A stretch of 64,000 bases of DNA from Actinomycetes bacterium (GTDB lineage: Bacteria; Actinomycetota; Actinomycetes; S36-B12), in NCBI GenBank assembly GCA_024639145.1, contig JAHEIZ010000016.1:1-64000 (forward strand). Direction: 5' to 3'. Positions 1-64,000 of this stretch are shown in pieces (positions within the stretch are counted from its first letter, which is position 1; each line of letters starts with the position of its first letter). The notes under the pieces are model-generated. The model ran no database searches. It was not told the DNA's origin and worked only from the letters and a program-made list of their open reading frames with translations. The position numbers and the translations under genes are program-made.

Positions 1-50
1 ACCCCTCCTTAGTGGTACAAGATATCGTACCAGAGGGCAAGAGGTCTCGA

Positions 51-335
51 CTAGAGCTTCTGCACCACGCCGATCAGGATGTTCAGAGCAACCAGCACGA
101 TCAGGAATGCCAGGTCGAACGAGAAGTTACCGACCCGAATCGGCTTGATGACCCGGCGCAAGGCCCGCAGCGGCGGGTCGGTGATCGTGAAGATGAACTC
201 CGCGATGATCAAGATGATGCCGGAGGGCCGCCATGAGCGGGAGAACGCCTGAACCAGATCGAGAATCAATCGAATGATGAAGGCGAGCCAGTACAGCCAC
301 AGAACCGTGGCCAGGATTTGCCATACGGCAGACAT
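51..335 (-). CDS. yggT: YggT family membrane protein
   Basis: This 94-residue protein has two hydrophobic segments (about residues 5-27 and 70-92) flanking a basic loop with the family pattern TDPPLRALRRVIKP. YggT proteins are small integral membrane proteins that sit next to sepF in actinobacterial and firmicute dcw clusters and are linked to division or osmotic tolerance; the biochemical role is unknown. It lies 8 bases downstream of sepF on the same strand, so co-transcription is likely. The gene expected next, divIVA/wag31, would lie outside the window. Confidence 0.88.
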   Translation of the reverse strand: MSAVWQILATVLWLYWLAFIIRLILDLVQAFSRSWRPSGIILIIAEFIFTITDPPLRALRRVIKPIRVGNFSFDLAFLIVLVALNILIGVVQKL

Positions 336-343
336 GACAGGCC

Positions 344-946
344 CTAACTCTGGTTGAAGAAGCCATCCTCAGCGATCTGCGCACGAGCCTGGTCACCGAC
401 GTCGACGTTGGCGGGCGAGAGCAGGAACACCTTGTTGGTGATGCGCTCAATGGAGCCACGCAGGCCGAATACGAGGCCAGCTGCGAAGTCGATGATGCGC
501 TTGGCATCGGTGTCGTCGAGTTCGGTGAGGTTCATGATCACCGGCACGCCATCGCGGTAGTGCTCGCCGATGCGGCGGGCATCGTTGTAGCTGCGCGGGT
601 GGATGTTCTCGATGCGGCTGATATCCATCGGACGACGGTCGGCCAGCGGCGCGGTGGTCGGACGACGATCGGGGGCCGAGTCACTCCGGAAGGTGCGCAC
701 GCCACGTGAATCAGGCTGCTGAGTGGAGCGAGAGTCCGGGATCGTGCGCACGCTGTTGGTGCGGTAGCGATCATCACGGTCGTCGTAGCGATCGTCGTAG
801 CGGTCTGAGGAGCCACGCGAGGAGGAACTCCGCGAGTCACGACCGCGAACATCACGACGCACGTCGTCGTAGTCGTCGTACTCCTCGTAGTCGGTGTCTT
901 CGACCAGACCGAGATAGACGGCCATCTTGCGCATTGCGCCCGCCAT
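344..946 (-). CDS. sepF: Cell division protein SepF
   Basis: SepF tethers FtsZ to the membrane and is the main FtsZ membrane anchor in Actinobacteria, which lack FtsA. The protein starts [14 protein letters not shown], an amphipathic membrane-targeting N-terminus; a long acidic and Arg/Asp/Ser-rich linker follows; the C-terminal SepF fold (about the last 85 residues) contains [17 protein letters not shown] and [16 protein letters not shown] chose the ATG at 946 (200 residues) because AGAAAGG lies upstream at good spacing and because it gives the standard N-terminus; an in-frame start 30 bases further upstream has no such support. It belongs to the yggS-sepF-yggT end of the dcw cluster. Confidence 0.95.
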
Positions 947-976
947 CACCCGCCGCCTTTCTCCGTGGTGCACCAA

Positions 977-1015
977 AAGCCCATGAGGGCTCCGACCCGT
1001 GGGGTCTCCCCCACG
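977..1015 (-). terminator. Tandem hairpins between yggS and sepF
   Basis: Directly after the yggS stop, reading the minus strand, CGTGGGG pairs with CCCCACG (7 bp, 4-base loop, 998-1015). A second short hairpin, AGCCC/GGGCT, follows with TTTT behind it. This could be a weak terminator or processing site that separates sepF-yggT expression from the upstream genes. The stems are short, so function is uncertain. Confidence 0.4.
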
Positions 1016-1753
1016 TTACTTCAGATACGAGCGGTTCCCGAGTACCGCGCCGCCCACCCGGACATGTGTCGCCCCGGCCGCAATGGCCGCTTCTAGGTCA
1101 TCGCTCATCCCGGCGCTCATCATCTGGGCCTGGGGGTAGGACGAAAGCAAGGACGCTCGGACGGCAGCCAGCCGGGCGAAGGCGTCCACGGGGTCACCCG
1201 GATGGGGCGCCACCCCCATGACTCCCCCGAGCGAAAGGCCAGCAGCAGAAGACACCAACTCAGCCAGCTCAGGCACAGCGGAGGGCACAGCCCCGCCCCG
1301 GCCGGAGACAGGCACCGGATCCAGATTCACCTGGATCAGCACCGAAAGCGCACGATCAGCCGATGAGGCTCCTGCGGAGAGAGCCGCCACCAATGACGAT
1401 CGATCCACCGAGTGCACGACATCAGCCCATCGAGCCACCGACTTCGCCTTGTTCGACTGCAACTGCCCGATCATGTGCCAGCGAAGCGTCGACGACAGCG
1501 CGCCGAGCTCCGCATGCTTCTGCGAAGCCTCCTGATCCTTGTTCTCACCCACGTCGGTAACGCCCAAGGACGCCAGCAGGGCAATGTCAGAGGCAGGGAA
1601 GGTCTTGGTCACCACGATCAGGTGAACCGGGTCAGTACGCCCGCAGGCAGCCCGGGCCGCATCGATCCGCGCCTGAACAGCAGCCAGGTTCAAGCGCAGC
1701 TCGGAAAGGCGCGACGACTCACTCGCAACCGTATCGACCCCGAAAGACTCCAC
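1016..1753 (-). CDS. yggS: YggS/PROSC family pyridoxal-phosphate-binding protein
   Basis: YggS (PLPBP) proteins bind pyridoxal 5'-phosphate and keep vitamin B6 and amino-acid pools balanced; they have no firmly assigned enzymatic reaction. The protein is a single alanine-racemase-like TIM barrel with the PLP lysine in VVTKTFPASD, followed by GENKDQEA, WHMIGQLQSNK and, near the end, MSAGMSDDLEAAIAAGATHVR. I place the start at the GTG at 1753 (245 residues), behind GAGAGG at 8-base spacing; the longer frame overlaps the neighbouring beta-propeller gene and does not fit the family. yggS normally lies between pgeF and sepF, but here a secreted-protein gene separates it from pgeF. Confidence 0.92.
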   Translation of the reverse strand: MESFGVDTVASESSRLSELRLNLAAVQARIDAARAACGRTDPVHLIVVTKTFPASDIALLASLGVTDVGENKDQEASQKHAELGALSSTLRWHMIGQLQSNKAKSVARWADVVHSVDRSSLVAALSAGASSADRALSVLIQVNLDPVPVSGRGGAVPSAVPELAELVSSAAGLSLGGVMGVAPHPGDPVDAFARLAAVRASLLSSYPQAQMMSAGMSDDLEAAIAAGATHVRVGGAVLGNRSYLK

Positions 1754-1782
1754 GCCATCATCCTCTCGCAGAAGCGGAGGAA

Positions 1783-3015
1783 CTACTGGATCGACCAGCT
1801 GCCAGCCGTTGTATAGATCGGCTGTCGCACGCAGACGTACCCGCCGGTGCCGCCATTTGGCCACATGGCCCAGCTGGCTCCCCAGCCGGTGTCGTGCAGT
1901 GAGGCAATGCCGGGCCAGTCGGCCCAGCTCGGCGCCCCCGACACACACGTTCCGCCGGCGACTCGGCCGAAGGCCTGCATCGGCGCCGTCGGTCCGGGAG
2001 CCTCAGCGAGCAAGTTAACGACCGAGACAGAAGCGCTGCCCGCATTCGTCACGTACGCGTAGCGCCCACTGGCACTAATCGCGATCGATTCGGGCGAAGT
2101 TCCGACAACGATGGTCCCGGTGATTGTGTTCGTGGCCGTGGAGATGACCGAGACCGAACTCCCACTTTGCTGCGCAACCAGCACCGACAACCCATCCGGG
2201 GTCACGGCAATCGCCTTGGGATCAGTCGGAGCACTGATAGTCGAGACAACCGTGTTAGTCGATGTTCGAATCACATAGATCGAGTCGGCCAGAAGACTTG
2301 TCACATAGGCAAATTGGCCGTCAGGGGTAACGGTCACCCCAAACGGTCTCGAAACTGCCAAGATTGAAGCGACGACGGTGTTATCGGAGGTCTGGATGAC
2401 CTTCACCCTGTCGTTGTTGTAATCCGTGACGTAAACGAAGGCGCTGTTTGGCGTGACGGCAAGACCCTTGGGTGCGGCAAAGCCCGAAATTGTCGACACC
2501 GTGTCATTCGAGGTCTGGATCACTGCGACTTCACCGCCATTTGTCGCGGCGACGTAAACATGGGCGCCATCCGGAGCCACGGCAATCGCTGAGGGTCCTG
2601 TGATTCCGATACCCAGCTCGATCGTCGCCACGATCGAGTTGTCGGAGACGCGCAGTTTGGACACCGTGTGACCGGAACCAAAACCGCCGAAATTCGTCAC
2701 GTAAGCGAACTGGCCGTCGGGGGTTATCGCGACTCCGATTGGGCTGGTGAAACCGCCGATCGTCGTAGTCACCGAGTTGGATGCAGTGTCGATCACCGAA
2801 ACCGAGTCCGTGCCCGCAATCACATACGCGTAACGGCCATTGGGTGTCACGGCCACGCCCTGCGGATTCGAGCCGACACTCACGGTCGCTACGACAGTGT
2901 TCGCCGCCGCCGCGTAGGCGATCTCTGCGCCGACCACCGCCGTAGCGAGGGCCAGTACCGAGACAACCGCCACACTCAGTACCCGAGCACGCCCACTACG
3001 TCGCATGTCCCTCAC
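1783..3015 (-). CDS. Secreted YVTN/YncE-type beta-propeller protein with shared C-terminal module
   Basis: The N-terminus is a signal peptide (basic start, hydrophobic stretch to about residue 35, Ala-rich cleavage region). Residues 40-335 contain about seven 40-residue repeats with motifs such as VAVTPNGRYAYV and FAYVTN, typical of YVTN beta-propellers, which are usually extracytoplasmic binding scaffolds. The last 60 residues form a Cys/Trp-rich module with GWGASWAMWPNGGTGG then YVC, found again in the proteins at 24888-26096 and 34571-35152. The gene interrupts the usual pgeF-yggS adjacency on the same strand. Ligand and function are unknown. Confidence 0.85.
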   Translation of the reverse strand: MRDMRRSGRARVLSVAVVSVLALATAVVGAEIAYAAAANTVVATVSVGSNPQGVAVTPNGRYAYVIAGTDSVSVIDTASNSVTTTIGGFTSPIGVAITPDGQFAYVTNFGGFGSGHTVSKLRVSDNSIVATIELGIGITGPSAIAVAPDGAHVYVAATNGGEVAVIQTSNDTVSTISGFAAPKGLAVTPNSAFVYVTDYNNDRVKVIQTSDNTVVASILAVSRPFGVTVTPDGQFAYVTSLLADSIYVIRTSTNTVVSTISAPTDPKAIAVTPDGLSVLVAQQSGSSVSVISTATNTITGTIVVGTSPESIAISASGRYAYVTNAGSASVSVVNLLAEAPGPTAPMQAFGRVAGGTCVSGAPSWADWPGIASLHDTGWGASWAMWPNGGTGGYVCVRQPIYTTAGSWSIQ

Positions 3016-3042
3016 CTTAGGGGCGCAGTACGCACGAGCGAG

Positions 3043-3777
3043 TTACATCCGAACAGCGATCCCCTGCCGCCCCGTGACCCCATCACGGCGATACGAGAAC
3101 AAGGAATCAAGTTCCGCTGTGCACCCCGGCACCACAGACGCAGGAATACCCAACAACGACAGCTGAGCCACCACACCACCAGAGACATTGATCCGCGGCG
3201 AAACCCCGGTCGGGATAGCCGCAGCAGCCACCACCGGATGAACAGCAGAACGCAGCAACGACACCCGCTCCAGCGGCACCGGGTAGCACGAAGCGCAGAT
3301 CGAAGGCCCGACCACGGCGCGAATCCCCCGCGCCCCATGGGCCCGCATCACCGAGACGGCCGCAGAGACCACGCCGGCCCCGAGCCCCTTCCACCCGCAG
3401 TGCACCGCCGCAATCACCGTGCCCTGCCGATCAGCAAGCACCACAGGCACGCAGTCAGCAGCCAGGGCAACCAGCCCGAGCCCCGGTGTCACCGACACCA
3501 TCGCATCCACCCCGGAATACACCCCACCAGCAGACACGACAGCAACCTCGCCCCCGTGGCACGCATCGAGCACAGCCAACCCAACCCCGCCAAACCCAGA
3601 AGACAGAGCAGAGAAATTCGCAGCAACACAATCAGGGTCATCGCCCACATGCCCCGCCAGGTTCAGCGAGGCGAAAGATCCAGTACTCACGCCCCCCGAA
3701 CGACCAGTGGCCGCCCAGAAGACTGGACGGCCACCAGGTGACGATGGGTCGAGACGACCCTCGGCAACGGGATTCAC
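3043..3777 (-). CDS. pgeF: Multicopper-oxidase-fold/YfiH (PgeF) family protein
   Basis: PgeF (YfiH, formerly DUF152 'laccase domain') proteins are related to LACC1 and are reported to edit mis-incorporated L-Ser in peptidoglycan precursors or act on purine nucleosides. The signature residues are visible: CHGGEVAVV, LAADCVPVVL and AAVHCGWKGLGAGVV, which hold the Zn-binding Cys and His residues. The length of 244 residues is normal. The GTG start is two bases after the ftsZ stop, implying translational coupling. Position directly after ftsZ is the standard actinobacterial arrangement. Confidence 0.9.
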   Translation of the reverse strand: MNPVAEGRLDPSSPGGRPVFWAATGRSGGVSTGSFASLNLAGHVGDDPDCVAANFSALSSGFGGVGLAVLDACHGGEVAVVSAGGVYSGVDAMVSVTPGLGLVALAADCVPVVLADRQGTVIAAVHCGWKGLGAGVVSAAVSVMRAHGARGIRAVVGPSICASCYPVPLERVSLLRSAVHPVVAAAAIPTGVSPRINVSGGVVAQLSLLGIPASVVPGCTAELDSLFSYRRDGVTGRQGIAVRM

Positions 3778-3779
3778 GA

Positions 3780-4901
3780 CTACTTGAGGAAATCCGGAAT
3801 ATCGAGATCGTCGTCGGCATCGTCGAAGACGATCGTTCGCGGCTGCTGCACGGGACGGTCGGCCGGGGAAGTGACGACCGGCACCTCGCCGGTGGCGGTG
3901 ACCTCAACGGCTGCCTTGGCGGCAGCAACTGCGGTGACCTTGCGTGCCGGGGGCTCTCCGCCATCGAAGCCGGCGGCGATAACCGTGACACGCACCTCAT
4001 CACCGAGGGTGTCGTCGATGACGGCGCCGAAGATGATGTTGGCATCGGGGTGAGCGGCATCGCTGACGAGGCGAGCTGCCTCGTTAATCTCGAACAGGCC
4101 CAGATCGCTGCCGCCCGAGATGGAGAGCAGCACGCCATGGGCGCCGTCGATGCCGGCTTCGAGCAGCGGGCTCGAGATGGCACGCTCGGCGGCCTCAACC
4201 GCGCGATCCTCGCCGCGAGCCGAGCCGATGCCCATGAGGGCGGAGCCGGCCGAGTGCATGACGCTCTTGACGTCGGCGAAGTCGAGGTTGATCAGGCCCG
4301 GGGTGGTGATCAGGTCGGTGATGCCCGAGACGCCCTGGAGGAGGACGTGGTCTGCCTGGCGGAATGCGTCGATGACGGAGATGTTGCGATCTGACAGCGA
4401 GAGCAGGCGGTCATTCGGGATGACGATCAAGGTGTCGACCTCGGCACGCAGTGCCTCGATGCCGTCATCAGCCTGTGAGCCGCGACGGCGACCCTCGAAG
4501 CCGAACGGGCGGGTGACAACGCCGATGGTCAGCGCGCCAAGCGAGCGGGCAATGCGGGCCACGACGGGTGCGCCGCCGGTGCCGGTGCCGCCGCCTTCGC
4601 CTGCGGTCACGAAGACCATGTCAGCGCCGCGCAGGACCTCTTCGATTTCGCTCTCGTGATCGAGGGCTGCCTTCTGGCCAACCTCGGGATTCGCGCCGGC
4701 GCCAAGCCCACGGGTGAGCTCACGGCCGATATCGAGCTTGACGTCTGCGTCGCTCATGAGCAGGGCCTGAGCATCGGTGTTGATGGCGATGAACTCCACG
4801 CCCTTCAAACCGACCTCGATCATGCGGTTCACGGCGTTGACGCCACCACCGCCGATTCCGACGACCTTGATCACTGCCAGGTAGTTCTGCGGAGCCGCCA
4901 C
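3780..4901 (-). CDS. ftsZ: Cell division GTPase FtsZ
   Basis: FtsZ is the tubulin-like GTPase that forms the Z-ring. The protein (373 residues) begins [19 protein letters not shown], carries the nucleotide-binding tubulin signature GGGTGTG at about residues 103-109, the T7 synergy region [11 protein letters not shown] near 210, and the C-terminal tail [10 protein letters not shown] that binds partners such as SepF. The start is the GTG at 4901, with GAAAGGA 8 bases upstream; a longer in-frame opening exists but lacks family conservation. The usual upstream neighbour ftsQ is about 31 kb away (36129-37055), so ftsZ must rely on a promoter between it and the inserted genes. Confidence 0.98.
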
Positions 4902-5142
4902 GGCACCTGTCCTTTCGTTGGGCGCGACAGGGGAAGTCACGCTCGACCCTGGCCACAAACCCTCAATCTCAACCTGAGGTTAAGAATCGAGTCTGCTCGT
5001 AGCCGGCGGGAAGGTAGTGGAGGGTCTGGGGGAAATGCAAGGCGGACGCCCCAGGAACCCGGATTCACGAGAGAAAATGGCACGTCAAAGTGCGGTGTTC
5101 ACTGGTACGACAATAAGGAGTGGCCGAGTCCTTCAGGTTCGC
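4902..5142 (-). promoter_or_regulatory. Intergenic region upstream of ftsZ, probable promoter
   Basis: This is 241 bases without a convincing gene. It must serve ftsZ, which is cut off from ftsQ. A palindrome AACCTGAGGTT (4971-4981) lies about 70 bases upstream of the ftsZ GTG. I see no clear -10/-35 pair, so a promoter is inferred from position only. Confidence 0.35.
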
Positions 5143-5652
5143 CTAGGCGAATTCGTAGCCGCAAAAGCGGCACTTGCGTGCTGCAGCCTTAATCGTTTCC
5201 GCGCAGTCTGGGCAGATCTTCTCCCCATCCTTCGCCAATTTCTCAGCCTGCTTCGCCTCTGCCTTGGCAGCTGACGCCTCCGCCAGGGCCGCCTCTTCGA
5301 TGGCTGCCTTCTCCTTGAACGCTTCAATCTTTGGGGAGTAAGACTTCATGGAAGTCACTCCCTGATCCGTCTGGACACCTTGCTCATCCAGGAGGGCTGC
5401 TACCTCAGCGAAGGCGTCGTTTTGCTTCTTCAAGAAGTGGACGACGGCCTTGCCCAGGTCCGTGCCCAAGGTGAGAGCACCATTGGTGAGGACTCCTGCG
5501 GTCTTGAGGTTGTAGCCCGTGATCTCTTCATATGTCAGATCAATGCGGTCTGCGCCGAGCGCACCTTTGCCTGCGGAGTTGTTCGCAGTAACAGAGAACT
5601 CTTCCTCTTCGACGACGATGCTTGCCCCGTAGCCCTTTACCTCTAGCGCCAT
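5143..5652 (-). CDS. PH-like (DUF4429-type) protein with C-terminal zinc ribbon
   Basis: The first 70 residues resemble the PH-like DUF4429 domain of actinobacteria (beta-rich, with FSVTAN, GADRIDLTYEEITGY). A helical, Ala/Glu/Lys-rich stretch (about 105-140) follows, and the last 25 residues form a double-CxxC zinc ribbon, CPDCAETIKAAARKCRFCG, as in UPF0547-type tails. The ATG is preceded by AGGGGG. It is the last of three same-strand genes (6837 to 5143) directly upstream of ftsZ. No enzymatic motif is visible; a binding or adaptor role is plausible but unproven. Confidence 0.7.
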   Translation of the reverse strand: MALEVKGYGASIVVEEEEFSVTANNSAGKGALGADRIDLTYEEITGYNLKTAGVLTNGALTLGTDLGKAVVHFLKKQNDAFAEVAALLDEQGVQTDQGVTSMKSYSPKIEAFKEKAAIEEAALAEASAAKAEAKQAEKLAKDGEKICPDCAETIKAAARKCRFCGYEFA

Positions 5653-5783
5653 GCAATCCCCCTATGTTGACGTGCTTCACTTCATTTTTGTTCTCGGCTC
5701 GAATCCCTCACGTTGAAATGCCAAGATTGTGCGTCGAACTTGATCCTTGGAGGCAAAAATTTCGAGTTGGATCCTGCCCAACT

Positions 5784-6455
5784 TCACGGATTACTTGTCA
5801 CGTCAAAGGTCCCGTTTTCGGACTTGCCGAATGAAGAAATGCCGAGAGGCTTCAGGGTCTTTAACGTTGCGGGCTTCAGGTAGCCTTCGAGGTACTCCTT
5901 GTTGGCGCCCTCATAGTTGAACCAAATATTCATCAGTTCGACTGGGCTAGGTCCGTATTTCGCATCCTCGTAGGTCCCTTTTCGGCATTGCGTCAATTCC
6001 TGCAGTCCTCGCGGAGTCTGATCGCAAGTGAATCCTGCAGCGTTCAGTTCCTTCAAGATTCGCGATCCACGCGTAGATCGTGTCGGCTGCGCCGATGGTT
6101 TCGAAACTGATGCACCCGAACTGCTCGTACTTGTCTGCGAGCCACCTGAGATTGCGCCAGCGGTGAGGCCGATGGCGAAGGCCGCGATGAGGATTCCCGA
6201 AATGATGATGGAGGCAATGGCGAGGCCCTTGCCCTTGCCAGCAGCCTTGGCTTTTCCGATGCCGATGACTCCAAGGATGAGACCTGGAATAGCCGTGACC
6301 CCACACAGGACTCCGAGCAAGGACAGCACGAAGGCCGCCACAACAATTCCTGGAGCCTTCTGACCCGCCGTCGTCGTGTACGGAGCGAATGTAGGAGGAG
6401 GCGGCAACTTCTTACCGTTATCGCCAGGCACTTGCGGGGGAACTGATTCAGACAT
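5784..6455 (-). CDS. DUF4190-type membrane protein with extracellular C-terminal domain
   Basis: The protein has a Pro-rich cytoplasmic start, then two transmembrane helices (about residues 36-62 and 75-100) joined by a GKAKAAGKGKG loop, which matches the DUF4190 pattern. A Ser/Thr-rich linker leads to an approximately 95-residue soluble domain with two cysteines that would lie outside the cell. AGGAG precedes the ATG at 8 bases. It sits 25 bases downstream of the 6481-6837 gene and probably shares its transcript. Function unknown. Confidence 0.7.
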   Translation of the reverse strand: MSESVPPQVPGDNGKKLPPPPTFAPYTTTAGQKAPGIVVAAFVLSLLGVLCGVTAIPGLILGVIGIGKAKAAGKGKGLAIASIIISGILIAAFAIGLTAGAISGGSQTSTSSSGASVSKPSAQPTRSTRGSRILKELNAAGFTCDQTPRGLQELTQCRKGTYEDAKYGPSPVELMNIWFNYEGANKEYLEGYLKPATLKTLKPLGISSFGKSENGTFDVTSNP

Positions 6456-6480
6456 GAGGAGACTCCTGGAGAAGGTTGGA

Positions 6481-6837
6481 TCAGATGGCTCGTGAAGCCA
6501 TGGTCTGGGCTTGGGCTACCTGATTGCGCACGTTCGCGACGTCAAACACGGAGTTCACAGGAATCTGGACCGAATGATTTAGGTCGGCAGAGCGAACATT
6601 CACGTTCGCATACCCAACAGGTCTGTCTTCCTTCGCGAGGAGGAAGAACAGCCCGAGAAGGCAGAAGATGGAGAAGATGATGGCGCAGACAATTGCCCAG
6701 GTGGGGATCTTGCGCTGGATTGTCGTCTGATCCATCACGATCCACTGTGACCCTGCCAGGGGTGCTGCACCGTTTGGCGTGACGATCGTGTCCGCTGTGA
6801 CACCAATGTCACCGATGGTGATCAGGTATTGATCCAT
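6481..6837 (-). CDS. Conserved small actinobacterial membrane protein
   Basis: From the ATG at 6837 (behind GGGGGAG) the protein is 118 residues. It begins MDQYLITIGDIGVTADTIVT, has a PLAGSQWIV segment, one transmembrane helix (about residues 48-69) preceded by a KIPTWAIV motif, and an extracellular tail ending in NQVAQAQTMAS. I recognise this pattern as a recurrent uncharacterised actinobacterial membrane family, from memory rather than a search. An upstream in-frame extension lacks similar composition and was rejected. It heads a three-gene minus-strand set and is divergent from the 7043 gene. Confidence 0.7.
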   Translation of the reverse strand: MDQYLITIGDIGVTADTIVTPNGAAPLAGSQWIVMDQTTIQRKIPTWAIVCAIIFSIFCLLGLFFLLAKEDRPVGYANVNVRSADLNHSVQIPVNSVFDVANVRNQVAQAQTMASRAI

Positions 6838-6966
6838 GCTCTCCCCCACTCGCTGGAGGAACGCATTCACCGCTGATCCCCCGACCCTGAACTGCTCTGG
6901 AAGCCTAGCCTCCCCCTCTGACTCATGGAGATCGGTCTCTCGCGCACACGCATGCCCTCGTCTCTT

Positions 6967-7028
6967 AGCAACCCCTACGGGGTTGCTTTGAGTTGTGTCA
7001 GTTCGCCGACATCGGGTCGGTGACTGAC
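6967..7028 (+). promoter_or_regulatory. Two-hairpin leader upstream of the 7043 operon
   Basis: AGCAACCCC and GGGGTTGCT form a perfect 9-bp stem with a 3-base loop (6967-6987), followed by TTGAGTTG. Ten bases on, GTCAGT/ACTGAC and CCGAC/GTCGG form a longer interrupted hairpin (6997-7028) that ends just before the ribosome binding site GAGAGGA of the 7043 gene. The pairing is seen directly; an attenuator or structured leader is inferred. Confidence 0.45.
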
Positions 7029-7042
7029 GAGAGGAACCCTCC

Positions 7043-7354
7043 ATGCCTAATGGCGGCTATCCCATGCACTTCATGACCAGGGTCGAAGGATCCGATCTGG
7101 CGCTGTCCCTCAAGGGCAGCGACATGACACTTGTGAGGCTCATCGAGCCTTCACAGGATGATCCACTCAGGCTGAGAATCAAGTCCGAGATGGTTGGTCG
7201 CTTGACGCCGAACCAAATCCGAGGCTTACTCTTCCACCTGCAGTACTGGGGTGGCGGAAGCGAAGATGGTGCCCACGGCACACCTAGGGGAACCTTCGCT
7301 GGTCAGCGGATTGAACCTCAGTTCGATGCCGCTAACTGTGTGTACGACTACTGA
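7043..7354 (+). CDS. Hypothetical protein
   Basis: This 103-residue protein has no signal peptide, no membrane segment and no motif I recognise. It is well mixed in composition and starts 7 bases after a good AGAGGA site. It leads a run of five plus-strand genes (7043-8642), so it is likely expressed. Function unknown. Confidence 0.6.
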   Translation: MPNGGYPMHFMTRVEGSDLALSLKGSDMTLVRLIEPSQDDPLRLRIKSEMVGRLTPNQIRGLLFHLQYWGGGSEDGAHGTPRGTFAGQRIEPQFDAANCVYDY

Positions 7355-7366
7355 TCGGGGGGTGCA

Positions 7367-7666
7367 ATGAATGATCGTCAAGATCGCAACATGAACGTTG
7401 TCATGTTCGTCCTCGGGATCCCCCTCGGGATCCTGCTGGCAATCTGGACTCTATGGATCACAGTGACCGCCTTCATCGGCGGTCAGGCACCGTTCTTCTT
7501 CATCGACTTCGATGGCTTCAGCCTCATTAGGGGCATGCTTTGGTTGATCATCATCGATCCGATCGTGCTGACGGTGGCCTACTGGATCTTCATGCTGATC
7601 ATGTTCCCGATTGGCGCCCTTGCTGCCGCTATTGGCGGCAGGTCAGATCGAGATTCGGATCACTGA
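7367..7666 (+). CDS. Small two- to three-helix membrane protein (paralogue of 22407-22700)
   Basis: The 99-residue protein is mostly hydrophobic, with helices at about residues 10-34, 52-72 and 74-92. The core WITVTAFIGGQAPFFFIDF and the later IIDPIVLTVAYWIFMLIM stretch recur almost unchanged in the protein at 22407-22700. GGGGGG precedes the ATG. Its stop overlaps the start of the next gene (TGATG), pointing to coupled translation. Function unknown; no known family is claimed. Confidence 0.7.
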   Translation: MNDRQDRNMNVVMFVLGIPLGILLAIWTLWITVTAFIGGQAPFFFIDFDGFSLIRGMLWLIIIDPIVLTVAYWIFMLIMFPIGALAAAIGGRSDRDSDH

Positions 7667-7893
7667 TGGAGACTTTCCAGGTCACCTTGTCGGGTGACGA
7701 CGAGGAGAACCTGGAGTGGTTCATCACTGCAGTGAATCCCTCGGTGGCTCTTGCGGAGGCCCTAGCGGCCTCCCAAGGGTCGCCTGGGATCTATTCCGTC
7801 TGGGATCCGCAGGATCCTCACGGCATGCCACTGCTCGAAGAAGAGGTCGGGGCTAGCCGCGAGCCATTGAAGCCACCGAACGTCAGAGGGTGA
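7666..7893 (+). CDS. Hypothetical small acidic protein
   Basis: The ATG at 7666 overlaps the preceding stop codon, and the protein runs 75 residues from METFQVTLSGDDEENLEWF. It is acidic and soluble with no recognised domain. The tight coupling to the membrane protein upstream is the best support that it is real. Confidence 0.5.
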   Translation: METFQVTLSGDDEENLEWFITAVNPSVALAEALAASQGSPGIYSVWDPQDPHGMPLLEEEVGASREPLKPPNVRG

Positions 7894-7908
7894 GACCACA
7901 CTTCACTC

Positions 7909-8229
7909 ATGAGAGTCGAGCGAACCAGCATTGCGTATCCGACCCCGAAGCAGCGCTGTTGGCGCTTGGACGACCACACCCTCCCCATACTCGTGGCGAA
8001 TCCGATCTGGCTCCAGTGGATCGCTGGGCTGAAAGACATGGTTGGTGAAAGGGATCCCATGGAAACAGCCAGATTCCTCCTTGGGGATCGGATGCAATAC
8101 CTGAATGTGACCTGGTGGACGGAGCAGCAGGCGAAGTCTGCGATCTACGCCAACATGGGTGGCGGCATCCCGCCACGAGTCTTGGAGGTCATCTTGGATG
8201 CTGCGGGGTTCGCGACACCGCAGGAGTAA
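7909..8229 (+). CDS. Hypothetical protein
   Basis: A soluble 106-residue protein, Trp-rich (WRLDD, WLQWIAG, VTWW), without a recognised motif or signal peptide. The ribosome binding site is weak. It follows the 7666 gene by 15 bases in the same direction, consistent with an operon. Function unknown. Confidence 0.5.
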   Translation: MRVERTSIAYPTPKQRCWRLDDHTLPILVANPIWLQWIAGLKDMVGERDPMETARFLLGDRMQYLNVTWWTEQQAKSAIYANMGGGIPPRVLEVILDAAGFATPQE

Positions 8230-8276
8230 GACTGCTCGGGCCAATCGGCCTGAGAGTGACAGGAGGTAGGCAGGTT

Positions 8277-8642
8277 ATGGCTGCAGGATGGATCTACTCC
8301 ATCTATACGGAGATCGACCCTGCGTATCGAAAAGCGTTCGGGACGGCTAACTGGCAGGCAGCACTAGATGCTGGCTGCATCAAGACGGATATCTCGTGGG
8401 AGGGCACGACCTTCACGATCAATCCTCTTGAGGCCCTCGTCGCCAGCGGTGTCGCCGAGCAGGTAGCCGACAATATCGGCTTCCCGAACATCTATGCCGT
8501 TCCTCGAACTGCACTCGTGGAGGCCTACGAGAAGTGGCTGAGTGATGAAGCACATGCTTCGGCTTGGATCACGAACGGCATCGCATCCGTTCGTGACCTT
8601 GAGGCTCCAAACCTCATCGTTGAAGTCTGGGATCGGGACTAG
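8277..8642 (+). CDS. Hypothetical protein
   Basis: The ATG at 8277 is preceded by AGGAGG at 9 bases, which decides against the longer frame. The 121-residue product (MAAGWIYSIYTEIDPAYRK...) is soluble and acidic with no recognised domain. It closes the plus-strand run that begins at 7043 and converges on the 8660-9118 gene. Confidence 0.55.
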   Translation: MAAGWIYSIYTEIDPAYRKAFGTANWQAALDAGCIKTDISWEGTTFTINPLEALVASGVAEQVADNIGFPNIYAVPRTALVEAYEKWLSDEAHASAWITNGIASVRDLEAPNLIVEVWDRD

Positions 8643-8659
8643 GCCGCCGTACGGCTGCC

Positions 8660-9118
8660 TCAACGATCCAAGAGCGACCAGTTCTCCAGGTACTCGTCCA
8701 TCCAGTTCGCGTCCCTGACAGGCACATTCGGGCTGAGGTTTCGCATCGGGCTATCCCGATGCTCCGCACCGTTTCGGCCAGGAGTGGCCAACCAAGTCGC
8801 GTGACTCTCGCGGATCACCGCTGCGACCACAGAAGCGGGCATCACGTGCACGGTTGGGTGCTCCACCGCGAGATTGACGAAGCAGTAGACGAGGTCTAAG
8901 TCTTCAATCTGTTCGTGCTTCTCGTTCATCGCCCAACTTCGACCATGGCTACTGGTCTTGACCTGCACGAGGAATGGGCTGCCACCGTCTAGGTAGTTGA
9001 CCAGAATGTCTGCCTTACGCACACCGCGTGGAGCCTGTGCCGCGAGCATGCCTCGCGCCAACAGGCGAGACAGAACAAGATGCTCTCCCGCTGCGCCGAT
9101 CAATGCCTTGTCAACCAT
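8660..9118 (-). CDS. PD-(D/E)XK nuclease-fold protein (putative restriction-type endonuclease)
   Basis: The ATG at 9118 follows GGGGGT and gives 152 residues. The arrangement is that of a PD-(D/E)XK nuclease domain: E12 in GAAGEHLVLSRLLARG, D37 in KADILV, and Q-V-K at 52-54 in FLVQVKTSS. In this fold the Asp, Glu/Gln and Lys line the metal-dependent active site; here Gln replaces the usual Glu before the Lys, which also occurs in Holliday-junction-resolvase-like and housekeeping members. Its substrate is unknown. It lies at the edge of a nuclease-rich region that includes the type I restriction operon. Confidence 0.65.
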   Translation of the reverse strand: MVDKALIGAAGEHLVLSRLLARGMLAAQAPRGVRKADILVNYLDGGSPFLVQVKTSSHGRSWAMNEKHEQIEDLDLVYCFVNLAVEHPTVHVMPASVVAAVIRESHATWLATPGRNGAEHRDSPMRNLSPNVPVRDANWMDEYLENWSLLDR

Positions 9119-9171
9119 GCTGACCCCCGTTCGTTCCATCAGGCTATTGGACTTTGCGACCAATACGTGGA

Positions 9172-9825
9172 CTATTCAGGGTGCACACGAAGCAGTGGCC
9201 AAATCGTGGAGAAGGCATAGTCAACGCCTGCATCGTCCGACTCCCACTTGTGCATTCCATCGAGATGATCGATCTGCATGCCAATGCTCAACGCAGCAAT
9301 GGCAGCGGGCCGAACATCAGGATCGATCTCGCCTCGCCGTTGACCCTCTTCGATTTGCCTTGCGAACTCTCGTTCGCGCGGAATCAACACATGTTCCCGC
9401 AGTGCGGTCAGCAACTCTGGGACGGTCTCACGGTGAACTAAGGCAGTAGCGAGCACCTTGGTGAACAGCGGTTCACCTGTACTCACGATCTCGATGAATC
9501 GTCGCACTCGCTCACGAGTCGAACCATCGCCCACGTCGATGGCCTGCCAGTCCGGCAGTTGCCGGATGGCGGCAAGACAGAGTTCCAGTTTGTTCTCGTA
9601 ATGCCTGTAGACCGTGCGCTTGCTCATACCTGCGTGGAGGGCGACGTCGTCCATGACCAGTTCGCCATACCCTCGCTGGGCCATGAGGCGTAGGGCAGTC
9701 AGGGCGAGTCGTTCGTGGGCCGCCTCCCACACTGCTCCCCCCTTACGTACGCCCAGTGGGGTCTTGCGTCGCCCACTGGGGAATCGCTCAGATTCAGGCT
9801 CTTCCATGAGGGATTCCGGGGTCAT
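9172..9825 (-). CDS. TetR family transcriptional regulator
   Basis: From the ATG at 9825 (GGAAG upstream) the protein is 217 residues. A TetR helix-turn-helix is clear at about 35-80: ALRLMAQRGYGELVMDDVAL then HAGMSKRTVYRHYENKLEL. The C-terminal ligand-binding half is helical, of the TetR_C kind. It is transcribed divergently from the GTPase gene at 9926, the usual arrangement for a TetR repressor and its target. The inducer is unknown. Confidence 0.85.
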   Translation of the reverse strand: MTPESLMEEPESERFPSGRRKTPLGVRKGGAVWEAAHERLALTALRLMAQRGYGELVMDDVALHAGMSKRTVYRHYENKLELCLAAIRQLPDWQAIDVGDGSTRERVRRFIEIVSTGEPLFTKVLATALVHRETVPELLTALREHVLIPREREFARQIEEGQRRGEIDPDVRPAAIAALSIGMQIDHLDGMHKWESDDAGVDYAFSTIWPLLRVHPE

Positions 9826-9845
9826 GTAGGAATTCTTCCACATTC

Positions 9846-9893
9846 TTGACATGAATAGGTTTACCTTCGTCGTACATGGGTACACCTTGTCGT
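9846..9893. promoter_or_regulatory. Candidate TetR operator/promoter region
   Basis: The 100-base divergent spacer contains TTGACA (9846-9851), an imperfect palindrome AGGTTTACCT (9857-9866), and two copies of ACCTT followed by GTCGT-like bases starting at 9863 and 9884, a 21-base offset (two helical turns). These are plausible operator half-sites for the TetR protein, inferred from position and symmetry only. Confidence 0.3.
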
Positions 9894-9925
9894 GTCAGTT
9901 AGTAACTATCGAACGGGGAGGAACC

Positions 9926-11131
9926 ATGTCGAGTTCAACAACCACGCTGTCAGCGGCCGATGACAACGAGGACTTCAACGAGCAGTTCGAATCCGGCTTC
10001 GCCGGAGCCCACAGCAAACTTGGGCGTTTCAATCTGGCCATCTTCGGCCAAACAGGTGCTGGGAAGAGCACCCTCGTGAACGCTGTCTTCGGGGCCAAGG
10101 TCGCCGAAACCGGAATTGGCCTCCCGGTTTCCACGGAGACCACGTACTACGTATGTAGGGACGGCCTGCTCGGGTTATACGACTCCAAGGGCTTCGAGAC
10201 TGGGCAAAGCGCCAAAGACATCTCGAAGTTCATGAGCAAGGAGATCGAGACCCTCTGGAAGAAGCCTGCAGAGGAACGACTCCACGTCATTTGGTACGTG
10301 ATGTCAGCAACGTCGAAGCGCATTGATGCGCAGCAGATGGAGTTCATGCGCGAACTCAATGGCAAGGGGCTCCCTCTCATCGTCGTTCTGACCCATACCG
10401 ACAAAGAGGTCGAGACTGGTCACTACGACGAGGACGCCATCCAGTTTGCGGACGAGATCGCGAATGCGGTTGGCGACTACATCGTTGGGGGCCGACCTGT
10501 CATGGTGCAGTCGATTGCTCGCCCCAAGAAGCACCAGCCCGCTCACGGGCTGGAAGCTCTGCTCGATGCCACCTTTCTCGCTGCACCAGCAGGAGTTCGC
10601 AACGCACTGATCGCAGCACAGCAACTTGATCTCAAGAGCAAGCGTGAAGCGGCTGAGGTTTCGATCGCTCTTGCTGCAACTGCGGCAGGCGCCATGGGTT
10701 TTGTTCCTGTCCCGTTCGCAGATGCACCGATGATCGTTGGCGCGCAGGTAACGATGATGGCAGCGATCGCGGCGCAGTACGGACTCCTCGTCGATAAGTC
10801 GCACATGACCTCCCTCGCCAAGATCGCGCTGTTCTCGGGCGGGAGTGCTGCTGTAGCCGGGCGCGGATTGGCATCCGTGCTGAAGTTGGTTCCCGGTATC
10901 GGCACGGTCATCGGTGGAACCATCAATGCCGCTGTCGCCGGCGCCATTACTACGGGTGTCGGTTACGCGTGGATCGCGGTGTGCGAGCACCTCGCCTCTC
11001 TCGATATCGCCGAGCGCGAGGATGTCCTCGCCCAGACGGAGATGATCACCGGGCTGTTCAAGTCCTCATTCGGCAAGAGCCTTCCTCCGATTGACCTCTC
11101 CGCTTTTCCCCCCATCGAGAAGTCGGCCTAA
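9926..11131 (+). CDS. Era-like GTPase with C-terminal DUF697-type membrane region
   Basis: The ATG at 9926, behind GGGGAGG, gives 401 residues. The GTPase motifs are present: G1 GQTGAGKST at 41-49, G3 DSKG at 86-89, and a G4-like THTDK at 156-160 in place of NKxD. Residues about 230-370 are Ala/Gly-rich and hydrophobic with FVPVPFADAPMIVGAQ, typical of YcjF/DUF697-like domains that associate with membranes. It is divergent from a TetR gene. Related GTPases are linked to stress or membrane remodelling; a defence role is possible but only suggested by the neighbourhood. Confidence 0.8.
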   Translation: MSSSTTTLSAADDNEDFNEQFESGFAGAHSKLGRFNLAIFGQTGAGKSTLVNAVFGAKVAETGIGLPVSTETTYYVCRDGLLGLYDSKGFETGQSAKDISKFMSKEIETLWKKPAEERLHVIWYVMSATSKRIDAQQMEFMRELNGKGLPLIVVLTHTDKEVETGHYDEDAIQFADEIANAVGDYIVGGRPVMVQSIARPKKHQPAHGLEALLDATFLAAPAGVRNALIAAQQLDLKSKREAAEVSIALAATAAGAMGFVPVPFADAPMIVGAQVTMMAAIAAQYGLLVDKSHMTSLAKIALFSGGSAAVAGRGLASVLKLVPGIGTVIGGTINAAVAGAITTGVGYAWIAVCEHLASLDIAEREDVLAQTEMITGLFKSSFGKSLPPIDLSAFPPIEKSA

Positions 11132-11137
11132 GCATCA

Positions 11138-11169
11138 CCTTCCCCCGATGCCTGCGCATCGGGGGAAGG
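11138..11169. terminator. Perfect 14-bp hairpin after the GTPase gene
   Basis: CCTTCCCCCGATGC and GCATCGGGGGAAGG pair perfectly around a 4-base loop, starting 7 bases after the GTPase stop. There is no T-run, so it may be a 3' mRNA stabiliser or a factor-assisted terminator that separates the GTPase from the 11206 gene. Confidence 0.6.
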
Positions 11170-11205
11170 CCCGCCTCGTCGTTCTCCGTCGAAAGGACGT
11201 TAGGA

Positions 11206-11757
11206 ATGGACGCCGTCGAATGGCAGGTTCTCGATCCTGCCTCGAAGAGCCACCCCCAGCAATTGCTGAAGATCTTCATCAATGCGATGGGCTCGCCCCA
11301 ACTCCGTCAGTTGGTGATCCAACATCCGGATATGTCTACGGACCCGCTGATTCAGTTCATCCAGACACACGAACTCGGTGACCTGGCCTTATCCATGACG
11401 GCAGACCGAGGAGTGCTCATGCACTTCGCGCAGGACGTCAATCCGCAATTCCGCGCGATCGTCGCGTTCAATGCTGACGTTCCTGAGGATCTGGCCGAGG
11501 TACTGGCGAAGGACCTCCATCAGGGTGTCCGAGTAAATGCCGTCTACGCTCCGTCGCTTCGCGTCAGCACTCGTGTCCGCTTGTCGCGGCACGATGCAAG
11601 CGCCGAAGTGCGCGATGAAGCTTGGCATGCACTCACCACGGTGAATGGCCGAGCGATGGTTGATGGCGCTCGGCTGGCCACTCACGATTTCGATGATTCC
11701 GAGGGATCCGATTCAACTGAGGATCGCGAGATCTGGGTCCTCTACCTTCCCATCTAG
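11206..11757 (+). CDS. Hypothetical helical (HEAT-like?) protein
   Basis: A 183-residue soluble protein with GAAAGGA upstream of the ATG. The middle (about residues 60-140) consists of short helical units with recurrent VN-A and VR-EA patterns such as RAIVAFNADVPEDLAEVLAK and SAEVRDEAWHAL, reminiscent of HEAT or leucine-rich-repeat-variant proteins. I cannot assign a family firmly. It follows the GTPase gene in the same direction, beyond the 14-bp hairpin. Confidence 0.55.
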   Translation: MDAVEWQVLDPASKSHPQQLLKIFINAMGSPQLRQLVIQHPDMSTDPLIQFIQTHELGDLALSMTADRGVLMHFAQDVNPQFRAIVAFNADVPEDLAEVLAKDLHQGVRVNAVYAPSLRVSTRVRLSRHDASAEVRDEAWHALTTVNGRAMVDGARLATHDFDDSEGSDSTEDREIWVLYLPI

Positions 11758-11823
11758 GCCATCGAGCCAGCAACACACGCATCACGAATTCCACCGACCC
11801 CACCAACACACAATTGGAGAACC

Positions 11824-12126
11824 ATGAAGATCAATCGCAAGGTCACCACCGCTCTCGTCGCTGGAGCGATCTCTTGCATCGGCTTCGCCATGTCCACCAT
11901 TCCGGCTTCCGCCGCTCCATGCTCCCTCTTCAAGTCGAACGGGATAACCACGGGCATGTGCGGATCAAAGCCCTACTTCTCCACGGAGGTCGGTGGCCAA
12001 GAGTTCGGAACCATTGGCCGAACTCCCTTCTCGCTGCGTGACTTCGGCAACGGGTACAGCAGTGGCTTCTACGGAAACAAGCCCCTTTCGTGCATGGGCT
12101 CAGGGGTGTTCAGGAACTGCTGGTAA
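11824..12126 (+). CDS. Small secreted cysteine-containing protein
   Basis: The protein is 100 residues with a clear signal peptide ending in IPASAA at about residue 31. The mature part of about 69 residues is rich in Gly, Phe and Tyr and has four cysteines (APCSLF, GMCGS, LSCMG, RNCW), which could form two disulfides. TTGGAG precedes the ATG. It ends in a C-terminal tryptophan. Function unknown; a secreted peptide or surface protein is the obvious reading. Confidence 0.65.
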   Translation: MKINRKVTTALVAGAISCIGFAMSTIPASAAPCSLFKSNGITTGMCGSKPYFSTEVGGQEFGTIGRTPFSLRDFGNGYSSGFYGNKPLSCMGSGVFRNCW

Positions 12127-12135
12127 CCCGCGTTC

Positions 12136-12750
12136 CTACTCACTCCTCGGATCGCTGAGTCCCAACTCGTCCAGCGTGTACTCGGACTTGCCGTAGTTGC
12201 AGGGCCAGCAGCACGTCGCCAGGTTCTCTGGTGTCGTGCGTCCTCCCCTGCTGTGCGGTTCAACGTGATCCAAGGTTCCTGAGAAGACCAACTTGATTCC
12301 GTGACGTTGGGAATTCGTGCCCAGCGTCGGGAAGTTGTCCGCGCCGACCTGGTCACGGAACTTGGTGAATTCTGAACCTGGCAGGACTGGCATGCGGCAG
12401 TACTGGCAGGTGTAGCCGTCTCGCTCCATCAACTGTCGTTCGATGGATGCGAAGGTCTTCACTGGATCCTTGTCGATCACGTCAGGCTTGGGTTCAAGCC
12501 CGAAGTGCATCGCCCTGAACCGTCCAGAGTTCTGGGCATGCTCGTCGAACCATTCGTTCAGGTCCCTGTCACGGGTTCGTTCAAGGTGTCTGAGGGCAGA
12601 CTCCACGTCGCCTTCATCGGCGGCTCTACGGGCCTCCTGGAAGGCCTCAAAGGCCTCCAGGAACCACTCCTTCGGCACCAGCGGCGAGGTGGTGCTCCAG
12701 GTGCGGACGTCCGTGCCCAGTTCGGTGCACGAAGTGGTTCCTCGGCACAT
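12136..12750 (-). CDS. HNH endonuclease following hsdR
   Basis: The 204-residue protein has an HNH nuclease domain in its second half: CQYC at 115-118, LDHVEPHSRGG around 160-170 with the catalytic His, N176, and CCWPCNYGKS at 180-189. The N-terminal half is helical and unassigned. The ATG is one base past the hsdR stop, so translation is probably coupled to it. It may be an extra nuclease of the restriction locus or a passenger gene. Confidence 0.8.
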   Translation of the reverse strand: MCRGTTSCTELGTDVRTWSTTSPLVPKEWFLEAFEAFQEARRAADEGDVESALRHLERTRDRDLNEWFDEHAQNSGRFRAMHFGLEPKPDVIDKDPVKTFASIERQLMERDGYTCQYCRMPVLPGSEFTKFRDQVGADNFPTLGTNSQRHGIKLVFSGTLDHVEPHSRGGRTTPENLATCCWPCNYGKSEYTLDELGLSDPRSE

Positions 12751-12751
12751 G

Positions 12752-15121
12752 TCAGCCGACGCGGTACAAGTGCCGCTGCAGGTCCACGAAGGTCTCCCTT
12801 GCGGCATCTGCCCCACCAAGGGCAGCCATGCCGTCCTGCAACGCCTGGTACTTCAACTGCAGCAGCATCGGCAGTTTGTCGCTGTCGAGTTCATCGACAC
12901 CAGAAGCGATGTACCTATCCAAGACGAAGTGGATGAAGTCAGCCTGCTGAGGGCTCAAGGCCTGCTGAAGTTCAGGCCTAGTAGCCATGACTCGCTCCAT
13001 CCTGCTGATGGGTTGCTTCGCGAAAGCCACGAACTCCAACACATCGAACAGGTCGCTGTCCTCTGCATCGATGAGAGTCTGGATTTCCTCCAGGCTCTCT
13101 TCGGGGAAGCCAGCTTCAGCGAGTCTGCCGAGCAGAGCCCGTCGAGTGACGGGATCCGACCAGATGGTTCTCAGTTCCTCCTCCGAGGAGAAGAAGTCAG
13201 GCAGCGTCAATGTGTCGAAGAGGTAGGTGATGAATGCCTCCGCCGACATTGGCATGCCATCTGGACCCATGAAAGTGGTCTGGCTCATGTATTGGATGGC
13301 TCGTTCTTTGCCATCCCTCAACTTGATGACCAACTTGTCCTTCCGAGGAGGTGGAGGATCAATCGGTGGCTTGGGCTCGGGACCTGGTCCTGGGCCTGGG
13401 CCAGGTGCTGGGAGTTCGACAGGATCCCCATCCCATTCGGGATCAGCGAAGTGATGATGCGCATCAACGAAATCGTAGATCGTGAAGTAGTCCTTGCCGT
13501 CGAACAGTCGAGTGCCTCGACCGATGATCTGCTTGAACTCGATCATTGAACCAATCGGACGCAGAAGAACGATGTTGCGGACGTTCAGAGCATCCACACC
13601 AGTCGACAACTTCTGCGACGTTGTCAGGATGGTGGGGATGGTCTTGTCGTTGTCCTGGAACTTTCTCAGGTATTGCTCGCCGAGTTCACCGTCGTTGGCG
13701 GTGACTCGATGACAGAAATCAGGGCTAGGTGACTTGGCGTACTGGTTGATCATGTCTCTGATGATGAGCGCATGCCACTGGTTGGCGCAGAAGACGAGGG
13801 TCTTCTCGTCCAACCCGATCTCGTCCATGAACAGTTTCACGCGCAGTTCCTCGCGTGCCTTGATGAAGATCTTCGAGTTGAACTCTGACTCCTTGTACAC
13901 CTTGCCCAGTTCGACCTCTCCTTCAAGGATGAGGTCGTCTGGGGTGTACTGATACTCGTCGATGGTCGTGTCGAACTGGCGCACCCTGAAGGGCGTCAGG
14001 AAACCGTCATTGATGCCATCCTTCAACGAGTAGGTGAAGACAGGATCACCGAAGTAGTTGTACGTGTTTGCGTTGATGTCTCGACGCGGCGTCGCGGTGA
14101 GTCCCAGTTGGGTGGCAGGCGAGAAGTACTCCAGGATGCCTCGCCAATTCGACTCATCATTCGCGCCACCTCGGTGGCACTCGTCGATGATGATGAAGTC
14201 GAAGAAGTCTGGCGGGTATTGCTCGAAGTTCGCAACCGTCAACGGCTCGAACACTTCAACGGACTCCCCCGTCTCGCCATCGACCAGGTCATCCTCGATG
14301 ACCTCAGTAGTGCCAGACATGAAGGATTGGAAGATGGTGAAGAAGATGCTGCCGTTCTTCGGCACGCCACCCTTCTTGCGCACCTCCGCAGGAGTCATGC
14401 GCACCATGGCGTCTTCAGGGAACGCACCGAAGGCGTTGTATGCCTGATTTGCGAGGATGTTCCTGTCCGCAAGGAACAGGATCCTCGGTCTGCGCGCGGC
14501 CTGCCCAGTGTGGTTCCAACGAGACTGGAACAACTTCCACGAAATCTGGAACGCGATGGCGGTTTTACCGGTACCCGTGGCGAGAGTAAGCAGGATGCGC
14601 TTGTCGCCCTTAGCGATGGCGTCGAGGACTCGCTGCACGGCGATCTGTTGGTAGTAGCGAGGCTGCCAAAGCCCACCCTTGTCCTCGTACGGGATCTCGG
14701 AGAAGGCCTGCTGCCAGGCATTCTCCTCAGCGAACGTCATAGCCCACAGTTCGTCGGGAGTCGGGTACTTCTCGATCTCCCCCTCGACACCCGTCTGCAT
14801 GTCACTTAGGTAGATCTGACGACCATTGGTGGAGATGGCGAAGCGGATGGCCATCTTGTCGCTGTACGTCTTCGCCTGTGCAAGACCTTCGGTGTGGTGA
14901 AGGTCTTCCTTCTTCGCTTCAATGACCGCCAGTTTCCGGCCTCGGCATTCAAGGACGTAGTCGGCGATCAATGCTGGGGCACGCTTGCCACCAGCCTGGA
15001 TGCGACCCTTGGTGATCTGGTACTCGTAGTTGATACGTGAACCGTTGTTCTGAGCCCAGCCTGCTTGCTGCAGTGCCGGGTCGATGAGTTCGGCGCGGGT
15101 AGCGGCTTCGTTGCGCGTCAT
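12752..15121 (-). CDS. hsdR: Type I restriction enzyme R subunit (EcoEI-like)
   Basis: HsdR translocates and cleaves unmethylated DNA in the type I complex. In order: a nuclease domain with D54 and E68-A-K70 (LAVIEAKKED), a superfamily 2 helicase core with Walker A ATGTGKT at 181-187 and the DECH box at 313-316, the second RecA lobe with QIIGRGTRLFDGKDYF, a Pro/Gly linker around 585-605 (PGPGPGPGPEPKPP), and an EcoEI-type C-terminal helical domain that contacts the methylase. At 789 residues the length fits the EcoEI group. Its ATG overlaps the hsdS stop by 4 bases. Confidence 0.95.
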   Translation of the reverse strand: MTRNEAATRAELIDPALQQAGWAQNNGSRINYEYQITKGRIQAGGKRAPALIADYVLECRGRKLAVIEAKKEDLHHTEGLAQAKTYSDKMAIRFAISTNGRQIYLSDMQTGVEGEIEKYPTPDELWAMTFAEENAWQQAFSEIPYEDKGGLWQPRYYQQIAVQRVLDAIAKGDKRILLTLATGTGKTAIAFQISWKLFQSRWNHTGQAARRPRILFLADRNILANQAYNAFGAFPEDAMVRMTPAEVRKKGGVPKNGSIFFTIFQSFMSGTTEVIEDDLVDGETGESVEVFEPLTVANFEQYPPDFFDFIIIDECHRGGANDESNWRGILEYFSPATQLGLTATPRRDINANTYNYFGDPVFTYSLKDGINDGFLTPFRVRQFDTTIDEYQYTPDDLILEGEVELGKVYKESEFNSKIFIKAREELRVKLFMDEIGLDEKTLVFCANQWHALIIRDMINQYAKSPSPDFCHRVTANDGELGEQYLRKFQDNDKTIPTILTTSQKLSTGVDALNVRNIVLLRPIGSMIEFKQIIGRGTRLFDGKDYFTIYDFVDAHHHFADPEWDGDPVELPAPGPGPGPGPEPKPPIDPPPPRKDKLVIKLRDGKERAIQYMSQTTFMGPDGMPMSAEAFITYLFDTLTLPDFFSSEEELRTIWSDPVTRRALLGRLAEAGFPEESLEEIQTLIDAEDSDLFDVLEFVAFAKQPISRMERVMATRPELQQALSPQQADFIHFVLDRYIASGVDELDSDKLPMLLQLKYQALQDGMAALGGADAARETFVDLQRHLYRVG

Positions 15122-16248
15122 ACCGCGCCCTTGAGAATGTACTCCGAAACGAGAGTTGCCAGTTCGTCTTGCAGACCTCGGCGCTGAGCAGCAATTAGTG
15201 TCAACTCAGTCGACGATTCCAGGAGGGCCTCGATGCGCGCAACCGCTGCCTCCTGCGCATAGATTGACGGAAGAGGAACAAGTATCGCCCTGAACGCAGT
15301 GACCTCTAGGTTGCGCTGAGCAGTACCTCGCCCGAGGGAATAGATCAGATCCGAATTCGCGAGCAAGAAGAGATCGAGGTATCGCTGTTGAAGTCGGTGC
15401 TCATCCACTGTTGAGACTGTGAGCCCCGAATCGTTCAAGAAGAATTTACCAGGCACATATCGCACACATTCGGCTGACATGGCGAACCGGGAAACTATGT
15501 AGCAACTATCTCGATTCCAAGCATCTAGCCGAAAGGTCTCACCCCCGCCCCCATACACGGGGTATTCGGATCCCCCATCACGCTTGCGCGTGACACGGGT
15601 TCCGTAATCCACTTTCGCAATTTCATCTAGTGCGACCAGGTCACACTCAAGATCCGTGAATTCACCGACCAGTTGGGCCTCAATCGCGCGGTTAGCGAGC
15701 ACTGAGAAAACCTCAGCATTGCTCGTGAGCCGCTTAAGTTCGTTACCCACCTCATCCAACTTGGCGACGATTCGCTTCTGCTCATCTAGCGGTGGGAGAG
15801 GGATCTTCATCTCGAGAAGTCTTTCGAACTCGATGCTCTGGACAGTGGCACCTTGCTTCAAGTAGCCAGACAAGATTCGAGAGTTGCTGGCAATCAATAC
15901 TGAGGACAAGTACCTGCCATCGACTCCAGCAACTGGAACCCCGTACTTGACGTCCTGGTTCACGACGCACTCGAAAGGGACGAATGTGACGGGAAAGGTG
16001 TGGGCCAAGACCCCAGAGCGCACCACAACGGCCACACCGCCAGCAGGCCGGAGGCTCAATCCAGTTTCCTCGACAGCGATGAGTGTAACTCGCCTTTCAG
16101 TGCCCTGGAGGTAGGCAGACTTAACATCCTTGGAGGAGATCCACGGGACCTCTCCGTCCTGCCAAAAACGTGAATTCGACGTGCTCGGGGTCATGCCGCC
16201 ACCCCATTGAGCAAGATCCCGAAGTCGAACCATTGGCCACTTGGTCAC
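15118..16248 (-). CDS. hsdS: Type I restriction-modification specificity subunit
   Basis: HsdS reads the target sequence for both methylation and restriction. The 376-residue protein has two target-recognition halves, each followed by a helical spacer: the first begins WPMVRLRDLAQWGGGMTPS, with PLPPLDEQKRIVAKLDEV at its end; the second begins near residue 195, with VPLPSIYAQEAAVARIEALL at its end. It overlaps hsdM by 4 bases at its start and hsdR by 4 at its end. The base composition looks more AT-rich than its neighbours, as is usual for exchanged hsdS genes. The recognition site cannot be read from sequence. Confidence 0.93.
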   Translation of the reverse strand: MTKWPMVRLRDLAQWGGGMTPSTSNSRFWQDGEVPWISSKDVKSAYLQGTERRVTLIAVEETGLSLRPAGGVAVVVRSGVLAHTFPVTFVPFECVVNQDVKYGVPVAGVDGRYLSSVLIASNSRILSGYLKQGATVQSIEFERLLEMKIPLPPLDEQKRIVAKLDEVGNELKRLTSNAEVFSVLANRAIEAQLVGEFTDLECDLVALDEIAKVDYGTRVTRKRDGGSEYPVYGGGGETFRLDAWNRDSCYIVSRFAMSAECVRYVPGKFFLNDSGLTVSTVDEHRLQQRYLDLFLLANSDLIYSLGRGTAQRNLEVTAFRAILVPLPSIYAQEAAVARIEALLESSTELTLIAAQRRGLQDELATLVSEYILKGAV

Positions 16249-17693
16249 AGCAGACTCCTGAGCCTCGCCAAGATCTCAGAACTCTCCCGTTCAAGACGCT
16301 CAATCTCGTCAAGGATCTCCGCAGGAGTGCGGTGATCCACATCCTTCACCACGTTCGGATTCTTCACTGATAGGTCCAAGGTGGACGGGTCAACCGTGTC
16401 CACGGAGACCGTCCATGACTTCCCGGACTCCTCACGCTTCTTGATGAGCGAGAGGAAGTCCTCAAGGTCGCCATCGTTCAGCGGGTTCGTCTTGCCCATG
16501 TTGCGGCCGGGATCCAACTGGTAGTACCAGATGTCCCTGGTGGGCTTGCCCTTCGTGAAGAACAGCACCACCGTCTTCACGCCAGTGCCCGTGAATGTTC
16601 CTGCAGGACAGTCGAGGACTACGTCCAGGCTGCACGTCTCAAGCAGTTCCTTGCGCAGGGCTGTTGCGTCACCGTTGCTGAGGAAGGTGTTCTTGATGAC
16701 GATTCCGGCACGTCCGCCAGCCTTGAGGCTGCGGATGAACAACTGCAGGAACAGGTACGCCGTCTCGCCTGAGCGGATGGGGAAGTTCTGCTGCACTTCC
16801 TTACGCTCCTTACCGCCGAACGGCGGGTTGGCGAGGATCACTTCGTAGCGGTCCTTCTCCTGGATCTCCATCACGTTCTGCCCGAGAGCATTCGTGTGCA
16901 CGATGTTCGGTGCCTCAATGCCGTGAAGGATCATGTTCATGATGCCGATGATGTAAGCGAGGGACTTCACCTCACGCCCATAAAGCGTCGAGGTCTGAAG
17001 TGACTCCAGTTCCTCTGTCGAGAGATCCTTCGATGCACGCATGTAGTCGAAGGCCTCGCACAGGAAACCTGCCGAACCCACGGCAGGATCGAGAACCTTC
17101 TCCCCCACCTTCGGATCAATGACCTTCACGATTGCTCGAATGAGCGGGCGGGGCGTGTAGTACTCGCCACCGTTCCGCCCCGCATTACCCATGTTCTTGA
17201 TCTTGTCCTCGTACAGCGAAGACATCTCATGCTTCTCCACGGCACTGCCAAAACGGAGTTCGTCGAAACGGTCGACGATCTCGCGCATGTTGTAACCCGA
17301 CGAGATCTTGTTCTTAATCTCGCCGAAGATCTCACCGATCTTGTACTCGATCGTGTTCGGAGAAGTGGCACTCTCCTTGAAGCCCGCGAGATACCGCCAC
17401 AGTTTCAAGTTCACGAAGTCCAGAAGGTCGTCGCCAGTGAGGGCGACGTTCAGGTCCACCTTGCCGTCAGCACCCTTCGGTGCTGCCCATGTCTTCCACC
17501 TGTACTCGTCAGCAATGATCGGTACGTACTTCGTTCCCGTGAGGGCTGCGCTGGCAGCCCGATCCGTCTCCAGGTCGTCCAGGTACTTGAGGAACAGGAT
17601 CCACGAGGACTGCTCTACGTAGTCCAGTTCCGTGGAGCATCCAGGGTCCTTGTGCAGGACGTCGTCCACGTACTTAAAGGCGTTCTCGAACAC
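16245..17693 (-). CDS. hsdM: Type I restriction-modification N6-adenine methyltransferase
   Basis: HsdM methylates adenine in the target site as part of M2S. The 482-residue protein has the N-terminal HsdM helical domain (about 1-130), the SAM-binding motif DPAVGSAGF at 202-210 and catalytic motif NPPF at 289-292, the signature of gamma-class N6-adenine methylases. It starts with GTG and has GGGGAT about 10 bases upstream. It is the first gene of the hsdM-hsdS-hsdR-HNH operon and is divergent from the NucS-like gene at 17852. Confidence 0.95.
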   Translation of the reverse strand: MFENAFKYVDDVLHKDPGCSTELDYVEQSSWILFLKYLDDLETDRAASAALTGTKYVPIIADEYRWKTWAAPKGADGKVDLNVALTGDDLLDFVNLKLWRYLAGFKESATSPNTIEYKIGEIFGEIKNKISSGYNMREIVDRFDELRFGSAVEKHEMSSLYEDKIKNMGNAGRNGGEYYTPRPLIRAIVKVIDPKVGEKVLDPAVGSAGFLCEAFDYMRASKDLSTEELESLQTSTLYGREVKSLAYIIGIMNMILHGIEAPNIVHTNALGQNVMEIQEKDRYEVILANPPFGGKERKEVQQNFPIRSGETAYLFLQLFIRSLKAGGRAGIVIKNTFLSNGDATALRKELLETCSLDVVLDCPAGTFTGTGVKTVVLFFTKGKPTRDIWYYQLDPGRNMGKTNPLNDGDLEDFLSLIKKREESGKSWTVSVDTVDPSTLDLSVKNPNVVKDVDHRTPAEILDEIERLERESSEILARLRSLL

Positions 17694-17851
17694 TGGACTG
17701 ACATCCCCCTGAATTGACCTAACCTGAGGGTCTAAGGCTATCGATCAGGACCCACCTTGAGGCGATGTCCAGCCACACGCCGAAGGTCAGCCTCCACCAA
17801 TAGGCTCCAGCCGAGGACCGTGAAAGCGGCCTCCGAATACGGGGGGAACGG

Positions 17852-18778
17852 ATGACCGAGTATTTCAGGATCATGCCTGGAAAGAAGAGCCTCTACGCCC
17901 AAGAGTGCATTAACGGGAACTTCATCGGCGGAGACTGGGACGTTCACACCGACCTCACGGACGAACTTCCCGAAACGTGGAAAGCCTTCAACAAGGTCTT
18001 CATCCCCCAGTACCTCGAATCGCACCCAGGCAAGTCCAAGATTGCGGCAGGCCTCGCTGGAGGCATGCTGCATTCCATCTGCAAGGGCGTGAAGATCGGC
18101 GACATCGTCCTCATGCCCGATCAGCAGGGCACATTCCATTTTGGCAAGGTAACGAGCGACTACTGGTACGCACCAGACGGACCGCTCCAGCATCGGCGGA
18201 GCCTTCAGTGGCTCCCCGTCACTGTTCACCGACACGATTTCAGTGAAGCCCTGCAGAACTCACTCGGCTCCATCGGAACTCTCTCGAACGTGACCCGTCA
18301 CGAGATCGAAATCAAAGCGATGATCGGAGGGGCAACGGCCCCATCCATCCTCGCCACGAATAGTGACATCGAAGATCCCTCCACATTCGCGCTGGAGAAG
18401 CACCTAGAGGACTTCCTCGTCGCAAACTGGGAGAGGACCGAACTTGGCAAGACTTTCGACATCTTCACAGAGGATGGCGAAAAGGTCGGGCAGCAATACC
18501 CCAGCGACACAGGACCACTCGACATTCTTGCCGTCAGCAAGGACGGCAAAGAACTACTCGTCATCGAACTGAAGCGTGGACGAGCCAACGACCGTGTCGT
18601 CGGTCAGATCCAGCGCTACATGGGCTACATCAAAGACGAGATCGCGGAACCTGGGCAATCAGTCAGGGGCATCATCATCGCCTTAGACGATGATCAAGGT
18701 ATTCGTCGAGCACTATCGGTCGCGACCAACATTGAGTTCTACCGATACAAGGTGGACTTTCAACTCCACAAGGCTTAA
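17852..18778 (+). CDS. NucS/DUF91-like PD-(D/E)XK endonuclease
   Basis: The 308-residue protein has an N-terminal half with GDIVLMPD and GKVTSDYWY, like the small-barrel N-domains of some restriction enzymes. The C-terminal half carries a nuclease core: E182 in LEKHLEDFL, D224 in GPLDILAV, E239-L-K241 in LLVIELKRG, and Q252 in VVGQIQRYMGYI. That last block is characteristic of the NucS/DUF91 family. GGGGGGAAC lies upstream of the ATG. It diverges from hsdM across a 158-base spacer, which suggests a joint restriction or defence locus. Its substrate is unknown. Confidence 0.75.
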   Translation: MTEYFRIMPGKKSLYAQECINGNFIGGDWDVHTDLTDELPETWKAFNKVFIPQYLESHPGKSKIAAGLAGGMLHSICKGVKIGDIVLMPDQQGTFHFGKVTSDYWYAPDGPLQHRRSLQWLPVTVHRHDFSEALQNSLGSIGTLSNVTRHEIEIKAMIGGATAPSILATNSDIEDPSTFALEKHLEDFLVANWERTELGKTFDIFTEDGEKVGQQYPSDTGPLDILAVSKDGKELLVIELKRGRANDRVVGQIQRYMGYIKDEIAEPGQSVRGIIIALDDDQGIRRALSVATNIEFYRYKVDFQLHKA

Positions 18779-18781
18779 GCA

Positions 18782-19225
18782 TTGCGACCCGACCAGGAGA
18801 CGCCACACTCGAAAGGAGTGTTCGTCCCCGACGAGAACGGACCGTGGGAGCCAATCTGCTGGTTTGCTCTCTCATACAACGGTTACGAGAGATACGGCAC
18901 GCAACCTGGAGACATTCAGGGCGAGATGAGTCTCGGCAGTTTCGCGAACCAGACTCACTCTCGATGGCGCCGAAACAAAGTCCTCCCCGATAGCCTCCAC
19001 GAACTCAGATCGGCGCTGTTCTACGAGCAGCGACGAAGCGGCAAAGGCTTCGCTTTCACATTTGATGTCTGGACGGACTGGGACGATCCCAACAGCGACT
19101 ATCAAGAGTGGTTCGAGTACGTGAAGTCGTTGATACGGGCAATCAGGGCCCTTGCTGGTGACTACATTGACATGCCACCTGATCTGGAGAAGCCAGATGA
19201 CAACGTAGAGCCTCGATATGCCTGA
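18782..19225 (+). CDS. Hypothetical protein downstream of the NucS-like gene
   Basis: A 147-residue soluble protein, Trp-rich and acidic, from a TTG start four bases after the preceding stop. There is no clear ribosome binding site, so expression probably depends on coupling to the NucS-like gene. No domain recognised. Confidence 0.5.
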   Translation: MRPDQETPHSKGVFVPDENGPWEPICWFALSYNGYERYGTQPGDIQGEMSLGSFANQTHSRWRRNKVLPDSLHELRSALFYEQRRSGKGFAFTFDVWTDWDDPNSDYQEWFEYVKSLIRAIRALAGDYIDMPPDLEKPDDNVEPRYA

Positions 19226-19345
19226 TCACCCCTACCCCGAGACACGGCTTCTACCGTGACGGCCGTCCACGCCATGGTCAAATCACCAACTTCGACGAAA
19301 CCAAAGGGCTAACCTCACTACAGTCAATTTGACGGGAGCAATGTA

Positions 19346-19987
19346 ATGGGACTGTTCTCTAGCAAGAACCAGACGAGCAAGCCTGGGTCGTACAAGGCGG
19401 CTTGGCCGAAGGAGTCTGGGCTAGGAGTTGGCCCTCACTCGCTTGAAGCCGAAGCACAGGAGGAGTACCTGCTCTACACGTCAGAGCGGCGTAGCCAGGA
19501 GAACGTGCCAGTCGAAGACATGCCAGTCATGCAGGCTGCAAACAGCCTCTTATACGAAATGGCGGCAGGCACGCCAGTCAATGAACTGCCATTGATTCAG
19601 GGACCGATTGACATCAACTGGATCTCCGCCTCGGTACCCCAGCCATTCCCTGCCGAGATGCTGATCACAGACAGAAGAGTGCTCGTCTGGTGGCCTTCGG
19701 CCCGAGGACGAGATGGCCTGCTACTAATCCTCCACCACTTCGACATGCTGCCTCGAGCGGACGTTCGAGTCTCGATGCCATTGAATTGGCGAGGAGGGAT
19801 GCGAATCAAGTACCCATTCGGCAATCCACCGATGGGCGGGCAGATGCCCCGCATCGGCATCACTTTCGGCGTTCATTTCTCCAAAGACGAGCATGCCAAC
19901 AGGCGCTCCATGAGCGTTCAGCGGACTCTGCTGCACCTCGAGTCCGAAGTACGCAGCGGAAAGGTGAGCGAGGACTATCGCTTGTAG
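19346..19987 (+). CDS. Hypothetical protein, possibly PH-like
   Basis: The 213-residue protein starts behind GGGAG at 8 bases. It is soluble, with a beta-rich middle (LITDRRVLVWW then RIGITFGVHF) reminiscent of PH-like domains that begin with an 'ITDRRV' strand. There is no signal peptide. Its role in the surrounding defence-rich region is not known. Confidence 0.55.
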   Translation: MGLFSSKNQTSKPGSYKAAWPKESGLGVGPHSLEAEAQEEYLLYTSERRSQENVPVEDMPVMQAANSLLYEMAAGTPVNELPLIQGPIDINWISASVPQPFPAEMLITDRRVLVWWPSARGRDGLLLILHHFDMLPRADVRVSMPLNWRGGMRIKYPFGNPPMGGQMPRIGITFGVHFSKDEHANRRSMSVQRTLLHLESEVRSGKVSEDYRL

Positions 19988-20049
19988 CCGATGGTTGCCG
20001 AGCACGACAGTCGTCACTTCGAGATGGGACGCCAACGCCAGGAGGAAAA

Positions 20050-20316
20050 ATGCCGAGCAGTGACGACGTGACCAGGATCTACGTACAGATCGTTAACGGC
20101 GTGAACAAGGCTGACTCCACCATTCCTCTCGACGAGGAATTGTCTGCACTCTGGGACAAGATCTCCAAGGAGGTAGCCGAGGCGAAGGCCAAGGACTACC
20201 TGTTTGATATCCCTAATGACTTCCCGAGCGTCGACCCAGTGGACCCCGCCTTAAGGCTGCGTGTAGCCAAGCCGATCGACACTTCCGATGGCGGAAATTC
20301 CAGGGCGGGTAGGTAG
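20050..20316 (+). CDS. Hypothetical small protein
   Basis: GGAGG sits 5 bases before the ATG at 20050, giving an 88-residue, mostly charged soluble protein (MPSSDDVTRIYVQIVNGVNK...). A longer frame extends upstream but overlaps the 19346 gene and has no start signal. It is the last gene before the tRNA fragment. Confidence 0.5.
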   Translation: MPSSDDVTRIYVQIVNGVNKADSTIPLDEELSALWDKISKEVAEAKAKDYLFDIPNDFPSVDPVDPALRLRVAKPIDTSDGGNSRAGR

Positions 20317-20322
20317 GAGGTA

Positions 20323-20336
20323 CGGGGGTACCCCCG
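20323..20336. repeat. Perfect 14-base palindrome
   Basis: CGGGGGTACCCCCG is self-complementary over its full length, 7 bases after the 20316 stop. It could be a protein-binding site. The 475-base stretch 20317-20791 contains this, a hairpin at 20502-20523 and a tRNA fragment, and otherwise no convincing gene. Confidence 0.4.
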
Positions 20337-20500
20337 ATGTTAAAAGCCCTGGGTCTGTCTGATTCGTGCGTCGATCCTGAGCGATCAACGCCCCTACCCC
20401 CGTTTGTTCGGAGTGCCCGTGTACGCCGCTGAGACGGCTCCTGAGGCCGTTCCGGGGGCTCTAGGTAGCAAAATCGGCAGCAAGGACCAATGAACGACGA

Positions 20501-20523
20501 AAGCCCTCCACGTTGGCAGGGCT
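20501..20523 (-). terminator. Terminator-like hairpin downstream of the tRNA fragment
   Basis: AGCCCT and AGGGCT pair (6 bp), with an inner CCA/TGG extension and a bulge. Reading the minus strand, it follows the tRNA 3' end by about 20 bases and is followed by TTTCGTCG. This is where a tRNA terminator would be. Confidence 0.5.
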
Positions 20524-20542
20524 GTTTCGTGAGGGGAATGAG

Positions 20543-20588
20543 TGGTGGTGCGGGTCGGGCTTGAACCGACAACGACCAGATTATGAGT
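20543..20588 (-). pseudogene. 3' half of a tRNA-Met (CAT), probable attachment-site remnant
   Basis: Reading the minus strand, the segment has the anticodon loop CTCATAA, the 3' anticodon strand TCTGG, a 5-base variable loop, a perfect T-arm (GTCGG TTCAAGC CCGAC), the 3' acceptor strand CCGCACC, A73 and CCA. Upstream of position 31 the pairing stops: no complementary anticodon strand, D-arm or GGTGCGG acceptor strand is present. This is what remains when an element recombines in a tRNA anticodon loop. An intact partner is not in the window. Confidence 0.7.
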
Positions 20589-20791
20589 TCACGAGCTGGC
20601 TGGCGTGTGAGTGACTGCGGCTACGTACATTTTCGAACCGGCCTCACGGCTCCCTCACGGGGATTTCAGGACGCCGTAGGGCCAATGCTGGTCTGCCCAA
20701 AAGCTCAGCGCTTACCCGACGAGAAGACAATTAGAAGACAAGGAGCACCTTTAGGCGATACCGCGGGACCTCCGAATTGCTTCGAATCTCC

Positions 20792-21859
20792 CTACGAACC
20801 GATGGCGTACTTCTGCCAGGTCCCGCTCAGCGCCTTACGGATCACCACGTGCTTGCCCATGGCCACACTCTGCTGAGCGAAGTAAGCCTTCCAATCTGGC
20901 GAGGCTTGGATTGCATCGGGGGTGAGGCTTGTCGCAAGTGCCGTGCTTGAAGCCATGAAAGCGGCCAGTTGCGATGTCAGAACGGCGATGGTGTCCATTC
21001 GAGTATGTGCTGTCGTAAGTGCAGACTCGAGTCCGCCACTGGTTGCCTTGGCGCTGCTGATCTTTGCATTTGCGTCTGCAAGCTCAGCTTGAGCTGCACC
21101 TTGGCGATCGAGGAGGGCCTTGTATTTATCGAACTTCGCCTTGTAATCCGCGTAATACGACTTGTATGTGGCTTGCGCGGCATCGGCTCTAGCGGATGCC
21201 ATGTTGTATTGAGTGATGACGGATGCGTATGCGGAACTTGCGGATGAAGACGTCGAGTTACAGTAGCCGTACCCGAATGTGCAGAGAATCGCAGACCCGA
21301 TGAGCGTGGTCTGATTGCGCATGGCGGAGGAATATGCCGCAGACATCGAGTTGACTGTGTTGATCGCCGCGACCATCGCCTGTTTTGGAGCTTCGAGAGC
21401 TGACTCAGCCGATTTCACAGTATTCAGTGCGGTAGCTATCGCATTCGGGAGACCCGCTATTTCCTGATTGAGGGTATCAAGCCGTCCAGTTTGATCACCA
21501 ATGATCTGGGCATTCACATCACGCTGTTGCTGAGCGATTGTCAACTGGTCCTGGAGGGTGGCTGCCCCTGCGACCGCAGCTTCCATATCAGCTTGCCCCT
21601 CGATACCTAGTCCACCGGCCCAAGCGGCAAGCTGAGTGGACGCCGCAGCGGCTGAGTTTGGCGTCGCCGTAACTCGAATCCACGCATTGCCTGTCGCGGC
21701 GTCCGCGCACTGCAATTTCACCTTTCCGACCTTGACGGATTTCCAAAGTGTCGAACAAGCGGCACCCTCGCTCGGAGCAGCTGACGCCGTTTGGCTTGGA
21801 ACAGCGAGCAGTAAAAGGGCCATCGTGCCAATGAGAGTTCGAGTAATCACGCGCTTCAT
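20792..21859 (-). CDS. Secreted coiled-coil protein
   Basis: The 355-residue protein has a signal peptide ending near residue 28 (SQTASAAP). A short Cys-containing block follows (EGAACSTLWKSVKVGKVKLQ then C), a pattern I have seen in other actinobacterial secreted proteins. Residues about 85-320 are Ala-rich heptads with few breaks, predicted coiled coil, with a central cysteine pair region (ILCTFGYGYC). It ends WQKYAIGS. No enzyme motif is visible; a surface scaffold role is a guess. Confidence 0.65.
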   Translation of the reverse strand: MKRVITRTLIGTMALLLLAVPSQTASAAPSEGAACSTLWKSVKVGKVKLQCADAATGNAWIRVTATPNSAAAASTQLAAWAGGLGIEGQADMEAAVAGAATLQDQLTIAQQQRDVNAQIIGDQTGRLDTLNQEIAGLPNAIATALNTVKSAESALEAPKQAMVAAINTVNSMSAAYSSAMRNQTTLIGSAILCTFGYGYCNSTSSSASSAYASVITQYNMASARADAAQATYKSYYADYKAKFDKYKALLDRQGAAQAELADANAKISSAKATSGGLESALTTAHTRMDTIAVLTSQLAAFMASSTALATSLTPDAIQASPDWKAYFAQQSVAMGKHVVIRKALSGTWQKYAIGS

Positions 21860-22224
21860 AAGTTGAGGCTATGGGCTGAAGCGCTTTGGTAACAAGGTGA
21901 ATTGATCAAAGCACACAGGGTTGTGAAGAATGTGAGTACAAATGTAGGACGATGGACTCACGTCAAGTCTGCCTCGCGACAGGCGTCATCCTGATCGTGA
22001 TGACCCAGCGGAATCCGGCTATCACAGGCGGTGGGCTTCCTATTGGAGGCAAGCCGACTAAACACCTGGTCCGAACTACAACAGTGTCGTACGTGAGTAC
22101 GGACATCCGTTGGCTCTCAACGGGTTTCCGTCGCTCAGCGACGTCAGACCCCTCTGTCACGGTGAAGGCGCTCGGGTGAACTTCTACCGCGGGCTGCCGA
22201 GTCGACTAACTAGGGGGCAACACC
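21860..22224. other. 365-base region without a convincing gene
   Basis: Opposing short open frames here (about 65-75 codons) lack ribosome binding sites and family character. The region presumably holds the promoters of the divergent genes at 21859 and 22225. I see no repeat, RNA gene or strong promoter. Confidence 0.5.
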
Positions 22225-22410
22225 ATGGTTGAAACTGAGCCGAGATCCGAGCGCGTGAATCTGCGCGCCACGAAGCATCAAGTAGAAGTGCTTCGTCAGG
22301 CATCGCAGTTAGCGGGCCTGACCCTTACGTCCTACATCCTCTCGACCGCAGTCACTCGGGCCGAGCTGGAGATTCAGTCGCATACATACATGAATTCGGA
22401 GCAGTCGTGA
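22225..22410 (+). CDS. DUF1778-type ribbon-helix-helix antitoxin-like protein, orphan
   Basis: The 61-residue protein matches the DUF1778/TacA-type antitoxin pattern: SERVNLRATKHQVEVLRQAS and AGLTLTSYILSTAVTRAE. Such proteins repress their own operon and neutralise a GNAT acetyltransferase toxin encoded downstream. No GNAT gene follows; instead its stop overlaps the GTG of a membrane protein (GTGA). It may be a solitary regulator or the remnant of a toxin-antitoxin pair. Confidence 0.7.
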   Translation: MVETEPRSERVNLRATKHQVEVLRQASQLAGLTLTSYILSTAVTRAELEIQSHTYMNSEQS

Positions 22411-22700
22411 ATTCATCGAAGGCCGGGCGTAGCTTGAATGCTGTCTCACTGATCTTCGGAATTCCGCTGGCCATCGTCCTGTTTACCTGGGCGGGCTGGA
22501 TCACGGTCACCGCATTTGTTGGCGGTCAGGCGCCGTTCTTCTTTGTCGACTTCGAGGGCGTGAACCCCATTCGTGGGTTGTTCTGGCTGATCATCGTCGA
22601 CCCGCTCGTGCTCACGGTCGCCTACTGGATCTTCATGCTGGTGATGCTGCCGATCGGGGCGTTCGCCGCCGGCATCGGGCGCGCCACGGATCGCAGATGA
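22407..22700 (+). CDS. Small membrane protein (paralogue of 7367-7666)
   Basis: The 97-residue protein has the same core as the 7367 gene: WITVTAFVGGQAPFFFVDF, then IVDPLVLTVAYWIFMLVM and PIGAFAAGIG. Three hydrophobic helices are likely. It begins with a GTG overlapping the DUF1778 stop. The two copies lie 15 kb apart in different small-gene contexts. Function unknown. Confidence 0.7.
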   Translation: MNSSKAGRSLNAVSLIFGIPLAIVLFTWAGWITVTAFVGGQAPFFFVDFEGVNPIRGLFWLIIVDPLVLTVAYWIFMLVMLPIGAFAAGIGRATDRR

Positions 22701-22748
22701 ACCAGTGCTCGGCTTTGTTCGTGAAGACTGTGATCCAAGGGGGATGAC

Positions 22749-22862
22749 ATGCCAGGGCTGGTAACAGGCACCGAATACGGGATCTTGATCCTGGGAGCAA
22801 TCGGGTGCGTGATCTTCGGCGTCGTCGCGACGATCGTCCAGATGATTCGGAAGAAGAAGTGA
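22749..22862 (+). CDS. 37-residue single-helix membrane protein
   Basis: The ATG at 22749 has AAGGGGG at 5 bases. The product is one hydrophobic helix (about residues 10-30) with a basic RKKK end. Its TGA overlaps the GTG of the protease gene (GTGA), strong evidence that it is translated. It may assist or regulate the membrane-anchored protease; that is inference. Confidence 0.6.
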   Translation: MPGLVTGTEYGILILGAIGCVIFGVVATIVQMIRKKK

Positions 22863-23740
22863 GCGAGCCGTTGTTGACGCCGTTGAATTCATCTGCGGGC
22901 GGTTCTGGTCCAACTGCGAAGCCGCGGCGATCGCGGGGGCCTTGGGTGATCTCAGTCATCGCACTCGTCTTGGCGATGTTCGCCCTGTTCCGGAGCTTCT
23001 TCGCAGATTCCGGCTACTTCGAGGAGGACACTTCGGTGCTGCCGCCAAGTGATGTGCCGGCACTTGAGCTGCCTGCCGTGCCGGGTACCTCACCTGCACG
23101 ATCATTGTTCAAGCCACCGGCGGATATTGAGAACGCCATTGAGACCGCACTTGCCTCGACCGTGACGATCGAATGCGGTGAAGCTCAGGGCACGGGTTGG
23201 GCGATCGCATTGGATGATCCGGCAGCTGGGGGTGAATCTGCACTCCCTTCGGCGTTGGCGAGCTTCCCAGGCCGGCTCATCACGAACCATCATGTGATCA
23301 CCGACTGTGTCGACGAACCTGGCTCTGTCACGGCGATGGTTGGCGATCAGGCCTTCGACTCATACGTGTATTCCTGGGATCCCGAGAATGACCTCGCAAT
23401 CGTGCTGACCACCGCCGAGCTCGCTCCCCTGCCACTGAGCCCGCAACCTCAACCTGGCTGGTGGGCACTGTCGGTCGGATCGCCCTTCGGCTACGAAGGC
23501 TCAGTGTCGATCGGCAACGTCATGAACTCCGACTCCGTCGAGGTCATTGCCACGGCTCCGATGAATTCGGGCAACTCCGGCGGGCCACTGCTCAATGCGG
23601 CAGGGGCTGTGATGGGTTCGACTACGTATGTGACTGTGGGCGAAGCTGGGATTGAGCCATGGAATGTCTCGATGGCCTTGCCTGCGCTGTGCTCGCGGTT
23701 GGTGAACTGCACGGCGGAGCAGATCGGCTGGAGCGAGTAA
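22859..23740 (+). CDS. Membrane-anchored trypsin-like serine protease (S1/HtrA-like, no PDZ)
   Basis: From the GTG at 22859 the protein is 293 residues: a short cytoplasmic start, one transmembrane helix (about 29-48), then an extracytoplasmic S1 domain. The triad is visible as H145 in ITNHHVITD, D178 in PENDLAIV and S240 in MNSGNSGGPLL. There is no PDZ domain after the catalytic core, unlike DegS or HtrA. The start overlaps the stop of the 37-residue membrane protein. It is likely a surface quality-control or processing protease. Confidence 0.85.
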   Translation: MSEPLLTPLNSSAGGSGPTAKPRRSRGPWVISVIALVLAMFALFRSFFADSGYFEEDTSVLPPSDVPALELPAVPGTSPARSLFKPPADIENAIETALASTVTIECGEAQGTGWAIALDDPAAGGESALPSALASFPGRLITNHHVITDCVDEPGSVTAMVGDQAFDSYVYSWDPENDLAIVLTTAELAPLPLSPQPQPGWWALSVGSPFGYEGSVSIGNVMNSDSVEVIATAPMNSGNSGGPLLNAAGAVMGSTTYVTVGEAGIEPWNVSMALPALCSRLVNCTAEQIGWSE

Positions 23741-23856
23741 CAGCCTTTGAACAATTCCTGGACAGGCGGCAGTGCGTTTATGCGAGCGTTCCATCGCCAC
23801 AGGGCTGAGAGCATCAACGTCGCTTACCTAGGACTAATCTGACAGCAGGGGGAATT

Positions 23857-24750
23857 ATGAGAGTTCAGGTACGCACAGCATTGAGCAGCGTGGCAATCGC
23901 AGCTGCAGTAACAGCACTCGCTGCCGGGGTGGTCGGCGTTGCGCACGCTGATCCCGTCGCTGATCCCAGCAGTTCGGCTTCTCCTGATTCCTCCAGTAGT
24001 GCGCCCGCCGAGCCAGCACCGTCGTCCTCGGCCCCCAGCGCTGCAAGCCCGTCGCCATCAGCATCGGCACCGAGTTACGCACCGGGCATGGCGCCCAGTG
24101 AACACGCGGGCTGGGCGATCGTTGATCCTGCAACCGGTCAGCAGACCGGTGGAGTGATCGTCTGCACGCCAGAGGTGTGTGGAAGCGGCTGGTTCGCCGG
24201 CATGCGAGTCGTGCTTCAGACCCTTCAGGACCCCGTCGAGGCCTCACGCGCAGCCAACGGCGTGGGCAACGTTGCCGGCTACAACGGGGGCACCTACAAC
24301 TTCTCGACCGGGCAGTGGACCTACCCCGGGCAAGGCGGGTCAACCTGGCAGATCCCACTCGCGTATCCGGGCGCTGATCTTGGCGGCACGGTTAACGTCC
24401 CTTCCTGCATTGCCAACTGCCCCACGCCAGAGCCCACAGCCTCGCCGAGCGATGACTCGAGCACGATGCCCTCTGAATCAGCAAGCCCGGAGCCTTCGTC
24501 CTCGACTGACTCCAGCGGAGTCGTGGCCGTCGTCGCACGCGCGAACGGTTATGCCGTCACGTTCGCGCCACTGAAGAAGCGCACCGGTGTGACGACAGTC
24601 GTCGCACGCAAGAACGGCAAGGTCGTGAAGACCTGGACCCTTCGTGCGGGCTCGAAGAAGATCAGTTTCGTGCTGCCACGAAGCTTCAAGGGCGTTCAGC
24701 TCACCGTTTCGCACAAGGGATCAGCCAATACGCGGGTCATGCTCGCCTGA
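23857..24750 (+). CDS. Secreted Ser/Pro-rich protein
   Basis: The 297-residue protein starts behind AGGGGG and has a signal peptide ending VAHADP near residue 33. A low-complexity Ser/Pro/Ala stretch (about 37-75), a middle domain with two cysteines and repeated Gly/Tyr/Trp (VAGYNGGTYNFSTGQWTY), a second Ser/Pro linker (about 195-225), and a basic C-terminal beta-rich domain (VVARKNGKVVKTWTLRAGSK) follow. It is presumably cell-wall associated. Function unknown. Confidence 0.65.
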   Translation: MRVQVRTALSSVAIAAAVTALAAGVVGVAHADPVADPSSSASPDSSSSAPAEPAPSSSAPSAASPSPSASAPSYAPGMAPSEHAGWAIVDPATGQQTGGVIVCTPEVCGSGWFAGMRVVLQTLQDPVEASRAANGVGNVAGYNGGTYNFSTGQWTYPGQGGSTWQIPLAYPGADLGGTVNVPSCIANCPTPEPTASPSDDSSTMPSESASPEPSSSTDSSGVVAVVARANGYAVTFAPLKKRTGVTTVVARKNGKVVKTWTLRAGSKKISFVLPRSFKGVQLTVSHKGSANTRVMLA

Positions 24751-24805
24751 GGGGGCACTCTCGTGTGGTCCCCTTGCCAATACCTTTGTCCCTCTGACAG
24801 GGTAC

Positions 24806-24837
24806 GAGCCATCCTGGGGGTGTAACCAGGGTGGCTC
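24806..24837 (+). terminator. 12-bp hairpin downstream of the 23857 gene
   Basis: GAGCCATCCTGG and CCAGGGTGGCTC pair over 12 positions (one T-G) around an 8-base loop, 56 bases after the stop codon. No T-run follows. It lies between two secreted-protein genes and probably separates their transcripts. Confidence 0.55.
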
Positions 24838-24887
24838 ATTGAGGCTCTGAATTGGACCTCTCGGCTCAGCGTCTCGAAAGGCTGGTC

Positions 24888-26096
24888 ATGCGGCGCCCGC
24901 TCACAACACTCGGATTCCCCGTGGCAGCACTTCTGACTCTGATTCTGGGTTCCTCCGTCATAGCGCCGACGGCACAAGCAAGCGGCTCTGTCTCCGTGGC
25001 GACGACGGTGAATGTCGGAAATGGCCCCATGGGGGTCGCGACCTCAGGTGACTTCATCTATGTGACGAACTTCAGCGCGAACTCTGTATCAGTCATTGAC
25101 GGGAGTTCCAATCTGGTCGTGGGCACGATCTCGGTGGGCACTTCGCCGAACGACCTCACCATCGCAGGTGGCTACGCCTTCGTTGCAAACAAGTTCTCTG
25201 ACAATGTCTCGGTCATCCAACTGAGCAACAGGACGGTCATCAACACCATTACCGTCGGTCAGGGCCCGCAGGGTATTACCGCGGCCAACGGTTATGTCTA
25301 CGTCACGAATTGGTACGACCACACTCTTTCCGTTCTCAACGCCAGCCTGGCTGTCACGAATCCCTCCAGCGCCGTGGTTGCGACGCTTCAAGCGGGCTAT
25401 ACGCCGCATGGCGTTGCCGTTGCCAATGGGTTCGTCTATGTCACAGACGTATTTGACGATGAGGTGTCCATCATCAGCATCAGTCGCATCCTGACTGATC
25501 CGGCAAATGCACGGATTGGCTTCATAGCTGTCGGCGATGCCCCTCGCGGCATAGCCGTATCCAATGGCTTGCTGTATGTCGCCAACAACGATGCTGACAC
25601 AATTTCTGTGATCGATCCGAACACTAACCAGGTGGTCCGTGCATTCAACGCCGGCGACGGGCCTTACGGGGTGGCAGCGGCTGGCGGATACATCTACGTC
25701 ACGAATCAGAACGCCGATACATTGACGGTTTTTGCTTCTGCTAACGACAGCGTTGTCTCGACTGTGCCGGTCGGCGGCCTCCCGCACGGCGTGGCAGTCG
25801 GAACTGACTTCGCCTACGTCGCCAACTTCAACAGCAACAATGTCACAGTGATCAACGCGGCTCTCCCGGCCTCCGGCCTAAACGTCCCCACAGCAGCCCA
25901 GCAGGCTTACGCAATCAACTCGACTGACACCTGCGGCACGAACGTGCCGGACTCTGTTGCCCTGCCTGGCCTCGTGGGATCGCAGTCACTGGGTTGGGGC
26001 AAGAGCTGGCAGCAGTGGCCGAACAACGGCACGGGCGGTTACGTCTGCGTGCGCCAACCCTTCTACACGAGCTTGGGCACCTGGTCGGCGCGCTAG
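24888..26096 (+). CDS. Secreted YVTN-type beta-propeller protein with shared C-terminal module
   Basis: The ATG at 24888 with GAAAGG at 9 bases gives 402 residues; a TTG upstream is less likely. A signal peptide ends near residue 32 (APTAQASG). About eight propeller repeats follow (GVATSGDFIYVTN, GYAFVANKFSDNVSVI and others). The last 60 residues carry a conserved module, GWGKSWQQWPNNGTGG then YVC, nearly identical to that of the 1783-3015 protein, with which it also shares the architecture. It is probably an extracellular binding or surface protein. Confidence 0.85.
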   Translation: MRRPLTTLGFPVAALLTLILGSSVIAPTAQASGSVSVATTVNVGNGPMGVATSGDFIYVTNFSANSVSVIDGSSNLVVGTISVGTSPNDLTIAGGYAFVANKFSDNVSVIQLSNRTVINTITVGQGPQGITAANGYVYVTNWYDHTLSVLNASLAVTNPSSAVVATLQAGYTPHGVAVANGFVYVTDVFDDEVSIISISRILTDPANARIGFIAVGDAPRGIAVSNGLLYVANNDADTISVIDPNTNQVVRAFNAGDGPYGVAAAGGYIYVTNQNADTLTVFASANDSVVSTVPVGGLPHGVAVGTDFAYVANFNSNNVTVINAALPASGLNVPTAAQQAYAINSTDTCGTNVPDSVALPGLVGSQSLGWGKSWQQWPNNGTGGYVCVRQPFYTSLGTWSAR

Positions 26097-26104
26097 CGGA
26101 CTTC

Positions 26105-26140
26105 GACGACCTCTGCCGTGTCCGGTCGATCGCCTTTTTT
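26105..26140 (+). terminator. Probable rho-independent terminator
   Basis: A short CGACC/GGTCG stem is followed by a six-base T-run at 26135-26140, directly before the stop of the convergent hutG-like gene. It would end transcription of the beta-propeller gene. The stem is weak. Confidence 0.45.
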
Positions 26141-26141
26141 C

Positions 26142-26945
26142 TCAGAACCCCGCGAGTGCGATGCGTAGCTTTTCGCCCAGCGCCTCAATAACTTCGCCCC
26201 TCGCCTCCCCCGCCGCCTCGTCCATATAGAGATCTCGGCGGATCTCGATCATGACTGAGCGCACGCGCTGATCCGTGCCGTACTGCTCGAGGGGCACGTA
26301 GGTGCCGATGAAGGGCTCGTTGATTCCGACGGTGCCGAAGCTAGTAAATGCCTCGGCGATCTTCTTCGTGAGGTCGTCGGGGGTATGGAAGTCGTCGGTG
26401 CCAATGCAGATCTCGGGCCTGCTGAGGTCTGCGTGCAGCTCGTAGGGCAGAGCTGAACTTGGGAAAGAGTGCATGTCGATGATCGTGACCTCGCCGCATG
26501 CCTCGAGGCGCTCGTTCACGAGCTGTTGGAGGGCTCGCGTATAGGGAGTGAAGTAGGTGTCGATCAGTTCGTTCCAGGCGGGTGATCCCGGTTGGAAAAT
26601 CGTTTCGTCCCTCAAGGGCTGCTTCTGGGATGTGCGGGTATAGACGGCACCCATGCCGACGGCGAGCATCTCCTCGCGCTCGTCGGTGAAGCGCTCGGGG
26701 TCGATCACCAGGCGCGAGAGATCGTTGCGGAATATCCACGGTGTGCTGGAGCTGGCGTTTGCTGCCACTGCTGCGACTTTGTCAGTGAAGGAGTCGGTGA
26801 TTCGGAGCAGCTCTTGGTCGAGTTCTGCGTCACTGAGGACGATGCCGGCGCGGACGTCTGCTGGGATGCGGGTGCTCGAATGAGGCACGTGGAGGATGAC
26901 CGAGGAGTTCTCGTCCCCCTGAGTGATCTCGAAGCCTTCATCCAT
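26142..26945 (-). CDS. N-formylglutamate amidohydrolase family protein
   Basis: The family hydrolyses N-formylglutamate or related N-formyl amino acids using zinc. The 267-residue protein has the hallmarks: SVILHVPHSST near residue 15-25, TIIDMHSFPS in the middle with metal-binding His, and VRSVMIEIRRDLYMDE near the end. No histidine-degradation genes accompany it, so the substrate could differ from N-formylglutamate. It is a monocistronic gene facing the beta-propeller gene. Confidence 0.85.
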   Translation of the reverse strand: MDEGFEITQGDENSSVILHVPHSSTRIPADVRAGIVLSDAELDQELLRITDSFTDKVAAVAANASSSTPWIFRNDLSRLVIDPERFTDEREEMLAVGMGAVYTRTSQKQPLRDETIFQPGSPAWNELIDTYFTPYTRALQQLVNERLEACGEVTIIDMHSFPSSALPYELHADLSRPEICIGTDDFHTPDDLTKKIAEAFTSFGTVGINEPFIGTYVPLEQYGTDQRVRSVMIEIRRDLYMDEAAGEARGEVIEALGEKLRIALAGF

Positions 26946-27091
26946 GGGGCCAACCTAGGCGTGTGACGGGCGCGAAGAGGCCTCGTGAGAGCCCGACCCA
27001 TGGCGTATTGCACCCTCTAGCAGGAGAGAGCGGTCGCTCAAGGGCAACATCCATTCGGCGAAGATGCCATCACATGAACTCCATCTCGACT

Positions 27092-27134
27092 AGCAGTATT
27101 ACTGCTTGACTGTAATTCAGCCCCGACTTACCCT
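27092..27134 (+). promoter_or_regulatory. Promoter and palindromic operator of the AbrB/RelE-type module
   Basis: AGCAGTATTACTGCT (27092-27106) is a perfect palindrome with 7-base arms. It overlaps the first base of TTGACT (27106-27111), which is followed after 17 bases by TACCCT (27129-27134). That would place the transcription start at the ATG at 27141, giving a leaderless mRNA; there is no Shine-Dalgarno sequence to contradict this. The palindrome is a likely autorepression site. Confidence 0.5.
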
Positions 27135-27140
27135 TCTGTC

Positions 27141-27458
27141 ATGAGTAGTGCACAGCCCTTCCATGGATTCGTGAGCGTGCAATCGCGGGGCCTCGTGGCG
27201 CTACCCGCCTCCATTCGCAAGCGTTACCGCCTCGACGAGCCAGGCGCGCAGGTCGAGATCACGGAGCGTGCCGACGGGGTACTCGAATTGCGACCAGCGG
27301 TCGCTGTGCCGGCCGGCGAGGCGTGGTTCTGGGAGAAGCGCTGGCAGGAGGGTGAACACGAGGTTGATTCGCTCGTAGCTGCTCTGGACATCACCGTGAC
27401 CGAGGGTGTGGATGAGTTCTTGCAGTCCCTGCCGACCTCGGGCAACACTGCTGAATGA
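27141..27458 (+). CDS. AbrB/MazE-like antitoxin
   Basis: The 105-residue protein has a SpoVT-AbrB swapped-hairpin DNA-binding domain at its N-terminus (VQSRGLVALPASIRKRYRL then EITERADGVLELRP), and a helical C-terminal part that would wrap the toxin. It lacks a Shine-Dalgarno site and probably has a leaderless transcript. Its stop overlaps the toxin start by 4 bases (ATGA), the standard antitoxin-first arrangement. Confidence 0.8.
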   Translation: MSSAQPFHGFVSVQSRGLVALPASIRKRYRLDEPGAQVEITERADGVLELRPAVAVPAGEAWFWEKRWQEGEHEVDSLVAALDITVTEGVDEFLQSLPTSGNTAE

Positions 27459-27766
27459 AATTCGAGCGCACCTCCCGCTTCGATTCCGACTTCGCTGACT
27501 TACCGCGTGAGCATCAGCAAATGTTTCGTTCGCTCATTGCCGACTTTCACACTTCTACCGAGGCCTTTGTTGCATCGGGCGGCAAGACCGGGTGGCCGAA
27601 GCGACTTCGAGTGCGCCCGATGACGAGTGCACCTGGCATCTGGGAGCTCACCTGGTCGTTCGCATCCCCTGATGGCCGGGCGACATTCGAGTTCGTTAAT
27701 CGCGACGGCGAAGTCCGGGTGCTGTGGCGGCGTATTGGTGATCACTCGATCTATCAGAGACCGTGA
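27455..27766 (+). CDS. RelE/ParE-fold toxin
   Basis: The 103-residue protein follows the antitoxin with a 4-base overlap. It has the expected pattern for a RelE-like mRNA interferase or gyrase poison: two N-terminal helices (FDSDFADLPREHQQMFRSL), then beta strands with RLRVRPM, GIWELTWSF and GEVRVLWRRIGDHSIY. Arg and His residues in the last strands could be catalytic. The exact target is not readable from sequence. Confidence 0.75.
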   Translation: MKFERTSRFDSDFADLPREHQQMFRSLIADFHTSTEAFVASGGKTGWPKRLRVRPMTSAPGIWELTWSFASPDGRATFEFVNRDGEVRVLWRRIGDHSIYQRP

Positions 27767-27986
27767 CTCTCAACGTCCGTCCAAAGCTCAAAAAACAACG
27801 GACTGAATTCCCGGGCCAGACCTGTGAAGCGACAATCGGCCTGTACGGCTATCTGCAGAGCCCCTTGGCGACCTTCGAGAGGGCGATCACCGCAGCGCCG
27901 GTGGCGGGGTCCGCGCCCACATCGGCTATGGCAGTCCGGCGTCCGCCAGCAACTGAATTGCCAGGCTGTCGCTTACCCTGGTGAGC

Positions 27987-28712
27987 ATGAACCGATTCCT
28001 GTTGGGCCTTGGAGCTGTCGGTTGTCTTGCGCTGGCTACTGCCGCCCCGTCGATCGCGGCTACGCCTTCCTCCGCTACCACGACCACCAGTGGGTTCGCC
28101 GTGAGCTCGGGAGCGGTGGATCCGTCCTCAGGCACGGTGTCGGGGAGCCTTACTTCAACGTCAGGCGGAAGTTCAACTCTTACCTACTCCGCGCCCGCTT
28201 CGACCGCGCTTGGTTCGGTGTCGGTGAGCCCCTCTGGCGCCTTCACCTATACGCCGACCGCCACTGCGCGGCATTCCGCTGCGTCGCCTATTGCACCTGC
28301 GTCGGCCTTGACCGACACGTTCACCGTGACAGTGAGCGATGGGTACGGAGGAATGACGGCTGTGCCCGTCGCCGTGAAAGTTGCGCCTCAAAACTCAGCC
28401 CCTGTTGCCGCGCCGGCCAAGGTCACCGCGGTGAAGCCGTCGACAGGAGTCGTGAAGGGTGGCGTCAGCGCTGTCGACCCTGATGGGGATTCACTGACCT
28501 ACTCGGCACCGTCAATGATCCCCAAGGGCGCGGTCTCCGTGAACTCCTCCACGGGCGCATTCACGTACACGCCGACAGCTTCTGCTCGGCACAATGCCGC
28601 CGCCTCACCTGCAGGCTCGGCCGCGAAGACAGCCACATTCACTGTCACCGTCACTGATGGCTACGGCGGCGTCACGAAGGTGCCGGTCAAGCTGAAGGTC
28701 GCGGCCGGCTAG
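27987..28712 (+). CDS. Secreted protein with two VCBS/cadherin-like Ig repeats
   Basis: The ATG at 27987 follows GGTGAG (a GTG lies 6 bases upstream). After a signal peptide ending IAATPS, two similar approximately 95-residue units follow, each with VSGSL or KGGVSAVDPDGDSLTYSAPS, a SVSPSGAFTYTPTATARH-like strand and TVTVSDGYGG. This is the pattern of VCBS or Big-type repeats in adhesins. Short and without an anchor motif, it may be wall-associated. Confidence 0.7.
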   Translation: MNRFLLGLGAVGCLALATAAPSIAATPSSATTTTSGFAVSSGAVDPSSGTVSGSLTSTSGGSSTLTYSAPASTALGSVSVSPSGAFTYTPTATARHSAASPIAPASALTDTFTVTVSDGYGGMTAVPVAVKVAPQNSAPVAAPAKVTAVKPSTGVVKGGVSAVDPDGDSLTYSAPSMIPKGAVSVNSSTGAFTYTPTASARHNAAASPAGSAAKTATFTVTVTDGYGGVTKVPVKLKVAAG

Positions 28713-28798
28713 TTGCCTCGATCGCGCCGGCCTCGCATGTGTTTCGTGGCGTGATGGCCCCACCAGGCGGCAAGCGTGAGGCCGATGAGCAGTGCCAT
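28709..28798 (-). CDS. Possible 29-residue membrane peptide
   Basis: An ATG at 28798 overlaps the stop of the zinc-ribbon gene (TGATG) and opens a 29-codon frame with one hydrophobic helix (MALLIGLTLAAWWGHHATKH) and a basic end. Coupling supports it, but the length is too short to be sure. Confidence 0.35.
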   Translation of the reverse strand: MALLIGLTLAAWWGHHATKHMRGRRDRGN

Positions 28799-28962
28799 CA
28801 GGCACCCCAGGTGTGATTGCAGGAGATGCAGAGGTAATTGGTGCCTGCGTTCTTGCGCAGCTCGAGGCCTTGGGATCCGCACACCGGGCACAGCGGCACG
28901 CGCTCCTGCTTGATCTCCCCCGGGCGCTTCCAGCCCTCTGAATTCGTTCGCGCAACTCTCAT
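28798..28962 (-). CDS. Small zinc-ribbon protein
   Basis: From the ATG at 28962 the protein is 54 residues and ends with two metal-binding knuckles: CPVCGSQG and CISCNHTW. The N-terminus is basic. The ribosome binding site is weak and longer frames exist upstream, but only this portion has protein-like character. Proteins of this kind bind nucleic acid or act as adaptors. Confidence 0.5.
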   Translation of the reverse strand: MRVARTNSEGWKRPGEIKQERVPLCPVCGSQGLELRKNAGTNYLCISCNHTWGA

Positions 28963-29145
28963 GGGGCCAGAGTGGCGGGAGGGTCTGACATTGCCCCGCG
29001 CACTGCCTGCGGGCTCATGCCGCGCTTTGCTCGTACTGAAGACTGTCGGTCGCCTTGCCCTGAGTGCCTTCCCGGTCTTAGCCTCGAATGGGCAGATCAC
29101 TTCGAACGGACCTGGATCAGTCATCCACAGGGGTGCAATTGCCCC

Positions 29146-29173
29146 TTGAAATTGCTATTGTGTGTTCCACAAT
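29146..29173 (+). promoter_or_regulatory. Promoter with inverted-repeat operator of a BrnT-like/RHH module
   Basis: TTGAAA (29146-29151) and CACAAT (29168-29173), 16 bases apart, form a promoter whose start point would coincide with the ATG at 29180. ATTGTG (29157-29162) and CACAAT (29168-29173) are perfect inverted repeats with a 5-base spacer, lying over the -10 box, a natural binding site for the RHH antitoxin. Confidence 0.5.
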
Positions 29174-29179
29174 GGTAAA

Positions 29180-29419
29180 ATGCTCTTCGACATCAAGATC
29201 ACTAGCGGGGCTCGAAAGCACGGTTTGACTCGGACCCGCATCGAGCAGGCCCTGAGCACGCAACACATAAGCAACACACACGAGACGACAGGCACCGATC
29301 CGAAGATTCGCTACCTCGGGAAAGACGATCGAGGCGAGGAATTGGAAATCGTCGCAGTTGTCCTGCCCGGGCTCCTGCTCATCATTCATGCAATGCCGAC
29401 GCGATTCAGGAGAGGTTGA
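29180..29419 (+). CDS. BrnT-like toxin candidate
   Basis: The 79-residue protein (from MLFDIKITSGARKHGL) resembles small BrnT-type toxins: ARKHGLTRTRIEQALST, then a beta segment KIRYLGKDDRGEELEIVAVV and LLIIHAMPTR. It is followed directly by a ribbon-helix-helix gene, in the toxin-first order seen in BrnTA. Upstream in-frame starts are less likely because of the promoter position. Assignment is by pattern memory and should be tested. Confidence 0.6.
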   Translation: MLFDIKITSGARKHGLTRTRIEQALSTQHISNTHETTGTDPKIRYLGKDDRGEELEIVAVVLPGLLLIIHAMPTRFRRG

Positions 29420-29421
29420 CG

Positions 29422-29733
29422 ATGAGCCGAACACGAAAGAACGCCGTGAGAATTCTCGGACCCGACGTAAACCTCGAAGAAGAGGTCATCCTCGATTCGA
29501 AGGGTCGGCGCGTTGATCAGGCCTACATCGAGCTCGCCATGCAAGAGGTTGAAGAAGAGCTCGCCAAGCGTGCGGGTCGTCCATCACTGACCGGAACCTC
29601 AGCCCACTCCCCGCATGTGTCCTTCAGGATTCCACCAGAACTAAAGGCTCGAGCAGAGGAAGCCGCACGTGAACGAGGTACGACGGTTTCCAAACTTGCG
29701 CGAGAGGCATTCGAGGCATTCCTCGCGTCTTGA
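29422..29733 (+). CDS. Ribbon-helix-helix (CopG-like) antitoxin
   Basis: The ATG at 29422 has AGGAGAGG upstream and gives 103 residues. The C-terminal 45 residues are a CopG/Arc-type RHH domain: HVSFRIPPELKARAEEAARE and TTVSKLAREAFEAFL. The N-terminal part is charged and probably neutralises the toxin. It is the second gene of the module. Confidence 0.75.
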   Translation: MSRTRKNAVRILGPDVNLEEEVILDSKGRRVDQAYIELAMQEVEEELAKRAGRPSLTGTSAHSPHVSFRIPPELKARAEEAARERGTTVSKLAREAFEAFLAS

Positions 29734-29739
29734 GGCCTT

Positions 29740-30402
29740 CTACTCGTCGTTCCAGATTCGTCGAAAATACGATCGATCATGCTCGATCGCCGCACGCCGA
29801 TCTCCCGGATATTCAGACTGCGATTCGGCGTGAAAGCAACCCACGCCCTGCATTCGGCACAACCTTCCGCCGCGTGCCTGCGCGCGGCGGGCAAGATCAT
29901 CATCCCCCCACCACAGCCGTAGGCCGGGATCGACAGCAAACGGTTGACCTCTCCAGAAGTCAGCTCTGAGCATGAAGGCCCAACCTGTGCGATCCCACCA
30001 ATCGGCAGCGACCGGATTCGCTTGCACTGAATCCGACGGATCACGATCAGCGTCAATGAAAGCCATCTCGTAGCCTTCCATCGCGAGATACATCTGCCTG
30101 AGGCCGCCGGTGGGCAACCGGATGTCGTTGTTGAGTAAGGCCAGAACTGTGCCCGGCCTCGCACTCGCTCGAGACACCATTTCGTTCCACATGCCGTAGA
30201 GCCAGGCCTGGGGCCGAGTGTTCACCTTCAGTCGTTGATCTACGGCGGCAAGCGACGCTGCCCACTCGGAGGTGCCGTCCGATGATCCGTTATCGAAGAG
30301 CCACACCTCATCGACCTCATCGCCGTCGAGCAAGAAGCTCACCAGCGAGCGTGTCCATTCGAGGGAATTGCGAACCGGAATCGCCGCCACGAGTGAGTTC
30401 AT
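29740..30402 (-). CDS. GT-A-fold (family 2-like) glycosyltransferase
   Basis: The 220-residue protein has a compact GT2-like domain: VAAIPVRNSLEWTRSLVSFL, LFDNGSSDGT at about 35-44, ALLNNDIRLP near 88-97 in place of a strict DxD motif, and WWGDDDLARRAQARGG near 164-180. Such enzymes transfer sugars from nucleotide donors. It is last of the minus-strand cluster with the collagen-like gene, 16 bases after the preceding gene. Confidence 0.75.
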   Translation of the reverse strand: MNSLVAAIPVRNSLEWTRSLVSFLLDGDEVDEVWLFDNGSSDGTSEWAASLAAVDQRLKVNTRPQAWLYGMWNEMVSRASARPGTVLALLNNDIRLPTGGLRQMYLAMEGYEMAFIDADRDPSDSVQANPVAADWWDRTGWAFMLRADFWRGQPFAVDPGLRLWWGDDDLARRAQARGGRLCRMQGVGCFHAESQSEYPGDRRAAIEHDRSYFRRIWNDE

Positions 30403-30418
30403 GGAGGGCAGTCCCAAC

Positions 30419-31498
30419 TCAGGCGTACTCGGCAAGATTCTCTTCGATCGTGGTTCGCGTAGCCGGGGGGAGGTCAGGCCTGTCGAGCAACTCGCGCCAG
30501 ATGACAGCAGCGCCCGCATGATCACCGCACCACCACGCACTGGCCGCGAGTTCCATCCCGACACCCCAGGAGTACATCCATGGCTCGACGAAGAGGCGAT
30601 CTGTCGTAGGCAGTGGGATCTTTGATGCACGCTCGGCCCACAGAAGCGCAGCACTGTAAGTCCCGCTCTCGCGATAACCGCGGGCCAGGTGAACGAGTGG
30701 CTCGACACGATGGGGCCGGTACTCCCAGGCAGTGATGAGCATCTGTGCGGCAGCCGGCCAATCATCAGCCGAGTGAAGGAGCAATCCACACCTGTACATC
30801 GACCAGAAAACCTCCTCCTCCCAGCCACCGAGCTCAATTCTTCGACGGTAGGCAGCGATTGCCCCGGAGGTATCCCCCAGCGACTCTCTCGTCTGGGCCA
30901 AGTAGAAGAAGGTGCGCGCATCGTCGGGATTCGCGTACGCATCGCTCTCCAGCAAGCCGAGATCCCGCTGAAGCTTGGTCTCACGATTGCCCCCGTCACC
31001 GAGATGGGCAATGACGATGCCGTCGTAGGGCACCGCCGGGCCGTCGGACTCGGAATAGGCCAGGTACTCATGAGTGCGCCCGATGTATTGGCAATCGATT
31101 TTGCTGGCGACCAGGTAGGGCATTCGGTACTGCAGGCCGGACTCGACCAGGAGGTCATAGATCGGCGCCGAGAGATCGGAAAGCGGGTTCTCGCACTCGA
31201 TACGAATGGTCATGTCAGCATCGAGCAGCAGCAGGTAGTCCGCGGTCGGTCTGCTCAAGTCGAGGAGCTCATTGCGATTGGTGGAGAAGTCTCGCCAGGG
31301 GCGCGAGTGCACCGAACCCGGCACACCGTCGAGGCATTCGCGAATGAGCGCGATCGTGTCATCGGTGGATCCGGTGTCGACGATCGTCCAGGTGTCAATG
31401 AGGCCACGAACACTGCCTAGGCAGCGCTCAATGATGTGCGCTTCGTTTCGGACGATCATCGCGAGCCCGATGCGCGGGCGTGGCGCGTCTGTGATCAT
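30419..31498 (-). CDS. Family 2 glycosyltransferase with TPR repeats
   Basis: The 359-residue protein starts with a GT2 domain: IGLAMIVRNEAHIIERCLGS, VDTGSTDDT at 40-48 and LLLDADMT with DAD at 93-95. About 130 residues of TPR-like helical repeats follow (DARTFFYLAQTRESLGDTSGAIAAYRR and others). This TPR fusion is common in O-glycosylation enzymes that act on proteins. It lies 15 bases downstream of the collagen-like gene without a clear Shine-Dalgarno site, suggesting coupled expression. Confidence 0.82.
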   Translation of the reverse strand: MITDAPRPRIGLAMIVRNEAHIIERCLGSVRGLIDTWTIVDTGSTDDTIALIRECLDGVPGSVHSRPWRDFSTNRNELLDLSRPTADYLLLLDADMTIRIECENPLSDLSAPIYDLLVESGLQYRMPYLVASKIDCQYIGRTHEYLAYSESDGPAVPYDGIVIAHLGDGGNRETKLQRDLGLLESDAYANPDDARTFFYLAQTRESLGDTSGAIAAYRRRIELGGWEEEVFWSMYRCGLLLHSADDWPAAAQMLITAWEYRPHRVEPLVHLARGYRESGTYSAALLWAERASKIPLPTTDRLFVEPWMYSWGVGMELAASAWWCGDHAGAAVIWRELLDRPDLPPATRTTIEENLAEYA

Positions 31499-31513
31499 TT
31501 CGGAGGTGCCGAA

Positions 31514-32284
31514 CTAGCCTGCAGGCCCTGAGGCACCTGTCGGCCCTGTCGGCCCTGAGGCACCTGTCGGCCCTGTCGGCCCGGTCGGACCGACGTAGCC
31601 CTGATCCCCGGTGAAGCCCGTCGGCCCCGTGTAGCCCGTCGGGCCCGTGGGACCGGTGGGACCGAACATGCCGGTCGCGCCCGTGTCGCCGGTGGCTCCC
31701 GTCGGACCAGTGGGGCCGTAACCAAACGGCCCAGTTGCGCCGGTGTCGCCCCGGTCACCAGTCACGCCCTGCGGGCCGGTGTAGCCGGTAGGACCAACAG
31801 GACCAGTGGACCCGTTCTGGCCGGCGGGGCCGGTAGGCCCGACGATGCCCGTGTTACTGCCGGTGGGACCAGTCGCCCCCGAAGTGCCGTTGGCACCATC
31901 TGAGCCGGCCGGGCCCGCGGATCCATCCGAGCCCGCCTGGCCTGCCGGCCCGGTCGCACCCGACGAACCGTTGGTGCCATTGACGCCATCGCTTCCGTCA
32001 GTTCCCGCTTGGCCCGAACGACCATTCGCGCCAGTTGCCCCTGCAACCCCTGCTGAACCATCGCTACCCGGGCTGCCGGGAGGACCTGCGGGACCTGCCG
32101 GGCCGGCACCGCCCGGAGCGCCAGGTTGACCGTTGGATCCTGAGGCTCCCGCACTGCCACCCGGCGCGATGATCTTGGTGACAACGGCTCCACCGATCAC
32201 GCCACCGAGAAGCGCAAGTGCGGAGTTCACGAGAACGCTCCGCCTGGCAATGAATCCGGACATCCCACCAAGAGGTGAGCTCAT
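31514..32284 (-). CDS. Collagen-like (Gly-X-Y) surface protein
   Basis: The 256-residue protein has one transmembrane or signal helix (about residues 19-41) and then about 70 Gly-X-Y triplets to the C-terminus, with small interruptions near GSNTGIVG and GPFGYGPTG. The second half is dominated by GPT and GAT triplets. Such repeats form triple helices; in Bacillus BclA, GPT threonines are O-glycosylated. GGGAG precedes the ATG. It lies between two glycosyltransferase genes. There is no LPXTG, so anchoring is probably through the N-terminal helix. Confidence 0.9.
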
Positions 32285-32351
32285 TTCTCTCCCTCATTAC
32301 GGCGGACGCCGGTTGCGTGGGCTCAGGCTACTGGTTTGCCCTCACCAAATG

Positions 32352-34406
32352 TCACGTAACTGCGGGACACGCCAGAGGGATAAGCGGCATGACGTCTCTC
32401 CACTCGCAGATCGCTAATCGCGCTTCAGCGTCGTCACGGCCGTAGGAAAGGTAAAGCCGGTCGTGCACGACACAGGCACCTGCCACGAATTCGAGCGCTA
32501 ACTCCTCCACGGCGAAGGGCGGGCCTTGATGAACATGGTCCTGGCACAACGTGACGAACCGGTGAAGGTAGGTGCGACTCGGTCGGCCCTCCGCGCTGAG
32601 CAGCGGTCCCACCCGATGCGTGAGGTACACGGACCCATGCGGAGTGGCGAAGACAGGTGAACCACCTCGCCATTCGTGCTCGACGAGTCGAGATGGGCGC
32701 CCGACGGTAGCCACCACTTGCCGCGTCAGTCGATCCAGGCGAAGTCGCACGAACGGTTCCGTCGACCAGATCACGTCGAGACCGGCAGCACCATCCGGGA
32801 TTGCCACCCAGTTCTTCTCGTACGCCCGGGCATTGTCGTCCGACGTAAGCGGGGAAGGGACTCGCCAAGGGGCTTCCACTCGACAACTCTCCGAGTCGTC
32901 GACGAGCCGAGACAGTACTTGCCGAATCGCACCGGATTCACTGTGATCACGTATCGCCCCGAGGGCCCACCACTGGCCCTCGAAATGAAACAGGCGCATG
33001 TCCTCGACCCCGTGAACGGGGTACAGCGGAAGTGCAGATCGAGCAGCGGAGTCATCGACCCATCGCCAATTCGAGATTTCTGCTCCGCCCTCGTCATCAA
33101 GATTCACCTCGACTATGCCGGTACGCGACCTGATGACGCCATCGTCATCGACCATGGCGTACCGATCATGGTTCAGGTGATAGTTCACTGAACGCACAAT
33201 CATCCGGATCGACTGACCATCAGTGGCGACACTCGGATTCAGGAGCCGCCATCCGGTCGGCAGATCCGGTGGGGGCGAGATGCTCAGAATCGATGTGGTG
33301 GGCAGAACGCGCCAGCTGATCGAATTGCCCGACGAGATGCGCGCGCAGGCCCACGCCGCTTGCTCCTGTCGGTAGCGTGCGAGATTCATGTGAAGCCTGG
33401 GGTCAGCCGGCTCCAGGGCGACAGCACGCTCACCGTGTCGCACCGCGGCCCCGAAATCGTGAAGTCGGAAAGCCGCGTTAGCCGCCATGTCGTCGAGCCG
33501 AGAGCCCCACGCCTGCGCTTCGGTGAGGTATTCCTGCGGCCGTCGCTCGAGCTTCAGCGCACTCTCACATGCGGCGAGGCATTCCTCCCACCTACCTTCG
33601 CATTGAAACAGGAAAGCCAGATCCGTCCAGGGCTCTCGCCGGCTCGGTGCCTCAGCTATGGACAGGCGAAGCCAATGCTCAGCCCTCTCGGGCTCGCAGG
33701 TGGCGAGATATCGGAGGGACTGCGATCGCTCCGCATCCCACAGCGCGGTCGGGAGGGCTAGGTGACGCTTGAACTCCCTTGCCGATTCCGCAAGCCGACC
33801 CTCGTACATGTACTCCCGGGCCAGATAGTGCGCATTTCGATCATTCTCAGGATCCTCGGCCACGGCTAACTCGAGCAGTGGCAGATACTGACCTCGATCC
33901 TTGGCCTGATCTCGGTGGTGGTGGATCTGCACGCCAGTCCAGCCCTGGATTTCATCAGACGTTGGCACCAGCACCTCGTGGACCGGATACCGCCATGCAT
34001 ACCCATGTCGTGAATGAATCTTGTCGCCCGAGTACTGCAATCCGGGCTGACCATCGTCATTCCACGACCAGGTATACAAATACCTGTATCTCGTGATGTG
34101 GGCCTCGAAAGCCTGCTCAAGCTCCTCGCGCCAGCCAGCAACGAGGACCTCATCTAGATCGAGCGAGATGCACACATCGATGTCGTTCGGCACTAATTCG
34201 AGTGATCTGTTTCGGGCCTGTTCGAAGCGCCACGGCACGATTCGCTCCTGAAAGACCGTCACACCTGCACTCGACGCGAGCTCAACCGTGTTGTCAGTGG
34301 AACCTGTATCCAGGAGTATTCGGGCATCCGCGTCGGCACATGAGGCAGCCCAGGCTTCCACGTGGGCAGCCTCGTTCTTCGAGATGCCATACACCGCTAC
34401 TCGCAC
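32352..34406 (-). CDS. Glycosyltransferase-TPR-propeller fusion protein
   Basis: The 684-residue protein joins three parts. Residues 1-165 are GT2-like (VAVYGISKNEAAHVEAW, LLDTGSTDNT at 31-40, SLDLDEVL with DLD at 83-85). Residues about 180-350 are TPR-like repeats. Residues about 370-684 resemble a five-bladed propeller of the GH130 phosphorylase kind (LNPSVATDGQSIRMIVRSVN, GVEDMRLFHFEGQWWALG, EKNWVAIP, LYLSYGRDDAEARL). It starts with GTG and is the first gene of the cluster. The likely role is sugar transfer plus binding or trimming; the last is inference. Confidence 0.75.
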   Translation of the reverse strand: MRVAVYGISKNEAAHVEAWAASCADADARILLDTGSTDNTVELASSAGVTVFQERIVPWRFEQARNRSLELVPNDIDVCISLDLDEVLVAGWREELEQAFEAHITRYRYLYTWSWNDDGQPGLQYSGDKIHSRHGYAWRYPVHEVLVPTSDEIQGWTGVQIHHHRDQAKDRGQYLPLLELAVAEDPENDRNAHYLAREYMYEGRLAESAREFKRHLALPTALWDAERSQSLRYLATCEPERAEHWLRLSIAEAPSRREPWTDLAFLFQCEGRWEECLAACESALKLERRPQEYLTEAQAWGSRLDDMAANAAFRLHDFGAAVRHGERAVALEPADPRLHMNLARYRQEQAAWACARISSGNSISWRVLPTTSILSISPPPDLPTGWRLLNPSVATDGQSIRMIVRSVNYHLNHDRYAMVDDDGVIRSRTGIVEVNLDDEGGAEISNWRWVDDSAARSALPLYPVHGVEDMRLFHFEGQWWALGAIRDHSESGAIRQVLSRLVDDSESCRVEAPWRVPSPLTSDDNARAYEKNWVAIPDGAAGLDVIWSTEPFVRLRLDRLTRQVVATVGRPSRLVEHEWRGGSPVFATPHGSVYLTHRVGPLLSAEGRPSRTYLHRFVTLCQDHVHQGPPFAVEELALEFVAGACVVHDRLYLSYGRDDAEARLAICEWRDVMPLIPLACPAVT

Positions 34407-34570
34407 GAGAGGCTCCGCATCGCGCTGTCAGACATCACATTGCCATTATCCGTGGGGTCTAGATGGTGACGCGTGATTGGCAAATCCTGTGCATGTCCCG
34501 AAAGCGCACTAGCCTGCGCTAACGCCCGTGAGAATCGGCTCACCCGCCCAAGCACGAGAGCAGGTTCTTC

Positions 34571-35152
34571 ATGGCCTCCGCACGCAAGCGCGTACTCATC
34601 GCAACGATCACCGGCGGGCTCTTCGCAGCGATCGGACTCATCGGGGCTGCGCCTGCCTCGGCGATCACGATCACCCTGGATTACATCAGCCCGACCTCCG
34701 GCTCCATTTACGGCGGCGACCTGGTGCACGTCCACGGATCGAACGTCGGCGGCACTCCGCACATCCTTTTCGGAGGAAACCTGGCTGCTCTCGTCAGTAT
34801 CGAGGGATACGACGACATCACCGTCGCAACGCCTCCTGGCGAAGTCGGCCCGGTTGATGTCACGCTCGTGACCGTGAACTCCGGGTCGATCTATCACTTG
34901 CAGGGCCGCGCGCCATCATCATTAACGCTCACCGACGGGTTCACCTACTTCATTCCGCCGCCCGCGCCGTGGTTCCAGTCCATTGGTCGCGCCAGCGCCT
35001 CGGCGTCGTGCCCGATGGGATGGAATCCCAGCTGGGCGGAGTGGATGAATGGCCACACCGGCGGGTTCGTCTGCAACCGCGAACAGTTCTGGAACATTTC
35101 ACTCGAGGACTGGAACTACCGACTCCTCCATTCCGCCGCCAACTCCCGCTGA
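34571..35152 (+). CDS. Secreted IPT/TIG-domain protein with shared C-terminal module
   Basis: The 193-residue protein has a signal peptide (to about residue 31, APASA), an IPT/TIG immunoglobulin-like domain (ISPTSGSIYGGDLVHVHGSN, ILFGGNLAALV, VATPPGEVGPVDVTLVT), and a C-terminal 55-residue module with GWNPSWAEWMNGHTGG then FVC, the same Cys/Trp pattern as in the two beta-propeller proteins. It is divergent from the glycosyltransferase cluster. Confidence 0.75.
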   Translation: MASARKRVLIATITGGLFAAIGLIGAAPASAITITLDYISPTSGSIYGGDLVHVHGSNVGGTPHILFGGNLAALVSIEGYDDITVATPPGEVGPVDVTLVTVNSGSIYHLQGRAPSSLTLTDGFTYFIPPPAPWFQSIGRASASASCPMGWNPSWAEWMNGHTGGFVCNREQFWNISLEDWNYRLLHSAANSR

Positions 35153-35177
35153 CCGCCCGAGAAGGCTTGGGGCTGCG

Positions 35178-35786
35178 CTACTCCCCCAGAACCCGCGCCT
35201 TGATCTCTGACCAGTTGCCCAGGCGGTTGAGGATCATTGCGCCTGAAGGCGCGTGCGGAGCATTCACCTTCTTCCAGGCATTCCAGCCGGCGAAGGAGCC
35301 GCGAGTGTTCGGGTCGGCAAGGTAGCGGCGTACGTCGCTCAGGATTTCCTCGTCTGTCCAGGCCGAGGTGAAAGTGCGGTTGGGTTTCTTGCCGGCAGGC
35401 ACTCCGGCCTTCTCTGCAGCGTCGGCCCAGGAACCGAACACTTGAAGAACCCTGACTGAGCTCGGGCCTTCGACGATTTCGTCATGCACAAGTTGGTTGT
35501 AACGGGCGTAGCTCATGGAGGTCACGCTCTCAGTAGTGCTGATTGCCGCCCATGCCTGCCTGAGCGCCTCGAGGATCTCGTCTTCGCTCCACTTACGGCT
35601 TGATCCGGTTCTGTGACGAACGGCGAGCCTGCGAGCATCGTCTGTCATCGCCTTCGCGAGCTGGCTCTTGCTCCAGTTAAGCGCCTTCTGGGCATCGTCG
35701 ACCGTGCTGCCCGGATGTTCAGTGAGCCAGGCGACCAGCTCAAGTTGCGCCGACTCACCGCTGCTCGGACTAGGCAACGGGTTCAA
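35178..35786 (-). CDS. Protein with two HNH-associated (homing endonuclease-type) DNA-binding repeats
   Basis: The 202-residue protein contains two copies of a repeat of the type found with homing/HNH nucleases: KWSEDEILEALRQAW through VLQVFGSWADAAEKAG (about 66-121), and AWTDEEILSDVRRYL through RLGNWSEIKARV (about 142-198). No nuclease motif is present, so it is presumably a DNA-binding regulator. The start (TTG at 35786 or a nearby one) overlaps the HigA gene by 17 bases. Confidence 0.6.
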   Translation of the reverse strand: MNPLPSPSSGESAQLELVAWLTEHPGSTVDDAQKALNWSKSQLAKAMTDDARRLAVRHRTGSSRKWSEDEILEALRQAWAAISTTESVTSMSYARYNQLVHDEIVEGPSSVRVLQVFGSWADAAEKAGVPAGKKPNRTFTSAWTDEEILSDVRRYLADPNTRGSFAGWNAWKKVNAPHAPSGAMILNRLGNWSEIKARVLGE

Positions 35787-36051
35787 GCTTGCGCACCTTC
35801 GGCTTGCCTAGGGCGCGTTCGTCAGCGAGATCACGGGCAGTCTGCATGGCGAGCCAACTACGCGCAGACCCGACTCCGGCGGCCTCCAAGCGAAGTGCGA
35901 GATTCGGCGAAATGCGGGCATGCTCGTGGATAACCCGGCTAAGCGTCACACGAGAAATTCCGAGGCGCTCTGCGGCCTCACCTACCGTGAGGCCGAGCTC
36001 GGCAAGAACATCTTCACGAAGAATTGCTCCGGGATGCACGGGTATCTTCAT
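35770..36051 (-). CDS. HigA-family antitoxin, orphan
   Basis: The 93-residue protein matches HigA: it opens MKIPVHPGAILREDVL, has the helix-turn-helix GLTVGEAAERLGISRVTLSRVI and the C-terminal SWLAMQTARDL. GAGGAG lies upstream. A HigB toxin should precede it, but the space to the ftsQ stop is only 77 bases. Instead it overlaps a DNA-binding-repeat gene downstream. It may be a solitary repressor or a remnant. Confidence 0.8.
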   Translation of the reverse strand: MKIPVHPGAILREDVLAELGLTVGEAAERLGISRVTLSRVIHEHARISPNLALRLEAAGVGSARSWLAMQTARDLADERALGKPKVRKLEPVA

Positions 36052-36128
36052 CGTCTCAACGCTCCTCAGAAAGTAATTCCGGAGCGAACGCTACTCGCAG
36101 TAGCCCAAGGAATTAAGCCATTGGCTTG

Positions 36129-37047
36129 CTAGTTAATCGAGCCCTCGTCAGCGAAGGGATCGGAGGGCACGGCAGATGGCTCGGTGACGCTCGGGGCGGG
36201 ATCTGTGGTGGAACTCGCGCTAGGCGACGGGCTTGGAATCTTCTGCTTCTTCTTCGGGTTCTCGTCGAAGGTGGTCGGTAGTTCGGGGGCAGACACGTCA
36301 TACATCCGTGCTCTTCTGGGGAGGAGTGCAGTGAGCACGGCGATCTTCTGATCGCCCTTCTGGTCGTTGCCCCAGCGCACTACGGCACCGGAACCCAGGG
36401 TGAAGGTCACGTCATCGCGCGACTTCGCCGTGAGCGAGGCGATCTTGTGAGCGATCTCCTGCGGCAGCTGGCGATAGATGCGCACGGCAGTGCCGAGGGC
36501 ATCAGGGTCAGTGCCTTCGATAGTCAGCAGCTTCTTGGGCAGCGGTGTCGGGGACTGATACGCGATGCCGTCGGCATCGATGGCCTGACCGTCACTCGAC
36601 TGCGCGACCGCGACTCGCGGGGTGACCGCGATGACGATGTCATTCGGGTAGCCGCGACGCACGTCAACACTCGCGATCCATGGCAGGGCACCCTGAACGG
36701 CCGAGCCGATCGCGGCAGTGTCGACCTTGGCGATCGGCTCCCCCATGGGCACGGGGGCTGCGGCGATGACCTGCTGCTCGAGCTTGGCGTCGACACCGGT
36801 GACCTTCACGGCCTTGACGGCAAGAACGCTGGAAAACCAGACGAGCCAGATGGAGACGAGCACGAGCGTGGCGATCAGCAGGATGATGATCGCCTTCAGC
36901 GGCGACTTCCTCTTGCCCTTGCGGCGAGGAAGGCGGGTGACCTGGTCATTCCTGCTGCTCTTCGTGGTGCTGCTCTTGCCACCGCTGCTTCTGCTGCCAG
37001 AGGTGCTTCGGGTGCCGCTCGTCGGCTTCTTCTTGGCAGGCTTCTTC

Positions 37048-37055
<8 letters not shown>
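36129..37055 (-). CDS. ftsQ: Cell division protein FtsQ
   Basis: FtsQ links the early and late divisome with FtsL and FtsB. It has a long basic cytoplasmic tail (AEKKPAKKKPTSG and onward), one transmembrane helix (about residues 54-76), a POTRA-like segment (AVKAVKVTGVDAKLEQQVI) and the beta domain with SVDVRRGYPNDIVIAVTPR. A Ser/Pro-rich tail ends the protein. The GTG at 37055 overlaps the murC stop by 8 bases. It is normally followed by ftsZ; here a HigA gene follows. Confidence 0.93.
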
Positions 37056-38444
<1,389 letters not shown>

Positions 38445-38448
<4 letters not shown>

Positions 38449-39530
38449 CGTGCTGCTCCCTGCTTGGCCGCTGTGATGACGAACTCGGCGAGGCGCTGAT
38501 CGGCATCGCGGATGCCCAGACCCGCCGCAGCTACGCCCATGGCCTCGAGCTCATCGTTGTCGTAGAGCAGATGGCCGGTGGCATTCATCAACCACTCGGA
38601 GGTGAACTCGGCGTCGTCGACAATGAGGCCGCCACCGGCCTCGACGATCGGAAGTGCGTTGAGGCGCTGCTCGCCGTTGCCGATAGGCAGGGGCACGTAA
38701 ATGGCCGGCAGGCCGACAGCCGAGAGCTCGGCGCAGGTCATGGCACCCGCACGCGTGACCGCGAGATCAGCGGCGGCGTAGGCGAGATCCATGCGATCGA
38801 TATAGGGCACGGGGAGATAGCCGGGCTGCGCCTTCGGCGTCTCGTTCCTGCTGCCGAAGGCGTGCAGGATCCAGACGCCGTTCTTCGTGAGGTCATTCAC
38901 CGACTCGCCGATGACGGCATTGAAGTGAGCGGCGCCCTGGCTGCCACCGAAGACGAGGAGCACCTTCGCGTCGGCGGGAATGCCGAAATGATCACGCGCA
39001 CCTGCCCGACTTGATGATCGATCGAGGTTGGCGATAGCACTTCGAAGCGGAAGGCCCATGACGGTGGCATGCGGGAGTGAGCCGGGCACCGTGGTGATGA
39101 CATTGCGGGTCAGGCGTGCGCCGAGCTTGTTGGCTACGCCCGCACGAGCGTTCGCCTCGTGAATGACAAGCGGAGTCTTGGTGCGCCGCGCAGCGAGATA
39201 GGTCGGCAGAGAGGCATAGCCGCCAAAGCCGACAGCGACGTCCGCCTCGACCTCGCGGAGAATCGCCGCAGCATCACTGACAGCGCCGCTGACGCGCGGC
39301 GTGACCAGCAGCAGATCGATCGAGGGCTTGCGCGGCAGCGGAACGGCGGCGACCGTGCGCAACTCATAGCCGCGCGCGGGCACCAGGCTCGTCTCGAGAC
39401 CTCGAGTGCTGCCGATGACAGTGATGCGCACAGTGGGATCGATACGGCGAAGCGCATCGGCGAGATTGAGGGCCGGCTCGATATGACCGGCAGTTCCGCC
39501 GGTGGCCAGGACGACGGAGAGTTCGCTCAT
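38445..39530 (-). CDS. murG: MurG, UDP-GlcNAc transferase forming lipid II
   Basis: MurG converts lipid I to lipid II on the inner membrane face. From the ATG at 39530 it has 361 residues and begins SELSVVLATGGTAGHIEPAL, the glycine-rich membrane-proximal loop. The C-terminal GT-B half carries LVFGGSQGAAHFN and AVTRAGAMTCAEL, with PLPIGNGEQRLNA for the donor site. A longer frame upstream overlaps ftsW and was rejected. It starts 7 bases after the ftsW stop. Confidence 0.97.
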
Positions 39531-39537
39531 GACCTGA

Positions 39538-40830
39538 TCACCTGCGCCGCAGGGACTCAGCAGTCGACCTGCGCCGCAGGGCAGTGCGCGCCGCCGGCTC
39601 GTTTCTCGCGCATGCGAGCAGCATGCCAATAGCCGCGAGCGTGGGAATCAGTGACGAACCGCCGTAGGAGACAAGCGGCAGCGGAACACCGGTGATCGGC
39701 AGCAGGCCGAGCACGGCGCCGATGTTCAGTGAGGCCTGGCCCACGATCCAGCAGCCCACACCGGCAGCCGCGAAGCGCACGAAGCGGTCGTTGGTCGTGC
39801 GGCTGAGACGGAAGATCGCGAAGGCGAGGATCGCGAAGAGCAGAATGATCGTGATCGTGCCGACGAGACCGAGTTCCTCGCCGATGACCGAGAAGATGAA
39901 GTCGGTGTGAGCCTCGGGCAGCGAACCCCACTTCTCGCGGCTCGCTCCGACACCCACGCCCAGCCAGCCGCCGGAACCGAGGGCAAGCTGGCCCTGGTTG
40001 ACCTGGTAGGCAGCGCCGAGCGGGTCGGCATTGGGATCAAGCCAGGCGGTGAAGCGCTCCATTCGATAGGGAGCAGCAAGGGTGGCGATCACCATGCCAA
40101 GGGCCGCAGCGCCGGCCGCGAAGGCGAACAGTCGCATCGGGGCACCTGCGGCGAACAGCATGCCGAGGAAGATCAGGCCCAGCAGGAAGGTGTTGCCGAA
40201 GTCACCCTCAAGCATGATGAGGGCCATCATTCCGAGTGCCACCGGCAGTACCGGCATCAGCAGGGTCTTCCAGCTATAGCGATCACGAAAGTTTCGGGCG
40301 AGCTGATCGGCGCCCCACACGACGAGCGCGAGCTTGGCGAACTCCGAGGGCTGGAAGCGGAACGGACCGAAGAGATCGATCCAGTTCTTCTGGCCGGCGA
40401 CCGAGACGCCGATCACGAGCACGACGATGAGGCTGATCACCGCGAAGCCAAGCAGGCCAACGGAAATACCGCGCCAGAACTGGATACTCGTGCGCCGAGC
40501 GACGATGAGCATCATGATCACGCCGGCGACTGCGAACATCAGCTGACGCAGGAAGAGGGTGTAGCTCGAGCCCGAGAACTTCAGGCTCTCGATGCTCGAG
40601 GCCGACAGCACCATGATCAGCCCGAGAACAAGGAGCAGCAACGTGGCACCGAGCAGCAGGTAATAGGTGCTCAGCGGGTGATTGAAGAGCAGGTAGACCC
40701 GATTGGTGGGGGTCACCTTCTCGCCACGGAGGCGACGTGCCGAGGCGTCGTCGCTGCCCGGGGCAGACTTCCGCGAGTTCTCGGCCTTCCGGGAGTTGCT
40801 GACCGGGGCGCCGTTGTCGGTTCGACTCAT
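39538..40830 (-). CDS. ftsW: FtsW, septal peptidoglycan polymerase
   Basis: FtsW is the SEDS glycosyltransferase that polymerises lipid II at the septum with FtsI. The 430-residue protein has about ten transmembrane helices, starting near residue 52, and the SEDS signatures GPFRFQPSEFAKLALV, AHTDFIFSVIGEELG and ITGVPLPLVSYGGSS. The ATG at 40830 overlaps the murD stop by 4 bases. Confidence 0.96.
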   Translation of the reverse strand: MSRTDNGAPVSNSRKAENSRKSAPGSDDASARRLRGEKVTPTNRVYLLFNHPLSTYYLLLGATLLLLVLGLIMVLSASSIESLKFSGSSYTLFLRQLMFAVAGVIMMLIVARRTSIQFWRGISVGLLGFAVISLIVVLVIGVSVAGQKNWIDLFGPFRFQPSEFAKLALVVWGADQLARNFRDRYSWKTLLMPVLPVALGMMALIMLEGDFGNTFLLGLIFLGMLFAAGAPMRLFAFAAGAAALGMVIATLAAPYRMERFTAWLDPNADPLGAAYQVNQGQLALGSGGWLGVGVGASREKWGSLPEAHTDFIFSVIGEELGLVGTITIILLFAILAFAIFRLSRTTNDRFVRFAAAGVGCWIVGQASLNIGAVLGLLPITGVPLPLVSYGGSSLIPTLAAIGMLLACARNEPAARTALRRRSTAESLRRR

Positions 40831-42296
40831 GCGCCGGCCCCCCGGGCCAGGCGGGCCACGGCCTCGGCGAACTCGGTGCCGCGGTGGGTGTAGTCGCGGA
40901 ACATGTCCCATGAGGCGCAGCCAGGGGCGAGCAGCACGGTATCGCCGGGGCGGGCCATGGCCATCGCCTCGCGCACTGCCACCTCCATGGCTCCAGTGTC
41001 GGTGCGATCGAGGTCGACTCGGGGGACATCAGGCGCGTGTCGGCCCAGGGCCTCGGCGATCACGGCCCGATCGACCCCCAGGAGCACGACTCCCCTCAGG
41101 TGAGGAGCAGTCAGCCGCACCAAGTCGTCGAATTCCTGGCCCTTGGCCATGCCGCCGGCGATCCAGATGATGCTCGGGTACGCGAGCAGCGAAGTCTGGG
41201 CCGCGTGCGCGTTGGTGGCCTTGGAATCATCGATGAAGGTGACTCCCCCGATCTCGCCGACATGAGCAATGCGGTGGGCTGCGGGCACGAAATCCTGCAG
41301 ACCCTGCTGCACGGCGGTGGCCGGCACGCCGAAGGCGCGGGCCAGGGCAGCGGCAGCCAAAGCATTGGCGACGTTATGCGGGGCCGCCGGCTGCACGTCG
41401 TCGACGACGGCCAGCTCCTGCGCCGAGGTCTGGCGCTCCTCGATGAAGGCGCGGTCGACGAGGTACTCGTCGACGACTCCGAGCATCGAGATGGCCGGCG
41501 CCCCGAGAGTGAAGCCGATCGCGCGGCAACCCTCGATAACATCGGCGTTCTCGACCATGGTCAGCGTGACGGGATCCTCGACATTGAAGACGACGGCTTC
41601 CTGGGTGCGCTCGAAGATGCGTGACTTCGCCGCGACGTAGGCCTCCATCGAACCGAAGTGATCGATGTGGTCGTCGGCGATGTTCAAGCAGACCGAGGCG
41701 ACGGCACTCACCGAATGCACGAAGGGCAGCTGCGGGGCACCTACTTCGACGGCGATGACGTCGAGTTCGTCATGCATGACGACATCGACCAGAGAATTGC
41801 CGATATTGCCCGCCGAGGTCGTGCGATAGCCGGCGGCACGCAGCATCGACTCGAGCATCAAGGTGGTCGTGGTCTTGCCGTTGGTGCCCGTGACTGTGAG
41901 CCAGGCAGCCGCGGTGTCGGGGTGTCGCAGTCGCCAGGCAAGCTCGAGCTCACCCCAGACCGGAATACCGCGCTCAAGGGCATCGACGATGACGGGCGCA
42001 CTCGGACGCAGGCCGGGCGAGACGACGAGCAGATCGCACTCGGGGGCCATTCCGTCGTAGCCGAGGCGCACCTCGGCATCGAGTGTCTCGAGGATCTCCG
42101 CGCGCTCGCGCTGCTTCTCGCCGTCGCCGGCATCGATCACGATGACCGTCGCGCCGAGTTGCATGAGCGCATCTGCGCAGGAGAAACCGGCAATGCCGAT
42201 GCCTGCGACAGTGATCGTCCACTGCGACCAGTCGGAGAGCCGGTGGGCGACGTTGATATCGCTGCTCATGCCGGGGGTGGAGTCCTGTGCGCTCAC
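40827..42296 (-). CDS. murD: UDP-N-acetylmuramoyl-L-alanine-D-glutamate ligase MurD
   Basis: MurD adds D-Glu to the stem peptide. The protein has a Rossmann N-terminal domain (ITVAGIGIAGFSCADAL), the ATP site GTNGKTTTTLML, and the Mur motif FIDDSKATNAHAA near residue 350. I chose the GTG at 42296 because it overlaps the mraY stop (GTGA); an ATG at 42269 is possible and would give a product nine residues shorter. 489 residues as called. Confidence 0.95.
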   Translation of the reverse strand: MSAQDSTPGMSSDINVAHRLSDWSQWTITVAGIGIAGFSCADALMQLGATVIVIDAGDGEKQRERAEILETLDAEVRLGYDGMAPECDLLVVSPGLRPSAPVIVDALERGIPVWGELELAWRLRHPDTAAAWLTVTGTNGKTTTTLMLESMLRAAGYRTTSAGNIGNSLVDVVMHDELDVIAVEVGAPQLPFVHSVSAVASVCLNIADDHIDHFGSMEAYVAAKSRIFERTQEAVVFNVEDPVTLTMVENADVIEGCRAIGFTLGAPAISMLGVVDEYLVDRAFIEERQTSAQELAVVDDVQPAAPHNVANALAAAALARAFGVPATAVQQGLQDFVPAAHRIAHVGEIGGVTFIDDSKATNAHAAQTSLLAYPSIIWIAGGMAKGQEFDDLVRLTAPHLRGVVLLGVDRAVIAEALGRHAPDVPRVDLDRTDTGAMEVAVREAMAMARPGDTVLLAPGCASWDMFRDYTHRGTEFAEAVARLARGAGA

Positions 42297-43360
42297 GCGC
42301 GCACCCATTCGGCGTAGAACAAGGTCAGGCCCATGCCGATGCACAGTCCCTGGATGATCCAGAAGCGCACGACGATCTGCACCTCGGGCCAGCCGAGCAT
42401 CTCGAAGTGATGATGCAGCGGGGCCATGCGGAAGATGCGCCTGCCGGTGAGCTTGAAGGAGCCGACCTGGCCAATGACGCTCAGCGTGGTGATGAGGAAC
42501 AGGCCCGCGATGAACGGGAGCAGCAGCTCAGTGCGCGAGAGGATCGCGAGACCGGCGATGCCGCCACCGAGGGCAAGTGAGCCGGTATCTCCCATGAAGA
42601 TGCGGGCAGGTGAGGTGTTCCACCACAGGAAGCCGAAGCTCGCACCGGCTGCGGCAGCCGCGACGAGTGCGAGATCGAGTGGATCTGTCGTGTTGTAGCA
42701 CTGGGCCGAGTCGAGGAAGCCGCAGTTCTGGCCGTACTGCCAGATGCTGATGAGCACGTAGGCAAGGAAGCTCATGATCGAGGCGCCGATGGCCAGGCCG
42801 TCGAGCCCGTCAGTTAGGTTCACGCCGTTGGTCGTCGCGGTGATCAGGAACCACACCCAGAGCAGGAAGAGTCCTGCCGGCAGCACGATCGCGGTGTCGC
42901 GCACGAAGGAGATCGCCTGCGATGCTGGGGTCTGGCCCAGGTCATCGGAGAGATGAATCGACATCCACGCGAAGGACAGAGCGACGATCGCCTGGCCGAT
43001 GAGCTTGGTGCGGGCACGCAGGCCTGTACTGCGCTGCTTGAACACCTTCAGATAGTCATCAGCGAGACCGACGAGCCCGAGACCGACCATCAGGTAGACC
43101 ACGAGCAGCCCGGAGGCGGTAAGCGGTCGCCAGGCCAGGAGATGTGCGCCGAAGTAGCCGGCGACCACGGCGATGATGATCGCGACACCGCCCATGGACG
43201 GCGTGCCCTTCTTCCCCGAGTGCTCGGGGTAGGCCTCGGTATCGGTGGAGACACGAATCGCCTGTGCATAGTTGCGACGGGCAAGCAGCTTGATCAGGAT
43301 CGGCGTGCCGATGAGCGAGAAGAGTGTCGCAATACCGGCGGCGATGACCACGAGCCTCAT
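42293..43360 (-). CDS. mraY: MraY, phospho-MurNAc-pentapeptide translocase
   Basis: MraY makes lipid I by transferring phospho-MurNAc-pentapeptide to undecaprenyl phosphate. The 355-residue protein has about ten transmembrane helices and its conserved blocks: GTPSMGGVAII, LADDYLKVFKQRSTGL, TDGLDGLAIG and LHHHFEMLGW. The Asp residues of the LADD and TDGLDG loops are the catalytic ones in the family. Its ATG overlaps the murF stop by 4 bases. Confidence 0.97.
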   Translation of the reverse strand: MRLVVIAAGIATLFSLIGTPILIKLLARRNYAQAIRVSTDTEAYPEHSGKKGTPSMGGVAIIIAVVAGYFGAHLLAWRPLTASGLLVVYLMVGLGLVGLADDYLKVFKQRSTGLRARTKLIGQAIVALSFAWMSIHLSDDLGQTPASQAISFVRDTAIVLPAGLFLLWVWFLITATTNGVNLTDGLDGLAIGASIMSFLAYVLISIWQYGQNCGFLDSAQCYNTTDPLDLALVAAAAAGASFGFLWWNTSPARIFMGDTGSLALGGGIAGLAILSRTELLLPFIAGLFLITTLSVIGQVGSFKLTGRRIFRMAPLHHHFEMLGWPEVQIVVRFWIIQGLCIGMGLTLFYAEWVRA

Positions 43361-44736
43361 GCCGCACCGCCATTCCAGGCCGACAGGGCATCGGCTACAC
43401 GCTCCAAGGCTATTCCTCGTGACGCCTTGACCACGATCACGTCGCCGGTGATCGCCTCCTCGGTCACGATGCGCACGGCGTCCTCGATTGAGGTGACAGT
43501 GTTGGACTTCAGGCCTGCGGCCAACGCGGCCTCATGCGTGGACGTGAGAGCGTCACCGATGCAGACAAGACGATCGATGCCCATCTGTGCCGCGGCGCGA
43601 CCGAGTGACTCATGCTCCGCTCGCGAGGACTCCCCCAGTTCGCGCATCTCGCCGAGGATGGCCCAGCTCCGACGACCTGCCGCCATCGATGCGGTGGCGG
43701 CGAGCGCAGCACGCATTGACTCGGGGTTCGCGTTGTAGCAGTCGTTGATGAGCGTGATGTGGTTGCCCAGTTCGTGGACCTCCATGCGCCACTTGCTGTC
43801 GAGACCGGCGATGCGAAGTTCCGCGGCGACGACATCGATGCTGATGCCGAGGGCGAGGGCGACCGAGGCCGCGGCCAGGGCGTTCTGCACGAAGTGCTCG
43901 CCATGTACCTTGAGGGTGACCGCGACCGATTCATGGTCGTAATGCAGGGTGAAGGAAGGCCGGGCAGCGGCATCGAGGCGCACGTCGGTGGCCCGCACAT
44001 CGCAGTCGACGCCGCGGCCGAAGAGCACCACATGTGCCTTCGTGTCAGCGGCCTTGGCCACGACCAGCGGATCATCGCCGTTGAGGATCGCGAAGCCGTC
44101 GGCCGGAAGTCCTTCAATGATCTCGCCCTTGGCACGCGCGATGGCCTCGCGGCTGCCGAGCAGCTCGGCGTGCGCAGTGCCGACATTGACGATGACGCCA
44201 ACTGAGGGCAGCGCGATCTCAGTGAGGTAGCGAATCTGACCCTCGCCGCGCATGCCCATCTCGAGTACGAGGTACTTCGTACTCTCGTCGGCCTTCAGGA
44301 TTGTCAGAGGCACACCGACCTCAGTGTTGAACGAGCCCTCGGGGCACACGGTCGGGCCGTCGGCCGAGAGCACCCCGCCGATCAGCTCCTTCGTGCTCGT
44401 CTTGCCACTCGAGCCTGTCACTCCGATCACGGTGCAGGTCAGCAGACGCGTGCGCACCCAGTGCGCCAATCGGCCGAGGGCGAGCACCGGATCATCGACC
44501 ACGATGCACGGCTGCTCGAGTGCGCGCGAGGACAGCACCGCTTTCGCACCGGCAGCGATCACGGCATCGGCGAAGTCATGGCCATCAGCGCGCTCGCCCT
44601 TGATCGCGATGAACAGGCAGCCCTCGCTGATATCGCGGGAGTCGATACGGACGTCGGTGATGACATCTGTGGGGGCCAGCTGATGGGCCACGCCATTGGT
44701 GGCCTCGCACACCTGCGCGACGGTCAGGGCGATCAT
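43357..44736 (-). CDS. murF: MurF, D-Ala-D-Ala-adding ligase
   Basis: MurF adds D-Ala-D-Ala, completing the UDP-MurNAc-pentapeptide. The 459-residue protein has the Mur ligase ATP loop VTGSSGKTSTKELI, LVLEMGMRGEGQI, and LINDCYNANPESMRAAL. Its ATG overlaps the murE stop by 4 bases; the two ligases act in sequence. Confidence 0.96.
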   Translation of the reverse strand: MIALTVAQVCEATNGVAHQLAPTDVITDVRIDSRDISEGCLFIAIKGERADGHDFADAVIAAGAKAVLSSRALEQPCIVVDDPVLALGRLAHWVRTRLLTCTVIGVTGSSGKTSTKELIGGVLSADGPTVCPEGSFNTEVGVPLTILKADESTKYLVLEMGMRGEGQIRYLTEIALPSVGVIVNVGTAHAELLGSREAIARAKGEIIEGLPADGFAILNGDDPLVVAKAADTKAHVVLFGRGVDCDVRATDVRLDAAARPSFTLHYDHESVAVTLKVHGEHFVQNALAAASVALALGISIDVVAAELRIAGLDSKWRMEVHELGNHITLINDCYNANPESMRAALAATASMAAGRRSWAILGEMRELGESSRAEHESLGRAAAQMGIDRLVCIGDALTSTHEAALAAGLKSNTVTSIEDAVRIVTEEAITGDVIVVKASRGIALERVADALSAWNGGAA

Positions 44737-46232
44737 GCGGTGGCTCCGAAGATGTCGGCAAGCGCTGCCCGAGCGACGACACGGTCATCGAACTCGCTCA
44801 CGACCCCCGCGACCTCCTGCCCGCTCTCATGACCCTTGCCCACGATGGCGACGACATCACCGGGCTGAGCCACGGAAATGGCCTGGTGGATGGCAAGGGC
44901 GCGATCCCCGGTCTCGCGGACATCGGCCCGCAGGTCTCCCGGCACCGTCATGACTCCCTCGCGCACGGCCGCTCTGATTGCAGCCGGATCCTCTGAACGT
45001 GGATTGTCGTCGGTTATCCACACGTCATCAGCCAGGCGCGCCGCGAGGGCGCCCATCTCGGGGCGCTTGCTTCGATCTCGGTCGCCGCCGGCCCCGATCA
45101 CCACGAGGAGACGGCCCTCGCCGCGGGCGGCAGTCAGGGCCCGCTCGACGGCATCGGGAGTATGGGCGTAGTCGACGAGCACGCGCACCGGATACCCCGC
45201 CGAGACATCCTCCATGCGGCCCGGCACCGCGACATCGGCCCAGGATCGGGCGATCTCGGCTGCCGGCACACCCATGCTGCGCAGCATCGCGAAGGCACAC
45301 ACGGCATTGGCGCGATTGAAGGCGCCCGGCAGGTGAAATTCGATCTGGCACGACTCATTCGGGCCGGTGATCACGATGCCCATTGCGCTCACGGTCACTG
45401 ACCAATCAGCGGCGTTGCCCTCGGCCGACCATGTGACGGCCTCGATGGTGCACTCGCGTGCAAGCCGAGTGCCCCACTCATCGTCAATGCCGATCACGGC
45501 GCGCTTGGCATGCGCGGAGGTGAACAGCTCGGCCTTGGCGAGGAAGTACTGCTCCATGGAGCCGTGGTAATCGAGGTGATCCTGGGTGAGATTGGTGAAG
45601 CCGACCACATCGAAGCTCACGCCGTCGACGCGATGCTCGCTCATGGCGTGGCTGGAGACCTCCATCGCCACGACGTCGACCTCCTTCGCGCGCATGACAG
45701 TGAGCAACTCGTGGAGATCCGTCGACTCCGGGGTCGTGCGCGAGCCCGGGAAGCTCTCCCCCGCGATGCTCACGCCGACCGTGCCGATCACGCCGGTGCG
45801 ATGACCCGCCGTGCGAAGCGCGGAATCGAGCAGGTGAGTGACCGTGGTCTTGCCATTAGTGCCGGTGATGCCGATCATCGTGAGCTCATCAGCGGGATGC
45901 CCCTGCACTCGCGCGGCCAAGCCGCCGAGATGCGCACGCGGATCCTCGATGACGAGCACGGGCACGCCGAGATCGGCGCACCTCGCGAGACCTGCACTGT
46001 CGGTCAGGATCGCCGTGGCGCCGTTGTCGACAGCCATACTCGCGAACTCGGCGCCGTGGCGGACGTGGCCGGGAAGTGCGGCGAAGAGATCGCCCGCGCG
46101 AACTGCGCGGGAGTCCAAGGTGACACCGGTGACCATCAGGTCAGCGGATACCGGCTCGCCGGCCCACTGCACACCCTCGATCAGCCCGGCCAGGCGCACC
46201 GGGGTCGACGTCGGTCGCTCCATGCGCGCCAT
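44733..46232 (-). CDS. murE: MurE, UDP-MurNAc-tripeptide synthetase (meso-DAP type)
   Basis: MurE adds the third amino acid. The 499-residue protein has GITGTNGKTTVTHLL, the TTPESTDLHELL substrate block and, near residue 400, DDNPRSEDP: the DNPR motif is typical of enzymes that use meso-diaminopimelate rather than lysine. I chose the ATG at 46232 (GGATAAC upstream) just after the ftsI stop; an ATG nine bases downstream is possible. Confidence 0.96.
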   Translation of the reverse strand: MARMERPTSTPVRLAGLIEGVQWAGEPVSADLMVTGVTLDSRAVRAGDLFAALPGHVRHGAEFASMAVDNGATAILTDSAGLARCADLGVPVLVIEDPRAHLGGLAARVQGHPADELTMIGITGTNGKTTVTHLLDSALRTAGHRTGVIGTVGVSIAGESFPGSRTTPESTDLHELLTVMRAKEVDVVAMEVSSHAMSEHRVDGVSFDVVGFTNLTQDHLDYHGSMEQYFLAKAELFTSAHAKRAVIGIDDEWGTRLARECTIEAVTWSAEGNAADWSVTVSAMGIVITGPNESCQIEFHLPGAFNRANAVCAFAMLRSMGVPAAEIARSWADVAVPGRMEDVSAGYPVRVLVDYAHTPDAVERALTAARGEGRLLVVIGAGGDRDRSKRPEMGALAARLADDVWITDDNPRSEDPAAIRAAVREGVMTVPGDLRADVRETGDRALAIHQAISVAQPGDVVAIVGKGHESGQEVAGVVSEFDDRVVARAALADIFGATA

Positions 46233-46236
46233 CCCG

Positions 46237-48054
46237 TTATCCGTTCTTGCCGAACTTGAGCGGAATCGACGGCGCTGTCGTTCCGGTCGGCGGTACATGA
46301 CGAGTCTTCAGCGCACTCATCATGACCTCCTTGAACACGGGCGCAGCCAGCTGACCGCCCCAGCGACCAACCTGAGGCTTGACGATCGTGACCGCGACCA
46401 CGAGTTCGGGCTTGTCGGCCGGCGCCATGCCGATGAACGACGCGATGACATCGCGGCCGTAACGACCATTGACCGCGACCTGTGCAGTACCGGTCTTGCC
46501 GGCGACGCGGTAGCCGGGAATGCGCGCCTTGGGTGCGGTGCCGTCCTTCGACACGACCGTCTCGAGCATGCTGCGCACGATCTTGGCTGTCTTGGGGCTG
46601 ACCACGACGGTCTCCTCCGTGGCGGTACCCGGGGTGACGGATCCATCGGCTGCCGTGACGGAGTCGATCAGGCTCGGCGTCACGCGCACGCCGTCGTTGG
46701 CGATCGTCGCGTACACACTCGCGGCCTGCACGGTGTTCACGCTCATGCCCTGGCCGAAGACGAGAGTCGGGAAGGTGGTCTGCGACCAGTTCTTGTACGA
46801 GGGAAGCACTCCGTCACTCTCGCCCGGGAAGTTCAGCCCGGTGGGCTGACCCATGCCGAACTTCTTCAGGTAGGAGTTGAAGGCGCGACTACCGATGCGC
46901 TCAGAGGCGAGGATGGTGCCGAGGTTGCTCGACTTCGCGAGGATGCCCGCGAGGGTCAGGTGCCAGGTGCCGTGCGCGACATCGTCATGGAAGACCTTGT
47001 CACCGCGCTTGAGAGTGCCGGGGATAGTGAAACCGGAGGTCGGATTGGCGACACCTTGATCGACCACCGCGGCCATCGTCATCGTCTTTGCCGTGGAGCC
47101 CGGCTCGAACACGTCACTGAGTGCACGATTGCCCATGTCACTCGCACGTGCCTTCGAGAAGTCATTGGGATCAAAGGTCGGCGCCGAGGCGAGCGCAAGG
47201 ATCTTTCCGGTGTGGGGGTCCATCACCACGACCGTGCCGCTCTGCGCGTGCGCGGCGGCAACCTTGTCGGCAATGGCCTGCTGAGCGACGTACTGGATAT
47301 CGCGATCGATCGTGAGCTTCACGGTCGAGCCGGCTACCGCCTCGACCTTCGTGTGCTGCGCGGTCGGGATCGCACGCCCACCCTGGCCTCGCTCGTAAGT
47401 CTGCGTGCCATCAGTGCCCGCAAGTTCTTTCTGCATGCCGAGCTCGAGACCACCCAGGCCCTTGCCGTCGGCACCGACGAAGCCGACGACATTCGCAGCA
47501 AGGCTGCCGTCGGGATAGATGCGCTTGGACGTGCCTTCCTTGAGGATGCCCGGCAGCTGCAGGTCGGCGATGCGCTGCCAGTTCTCGGGAGTGATGTTCT
47601 TGGCTACGTAAACGAACCGGCGATCACCCGTCAGGCGCGCAGCGAGTGCCGCGAGGTCTACCGAGAGGATTGGCGCCATGGCGGTCGCTGCCGCGACGGG
47701 ATCGGCGATGAGAGTCTGGTCGGCAGTGACGTTGTAGGCCTGCACCGTGACAGCGAGCGGATTTCCCGCGGAATCGGTGATCGCCCCGCGTGCGGCGGGC
47801 AGGGCGATCTCCTTGAGGCGCTGGCCGGTGGCCTCGCTGGCGAGGGCAGAGCCACGCACGGCCTGGAGCTCGACGAGTCGGCCGATGAAGATGGTGAGGA
47901 TGATCGCAACGATGACGAGAATCGCGGTGCTCCGCTTACGGTGATCGCTGAGGATAATCCACTCGCGATCCACTGGTCCACGGTAATCCGAACGAGACGG
48001 TGAACGGGTCGGACGCGGCCGTGTCGGGGCCTGATTCGCGGAAGGCCGACTCAT
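46237..48054 (-). CDS. ftsI: FtsI, septal transpeptidase (PBP3-type)
   Basis: FtsI cross-links septal peptidoglycan with FtsW. The 605-residue protein has a cytoplasmic tail, one transmembrane helix (about 42-60), a dimerisation domain (LPAARGAITDSAGNPLAV), and the transpeptidase triad motifs STAK at 320-323 (catalytic Ser320), SSN at 375-377 and KTG at 520-522. It starts 10 bases after the ftsL stop. Confidence 0.97.
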   Translation of the reverse strand: MSRPSANQAPTRPRPTRSPSRSDYRGPVDREWIILSDHRKRSTAILVIVAIILTIFIGRLVELQAVRGSALASEATGQRLKEIALPAARGAITDSAGNPLAVTVQAYNVTADQTLIADPVAAATAMAPILSVDLAALAARLTGDRRFVYVAKNITPENWQRIADLQLPGILKEGTSKRIYPDGSLAANVVGFVGADGKGLGGLELGMQKELAGTDGTQTYERGQGGRAIPTAQHTKVEAVAGSTVKLTIDRDIQYVAQQAIADKVAAAHAQSGTVVVMDPHTGKILALASAPTFDPNDFSKARASDMGNRALSDVFEPGSTAKTMTMAAVVDQGVANPTSGFTIPGTLKRGDKVFHDDVAHGTWHLTLAGILAKSSNLGTILASERIGSRAFNSYLKKFGMGQPTGLNFPGESDGVLPSYKNWSQTTFPTLVFGQGMSVNTVQAASVYATIANDGVRVTPSLIDSVTAADGSVTPGTATEETVVVSPKTAKIVRSMLETVVSKDGTAPKARIPGYRVAGKTGTAQVAVNGRYGRDVIASFIGMAPADKPELVVAVTIVKPQVGRWGGQLAAPVFKEVMMSALKTRHVPPTGTTAPSIPLKFGKNG

Positions 48055-48064
48055 GATCGGAGGG

Positions 48065-48793
48065 TTATCCGATCGGAGTGGCGCTCAGGCCGGCGTCGCT
48101 CTTGGCGATCTTGGCCTTCTTCGCTGCCTTGCCGGACTTGCCGGCACGTGCGGCCTTCGGTGCATCGGTGACGTCGACGATCTCGCCCCAGGCAGCGTCC
48201 TCAGGTGTCGCCGCGACTGCTGCAGCGGCATCAGCGGCAGCGGGGTCGTAGTTCGGGCCGACCGTGGCGGGGAAATCGCTCGTGACCGCAGCGTTGTCGA
48301 CGGCCTCGACAGCGGTGAGATCAGCAGGGGTGGCGAGCTTGGGCAGCGGCGCATTCGGCGAAACATTCGCGCCATTGGGCTTGCCGAGGATCGAGCCGTC
48401 TCCGAGGTTCAGGAAGACCGGGTTCTTGCTGGGCTTCATGCCGAGGGCACGGGCCTTGGCCTCCAGGTTGGCCGGGCTCGACATCGCATCGACTTCCTTC
48501 GACAGCGCCTGGGCCTCGACGGTGAGCGCGGACTTCTGCGTCTGCAGCTCGCTGACGACGAAGGCACCGGAAGCAAGTGAGGTGTTGATCAGCAGCATCA
48601 CGACAAGACCGGCGCCGAGCAGGCCGCCGACGAGAAGTGCGAAGACTCCACGGCTGGCCTTCTCCGGACGAAGCTGCGAGACAAGCTTGAGCTCAGGTCG
48701 CGAGTGCTTGCGAGCCTTGGCACCCGAGGTGGCGTACTCCGTGGCGGTCGACTCGTTGATCGGCTCGACGAGCTTGCGGGCATTGGCGCTCAT
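48065..48793 (-). CDS. ftsL: FtsL-like divisome protein with long tail
   Basis: A bitopic protein of 242 residues: a basic cytoplasmic region (1-48), one helix (about 50-72), a coiled coil (about 80-115, [22 protein letters not shown]) with the LGMKPS motif that follows the coil in FtsL, and then an unusual approximately 110-residue Ala/Asp-rich tail ending in a basic stretch. FtsL scaffolds FtsQ, FtsB, FtsW and FtsI. Assigned by position between rsmH and ftsI and by topology. Its start overlaps the rsmH stop. Confidence 0.85.
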
Positions 48794-49746
48794 GCGGCCA
48801 CCGCCACTCGCTCAGCAGCGCGCACGCGCACCGATGCCGCGCGCGGATTCGACTCGATCTCCGACGCGGAGGCCATCTCGGCCCCACGGGTGATCAGGCG
48901 AAGCCATGGCTTCATGGATTCAGGGATGATCGGGAGATCGCGAGGAGCCTTCGACTCGGCGCCCTCGGCGAGCGCCTGCTTGACGATGCGATCCTCGAGG
49001 GACTGGTAGGACATCACGACGATGCGGCCGCCGAGGCTCAGTGAGTGGAGCGCTGCGGGGATCGCTGCGCGCAGGACCTCGAGCTCGCCGTTGACCTCGA
49101 TGCGCAGGGCCTGGAAGGTGCGCTTGGCAGGGTTTCCGCCGGTACGGCGTGCGGCCTGCGGGATCGACTCACGAATGAGCTCGACGAGACGGGCGGAGTT
49201 GGTGAACGGCTCGCGAGCGCGCTCGTCGACGATGCGCGAGACGATGCGGGTGGCGAACTTCTCCTCGCCGTACTCGCGCAGCACGCGCACGATGTCGCCC
49301 GCTGCATAGGTATTGAGGATCTCGGCTGCAGTGAGCTCAGTGGTCGGATCCATGCGCATGTCGAGAGGTGCATCGTTCGCGTACGAGAAGCCGCGGTCGA
49401 TCTCATCTAGCTGCATCGAGGAGACGCCGAGATCGAACAGGATGCCCTGCACGGAAGGAATGCCAAGTGATGCGAGAACTTCGGGCAGCTCGTCGTAGAC
49501 CGCGTGCACGAGGGTGGTGCGTCCGCTGAAGGGTGCGAGGCGCTCCCCCGACAGGCGCAGTGCCTCGGGATCGCGATCGAGCCCGACGAGGTGAATGCCG
49601 GGGAACTGGGTCAGCGCCTGCTCGGCGTGACCGCCGAGGCCCAGGGTCGCATCGACCAGCACGGCACCGGGAGTCTCCAGTGCCGGGGCGAGCAATGCCA
49701 GAACTCGGTCACGCATGACCGGGATGTGGCGGGTGGAGGTCGTCAT
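48790..49746 (-). CDS. rsmH: 16S rRNA (cytosine1402-N4)-methyltransferase RsmH
   Basis: RsmH (MraW) methylates N4 of C1402 in 16S rRNA with SAM. The 318-residue protein shows [13 protein letters not shown] at the start, the SAM site [35 protein letters not shown] and [14 protein letters not shown]. It is the expected second gene after mraZ, but a 43-codon frame intervenes, stopping two bases before its ATG. Confidence 0.97.
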
Positions 49747-49748
49747 GA

Positions 49749-49880
49749 TCAGGCCCAGGACCCGACGATCGAGTTGAGGCCGACCAGGACAGCGACGGTG
49801 AGCGCAGAGGAAGCAAGGAGCACGCCGGCGGTACGCGCGGTGGACGGTACGCGCTGTACCTGGCTGATCAGGGTGCTCAT
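49749..49880 (-). CDS. 43-residue membrane protein between mraZ and rsmH
   Basis: An ATG at 49880, with AAAGG at 8 bases, opens a 43-codon frame ending TGA two bases before the rsmH ATG. The product has a short polar N-terminus with Arg residues ([20 protein letters not shown]) and one hydrophobic helix of about 20 residues. The spacing and ribosome site make it likely to be translated and coupled to rsmH. I do not recognise a family. Confidence 0.6.
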
Positions 49881-50037
49881 GTCGTGCCTTTCATTTCGTC
49901 GCGGTGTGTGGTGCAGGTGGTTCCTTCGTGCTCATCGATCCGCGTAGCCAGGTCCCCGCCCGCTTTCTCAAGCGGTTCTGGCATCGGGGAAGTGATGTCA
50001 GAGCGGAGGCGGGAGGAGACCTCACCGCGCGGATCCT

Positions 50038-50469
50038 CTAGAGAATTCCCGGGACGACCTCCTCGCTGATGCCGGAGAAGCCCTCTTCCTGGCCGGCCAG
50101 GTAGGTCTCCCAGCTGGTGGCGTCCCAGATCTCGACGGTGATGCCGTTTCCGACAACGACCACGTCGCGGTCAAGGCCGGCGTACTCGCGCAGCGCTGCA
50201 GGCATGGTGATTCGACCCTGGCGATCAGGAATCTCGTCAGAAGCCCCGGAGAACAGCACTCGCAGGTAAGCCCGGACCTGGGCGTCAGAACGGGAGGCCT
50301 CGTTCAGGCGCTCAGCGTGGGCCGCGAACTCGGCCGCCGGCCAGACCACGATCGAACGGTCCTGGCCCTTGGCCAGGACGACACCTGCGGCAAGTCCCTC
50401 ACGGAACTTGGCGGGGAGAACGAGACGGCCCTTGTCATCGAGGCGCGGTGAGTGGGTTCCCAGGAACAA
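50038..50469 (-). CDS. mraZ: MraZ, transcriptional regulator of the dcw cluster
   Basis: MraZ forms rings of AbrB-like domains and represses its own operon. The 143-residue protein has two MraZ repeats: FLGTHSPRLDDKGRLVLPAK at the start and SDEIPDRQGRITMPAALREY in the second half. I place the start at the TTG at 50469, 8 bases after GGAGG, because FLGTH is the family's N-terminus; a GTG 21 bases upstream is possible. It heads the operon. Confidence 0.94.
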   Translation of the reverse strand: MFLGTHSPRLDDKGRLVLPAKFREGLAAGVVLAKGQDRSIVVWPAAEFAAHAERLNEASRSDAQVRAYLRVLFSGASDEIPDRQGRITMPAALREYAGLDRDVVVVGNGITVEIWDATSWETYLAGQEEGFSGISEEVVPGIL

Positions 50470-50517
50470 CGTCCGCACCTCCAGCCCCACTCGTCACCCT
50501 GGCACCTCCAGGTGAAG

Positions 50518-50551
50518 CCACTGTACTCCACTTTCCTCCACCGTCAACCAC
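50518..50551 (-). promoter_or_regulatory. mraZ promoter with four phased MraZ boxes
   Basis: Reading the minus strand, GTGG occurs four times at exactly 10-base intervals (complements at 50518, 50528, 50538 and 50548). Overlapping them, TTGACG (complement of 50542-50547) and TACAGT (complement of 50520-50525) form a -35/-10 pair with 16-base spacing. Known MraZ operators are direct repeats of this kind next to the mraZ promoter. Confidence 0.75.
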
Positions 50552-50642
50552 CTACGCCCAAAATCTGTAAATTCCCCTCCACTTGGTGCCGGACGCCCCC
50601 CTCCGCCCTCCCACCAGTCATGAAACGGAGCCGAAATGCACG

Positions 50643-50668
50643 ACACCCGCCCCCTGGGGGGCGGGTGT
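50643..50668 (-). terminator. Hairpin between the RDD gene and mraZ
   Basis: ACACCCGCCCCC and GGGGGCGGGTGT form a perfect, very GC-rich 12-bp inverted repeat with a tiny loop, 37 bases after the RDD gene stop and before the mraZ promoter. It has no T-run. It should shield the dcw promoter from upstream transcription. Confidence 0.6.
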
Positions 50669-50704
50669 GGTGGGAAAAACGTGGATTCGGTGGGTACGGG
50701 CCGA

Positions 50705-51259
50705 TCAGGCCGTGTCGAGGGGAGGTCCGCTGCAGATGCGCGGTAGGCCGACCACCCAGTCGTAGACCACGCTGGTGCGGAGCACGACATCTTGCACCGA
50801 CCTATTCGCCGGGCTGATGATCACCCACAGCAGGCCGATCGGGAAGACGATGCAGAAGATCGAGCGCAGGGCTGCCACGGGCAGTCGCACGCGATTACCC
50901 GAGTAATTGATGATGCGCAGGCCCATGATGTGCATGCCGAGGCTGCGACCAGTGGTCGCCCATGCGTAGGTCCAGACCAGCCACATGAGGATCGTGCCGA
51001 TGGCCACCGACCAGCCCAGCTTCGGGATCTCCACTCCCTGCACGTGCTCGACGAGCATGCGCACGAAGGCGGCACCGAGATTCCAGATGACGACGATCAG
51101 GATCACGGAGAGCAGGTCGATGATCGCGGCGATGCTGCGGGAGAAGAAGCCCGCGCGATGACCCTGATAAGCCCGGGCGTCCTTGGGAACCGAGGTATCC
51201 GCCTCGAGCCCAGGCTGACCGGAATCGACGCGTCGCTTGTACTCGCTGAAGGAGGTCAC
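50705..51259 (-). CDS. RDD family membrane protein
   Basis: The 184-residue protein has three to four hydrophobic helices (about 43-65, 83-105 and 128-150) and the RDD-type arrangement HRAGFFSRSIAAIIDLL then ATTGRSLGMHIMGLRIIN. RDD proteins are membrane proteins with unclear transport roles. It overlaps the preceding gene by 4 bases (ATGA). Confidence 0.8.
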   Translation of the reverse strand: MTSFSEYKRRVDSGQPGLEADTSVPKDARAYQGHRAGFFSRSIAAIIDLLSVILIVVIWNLGAAFVRMLVEHVQGVEIPKLGWSVAIGTILMWLVWTYAWATTGRSLGMHIMGLRIINYSGNRVRLPVAALRSIFCIVFPIGLLWVIISPANRSVQDVVLRTSVVYDWVVGLPRICSGPPLDTA

Positions 51260-51798
51260 GGTGCCTCCTCCGCGAACTTCTCGGAGAGGTCGCCTGGGGC
51301 ATCGGTCTTGCGAGCCTTGCGCCGCAGCATGATCTTGTCGGCGAGGCGCTGCACGAGATCATCGGCATCGATGGCCTGCATGCGAGTGGAGTTCATCGCC
51401 TCAGTCGCGATGCCACCGGTCGACTGGCGGATGATCGTGGGCAGGTCGATCTCCTCGATGATGTAGTTCGCGAGATCGATCAGCGGGAGTCGATCGATGA
51501 TCTTCTCCAGATCAGCCTGCGCGACGATCGCGTCGATATCGACGCGATCGAGCACAATCTCAGTGAGGTTCATGCGACCGATCACCGCGTTGACCGCGTA
51601 GGGCACCACCTTGTCGAGGGCGGAGTTCACCAATGCCGAGTTCGCGACGGTCGACACCGTCGAGCTGACGGTCTGCTCGGCCACGGTGAACAGGGCGAAC
51701 ATCGCCGAGGCCGAGATGTCGATCACGGCACCGAGCGGATTCGCCGCGCCGGAGCCGGGGCGCGGCTCGAAGACGATGACCTCAGTTGCTTCACTCAC
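51256..51798 (-). CDS. Conserved hypothetical protein upstream of the RDD gene
   Basis: From the GTG at 51798 (VSEATEVIVFEPRP) it has 180 residues. There is a hydrophobic stretch around residues 24-45 and then a helical part rich in short aliphatic repeats (IVLDRVDIDAIVAQADLEKI, LIDLANYIIEEIDLP, IIRQSTGGIATEAM), with basic residues near the end. I know the pattern as a small actinobacterial family adjoining RDD genes, but cannot name a function. Confidence 0.6.
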   Translation of the reverse strand: MSEATEVIVFEPRPGSGAANPLGAVIDISASAMFALFTVAEQTVSSTVSTVANSALVNSALDKVVPYAVNAVIGRMNLTEIVLDRVDIDAIVAQADLEKIIDRLPLIDLANYIIEEIDLPTIIRQSTGGIATEAMNSTRMQAIDADDLVQRLADKIMLRRKARKTDAPGDLSEKFAEEAP

Positions 51799-51851
51799 TC
51801 CCCTATCCTCTCGCATGCCGTTGCTCGCGGGAAAGGCAGTACATTCCAAGA

Positions 51852-53084
51852 ATGCGCGTAGTGAAGTGGATCAGCATCGTGATAGCCGCGGTAGTCGCGA
51901 TCGCCATGATCAGCGCGATCTGGGTGGTCTCCGCCCATCGCCTGAAGGTCTCCCGGGCGCAGGCGAAGATCGCCGCGTTCTACGTGCCCCCGTCACCACT
52001 GCCCAGCGAGCCCGGCACCGTGATGCGCACCGAGCCCCTGGGCGTCGACGTGCCTGGCGCCACTGCATTGCGCCTTCTCTACACGTCTCAGCATCCCGAT
52101 GGCACGCCCTCCGCATCAAGCGGAATGATCTTCATCCCCACGACGCCGGCGCCCGCGGAGGGCCGGCCGGTCGTCGCCTGGGCGCACGGCACCCTCGGCA
52201 TGGGCGATGCCTGCGCTCCGTCTCGCTCGGATAACCCACTCGGCGACACAGCCAATTGGCTCGATCAGATGATCAGCCTCGGCTACGTCGTTGTCGCCAC
52301 CGATTACACCGGCTTCGGAACACCCGGCCCCAACCTGTATCTCGTCGGCCAGGCCGAGGCTCGCGATGTCGTGAACTCGGTGCGCGCTGCACGCAATATT
52401 CCCGATGCGCATGCCGGCACTGACTGGATCGTCTGGGGACACTCGCAGGGCGGACACTCCGCACTCTGGACAGGTGAACTCGCAAAGGAACTCGCACCCG
52501 AGCTCACACTGAAGGCCGTCGCCGCGGCAGCGCCTGCCGCAGAACTGCCCGACATCATCGATGCGCAGTGGCAGACCGCAGTCGGCTGGGCAATCGGGCC
52601 CGAGGTCGTCACTTCCTGGCCGTACTACTACCCGAACCTGACGGCCGAAGGCTTCGCCTCTCCCACAGGCCTGCGCAACACCGAGCGCCTGGCACATGAG
52701 TGCATCGCGCCCGCCGCACTCGAGGGCTTCGTGCGCACCGACTTCGGCCAGGATTACTTCGAGCAGAAGCCGACGAATAATCCGACGTGGGCAGCCGCAG
52801 CGCAGGAGCAGACACCCGCACCCCTGCCTGCATCAATGCCAGTGTTCGTGGCGCAGAGCATTGCCGACACAGTCGTGCTCGCCTGGCCTAATGCCAAGCT
52901 GCAGAACAATTGGTGCGCGGCAGGTTCCGACATCACGATGGCGTGGCTCGGAGTTGTCTCGCATCAGGACACGGCCATGACGGTGGGGCCCGAGGCAGTT
53001 GCCTGGATCGATGATCGCTTCCACGACAGGCCGACAACACGCACATGCAATGTGCCCCCGCCGGTTGCCCCGACGGCGAACTAA
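51852..53084 (+). CDS. Secreted lipase-family alpha/beta hydrolase
   Basis: The 410-residue protein begins with a signal anchor (VVKWISIVIAAVVAIAMIS). The hydrolase fold follows: RPVVAWAHGTLGMGDACAPS for the oxyanion loop, and the nucleophile elbow GHSQGGHSALW. The order fits the LIP-type secretory lipase family (Pfam LIP). It may act on lipids or esters outside the membrane. Its TAA is one base from the convergent MaoC stop. Confidence 0.78.
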   Translation: MRVVKWISIVIAAVVAIAMISAIWVVSAHRLKVSRAQAKIAAFYVPPSPLPSEPGTVMRTEPLGVDVPGATALRLLYTSQHPDGTPSASSGMIFIPTTPAPAEGRPVVAWAHGTLGMGDACAPSRSDNPLGDTANWLDQMISLGYVVVATDYTGFGTPGPNLYLVGQAEARDVVNSVRAARNIPDAHAGTDWIVWGHSQGGHSALWTGELAKELAPELTLKAVAAAAPAAELPDIIDAQWQTAVGWAIGPEVVTSWPYYYPNLTAEGFASPTGLRNTERLAHECIAPAALEGFVRTDFGQDYFEQKPTNNPTWAAAAQEQTPAPLPASMPVFVAQSIADTVVLAWPNAKLQNNWCAAGSDITMAWLGVVSHQDTAMTVGPEAVAWIDDRFHDRPTTRTCNVPPPVAPTAN

Positions 53085-53615
53085 CTACTCCGCGGTGAGC
53101 GGGCCGTTCTTCGCCTGCGGGAAGTAGTTCTGCCCAATACCCGACGAGCGCTTCGGCACCATGACCGAACGGAACCACGACACGATCTCGTCGCCGTGCT
53201 GGTTCAGTCCACGAGTCTTCATGCGAATGATGCCCATCTCCGGCCGCGACGAGCTCTCACGCACGTCGAGGCAGATCGACTCTGCGTAGATGGTGTCGCC
53301 GATGTACACCGGATGGGTGAGCTTGATATCTGTCCAGCCGAGGTTCGCGACGGCGTTCTGGCTCATGTCGATGACCGAGAGTCCGAGGACGAGCGCGACG
53401 GTCAGGCCCGAATTCACGATGATGCGACCACCGGTGATCGGGTTCGACTCCGCGAGGTGAGCATTGAAGTGGTTCTGATTCGTGTTGCAGGTTAACTGCG
53501 TGAACCAGGTCGAGTCAGTCTCGGAGATCGTGCGACCGAAGGGATGCTGATAGGTCGTGCCCACCTCGAAATCCTCGAGGAAACGGCCGAGCTGCGCGGG
53601 AACGATGTTGGTCAT
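53085..53615 (-). CDS. MaoC-like hotdog-fold dehydratase
   Basis: The 176-residue protein starts TNIVPAQLGRFLEDFEVG and has a MaoC-type hot-dog fold: FGRTISETDSTWFTQLTCNT with Asp and His positions, NPITGGRIIVNSGLTVALVLG, and GDTIYAESICLDVRESSSRP. MaoC proteins hydrate or dehydrate acyl-CoAs; the substrate is unknown and no pathway genes are adjacent. An ATG 18 bases upstream is also possible. Confidence 0.82.
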   Translation of the reverse strand: MTNIVPAQLGRFLEDFEVGTTYQHPFGRTISETDSTWFTQLTCNTNQNHFNAHLAESNPITGGRIIVNSGLTVALVLGLSVIDMSQNAVANLGWTDIKLTHPVYIGDTIYAESICLDVRESSSRPEMGIIRMKTRGLNQHGDEIVSWFRSVMVPKRSSGIGQNYFPQAKNGPLTAE

Positions 53616-53677
53616 GCGTGCATCCTGCCGCATGAAGGCTCAACCCTGCGAGGGTTGGAGTGTGAGGTGCGCGACTG

Positions 53678-54064
53678 CTACTCGCCGTTGCGCTCGCGCC
53701 AGCGCTCTTCCATGCGATCCATGAACCCGGGCTTGGCCGGCTTCGCCTTGGCCGCAGGCTTGGCGGACGCGCCCTCAGCAGAACCGGGCACCACGACCGT
53801 GGTGCGGAAGGCGGAATAGGCCACTGCAGCGCCGAGGAGCATCACGACGAAACCGACGACGCCCAGCGCAATGACCATGGTCGCCACGCCGGCGAGCACC
53901 AGGCCCATGCCCGCGAAGATGGCGAGCACGCCCATCGCTGCCCTGCCGCGTGAGGCTCGACCTGCGGAGGTTGTGCGGAGGTTGTTGGCGAAGGTGGGAT
54001 CCTCGGCGTAAAGAGCACGCTCCATCTGCTCGAGGAGGCGCTGCTCATGCTCGGAGAGCGGCAT
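53678..54064 (-). CDS. DUF3040 membrane protein
   Basis: The ATG at 54064 has AAAGGAGG. The 128-residue protein begins PLSEHEQRLLEQMERALYAE, exactly the DUF3040 signature, then has two transmembrane helices (about 43-62 and 64-86) and a basic Ala/Lys-rich tail. It is an actinobacterial small membrane protein of unknown role, often near dcw genes. Confidence 0.88.
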   Translation of the reverse strand: MPLSEHEQRLLEQMERALYAEDPTFANNLRTTSAGRASRGRAAMGVLAIFAGMGLVLAGVATMVIALGVVGFVVMLLGAAVAYSAFRTTVVVPGSAEGASAKPAAKAKPAKPGFMDRMEERWRERNGE

Positions 54065-54166
54065 CGTGGCCTCCTTTTTCACTCGCAGTGGGCGGCGTAA
54101 CTGCCGTCCCCATAAATATAGGCGGGGTTCCCGACATTGGAAACCCCAGCACCCCCACGTGGCGGG

Positions 54167-55405
54167 CTATTCCGCCTCGTCGACCTCATATTCGACGAGG
54201 CGAGCCGGGCGCACCGCCTGGGAGCCGAATCGAGCCCTCAGGGAGTCGACGGCAAGCTCGGCCTCACGGTGGCCGAGCTCAGGCTCCCCCAGGGCCAGCT
54301 GCCTCGTGGCCTCATCGACCGGGATCAGGCCCTCGGCCTTCACCCCGACCAGGCGGATGCGGGCCCGTTGCAGGCCCAGGGCCTCGTAGAGCATGCGCGA
54401 GGTGTCGTAGAGCTCCTTGCCCACATCGGTCGGGCTCGCCAGCGTGCGCGAGCGCGTGATCGTGGTGAAGTCGGAGAATCGCACCTTGATGGCAATCGTG
54501 CGCGCGACGTAGCCGGCCCGGCGAAGCCGGCCGCCGACCTGATCTGCGAGGGCGCGTAGATGCGCATGGATCACCTCGGGATCATCGACATCGGCGCCGA
54601 AGGTCTCCTCATTGCTGATGCTCTTCTCCGGCTCATGCGCAAGCACTGATCGGTCATCGCGCCCCCAGGAAAGCTCATGTAGATGCGCGCCCGTGGCATC
54701 ACCGATTGCGCGCTGCAACGTGGCCACCGGGGTGTTGGCGATATCGCCGACCGTGCGCAGACCCAGGCGTACGAGCTGCTCCTCGGTCTTCTCGCCCACG
54801 CCCCACAGCGCGCCGACAGGCAGCGGATGCAAGAAGGCGATGACCTCCTGCTGCGGGATTACCAGCAGACCGTCGGGCTTGCAGCGCGTGGACCCGAGCT
54901 TGGCGACGAATTTGCTGCTCGCGACACCGACCGAGCAGGTGATGCCCTGCTCATCGGAGACACGTGAGCGAATCAGCTCGGCGATCGAGGTCGGTGACCC
55001 GAGCCTGCGCACGGCACCCGACACGTCGAGGAAGGCTTCGTCAAGGCTGAGTGGCTCGACGAGTGGCGTGATCGAGGCGAAGATCGCCATCACCCCGCGG
55101 CTGACCTCCGCGTATGCGCTGTGATCGGGCTCGATGAAGATCGCATTCGGCGCGAGCCGGCGCGCACGAGAGACGGGCATCGCCGAGTGAATGCCCAGGG
55201 CGCGTGCTTCATAGGTCGCCGAGAGCACGACTCCCCTGCCTGCACTGCCGCCGACCACGACAGGCAGCCCATGCAGCTCGGGGCGAGTGCGCAGTGACAC
55301 CGAGGCATAGAAGGCATCCATGTCGACATGCAAGATCGTGCAGCCGGTGTCGTCGGTACCCAGGCCGAGCGCGCCCTGCTGGCGGCGCACCTGGTTACGA
55401 CTCAT
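54167..55405 (-). CDS. dinB: DNA polymerase IV (DinB)
   Basis: A Y-family translesion polymerase of 412 residues. LHVDMDAFYASVSLRTRPEL holds catalytic Asp28 and Asp30; PLSLDEAFLDVSGA near residue 120 holds the remaining acidic residues; a helix-hairpin-helix region (LWGVGEKTEEQLVRLGL) and a little-finger domain follow. It lies 77 bases downstream of dnaE2 on the same strand, forming an error-prone repair set. Confidence 0.94.
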   Translation of the reverse strand: MSRNQVRRQQGALGLGTDDTGCTILHVDMDAFYASVSLRTRPELHGLPVVVGGSAGRGVVLSATYEARALGIHSAMPVSRARRLAPNAIFIEPDHSAYAEVSRGVMAIFASITPLVEPLSLDEAFLDVSGAVRRLGSPTSIAELIRSRVSDEQGITCSVGVASSKFVAKLGSTRCKPDGLLVIPQQEVIAFLHPLPVGALWGVGEKTEEQLVRLGLRTVGDIANTPVATLQRAIGDATGAHLHELSWGRDDRSVLAHEPEKSISNEETFGADVDDPEVIHAHLRALADQVGGRLRRAGYVARTIAIKVRFSDFTTITRSRTLASPTDVGKELYDTSRMLYEALGLQRARIRLVGVKAEGLIPVDEATRQLALGEPELGHREAELAVDSLRARFGSQAVRPARLVEYEVDEAE

Positions 55406-55482
55406 ATGCCCATCATCCTGTCTCGGTTGTCGGTAAGGGGTTATTCACTCGCGCCAGGGCCGCGCACTCATTGCAGCAGCCC

Positions 55483-58400
55483 CTACTCACTGGCACCCGG
55501 GCTGCGATGCCACAGCGCCGACGACGGCTTGCGCACATCGCCACCGGCCGGCCGCACATCGGCATACGGTGACTGCCGATAGCCGCTCGAATGCACCAGC
55601 ACTCGCCGACGCGGGGCATCGGCCTCAGGCTGATCGCCGTCGATCATCTGCCACACCGCTGCGGCGCCACCCTCCCGCCAGATCTCGCGCACCTGGCCGA
55701 GCTCCCAGCAGCCGGTGGCTCGCACCGAAACCCCGCGCGGGCCGGTACGCCGCACGAACCCGCGGATGAGCATCACCCAGGAGCCGAAGACACTGCTCGC
55801 GAAGTCACCTTGTGCATCATCGAAGAAGGTGGCATCGACCGGGCCGGTGGAATCGTCGAGGGTCACGAAGATGACACGGCGACCGCTGCGCACGGGCGGG
55901 GTCTGCACCGCGACCTTCACCCCGGCGATCAGCACCTGCTGCTGCGACCTGCAGTTCACCAGCGAATCAGCATGCGTAGTGCCGATCGAGGAGAGCAGAT
56001 CGGAATAGAACTCCATCACGTGATGACTGACATCCATGCCGAGAACATCGATCTCGGCACGCACCCGATCAGCGGCACTCATCTCCGGCAGGCCCGACGG
56101 CGCGAGATCAGCCAGGTCGTCAGCGAGGTCGAAGGTCAGCTGCGCTGTGCTCACGCCGGTGCCCATGCGTTCGAGATCGGCCACCTGCAGCAGGAGATCA
56201 CGACGAGTGAGCGCACCCCGGCGCTGCGTGCCGCCGAATCGATAGAGCGAGTCGAAGGCACCAGCGACCACGAGATTCTCGGCCACCGGGCGCGAGATGC
56301 GTGCGCGATGCCACAGATCAGCCAACGAGGTGTACGGGCGGCCGTTGATCACTCGCTCGACTTCGCCGTCACTGATGCCCTTGACATCACTGAGCGGAAG
56401 ACGGATGCCCTGCCGACCCTCGTCGTCGACGACGAGCCGATAGACGTCATCGGAGTCATTGACGTCGAGACCATGGATCTCGACACCGAAGTGACGCGCA
56501 TCGTCAAGGATCAGCCGCTTCGGATACATGCCCGGGTCATGGGTGAGCAGGCCCGCGTAGAACGCCGCCGGGTAATGGGCCTTCAGCCATGCCGACTGAT
56601 ACGTGGGCAGGGCAAAGGCCGCGGCATGTGCCTTGCAAAAACCGAAGGAGGCGAATGCCCGCAGTACCTCCCACACCTGCTCGACGACGTTCAGCCGATA
56701 GCCGCGACGCAGTGCGGCGGGATAGAACCAGGCACGCACATCATCGAGCCCCTCGGAGGAGCTCATCGACCGGCGAATCTCATCGGCCTCGGCCAGTGAG
56801 CAGCCGGTGCACACCGCGAGGATGCGCAGCACCTGCTCGTGGAAGACCACGACGCCGTAGGTCTCTTCCAGCGCGGGCCGCAGGTCATCGTGCAGGTACT
56901 GCGGTTCGCACCACCCCTGCCGCGCGCGCAGGAAGGGATGGATCATGTCGGACTTCACCGGGCCGGGGCGAAAGAGCGAGATGTCGGTGATGAGATCACC
57001 GAAGGTCTCGGGCGCGAACTTGCCGATGAGCTCGCGCTGCCCCGGTGACTCGATCTGGAAGCAGCCCAGGGTGCGCGTCGTGCGAATGAGCTCGAAGGTC
57101 GCCGGGTCATCGAGACCCTCGGAGTCGAGTTCGATGACCTCACCTGTCACCCGCTCGGTCTCGGTGATCGCATGCGCCATCGCCGACTGCATGCGCACGC
57201 CGAGCACGTCGAGCTTGAGCAGACCCAGGCGCTCGACGTCATCTTTATCGAACTGACTCATCGGGAAGCCGGCGGCACTGCGCTCGACCGGCGTGCGATC
57301 GAGCAGCGTGGCGTCGGAGAGCAGGACCCCGCACGGATGAAGGGCAACATGACGCGGCAGGCCATCGAGGCCTTCGACGAGCGAGAGGAAGGAGTCGAGC
57401 TCACCGCGTGCCGCCATCCGACCGAAGCCGGAGGACCGCAGCTCGGGAAGATCGGCGAGGGCAGCGCGTGCCTTGCTGGCACGAATATGCGGGAAGGACT
57501 TCGCGAAGGCACCCACCTCGCCCGGTGGCATGCCGAGTGCAGCGCCAACATCGCGAATTGCATGACGTACGCGATAGGTCTCCATCATCGACACGCATGC
57601 GCAGCGCTCTTCGCCGAAGCGCTCGAGGATCCAGCCGTAGATCTCCTCGCGGCGCGCTGACTCGACGTCAATGTCGATATCGGGCAGCTCGCGACGCAGT
57701 GGCGACAAGAAGCGCTCCATCAGCAGCCCGTGCCGGATCGGGTCGACGCCGGAGATGCCGAGCAGGTGATTGACGAGACTGCCCGCACCAGAGCCTCGTG
57801 CTGCTACGCGCACGCCGCGATCGCGGATCAGTGCCACTACCTCGGCGACGGTGATGAAGTAGCCGGCGAAGCCGACCTCGGTAATCGTGCGCAGCTCGGC
57901 TTCGAGCCGATCGACTGCCTTCACCCGCTCGCTCTCACGCGAGTAGGTACGCGGGATCGCATCGAGACAGCGTGAACGCAGTAAGTGATCGGCGTCGTGA
58001 TCGGCAGCAACACCGCCAAGGGAGATCTCCAATTCGGGGACGAAGACTCCTCCGATGCCCAGGTCGGCAGCGGGATCAAGTGCGCACTGCTCGGCCACCG
58101 CCATGGTCTCGTGATGCAGTGCTACGGCGCTGGTGCCCGCAGCACGCGCGATCTCCTGCGCGATCTGCGTGAGCTCGGCTGATGACTTCAGGTAGGCCTC
58201 GCCGTTATCGCGCTCGACCTGTGCGGAGGTGAGCGGAACCAGGCGCCGTGCGGCGTCGAGCACATCAGCGACGCGCGCCTGCTCGCTATCGCGGTAACGC
58301 ACGGCATTGGTGAGCACGGCACGCACCTGCTGCTGGCCGGCGAAGGCGAGCAGCCGGGCGGCATGGGAGGTGGAGTGACGATGACCGGAGCGCCGGCGGT

Positions 58401-58968
58401 GCGAGGTGATCGCGAGACGCAGATCAGGCCCGAAGATCTCACGCCACTGATCGAGTGAGCGTGCAGCCGCGCGTTCGCCGTGGGTATGCAGCTGCTGCGC
58501 GACCTCGGAGTCGGCTCCGAGCAGGGCGATGACACCTGCGTGATGGCGACCAAGGGCCTCGTAGGTGAGCACGGTGCGCCCGCGCACCTGGTGCGCAGCA
58601 CTGACCAGTCGGCAGAGCGATGCCCAGCCCTGCGCACCACGGGCGAGCAGGACGATGCGCGCACTGCCCTCATCGACGAAGGCACCGCCACGTGCTGGCG
58701 TGCGCCGACCCGTGGTGATCACTGGTGCTGTGTGCGCGGGTTCAATGGCGAGATCGACTCCGAGGATCGGTGCGATACCGGCGCGCTCGCAGGCCAGTGC
58801 CCAGCGCACGGCGCCGTAGACGCCATCGCGATCAGTGAGCGCAGCGAATGACTGGCCGTGCTCGGCTGCACGCTCGATCAATGCGTCAGGGGTCGATGCC
58901 CCGTATTGCAGGGAGAAACCGCTTGCCACCTGGAGGTGGGCCCAGTCATTACTCATCAGTGTTCGCAT
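55483..58968 (-). CDS. dnaE2: Error-prone DNA polymerase DnaE2 (ImuC)
   Basis: The 1161-residue protein is a C-family polymerase lacking proofreading: an N-terminal PHP domain (HLQVASGFSLQYGASTPDAL), ARGSGAGSLVNHLLGIS near 390-405, the catalytic PDIDID at 429-434, then QIESPGQRELIGKFAP and a C-terminal OB-type domain. It makes damage-induced mutations, in many bacteria with ImuB. No ImuB gene is here; dinB follows instead. The start is the ATG at 58968 or the ATG four codons later; neither has a strong ribosome site. Confidence 0.94.
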   Translation of the reverse strand: MRTLMSNDWAHLQVASGFSLQYGASTPDALIERAAEHGQSFAALTDRDGVYGAVRWALACERAGIAPILGVDLAIEPAHTAPVITTGRRTPARGGAFVDEGSARIVLLARGAQGWASLCRLVSAAHQVRGRTVLTYEALGRHHAGVIALLGADSEVAQQLHTHGERAAARSLDQWREIFGPDLRLAITSHRRRSGHRHSTSHAARLLAFAGQQQVRAVLTNAVRYRDSEQARVADVLDAARRLVPLTSAQVERDNGEAYLKSSAELTQIAQEIARAAGTSAVALHHETMAVAEQCALDPAADLGIGGVFVPELEISLGGVAADHDADHLLRSRCLDAIPRTYSRESERVKAVDRLEAELRTITEVGFAGYFITVAEVVALIRDRGVRVAARGSGAGSLVNHLLGISGVDPIRHGLLMERFLSPLRRELPDIDIDVESARREEIYGWILERFGEERCACVSMMETYRVRHAIRDVGAALGMPPGEVGAFAKSFPHIRASKARAALADLPELRSSGFGRMAARGELDSFLSLVEGLDGLPRHVALHPCGVLLSDATLLDRTPVERSAAGFPMSQFDKDDVERLGLLKLDVLGVRMQSAMAHAITETERVTGEVIELDSEGLDDPATFELIRTTRTLGCFQIESPGQRELIGKFAPETFGDLITDISLFRPGPVKSDMIHPFLRARQGWCEPQYLHDDLRPALEETYGVVVFHEQVLRILAVCTGCSLAEADEIRRSMSSSEGLDDVRAWFYPAALRRGYRLNVVEQVWEVLRAFASFGFCKAHAAAFALPTYQSAWLKAHYPAAFYAGLLTHDPGMYPKRLILDDARHFGVEIHGLDVNDSDDVYRLVVDDEGRQGIRLPLSDVKGISDGEVERVINGRPYTSLADLWHRARISRPVAENLVVAGAFDSLYRFGGTQRRGALTRRDLLLQVADLERMGTGVSTAQLTFDLADDLADLAPSGLPEMSAADRVRAEIDVLGMDVSHHVMEFYSDLLSSIGTTHADSLVNCRSQQQVLIAGVKVAVQTPPVRSGRRVIFVTLDDSTGPVDATFFDDAQGDFASSVFGSWVMLIRGFVRRTGPRGVSVRATGCWELGQVREIWREGGAAAVWQMIDGDQPEADAPRRRVLVHSSGYRQSPYADVRPAGGDVRKPSSALWHRSPGASE

Positions 58969-59000
58969 CTCGCCAGCAGTACAGAAGGAAAAGGGGATGC

Positions 59001-59047
59001 CAGTGAGCTGGATTCGACACGGGAGGACGCCCGAATCCAGCTCACTG
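59001..59047 (-). terminator. Perfect 16-bp hairpin upstream of dnaE2
   Basis: CAGTGAGCTGGATTCG and CGAATCCAGCTCACTG pair without mismatch around a 15-base loop. Reading the minus strand it is followed by GCATCCCCTTTTCC. It lies in the gap between the HEPN gene and dnaE2 and could be an attenuator or a terminator. Confidence 0.6.
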
Positions 59048-59126
59048 ACGCAATCGGCCCGGAGTACCGACTGGAATCGACAGCGTTACTCGCTGCCGGG
59101 ATTGAGGTACGCGCTACCTGACGGTG

Positions 59127-59540
59127 CTACGCAATACCGAGAATCGACACGATGCGCACGAGGAAGGCATCCGCATCGCGTACGAGGTCATTGGCCTCAC
59201 GAGTCGAGACGCACTTCACGCCGGCCTCGGCAGCCGAGCGTTTCTTGGCACTCAGGGCAAAGAACTCCGACCACTCGGTGAGCTCGGGAGCAACAGCGGG
59301 AAGTACCGCCCAGACACTGCGCACCTGACGGCGGCGATGATCAGGTTCGGTGCGAGCCGCGACCACGGCAGCAGCAGCGCGGAGGGCGCACAGATGCGCC
59401 GCGACATACCGCTCAGCCGGATCGGTGGCGATATGCGCTTCGGTCAGGCTGCGCCGCGCCAGGATCACGAGGTCATAGGTGGCGGTCGGAAGGCTCTGCA
59501 GGGGGGTGACTGCGGGTGCTGCCAGGGTCATGGTCGACAT
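59127..59540 (-). CDS. SAV_6107-type HEPN protein
   Basis: The 137-residue helical protein fits the SAV_6107-type HEPN family of actinobacteria: YDLVILARRSLTEAHIATDP, ERYVAAHLCALRAAAAVVAAR, then VLPAVAPELTEWSEFFALSA. HEPN domains often act as RNases, but this family lacks an obvious catalytic RxxxxH. GGAGAG precedes the ATG. It lies between the DUF6504 gene and dnaE2. Confidence 0.78.
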   Translation of the reverse strand: MSTMTLAAPAVTPLQSLPTATYDLVILARRSLTEAHIATDPAERYVAAHLCALRAAAAVVAARTEPDHRRRQVRSVWAVLPAVAPELTEWSEFFALSAKKRSAAEAGVKCVSTREANDLVRDADAFLVRIVSILGIA

Positions 59541-59559
59541 CGGTCTCTCCGTCTTCTCG

Positions 59560-59835
59560 CTAATCGATAACCCGCAGCAACCTCCAGCGATCGGAGGTCA
59601 CACACAGGTCGTACACACCGGATGACCCGGTACGCGTGATGGCTTCGACCCGCCAGACAGTGCGCCGTGCCGGCGCCCCGTGACCCTTCCCGTGGTGTGA
59701 CCACCACGGCACTGCCTCGACCCAGGACTCGAGTACCTCGCGAACGAGGTACCGCCGACCCCGCCAGCTGAAATCAACCGGCCCCTGCCCATCCGAGTGC
59801 ACCTGCACTCGGCCGTAGTAGCGATGACTCACCAC
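59560..59835 (-). CDS. DUF6504 family protein
   Basis: The 91-residue protein is Trp/Arg-rich with VDFSWRGRRYLVREVLESWV, RRTVWRVEA and GVYDLCVTSDRWRLLRV, the DUF6504 pattern commonly found by dnaE2-dinB. It begins with GTG behind GAGGTA. It is the first gene of the SOS set; function unknown. Confidence 0.78.
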   Translation of the reverse strand: MVSHRYYGRVQVHSDGQGPVDFSWRGRRYLVREVLESWVEAVPWWSHHGKGHGAPARRTVWRVEAITRTGSSGVYDLCVTSDRWRLLRVID

Positions 59836-59860
59836 TACCTCGCATTCATCACCATCCTGG

Positions 59861-59891
59861 GACCGGGCCCGGGGTCGAGGCGGGCCCGGTC
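59861..59891 (-). promoter_or_regulatory. GC-rich hairpin in the SOS operon leader
   Basis: GACCGGGCCCG and CGGGCCCGGTC form a perfect 11-bp stem with a 9-base loop, 26 bases upstream of the DUF6504 GTG and downstream of the LexA box. In the mRNA it would be a strong structure in the leader. Confidence 0.5.
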
Positions 59892-59938
59892 TCAGGTAGT
59901 GCCACCGGGTAACCGCGACATCACCCGGCGATCGATCT

Positions 59939-59958
59939 ATTCGAACACCTGTTCGAAT
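59939..59958. promoter_or_regulatory. LexA (SOS) box
   Basis: TCGAACACCTGTTCGA (59941-59956) is a perfect match to the actinobacterial LexA operator TCGAAC-N4-GTTCGA, extended by AT on each side. It lies about 104 bases upstream of the DUF6504 gene and should place this gene, and probably the HEPN, dnaE2 and dinB genes, under SOS control. Confidence 0.85.
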
Positions 59959-60012
59959 ACGAGAACAGTATCCCCCACCCCTGACATCGTCAATCCCCTC
60001 GGCCGAACTCCC

Positions 60013-61905
60013 CTATTCGGAGCGGAAGTCGCTCATGGGCCGCCGTACCCACGCCACCCGTGAGGCATTGAGGATCGCCAGCACGTCGATGACCTCCTGG
60101 CAGATCGCCCCCACGATCGGCGGCAGGATGCCGAGTACGGCAAGCACCATCCCCACCGAGCTCACGATGATTCCGCCGATCGCCGACTGCAGGGCGATCC
60201 GGCGCATCCGACGCCCGATATGCATGAGCTCATCGAGACGGTCGAGAGAGGAATCGAGCACGACCGCATCAGCCGCCTCAGCCGTGACGTCATTGTTCTT
60301 GCCGAAGGCAATACCGACGGTTGCGGCCGTCATCGCCGGAGCATCGTTGATGCCATCGCCGAGGAAAGCCGTCGGCGCCGCCAGCGTGGCCTCGCGTACC
60401 ATCTCGAGCTTGCGCTCCGGCGAGACCGAGGCGTGTGCCTCGCTCAGTCCGACGCGATCAGCGAGATAGGTGACCTCGCTGCTGCGGTCACCGGAGAGCA
60501 GCATCGTGCGCACGACACCATGACGACCGTTGAGATGAGCGATGAACTCGCGAGCGCCCTCGCGAGGCTCGTCACGAAAAGCCAGGGTTGCCGCGTACTC
60601 GCCATCAACCAGGATCACGCACTCGAGACCGACCGACTCCGACGGAAGCAAGGCAGCGAGCTGCGGAAACGCAGATGACATCGCCTTGCGCCCGGTCACC
60701 GTCACTCGACGGCCGTCGACTAAGCCCTGCAGCCCGTGACCAGGCTCCTCCGAGACCTCATCAGCGGGAAGCACCGCCAGATCACCGAGTGCTCGCATCA
60801 CGGCCGAGGCCAGCGGATGACGGCTGTACTGCTCAAGCGAGGCGGTCAGCCTCAGCACCTCATCGCGCTCGAAGCCCTCTGCCAGCGTGACCTCCGCAAG
60901 GGTCGGCTGCCCGTAAGTGAGCGTGCCCGTCTTGTCGAAGATCATCGTGCGAGCAGTGCTGAGCCGCTCAAGCATCGCGGGGTCCTTGATGATGATTCCG
61001 TTGCGCGCCGCGAGCGAGATCGCACCGATAATCGCGACAGGCACGCCGATGAGCAGCGGGCACGGCGTCGCGATCACGACGACGGCGAGGAACCTATTCG
61101 GATCCCCGCTCACGACCCAGCCGGTGATCGCGAGCGCGAGCGCGATCACGGTGTATCCGGCGCCGAGACGATCGGCGAGTCGCCTCATCGGCGGACGCTG
61201 ACCCTCGGCCTTCTCGAGAACCCCGACGATCTGCGCATAGCGACTGTCCTGCGCGCGCTTGCCGGCACGCAGCACCAGCAGCTGCGTGCTGTTGATCGCA
61301 CCGGAGAGCACCGAGGAGCCCGGCACCTTAGGCACGACATAGGGCTCGCCCGTCAGATACGACTCGTCCATTGCCCCGCGACCTTCGATGACCACGGCAT
61401 CGACGGGGCAGATCTCATGCGGAAGCAGCACAAGCACGTCATCGACGTCGACCTCGGCAACAGTGACCTCCTGTAGCGAGCCGTCGGGCAGGCGGCGGTG
61501 CGCGAGGGTCGGCGAACGACGGGCAAGGGCTTCAAGCACCGCGGAGGCACGCGCGGAAGCAGCCTCCTCGAGAGCCTCGCCGCCTGAGAGCATGAGCGCG
61601 ATGATCACCGCGACCCACCATTCGCGCAGCAGGGACGAGGACACGAGCGCGAGGAGGCCGAGCAGGTCAGCGCCAAACGTGCGATGAACAGCATCGCGCA
61701 CGACGCGCCACAGCAGCGGAATCCCCACGACAGCAGTGGCCAGGGCGAGAGGGATCGACGGCCAGGGCTCGGCGACCTCGGCCAGGCTCAGGACGGCAGA
61801 GACGGCCATCGCGAGGAGCGTGCCGATCGCGATGCGTCCTCGGGTCGAGTGAGCGAGCGCACGCGCATAAGGCAGGACGCCGAGGCCGGCACGTGGTTCA
61901 CTCAT
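60013..61905 (-). CDS. P1B-type heavy-metal-transporting ATPase
   Basis: The 630-residue protein pumps a metal cation using ATP. It has eight predicted helices at most, TGE (185-187), the metal-site motif TPCP at 280-283 where most P1B pumps have CPC or SPC, the phosphorylation site DKTGT at 324-328, SRHPLAS and GDGINDAPAM. No N-terminal GMxCxxC metal-binding domain is present. The metal is not clear; the TPC motif is found in a small subgroup (P1B-5-like). Divergent from the 61953 gene. Confidence 0.9.
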   Translation of the reverse strand: MSEPRAGLGVLPYARALAHSTRGRIAIGTLLAMAVSAVLSLAEVAEPWPSIPLALATAVVGIPLLWRVVRDAVHRTFGADLLGLLALVSSSLLREWWVAVIIALMLSGGEALEEAASARASAVLEALARRSPTLAHRRLPDGSLQEVTVAEVDVDDVLVLLPHEICPVDAVVIEGRGAMDESYLTGEPYVVPKVPGSSVLSGAINSTQLLVLRAGKRAQDSRYAQIVGVLEKAEGQRPPMRRLADRLGAGYTVIALALAITGWVVSGDPNRFLAVVVIATPCPLLIGVPVAIIGAISLAARNGIIIKDPAMLERLSTARTMIFDKTGTLTYGQPTLAEVTLAEGFERDEVLRLTASLEQYSRHPLASAVMRALGDLAVLPADEVSEEPGHGLQGLVDGRRVTVTGRKAMSSAFPQLAALLPSESVGLECVILVDGEYAATLAFRDEPREGAREFIAHLNGRHGVVRTMLLSGDRSSEVTYLADRVGLSEAHASVSPERKLEMVREATLAAPTAFLGDGINDAPAMTAATVGIAFGKNNDVTAEAADAVVLDSSLDRLDELMHIGRRMRRIALQSAIGGIIVSSVGMVLAVLGILPPIVGAICQEVIDVLAILNASRVAWVRRPMSDFRSE

Positions 61906-61952
61906 AGTGTCGATTGTCCTCCACCGTCGACAAGATGAACGGGGTGAAAGAC

Positions 61953-63329
61953 ATGTTCCTCACATTTCTCGGTGCAACCGGAACCGTCACCGGCTCGAAG
62001 ACTCTGGTCGAGACGTCAGGCGGAGCATTCCTCGTCGACTGCGGGCTCTTCCAGGGCCCCCGCGAGATCCGATCGCGCAACTGGGAGCACTTCCCGCGAG
62101 ACCCCGCGTCCGTGGACGCCATCGTCCTCACCCATGCGCATCTCGATCACTGCGGATACATCCCGGCACTCGTCCGCGACGGATTCACCGGCCCGATCTT
62201 CTGCACGCCCAATACCGCGGCACTCGCGGCGATCGTGCTGCGCGACAGTGCAAAACTGCAGGAGGAGGACGCCAACTTCGCGCGCCGGAAGGGCTTCTCG
62301 CGTCACGCCGAGCCGAAGGCCCTCTACGAGAGCGACGATGCACTGCAGGCCATCGATCAGTTCGTCGAGGTCGAGTTTCGCGTGGACTTCCATCCGGTTC
62401 TCGGCACGACGGCACGCTTCGATCCCGCCGGTCACATCCTCGGGTCGTCCACTCTCACGATCGACGACGGAACGAAGCGAGTGGCCTTCAGCGGCGATCT
62501 CGGCCGCGACAATCACCCGCTTCTGCTGAGCCCGGCATCGCCGGTCGATGTGGATGCCATCGTCATCGAGTCGACCTACGGCGATCGCGAGCACGAGAAC
62601 GTCGATGCCGAGCTTGAGGAGCTGTCGGCGGCGATCACCCGCACCATCAAGCGTGGAGGAACGGTCGTGATCCCGGCCTTTGCCGTCGATCGCACGGAAG
62701 TCCTGCTGAAGGCACTTCATGACCTCCAGGACACCAATCGCATCCCCAAGGTACCGATTCATGTTGACAGCCCGATGGCCCTGGCCGCGATGCACGTCTA
62801 TCAATCGGCGATCACCGACGGGGATCCCGAGCTCACCAGTGCTGCGATCGCCCAAGGGCCCGACATCATCGCGCCGGCGAATCTCTTCGAGGCCACCACG
62901 CCCGAGCAGTCCAAGAAACTCGATCTCGGCGGCGCCCGCATCGTGATCTCTGCATCAGGAATGGGCTCCGGTGGTCGTGTCGTCCACCACCTGAAGGCCA
63001 TGCTTCCCGATCGGGACAACTGCGTGATCCTGGCCGGTTACCAGGGTGTCGGCACACCAGGCAGGGCGTTGCTCGACGGCGCACAGGAGATCAAGCTGCA
63101 CGGCAAGTATGTGCCGGTGAACGCGGAGATCGTCGACGTGGGGGCATTCTCCGTGCATGCAGACGCAACGGAACTGATTGAGTGGTTGCGCGGAGCGAGC
63201 GCGCCGCCGTCCCGCATCTTCGTGATCCACGGCGAACCGGATCCGTCCGCCACCTTGGCCGGACGCATCACCCGGACACTGGGAATCAGCGCAGTCGTGC
63301 CCGAGACGGGCGACCGCGTCGAGATCTAG
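61953..63329 (+). CDS. Metallo-beta-lactamase/beta-CASP ribonuclease-like protein
   Basis: The 458-residue protein has the MBL metal site THAHLDHCGYIPAL, DPAGHILGSST and FSGDLGRDN, a beta-CASP insert (VVIPAFAVDRTEVLL through ISASGMGSGGRVVHHLK), and an RMMBL tail (VDVGAFSVHADATEL, FVIHGEPD). These are features of CPSF-73/YSH1-like RNA-processing nucleases. The ATG at 61953 matches the family start; upstream ATGs are possible. Confidence 0.9.
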   Translation: MFLTFLGATGTVTGSKTLVETSGGAFLVDCGLFQGPREIRSRNWEHFPRDPASVDAIVLTHAHLDHCGYIPALVRDGFTGPIFCTPNTAALAAIVLRDSAKLQEEDANFARRKGFSRHAEPKALYESDDALQAIDQFVEVEFRVDFHPVLGTTARFDPAGHILGSSTLTIDDGTKRVAFSGDLGRDNHPLLLSPASPVDVDAIVIESTYGDREHENVDAELEELSAAITRTIKRGGTVVIPAFAVDRTEVLLKALHDLQDTNRIPKVPIHVDSPMALAAMHVYQSAITDGDPELTSAAIAQGPDIIAPANLFEATTPEQSKKLDLGGARIVISASGMGSGGRVVHHLKAMLPDRDNCVILAGYQGVGTPGRALLDGAQEIKLHGKYVPVNAEIVDVGAFSVHADATELIEWLRGASAPPSRIFVIHGEPDPSATLAGRITRTLGISAVVPETGDRVEI

Positions 63330-64000
63330 CTCGTCAGTGCCGCAGGCGAGTTCGACCAGGTCTTGTAGCCACCGTCGAGGTTGGCAGCCTTGATGCCGAG
63401 TTCGCGCAGAAGCGTCGAGGCGGTGTGACCGCGCTGGCCTACCTGGCAGGTGACGATCACGTTCTGCTTCGGGATCTCCGCGAATCGCTCGCGCAGATCA
63501 TCGACCGGAATGTTGATCGAGCCATCAATGTGACCGGCGTTGAACTCTCCCGGCGTGCGCACGTCGATGAGCGTGGCACCATCAGCCATGCGGTCAGCCA
63601 GTTCACTCCACTGCACGCTCTCGGTGAGCCCGCTAAGGATGTTGTCGGCCATGTAGCCGAGCATGTTGACGGGATCCTTCGCCGAGCCGAAGGGCGGCGC
63701 ATAGGCGAGCTCGAGATCAGCGAGCTCAGGCGCGGTCAGGCCAGTGCGAATTGCCGTGGCGATCACGTCGATGCGCTTGTCGACGCCTTCGCGACCGACT
63801 CCCTGCGCACCGAGGATCTCCTGGCTCTCGGGATCGATGATCACCTTGAGCATCATCGACTCGGCACCCGGGTAGTAGCCCGCATGCGAGCCGGGATGCG
63901 AGTGCAGGATCACGAAGTCACGACCGGCCGCGCGCAGGCGCTTCTCATTCCAGCCCGTTGTGGCCACCGCGAGATCGAAGACCTTCACGATCGCGGTGCC
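63326..64000 (-). CDS. C-terminal part of a CoA-disulfide reductase/rhodanese fusion (truncated by window end)
   Basis: The visible portion, from GTAIVKVFDLAVATTG at the window edge, is the dimerisation domain of a pyridine nucleotide-disulfide oxidoreductase (HSHPGSHAGYYPGAESMMLKV, AYAPPFGSAKDPVNMLGYM), followed by a rhodanese domain with TLIDVRTPGEFNAGHIDGS and the active-site loop CQVGQRGHTA. This is the CoA-disulfide reductase plus rhodanese architecture. The FAD/NADH part lies beyond 64000. Its stop overlaps the 61953 gene end by four bases. Confidence 0.88.
   Translation of the reverse strand, partial: GTAIVKVFDLAVATTGWNEKRLRAAGRDFVILHSHPGSHAGYYPGAESMMLKVIIDPESQEILGAQGVGREGVDKRIDVIATAIRTGLTAPELADLELAYAPPFGSAKDPVNMLGYMADNILSGLTESVQWSELADRMADGATLIDVRTPGEFNAGHIDGSINIPVDDLRERFAEIPKQNVIVTCQVGQRGHTASTLLRELGIKAANLDGGYKTWSNSPAALTS

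Follow-up and report, generated by a model that had tools for sequence, protein, structure and literature searches.

Three proteins encoded in the window, by which we mean the whole 64,000-nucleotide stretch of DNA analyzed here, ended in a common module that, as judged from its sequence and predicted structure, is an undescribed small extracellular domain with a Trp-rich β fold. An uncultured freshwater actinobacterial family has multiplied this module and fused the copies to many kinds of exported proteins. The best explanation, to which we assign a probability of roughly 0.5, is that the module is a portable non-covalent binding domain that keeps its partners on a single shared target, for which a polymer of the envelope or matrix of the cell itself is the most plausible candidate. 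At the cell surface, it would probably serve its many carriers as a common tag for attachment or binding; both surface retention and the type of ligand are what we infer.

According to the initial annotation, these secreted proteins, which have unlike N-terminal domains, all carry near the C-terminus the motif GW-x2-SW-x2-W-x-N-x2-TGG-(Y/F)-VC-x-R and, upstream of it, another Cys. We found the motif exactly in all three C-termini, together with the upstream Cys. Protein A (1783 to 3015, reverse strand) and protein B (24888 to 26096, forward strand, with an ATG start at 24888 and an alternative TTG at 24852) had YVTN/lactonase-type β-propellers, and protein C (34571 to 35152, forward strand) had a TIG domain (E=8e-8). 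All three began with a signal-peptide-like N-terminus, consistent with export, and their C-terminal part was covered by no model in Pfam or NCBIfam. Profile matches placed the modules at 1786 to 1983 (copy A, reverse strand, long subtype, E=1.6e-22), 25896 to 26093 (copy B, forward strand, long subtype) and 34967 to 35122 (copy C, forward strand, short subtype). In an alignment of about 70 columns, 16 were invariant, and direct BLASTP comparison of the modules of proteins C and B gave 47% identity over 36 amino acids (E=3e-10). The shared motif could not be attributed to chance, because a profile built on the three window copies recovered another 15 from the genome that carries them (2.52 Mb in 90 contigs). 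With the refined profile, all 18 copies in this genome were matched at E values from 1.7e-27 to 5e-13. These results indicate that the three modules, of about 50-70 amino acids, are homologous.

Within the division and cell wall (dcw) cluster, the gene for protein A is flanked by yfiH and yggS and has the same orientation (window 1016 to 3777). This cluster is split in the window: ftsZ (3780 to 4958) and ftsQ (36129 to 37085), which are usually near neighbors, are about 31 kb apart, and between them lie secreted-protein genes, glycosyltransferase-like genes and the genes for proteins B and C. The G+C content of the split stretch (3780 to 37085) was lower, at 0.57-0.62 versus about 0.65. By eye, we also noted a gene at 31514 to 32284, beside glycosyltransferase-like genes, whose putatively exported product has long Gly-x-y repeats (GPT/GPA) like those of collagen. 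The frame adjoining protein C (35178 to 35786) gave a weak match, below the cut-off, to HNH_repeat, a homing-endonuclease-associated repeat. A conserved link between the module and the dcw cluster was rejected, as no dcw gene lay near the module genes in stretches from six other genomes. At two loci (L074 and L079), module genes shared the locus with mtrA- and mtrB-like frames, again by eye.

Two congeneric genomes (G008 and G020) contained 31 copies of the module each. Within the family, 38 of 59 sampled genomes were positive, with 1 to 31 copies per genome. At the level of the order, 43 of 148 genomes were positive, and all of them belonged to that one family. No convincing module was seen outside the family in the class (297 genomes) or the phylum (296 and 396 genomes), where about 20 candidates were scored per genome, so that very diverged copies could escape. 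Weak matches in other families had E values of 4.8e-4 or higher; six that we inspected resembled chance frames, as did one further locus (L073). A scan of GTDB species contigs for the long subtype gave matches only in metagenome-assembled genomes whose record titles name actinobacteria, Ca. Nanopelagicales or an uncultured bacterium. The long-type profile had no relative in IMG/VR, a long module had none in plasmid records and the short module had none in phage records, and a viral origin was rejected given these searches. The module is thus, within the genomes searched, restricted to one family of uncultured freshwater actinobacteria, putatively of the order Ca. Nanopelagicales.

The collected 156 loci yielded 141 modules in 138 proteins. 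Across the 127 non-redundant modules, conservation along the sequence was 0.91 for Gln, 0.98 for the first Cys, 0.83 for Trp, 0.92 for Ser, 0.97 and 0.99 for the next two Trp residues, 0.84 for Asn, 0.98 for the Gly-Gly pair, 0.99 for the second Cys, 0.91 for Arg and 0.64 for a late Trp. Both Cys columns were retained in 137 of the 141 modules, and a single disulfide between these two near-invariant residues probably closes the module, given their conservation and the export of the carriers. The loop after the first Cys set the subtypes apart. Of the 46 short-subtype copies, 45 had six residues between the first Cys and the SW motif; the loop of the long subtype before this motif most often had 20 residues (range 17-32). 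This loop was also extended in a 'QSYQR' type. AlphaFold2 models built on the family alignments were confident and mainly β for both subtypes, with a pLDDT of 86.8 and pTM of 0.69 for the long one (copy B) and 86.4 and 0.65 for the short one (copy C, four strands).

The initial annotation recognized no named family, and this was borne out with the family-wide profile, which matched no described domain in Pfam or NCBIfam. Sequence searches of Pfam, NCBIfam, PHROGs and the PDB returned weak unrelated matches or none, with no curated cut-off reached. Models of the two subtypes had no significant match in the PDB by Foldseek (best E=1.9 and 0.8) or in a VIA fold search (best Z 2.2 and 2.3), and the best E value in a viral structure library was 0.7. 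Searches of the literature turned up no account of the module. Small domains that bind carbohydrates or the wall, such as CBM5/12, LysM and SH3b, bear aromatic residues and occupy the ends of exported proteins or form tandem repeats in them. The module resembles them in its small size, its aromatic residues and its terminal or tandem position on varied exported proteins. However, it had no match to any carbohydrate-binding, lectin or wall-binding family in Pfam and no significant fold match; a relation to carbohydrate-binding modules (CBMs) may still exist. The thrombospondin type 1 repeat, with its W-x-x-W spacing, Cys and Arg near Trp, shares these features with the module and provides a lead only; the module has just two conserved Cys residues, and no TSP1 match was found in Pfam at E<=1.

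Of the 124 frames whose 5' end was complete, 107 began with a signal-peptide-like or lipobox sequence, according to a simple heuristic rather than SignalP. Many of the remaining 17 were short, N-masked or apparently frameshifted. As far as this heuristic reaches, the matches were confined to exported proteins, as had been expected from the three window proteins. The partner domains included YVTN/YncE propellers, Lcl_C, pentapeptide repeats, GLUG, DUF5122, TIG and fn3. In 131 of the 138 proteins the chain ended within 35 residues of the module, and within 10 in most. The expectation that the module is always C-terminal did not hold for the other seven (about 5%), in which more than 90 amino acids followed it. 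Most of these internal modules came directly after the signal peptide. Next in the chain was an Lcl_C-like or propeller-like domain in L124, L127, L128, L131 and L143, and other sequence in L126 and L134. The same partner could occupy either side: Lcl_C preceded the module in L010 and followed it in L124, L127 and L128, some of these matches being below the curated cut-off, and a propeller preceded it in L012, while propeller-like repeats, seen by eye, followed it in L143. Three proteins carried a tandem pair of modules (L133, L124 and L102), and at least three carriers had lipoprotein-type signal peptides with lipoboxes (L133, L102 and L139).

The module was originally proposed to be a sorting, wall-binding or anchoring domain. 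Its attachment to different extracellular domains stood, and wall binding or anchoring is still plausible, while the sorting part was weakened by the internal and tandem copies and by the lack of a sortase-type tail. The inspected C-termini had tails of 0-31 residues, with no hydrophobic or transmembrane segment, basic tail or LPXTG-like motif. Sortase genes (PF04203) did not track the module copy number: no sortase match was found in genomes with 31 (G008), 10 (G016) and 8 (G036) modules, and four others had a sortase and no modules (G004, G011, G023 and G030). The module proteins were therefore rejected as sortase substrates, and the module as a strictly C-terminal, single-copy signal. A C-terminal sorting signal processed by an undescribed enzyme, in the manner of LPXTG, PEP-CTERM or T9SS C-terminal domains, would suit the prevalence of near-terminal copies and the lineage-specific paralogous expansion with varied cargo. 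It is nevertheless improbable in view of the proteins with a module right after the signal peptide, the tandem copies, the featureless tails and the missing link to sortase. The LPXTG/sortase and PEP-CTERM/exosortase systems likewise equip many secreted proteins with a short tag at the C-terminus, giving a 'choice of anchor' on shared domains, but the module is a folded two-Cys domain rather than a motif, transmembrane segment and basic tail. T9SS is not known in Actinomycetota. Its C-terminal domains (types A and B) in Bacteroidota are also common to exported proteins with unlike N-termini, but they belong to another phylum and a system that acts across an outer membrane, whereas the module also occurs N-terminally and in tandem.

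Taken together, the internal and tandem modules, the absence of a transmembrane or sortase tail and the independence from sortase argue against a cleaved sorting signal and favor a portable folded domain that binds non-covalently. Tandem copies are common among binding domains, and the partners on either side of the module also fit a folded binding domain. A wall polymer, an external glycan and a protein receptor would all be compatible with the present results, the protein receptor equally so. The lipobox carriers weaken the envelope-binding explanation, since they would already be held at the membrane and anchoring would not be the sole role of the module there. They would fit an adhesin or lectin module for external glycans, such as those on algal or particle surfaces, serving attachment or capture rather than retention on the cell itself. 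The Trp-rich small β domain with its putative disulfide and the partners, which are typical extracellular interaction domains, are in line with this possibility. We consider it somewhat unlikely, as the near-invariant core suggests a single common ligand over diversified recognition, and no lectin or CBM family was matched.

Binding to one dedicated surface receptor, as a protein-docking module like dockerins, appeared somewhat unlikely. Type B T9SS C-terminal domains offer a parallel, as proteins bearing them associate non-covalently with PorP-like proteins (PMC9143113). One small fold strongly conserved on many types of cargo, mostly at the protein end, would agree with docking. However, comparison of neighboring frames revealed no conserved receptor gene recurring beside the module genes and no one-to-one partner gene. 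The only clearly recurrent neighbors were NarL-type two-component genes, and these were not exclusive to genomes with modules.

In about a dozen loci, the all-against-all neighbor comparison showed module genes to adjoin genes for a divergent NarL-type response regulator (a receiver with a weak GerE domain) and for an ATPase protein resembling a sensor kinase. Pairs of the two adjoined modules in L084, L159, L046 and L080. With the Pfam model, 9 of 79 GerE (LuxR/NarL) genes were no more than 2.5 kb away from a module gene versus 2.3 expected, an approximately 4-fold excess (P=6e-4), in a post hoc count on eight genomes chosen partly after the effect was seen. A held-out test with a model of the regulator subfamily was weak, with 3 of 53 near modules versus 1.2 expected (P=0.12). 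The regulator family itself is expanded and divergent, with the signature DLxLGxGPSGLD, 16 matches at E<=1e-15 in the genome of the window, and weakly recognized sensor kinases (L084, 284 to 2712; L159, 4874 to 7212; L164, 13460 to 15693). The pairs and the GerE excess could be read as a sign that the module serves the adjacent two-component systems as a secreted ligand or as an accessory part of the sensor. We regard this as very improbable, because most module genes had no such neighbor, the regulator subfamily also occurred in module-free genomes, and the held-out test was weak. Local regulation by the two-component genes is likely for a subset of the module genes only. A broader and doubtful proposal is a lineage-specific, sortase-independent display, in which a new fold would plug tens of exchangeable exported domains into a single envelope receptor, partly under local two-component control.

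What is new is a lineage-restricted extracellular domain that, from its sequence, has no described relative in the libraries searched. It is well delimited, with a searchable profile and a predicted fold for which no relative was detected. The profile would annotate many hypothetical proteins in one go. There are up to 31 carriers per genome of 2.2-2.4 Mb, and little is known of the surface biology of these uncultured freshwater bacteria. The module makes protein display by these cells directly testable in a model actinobacterium.
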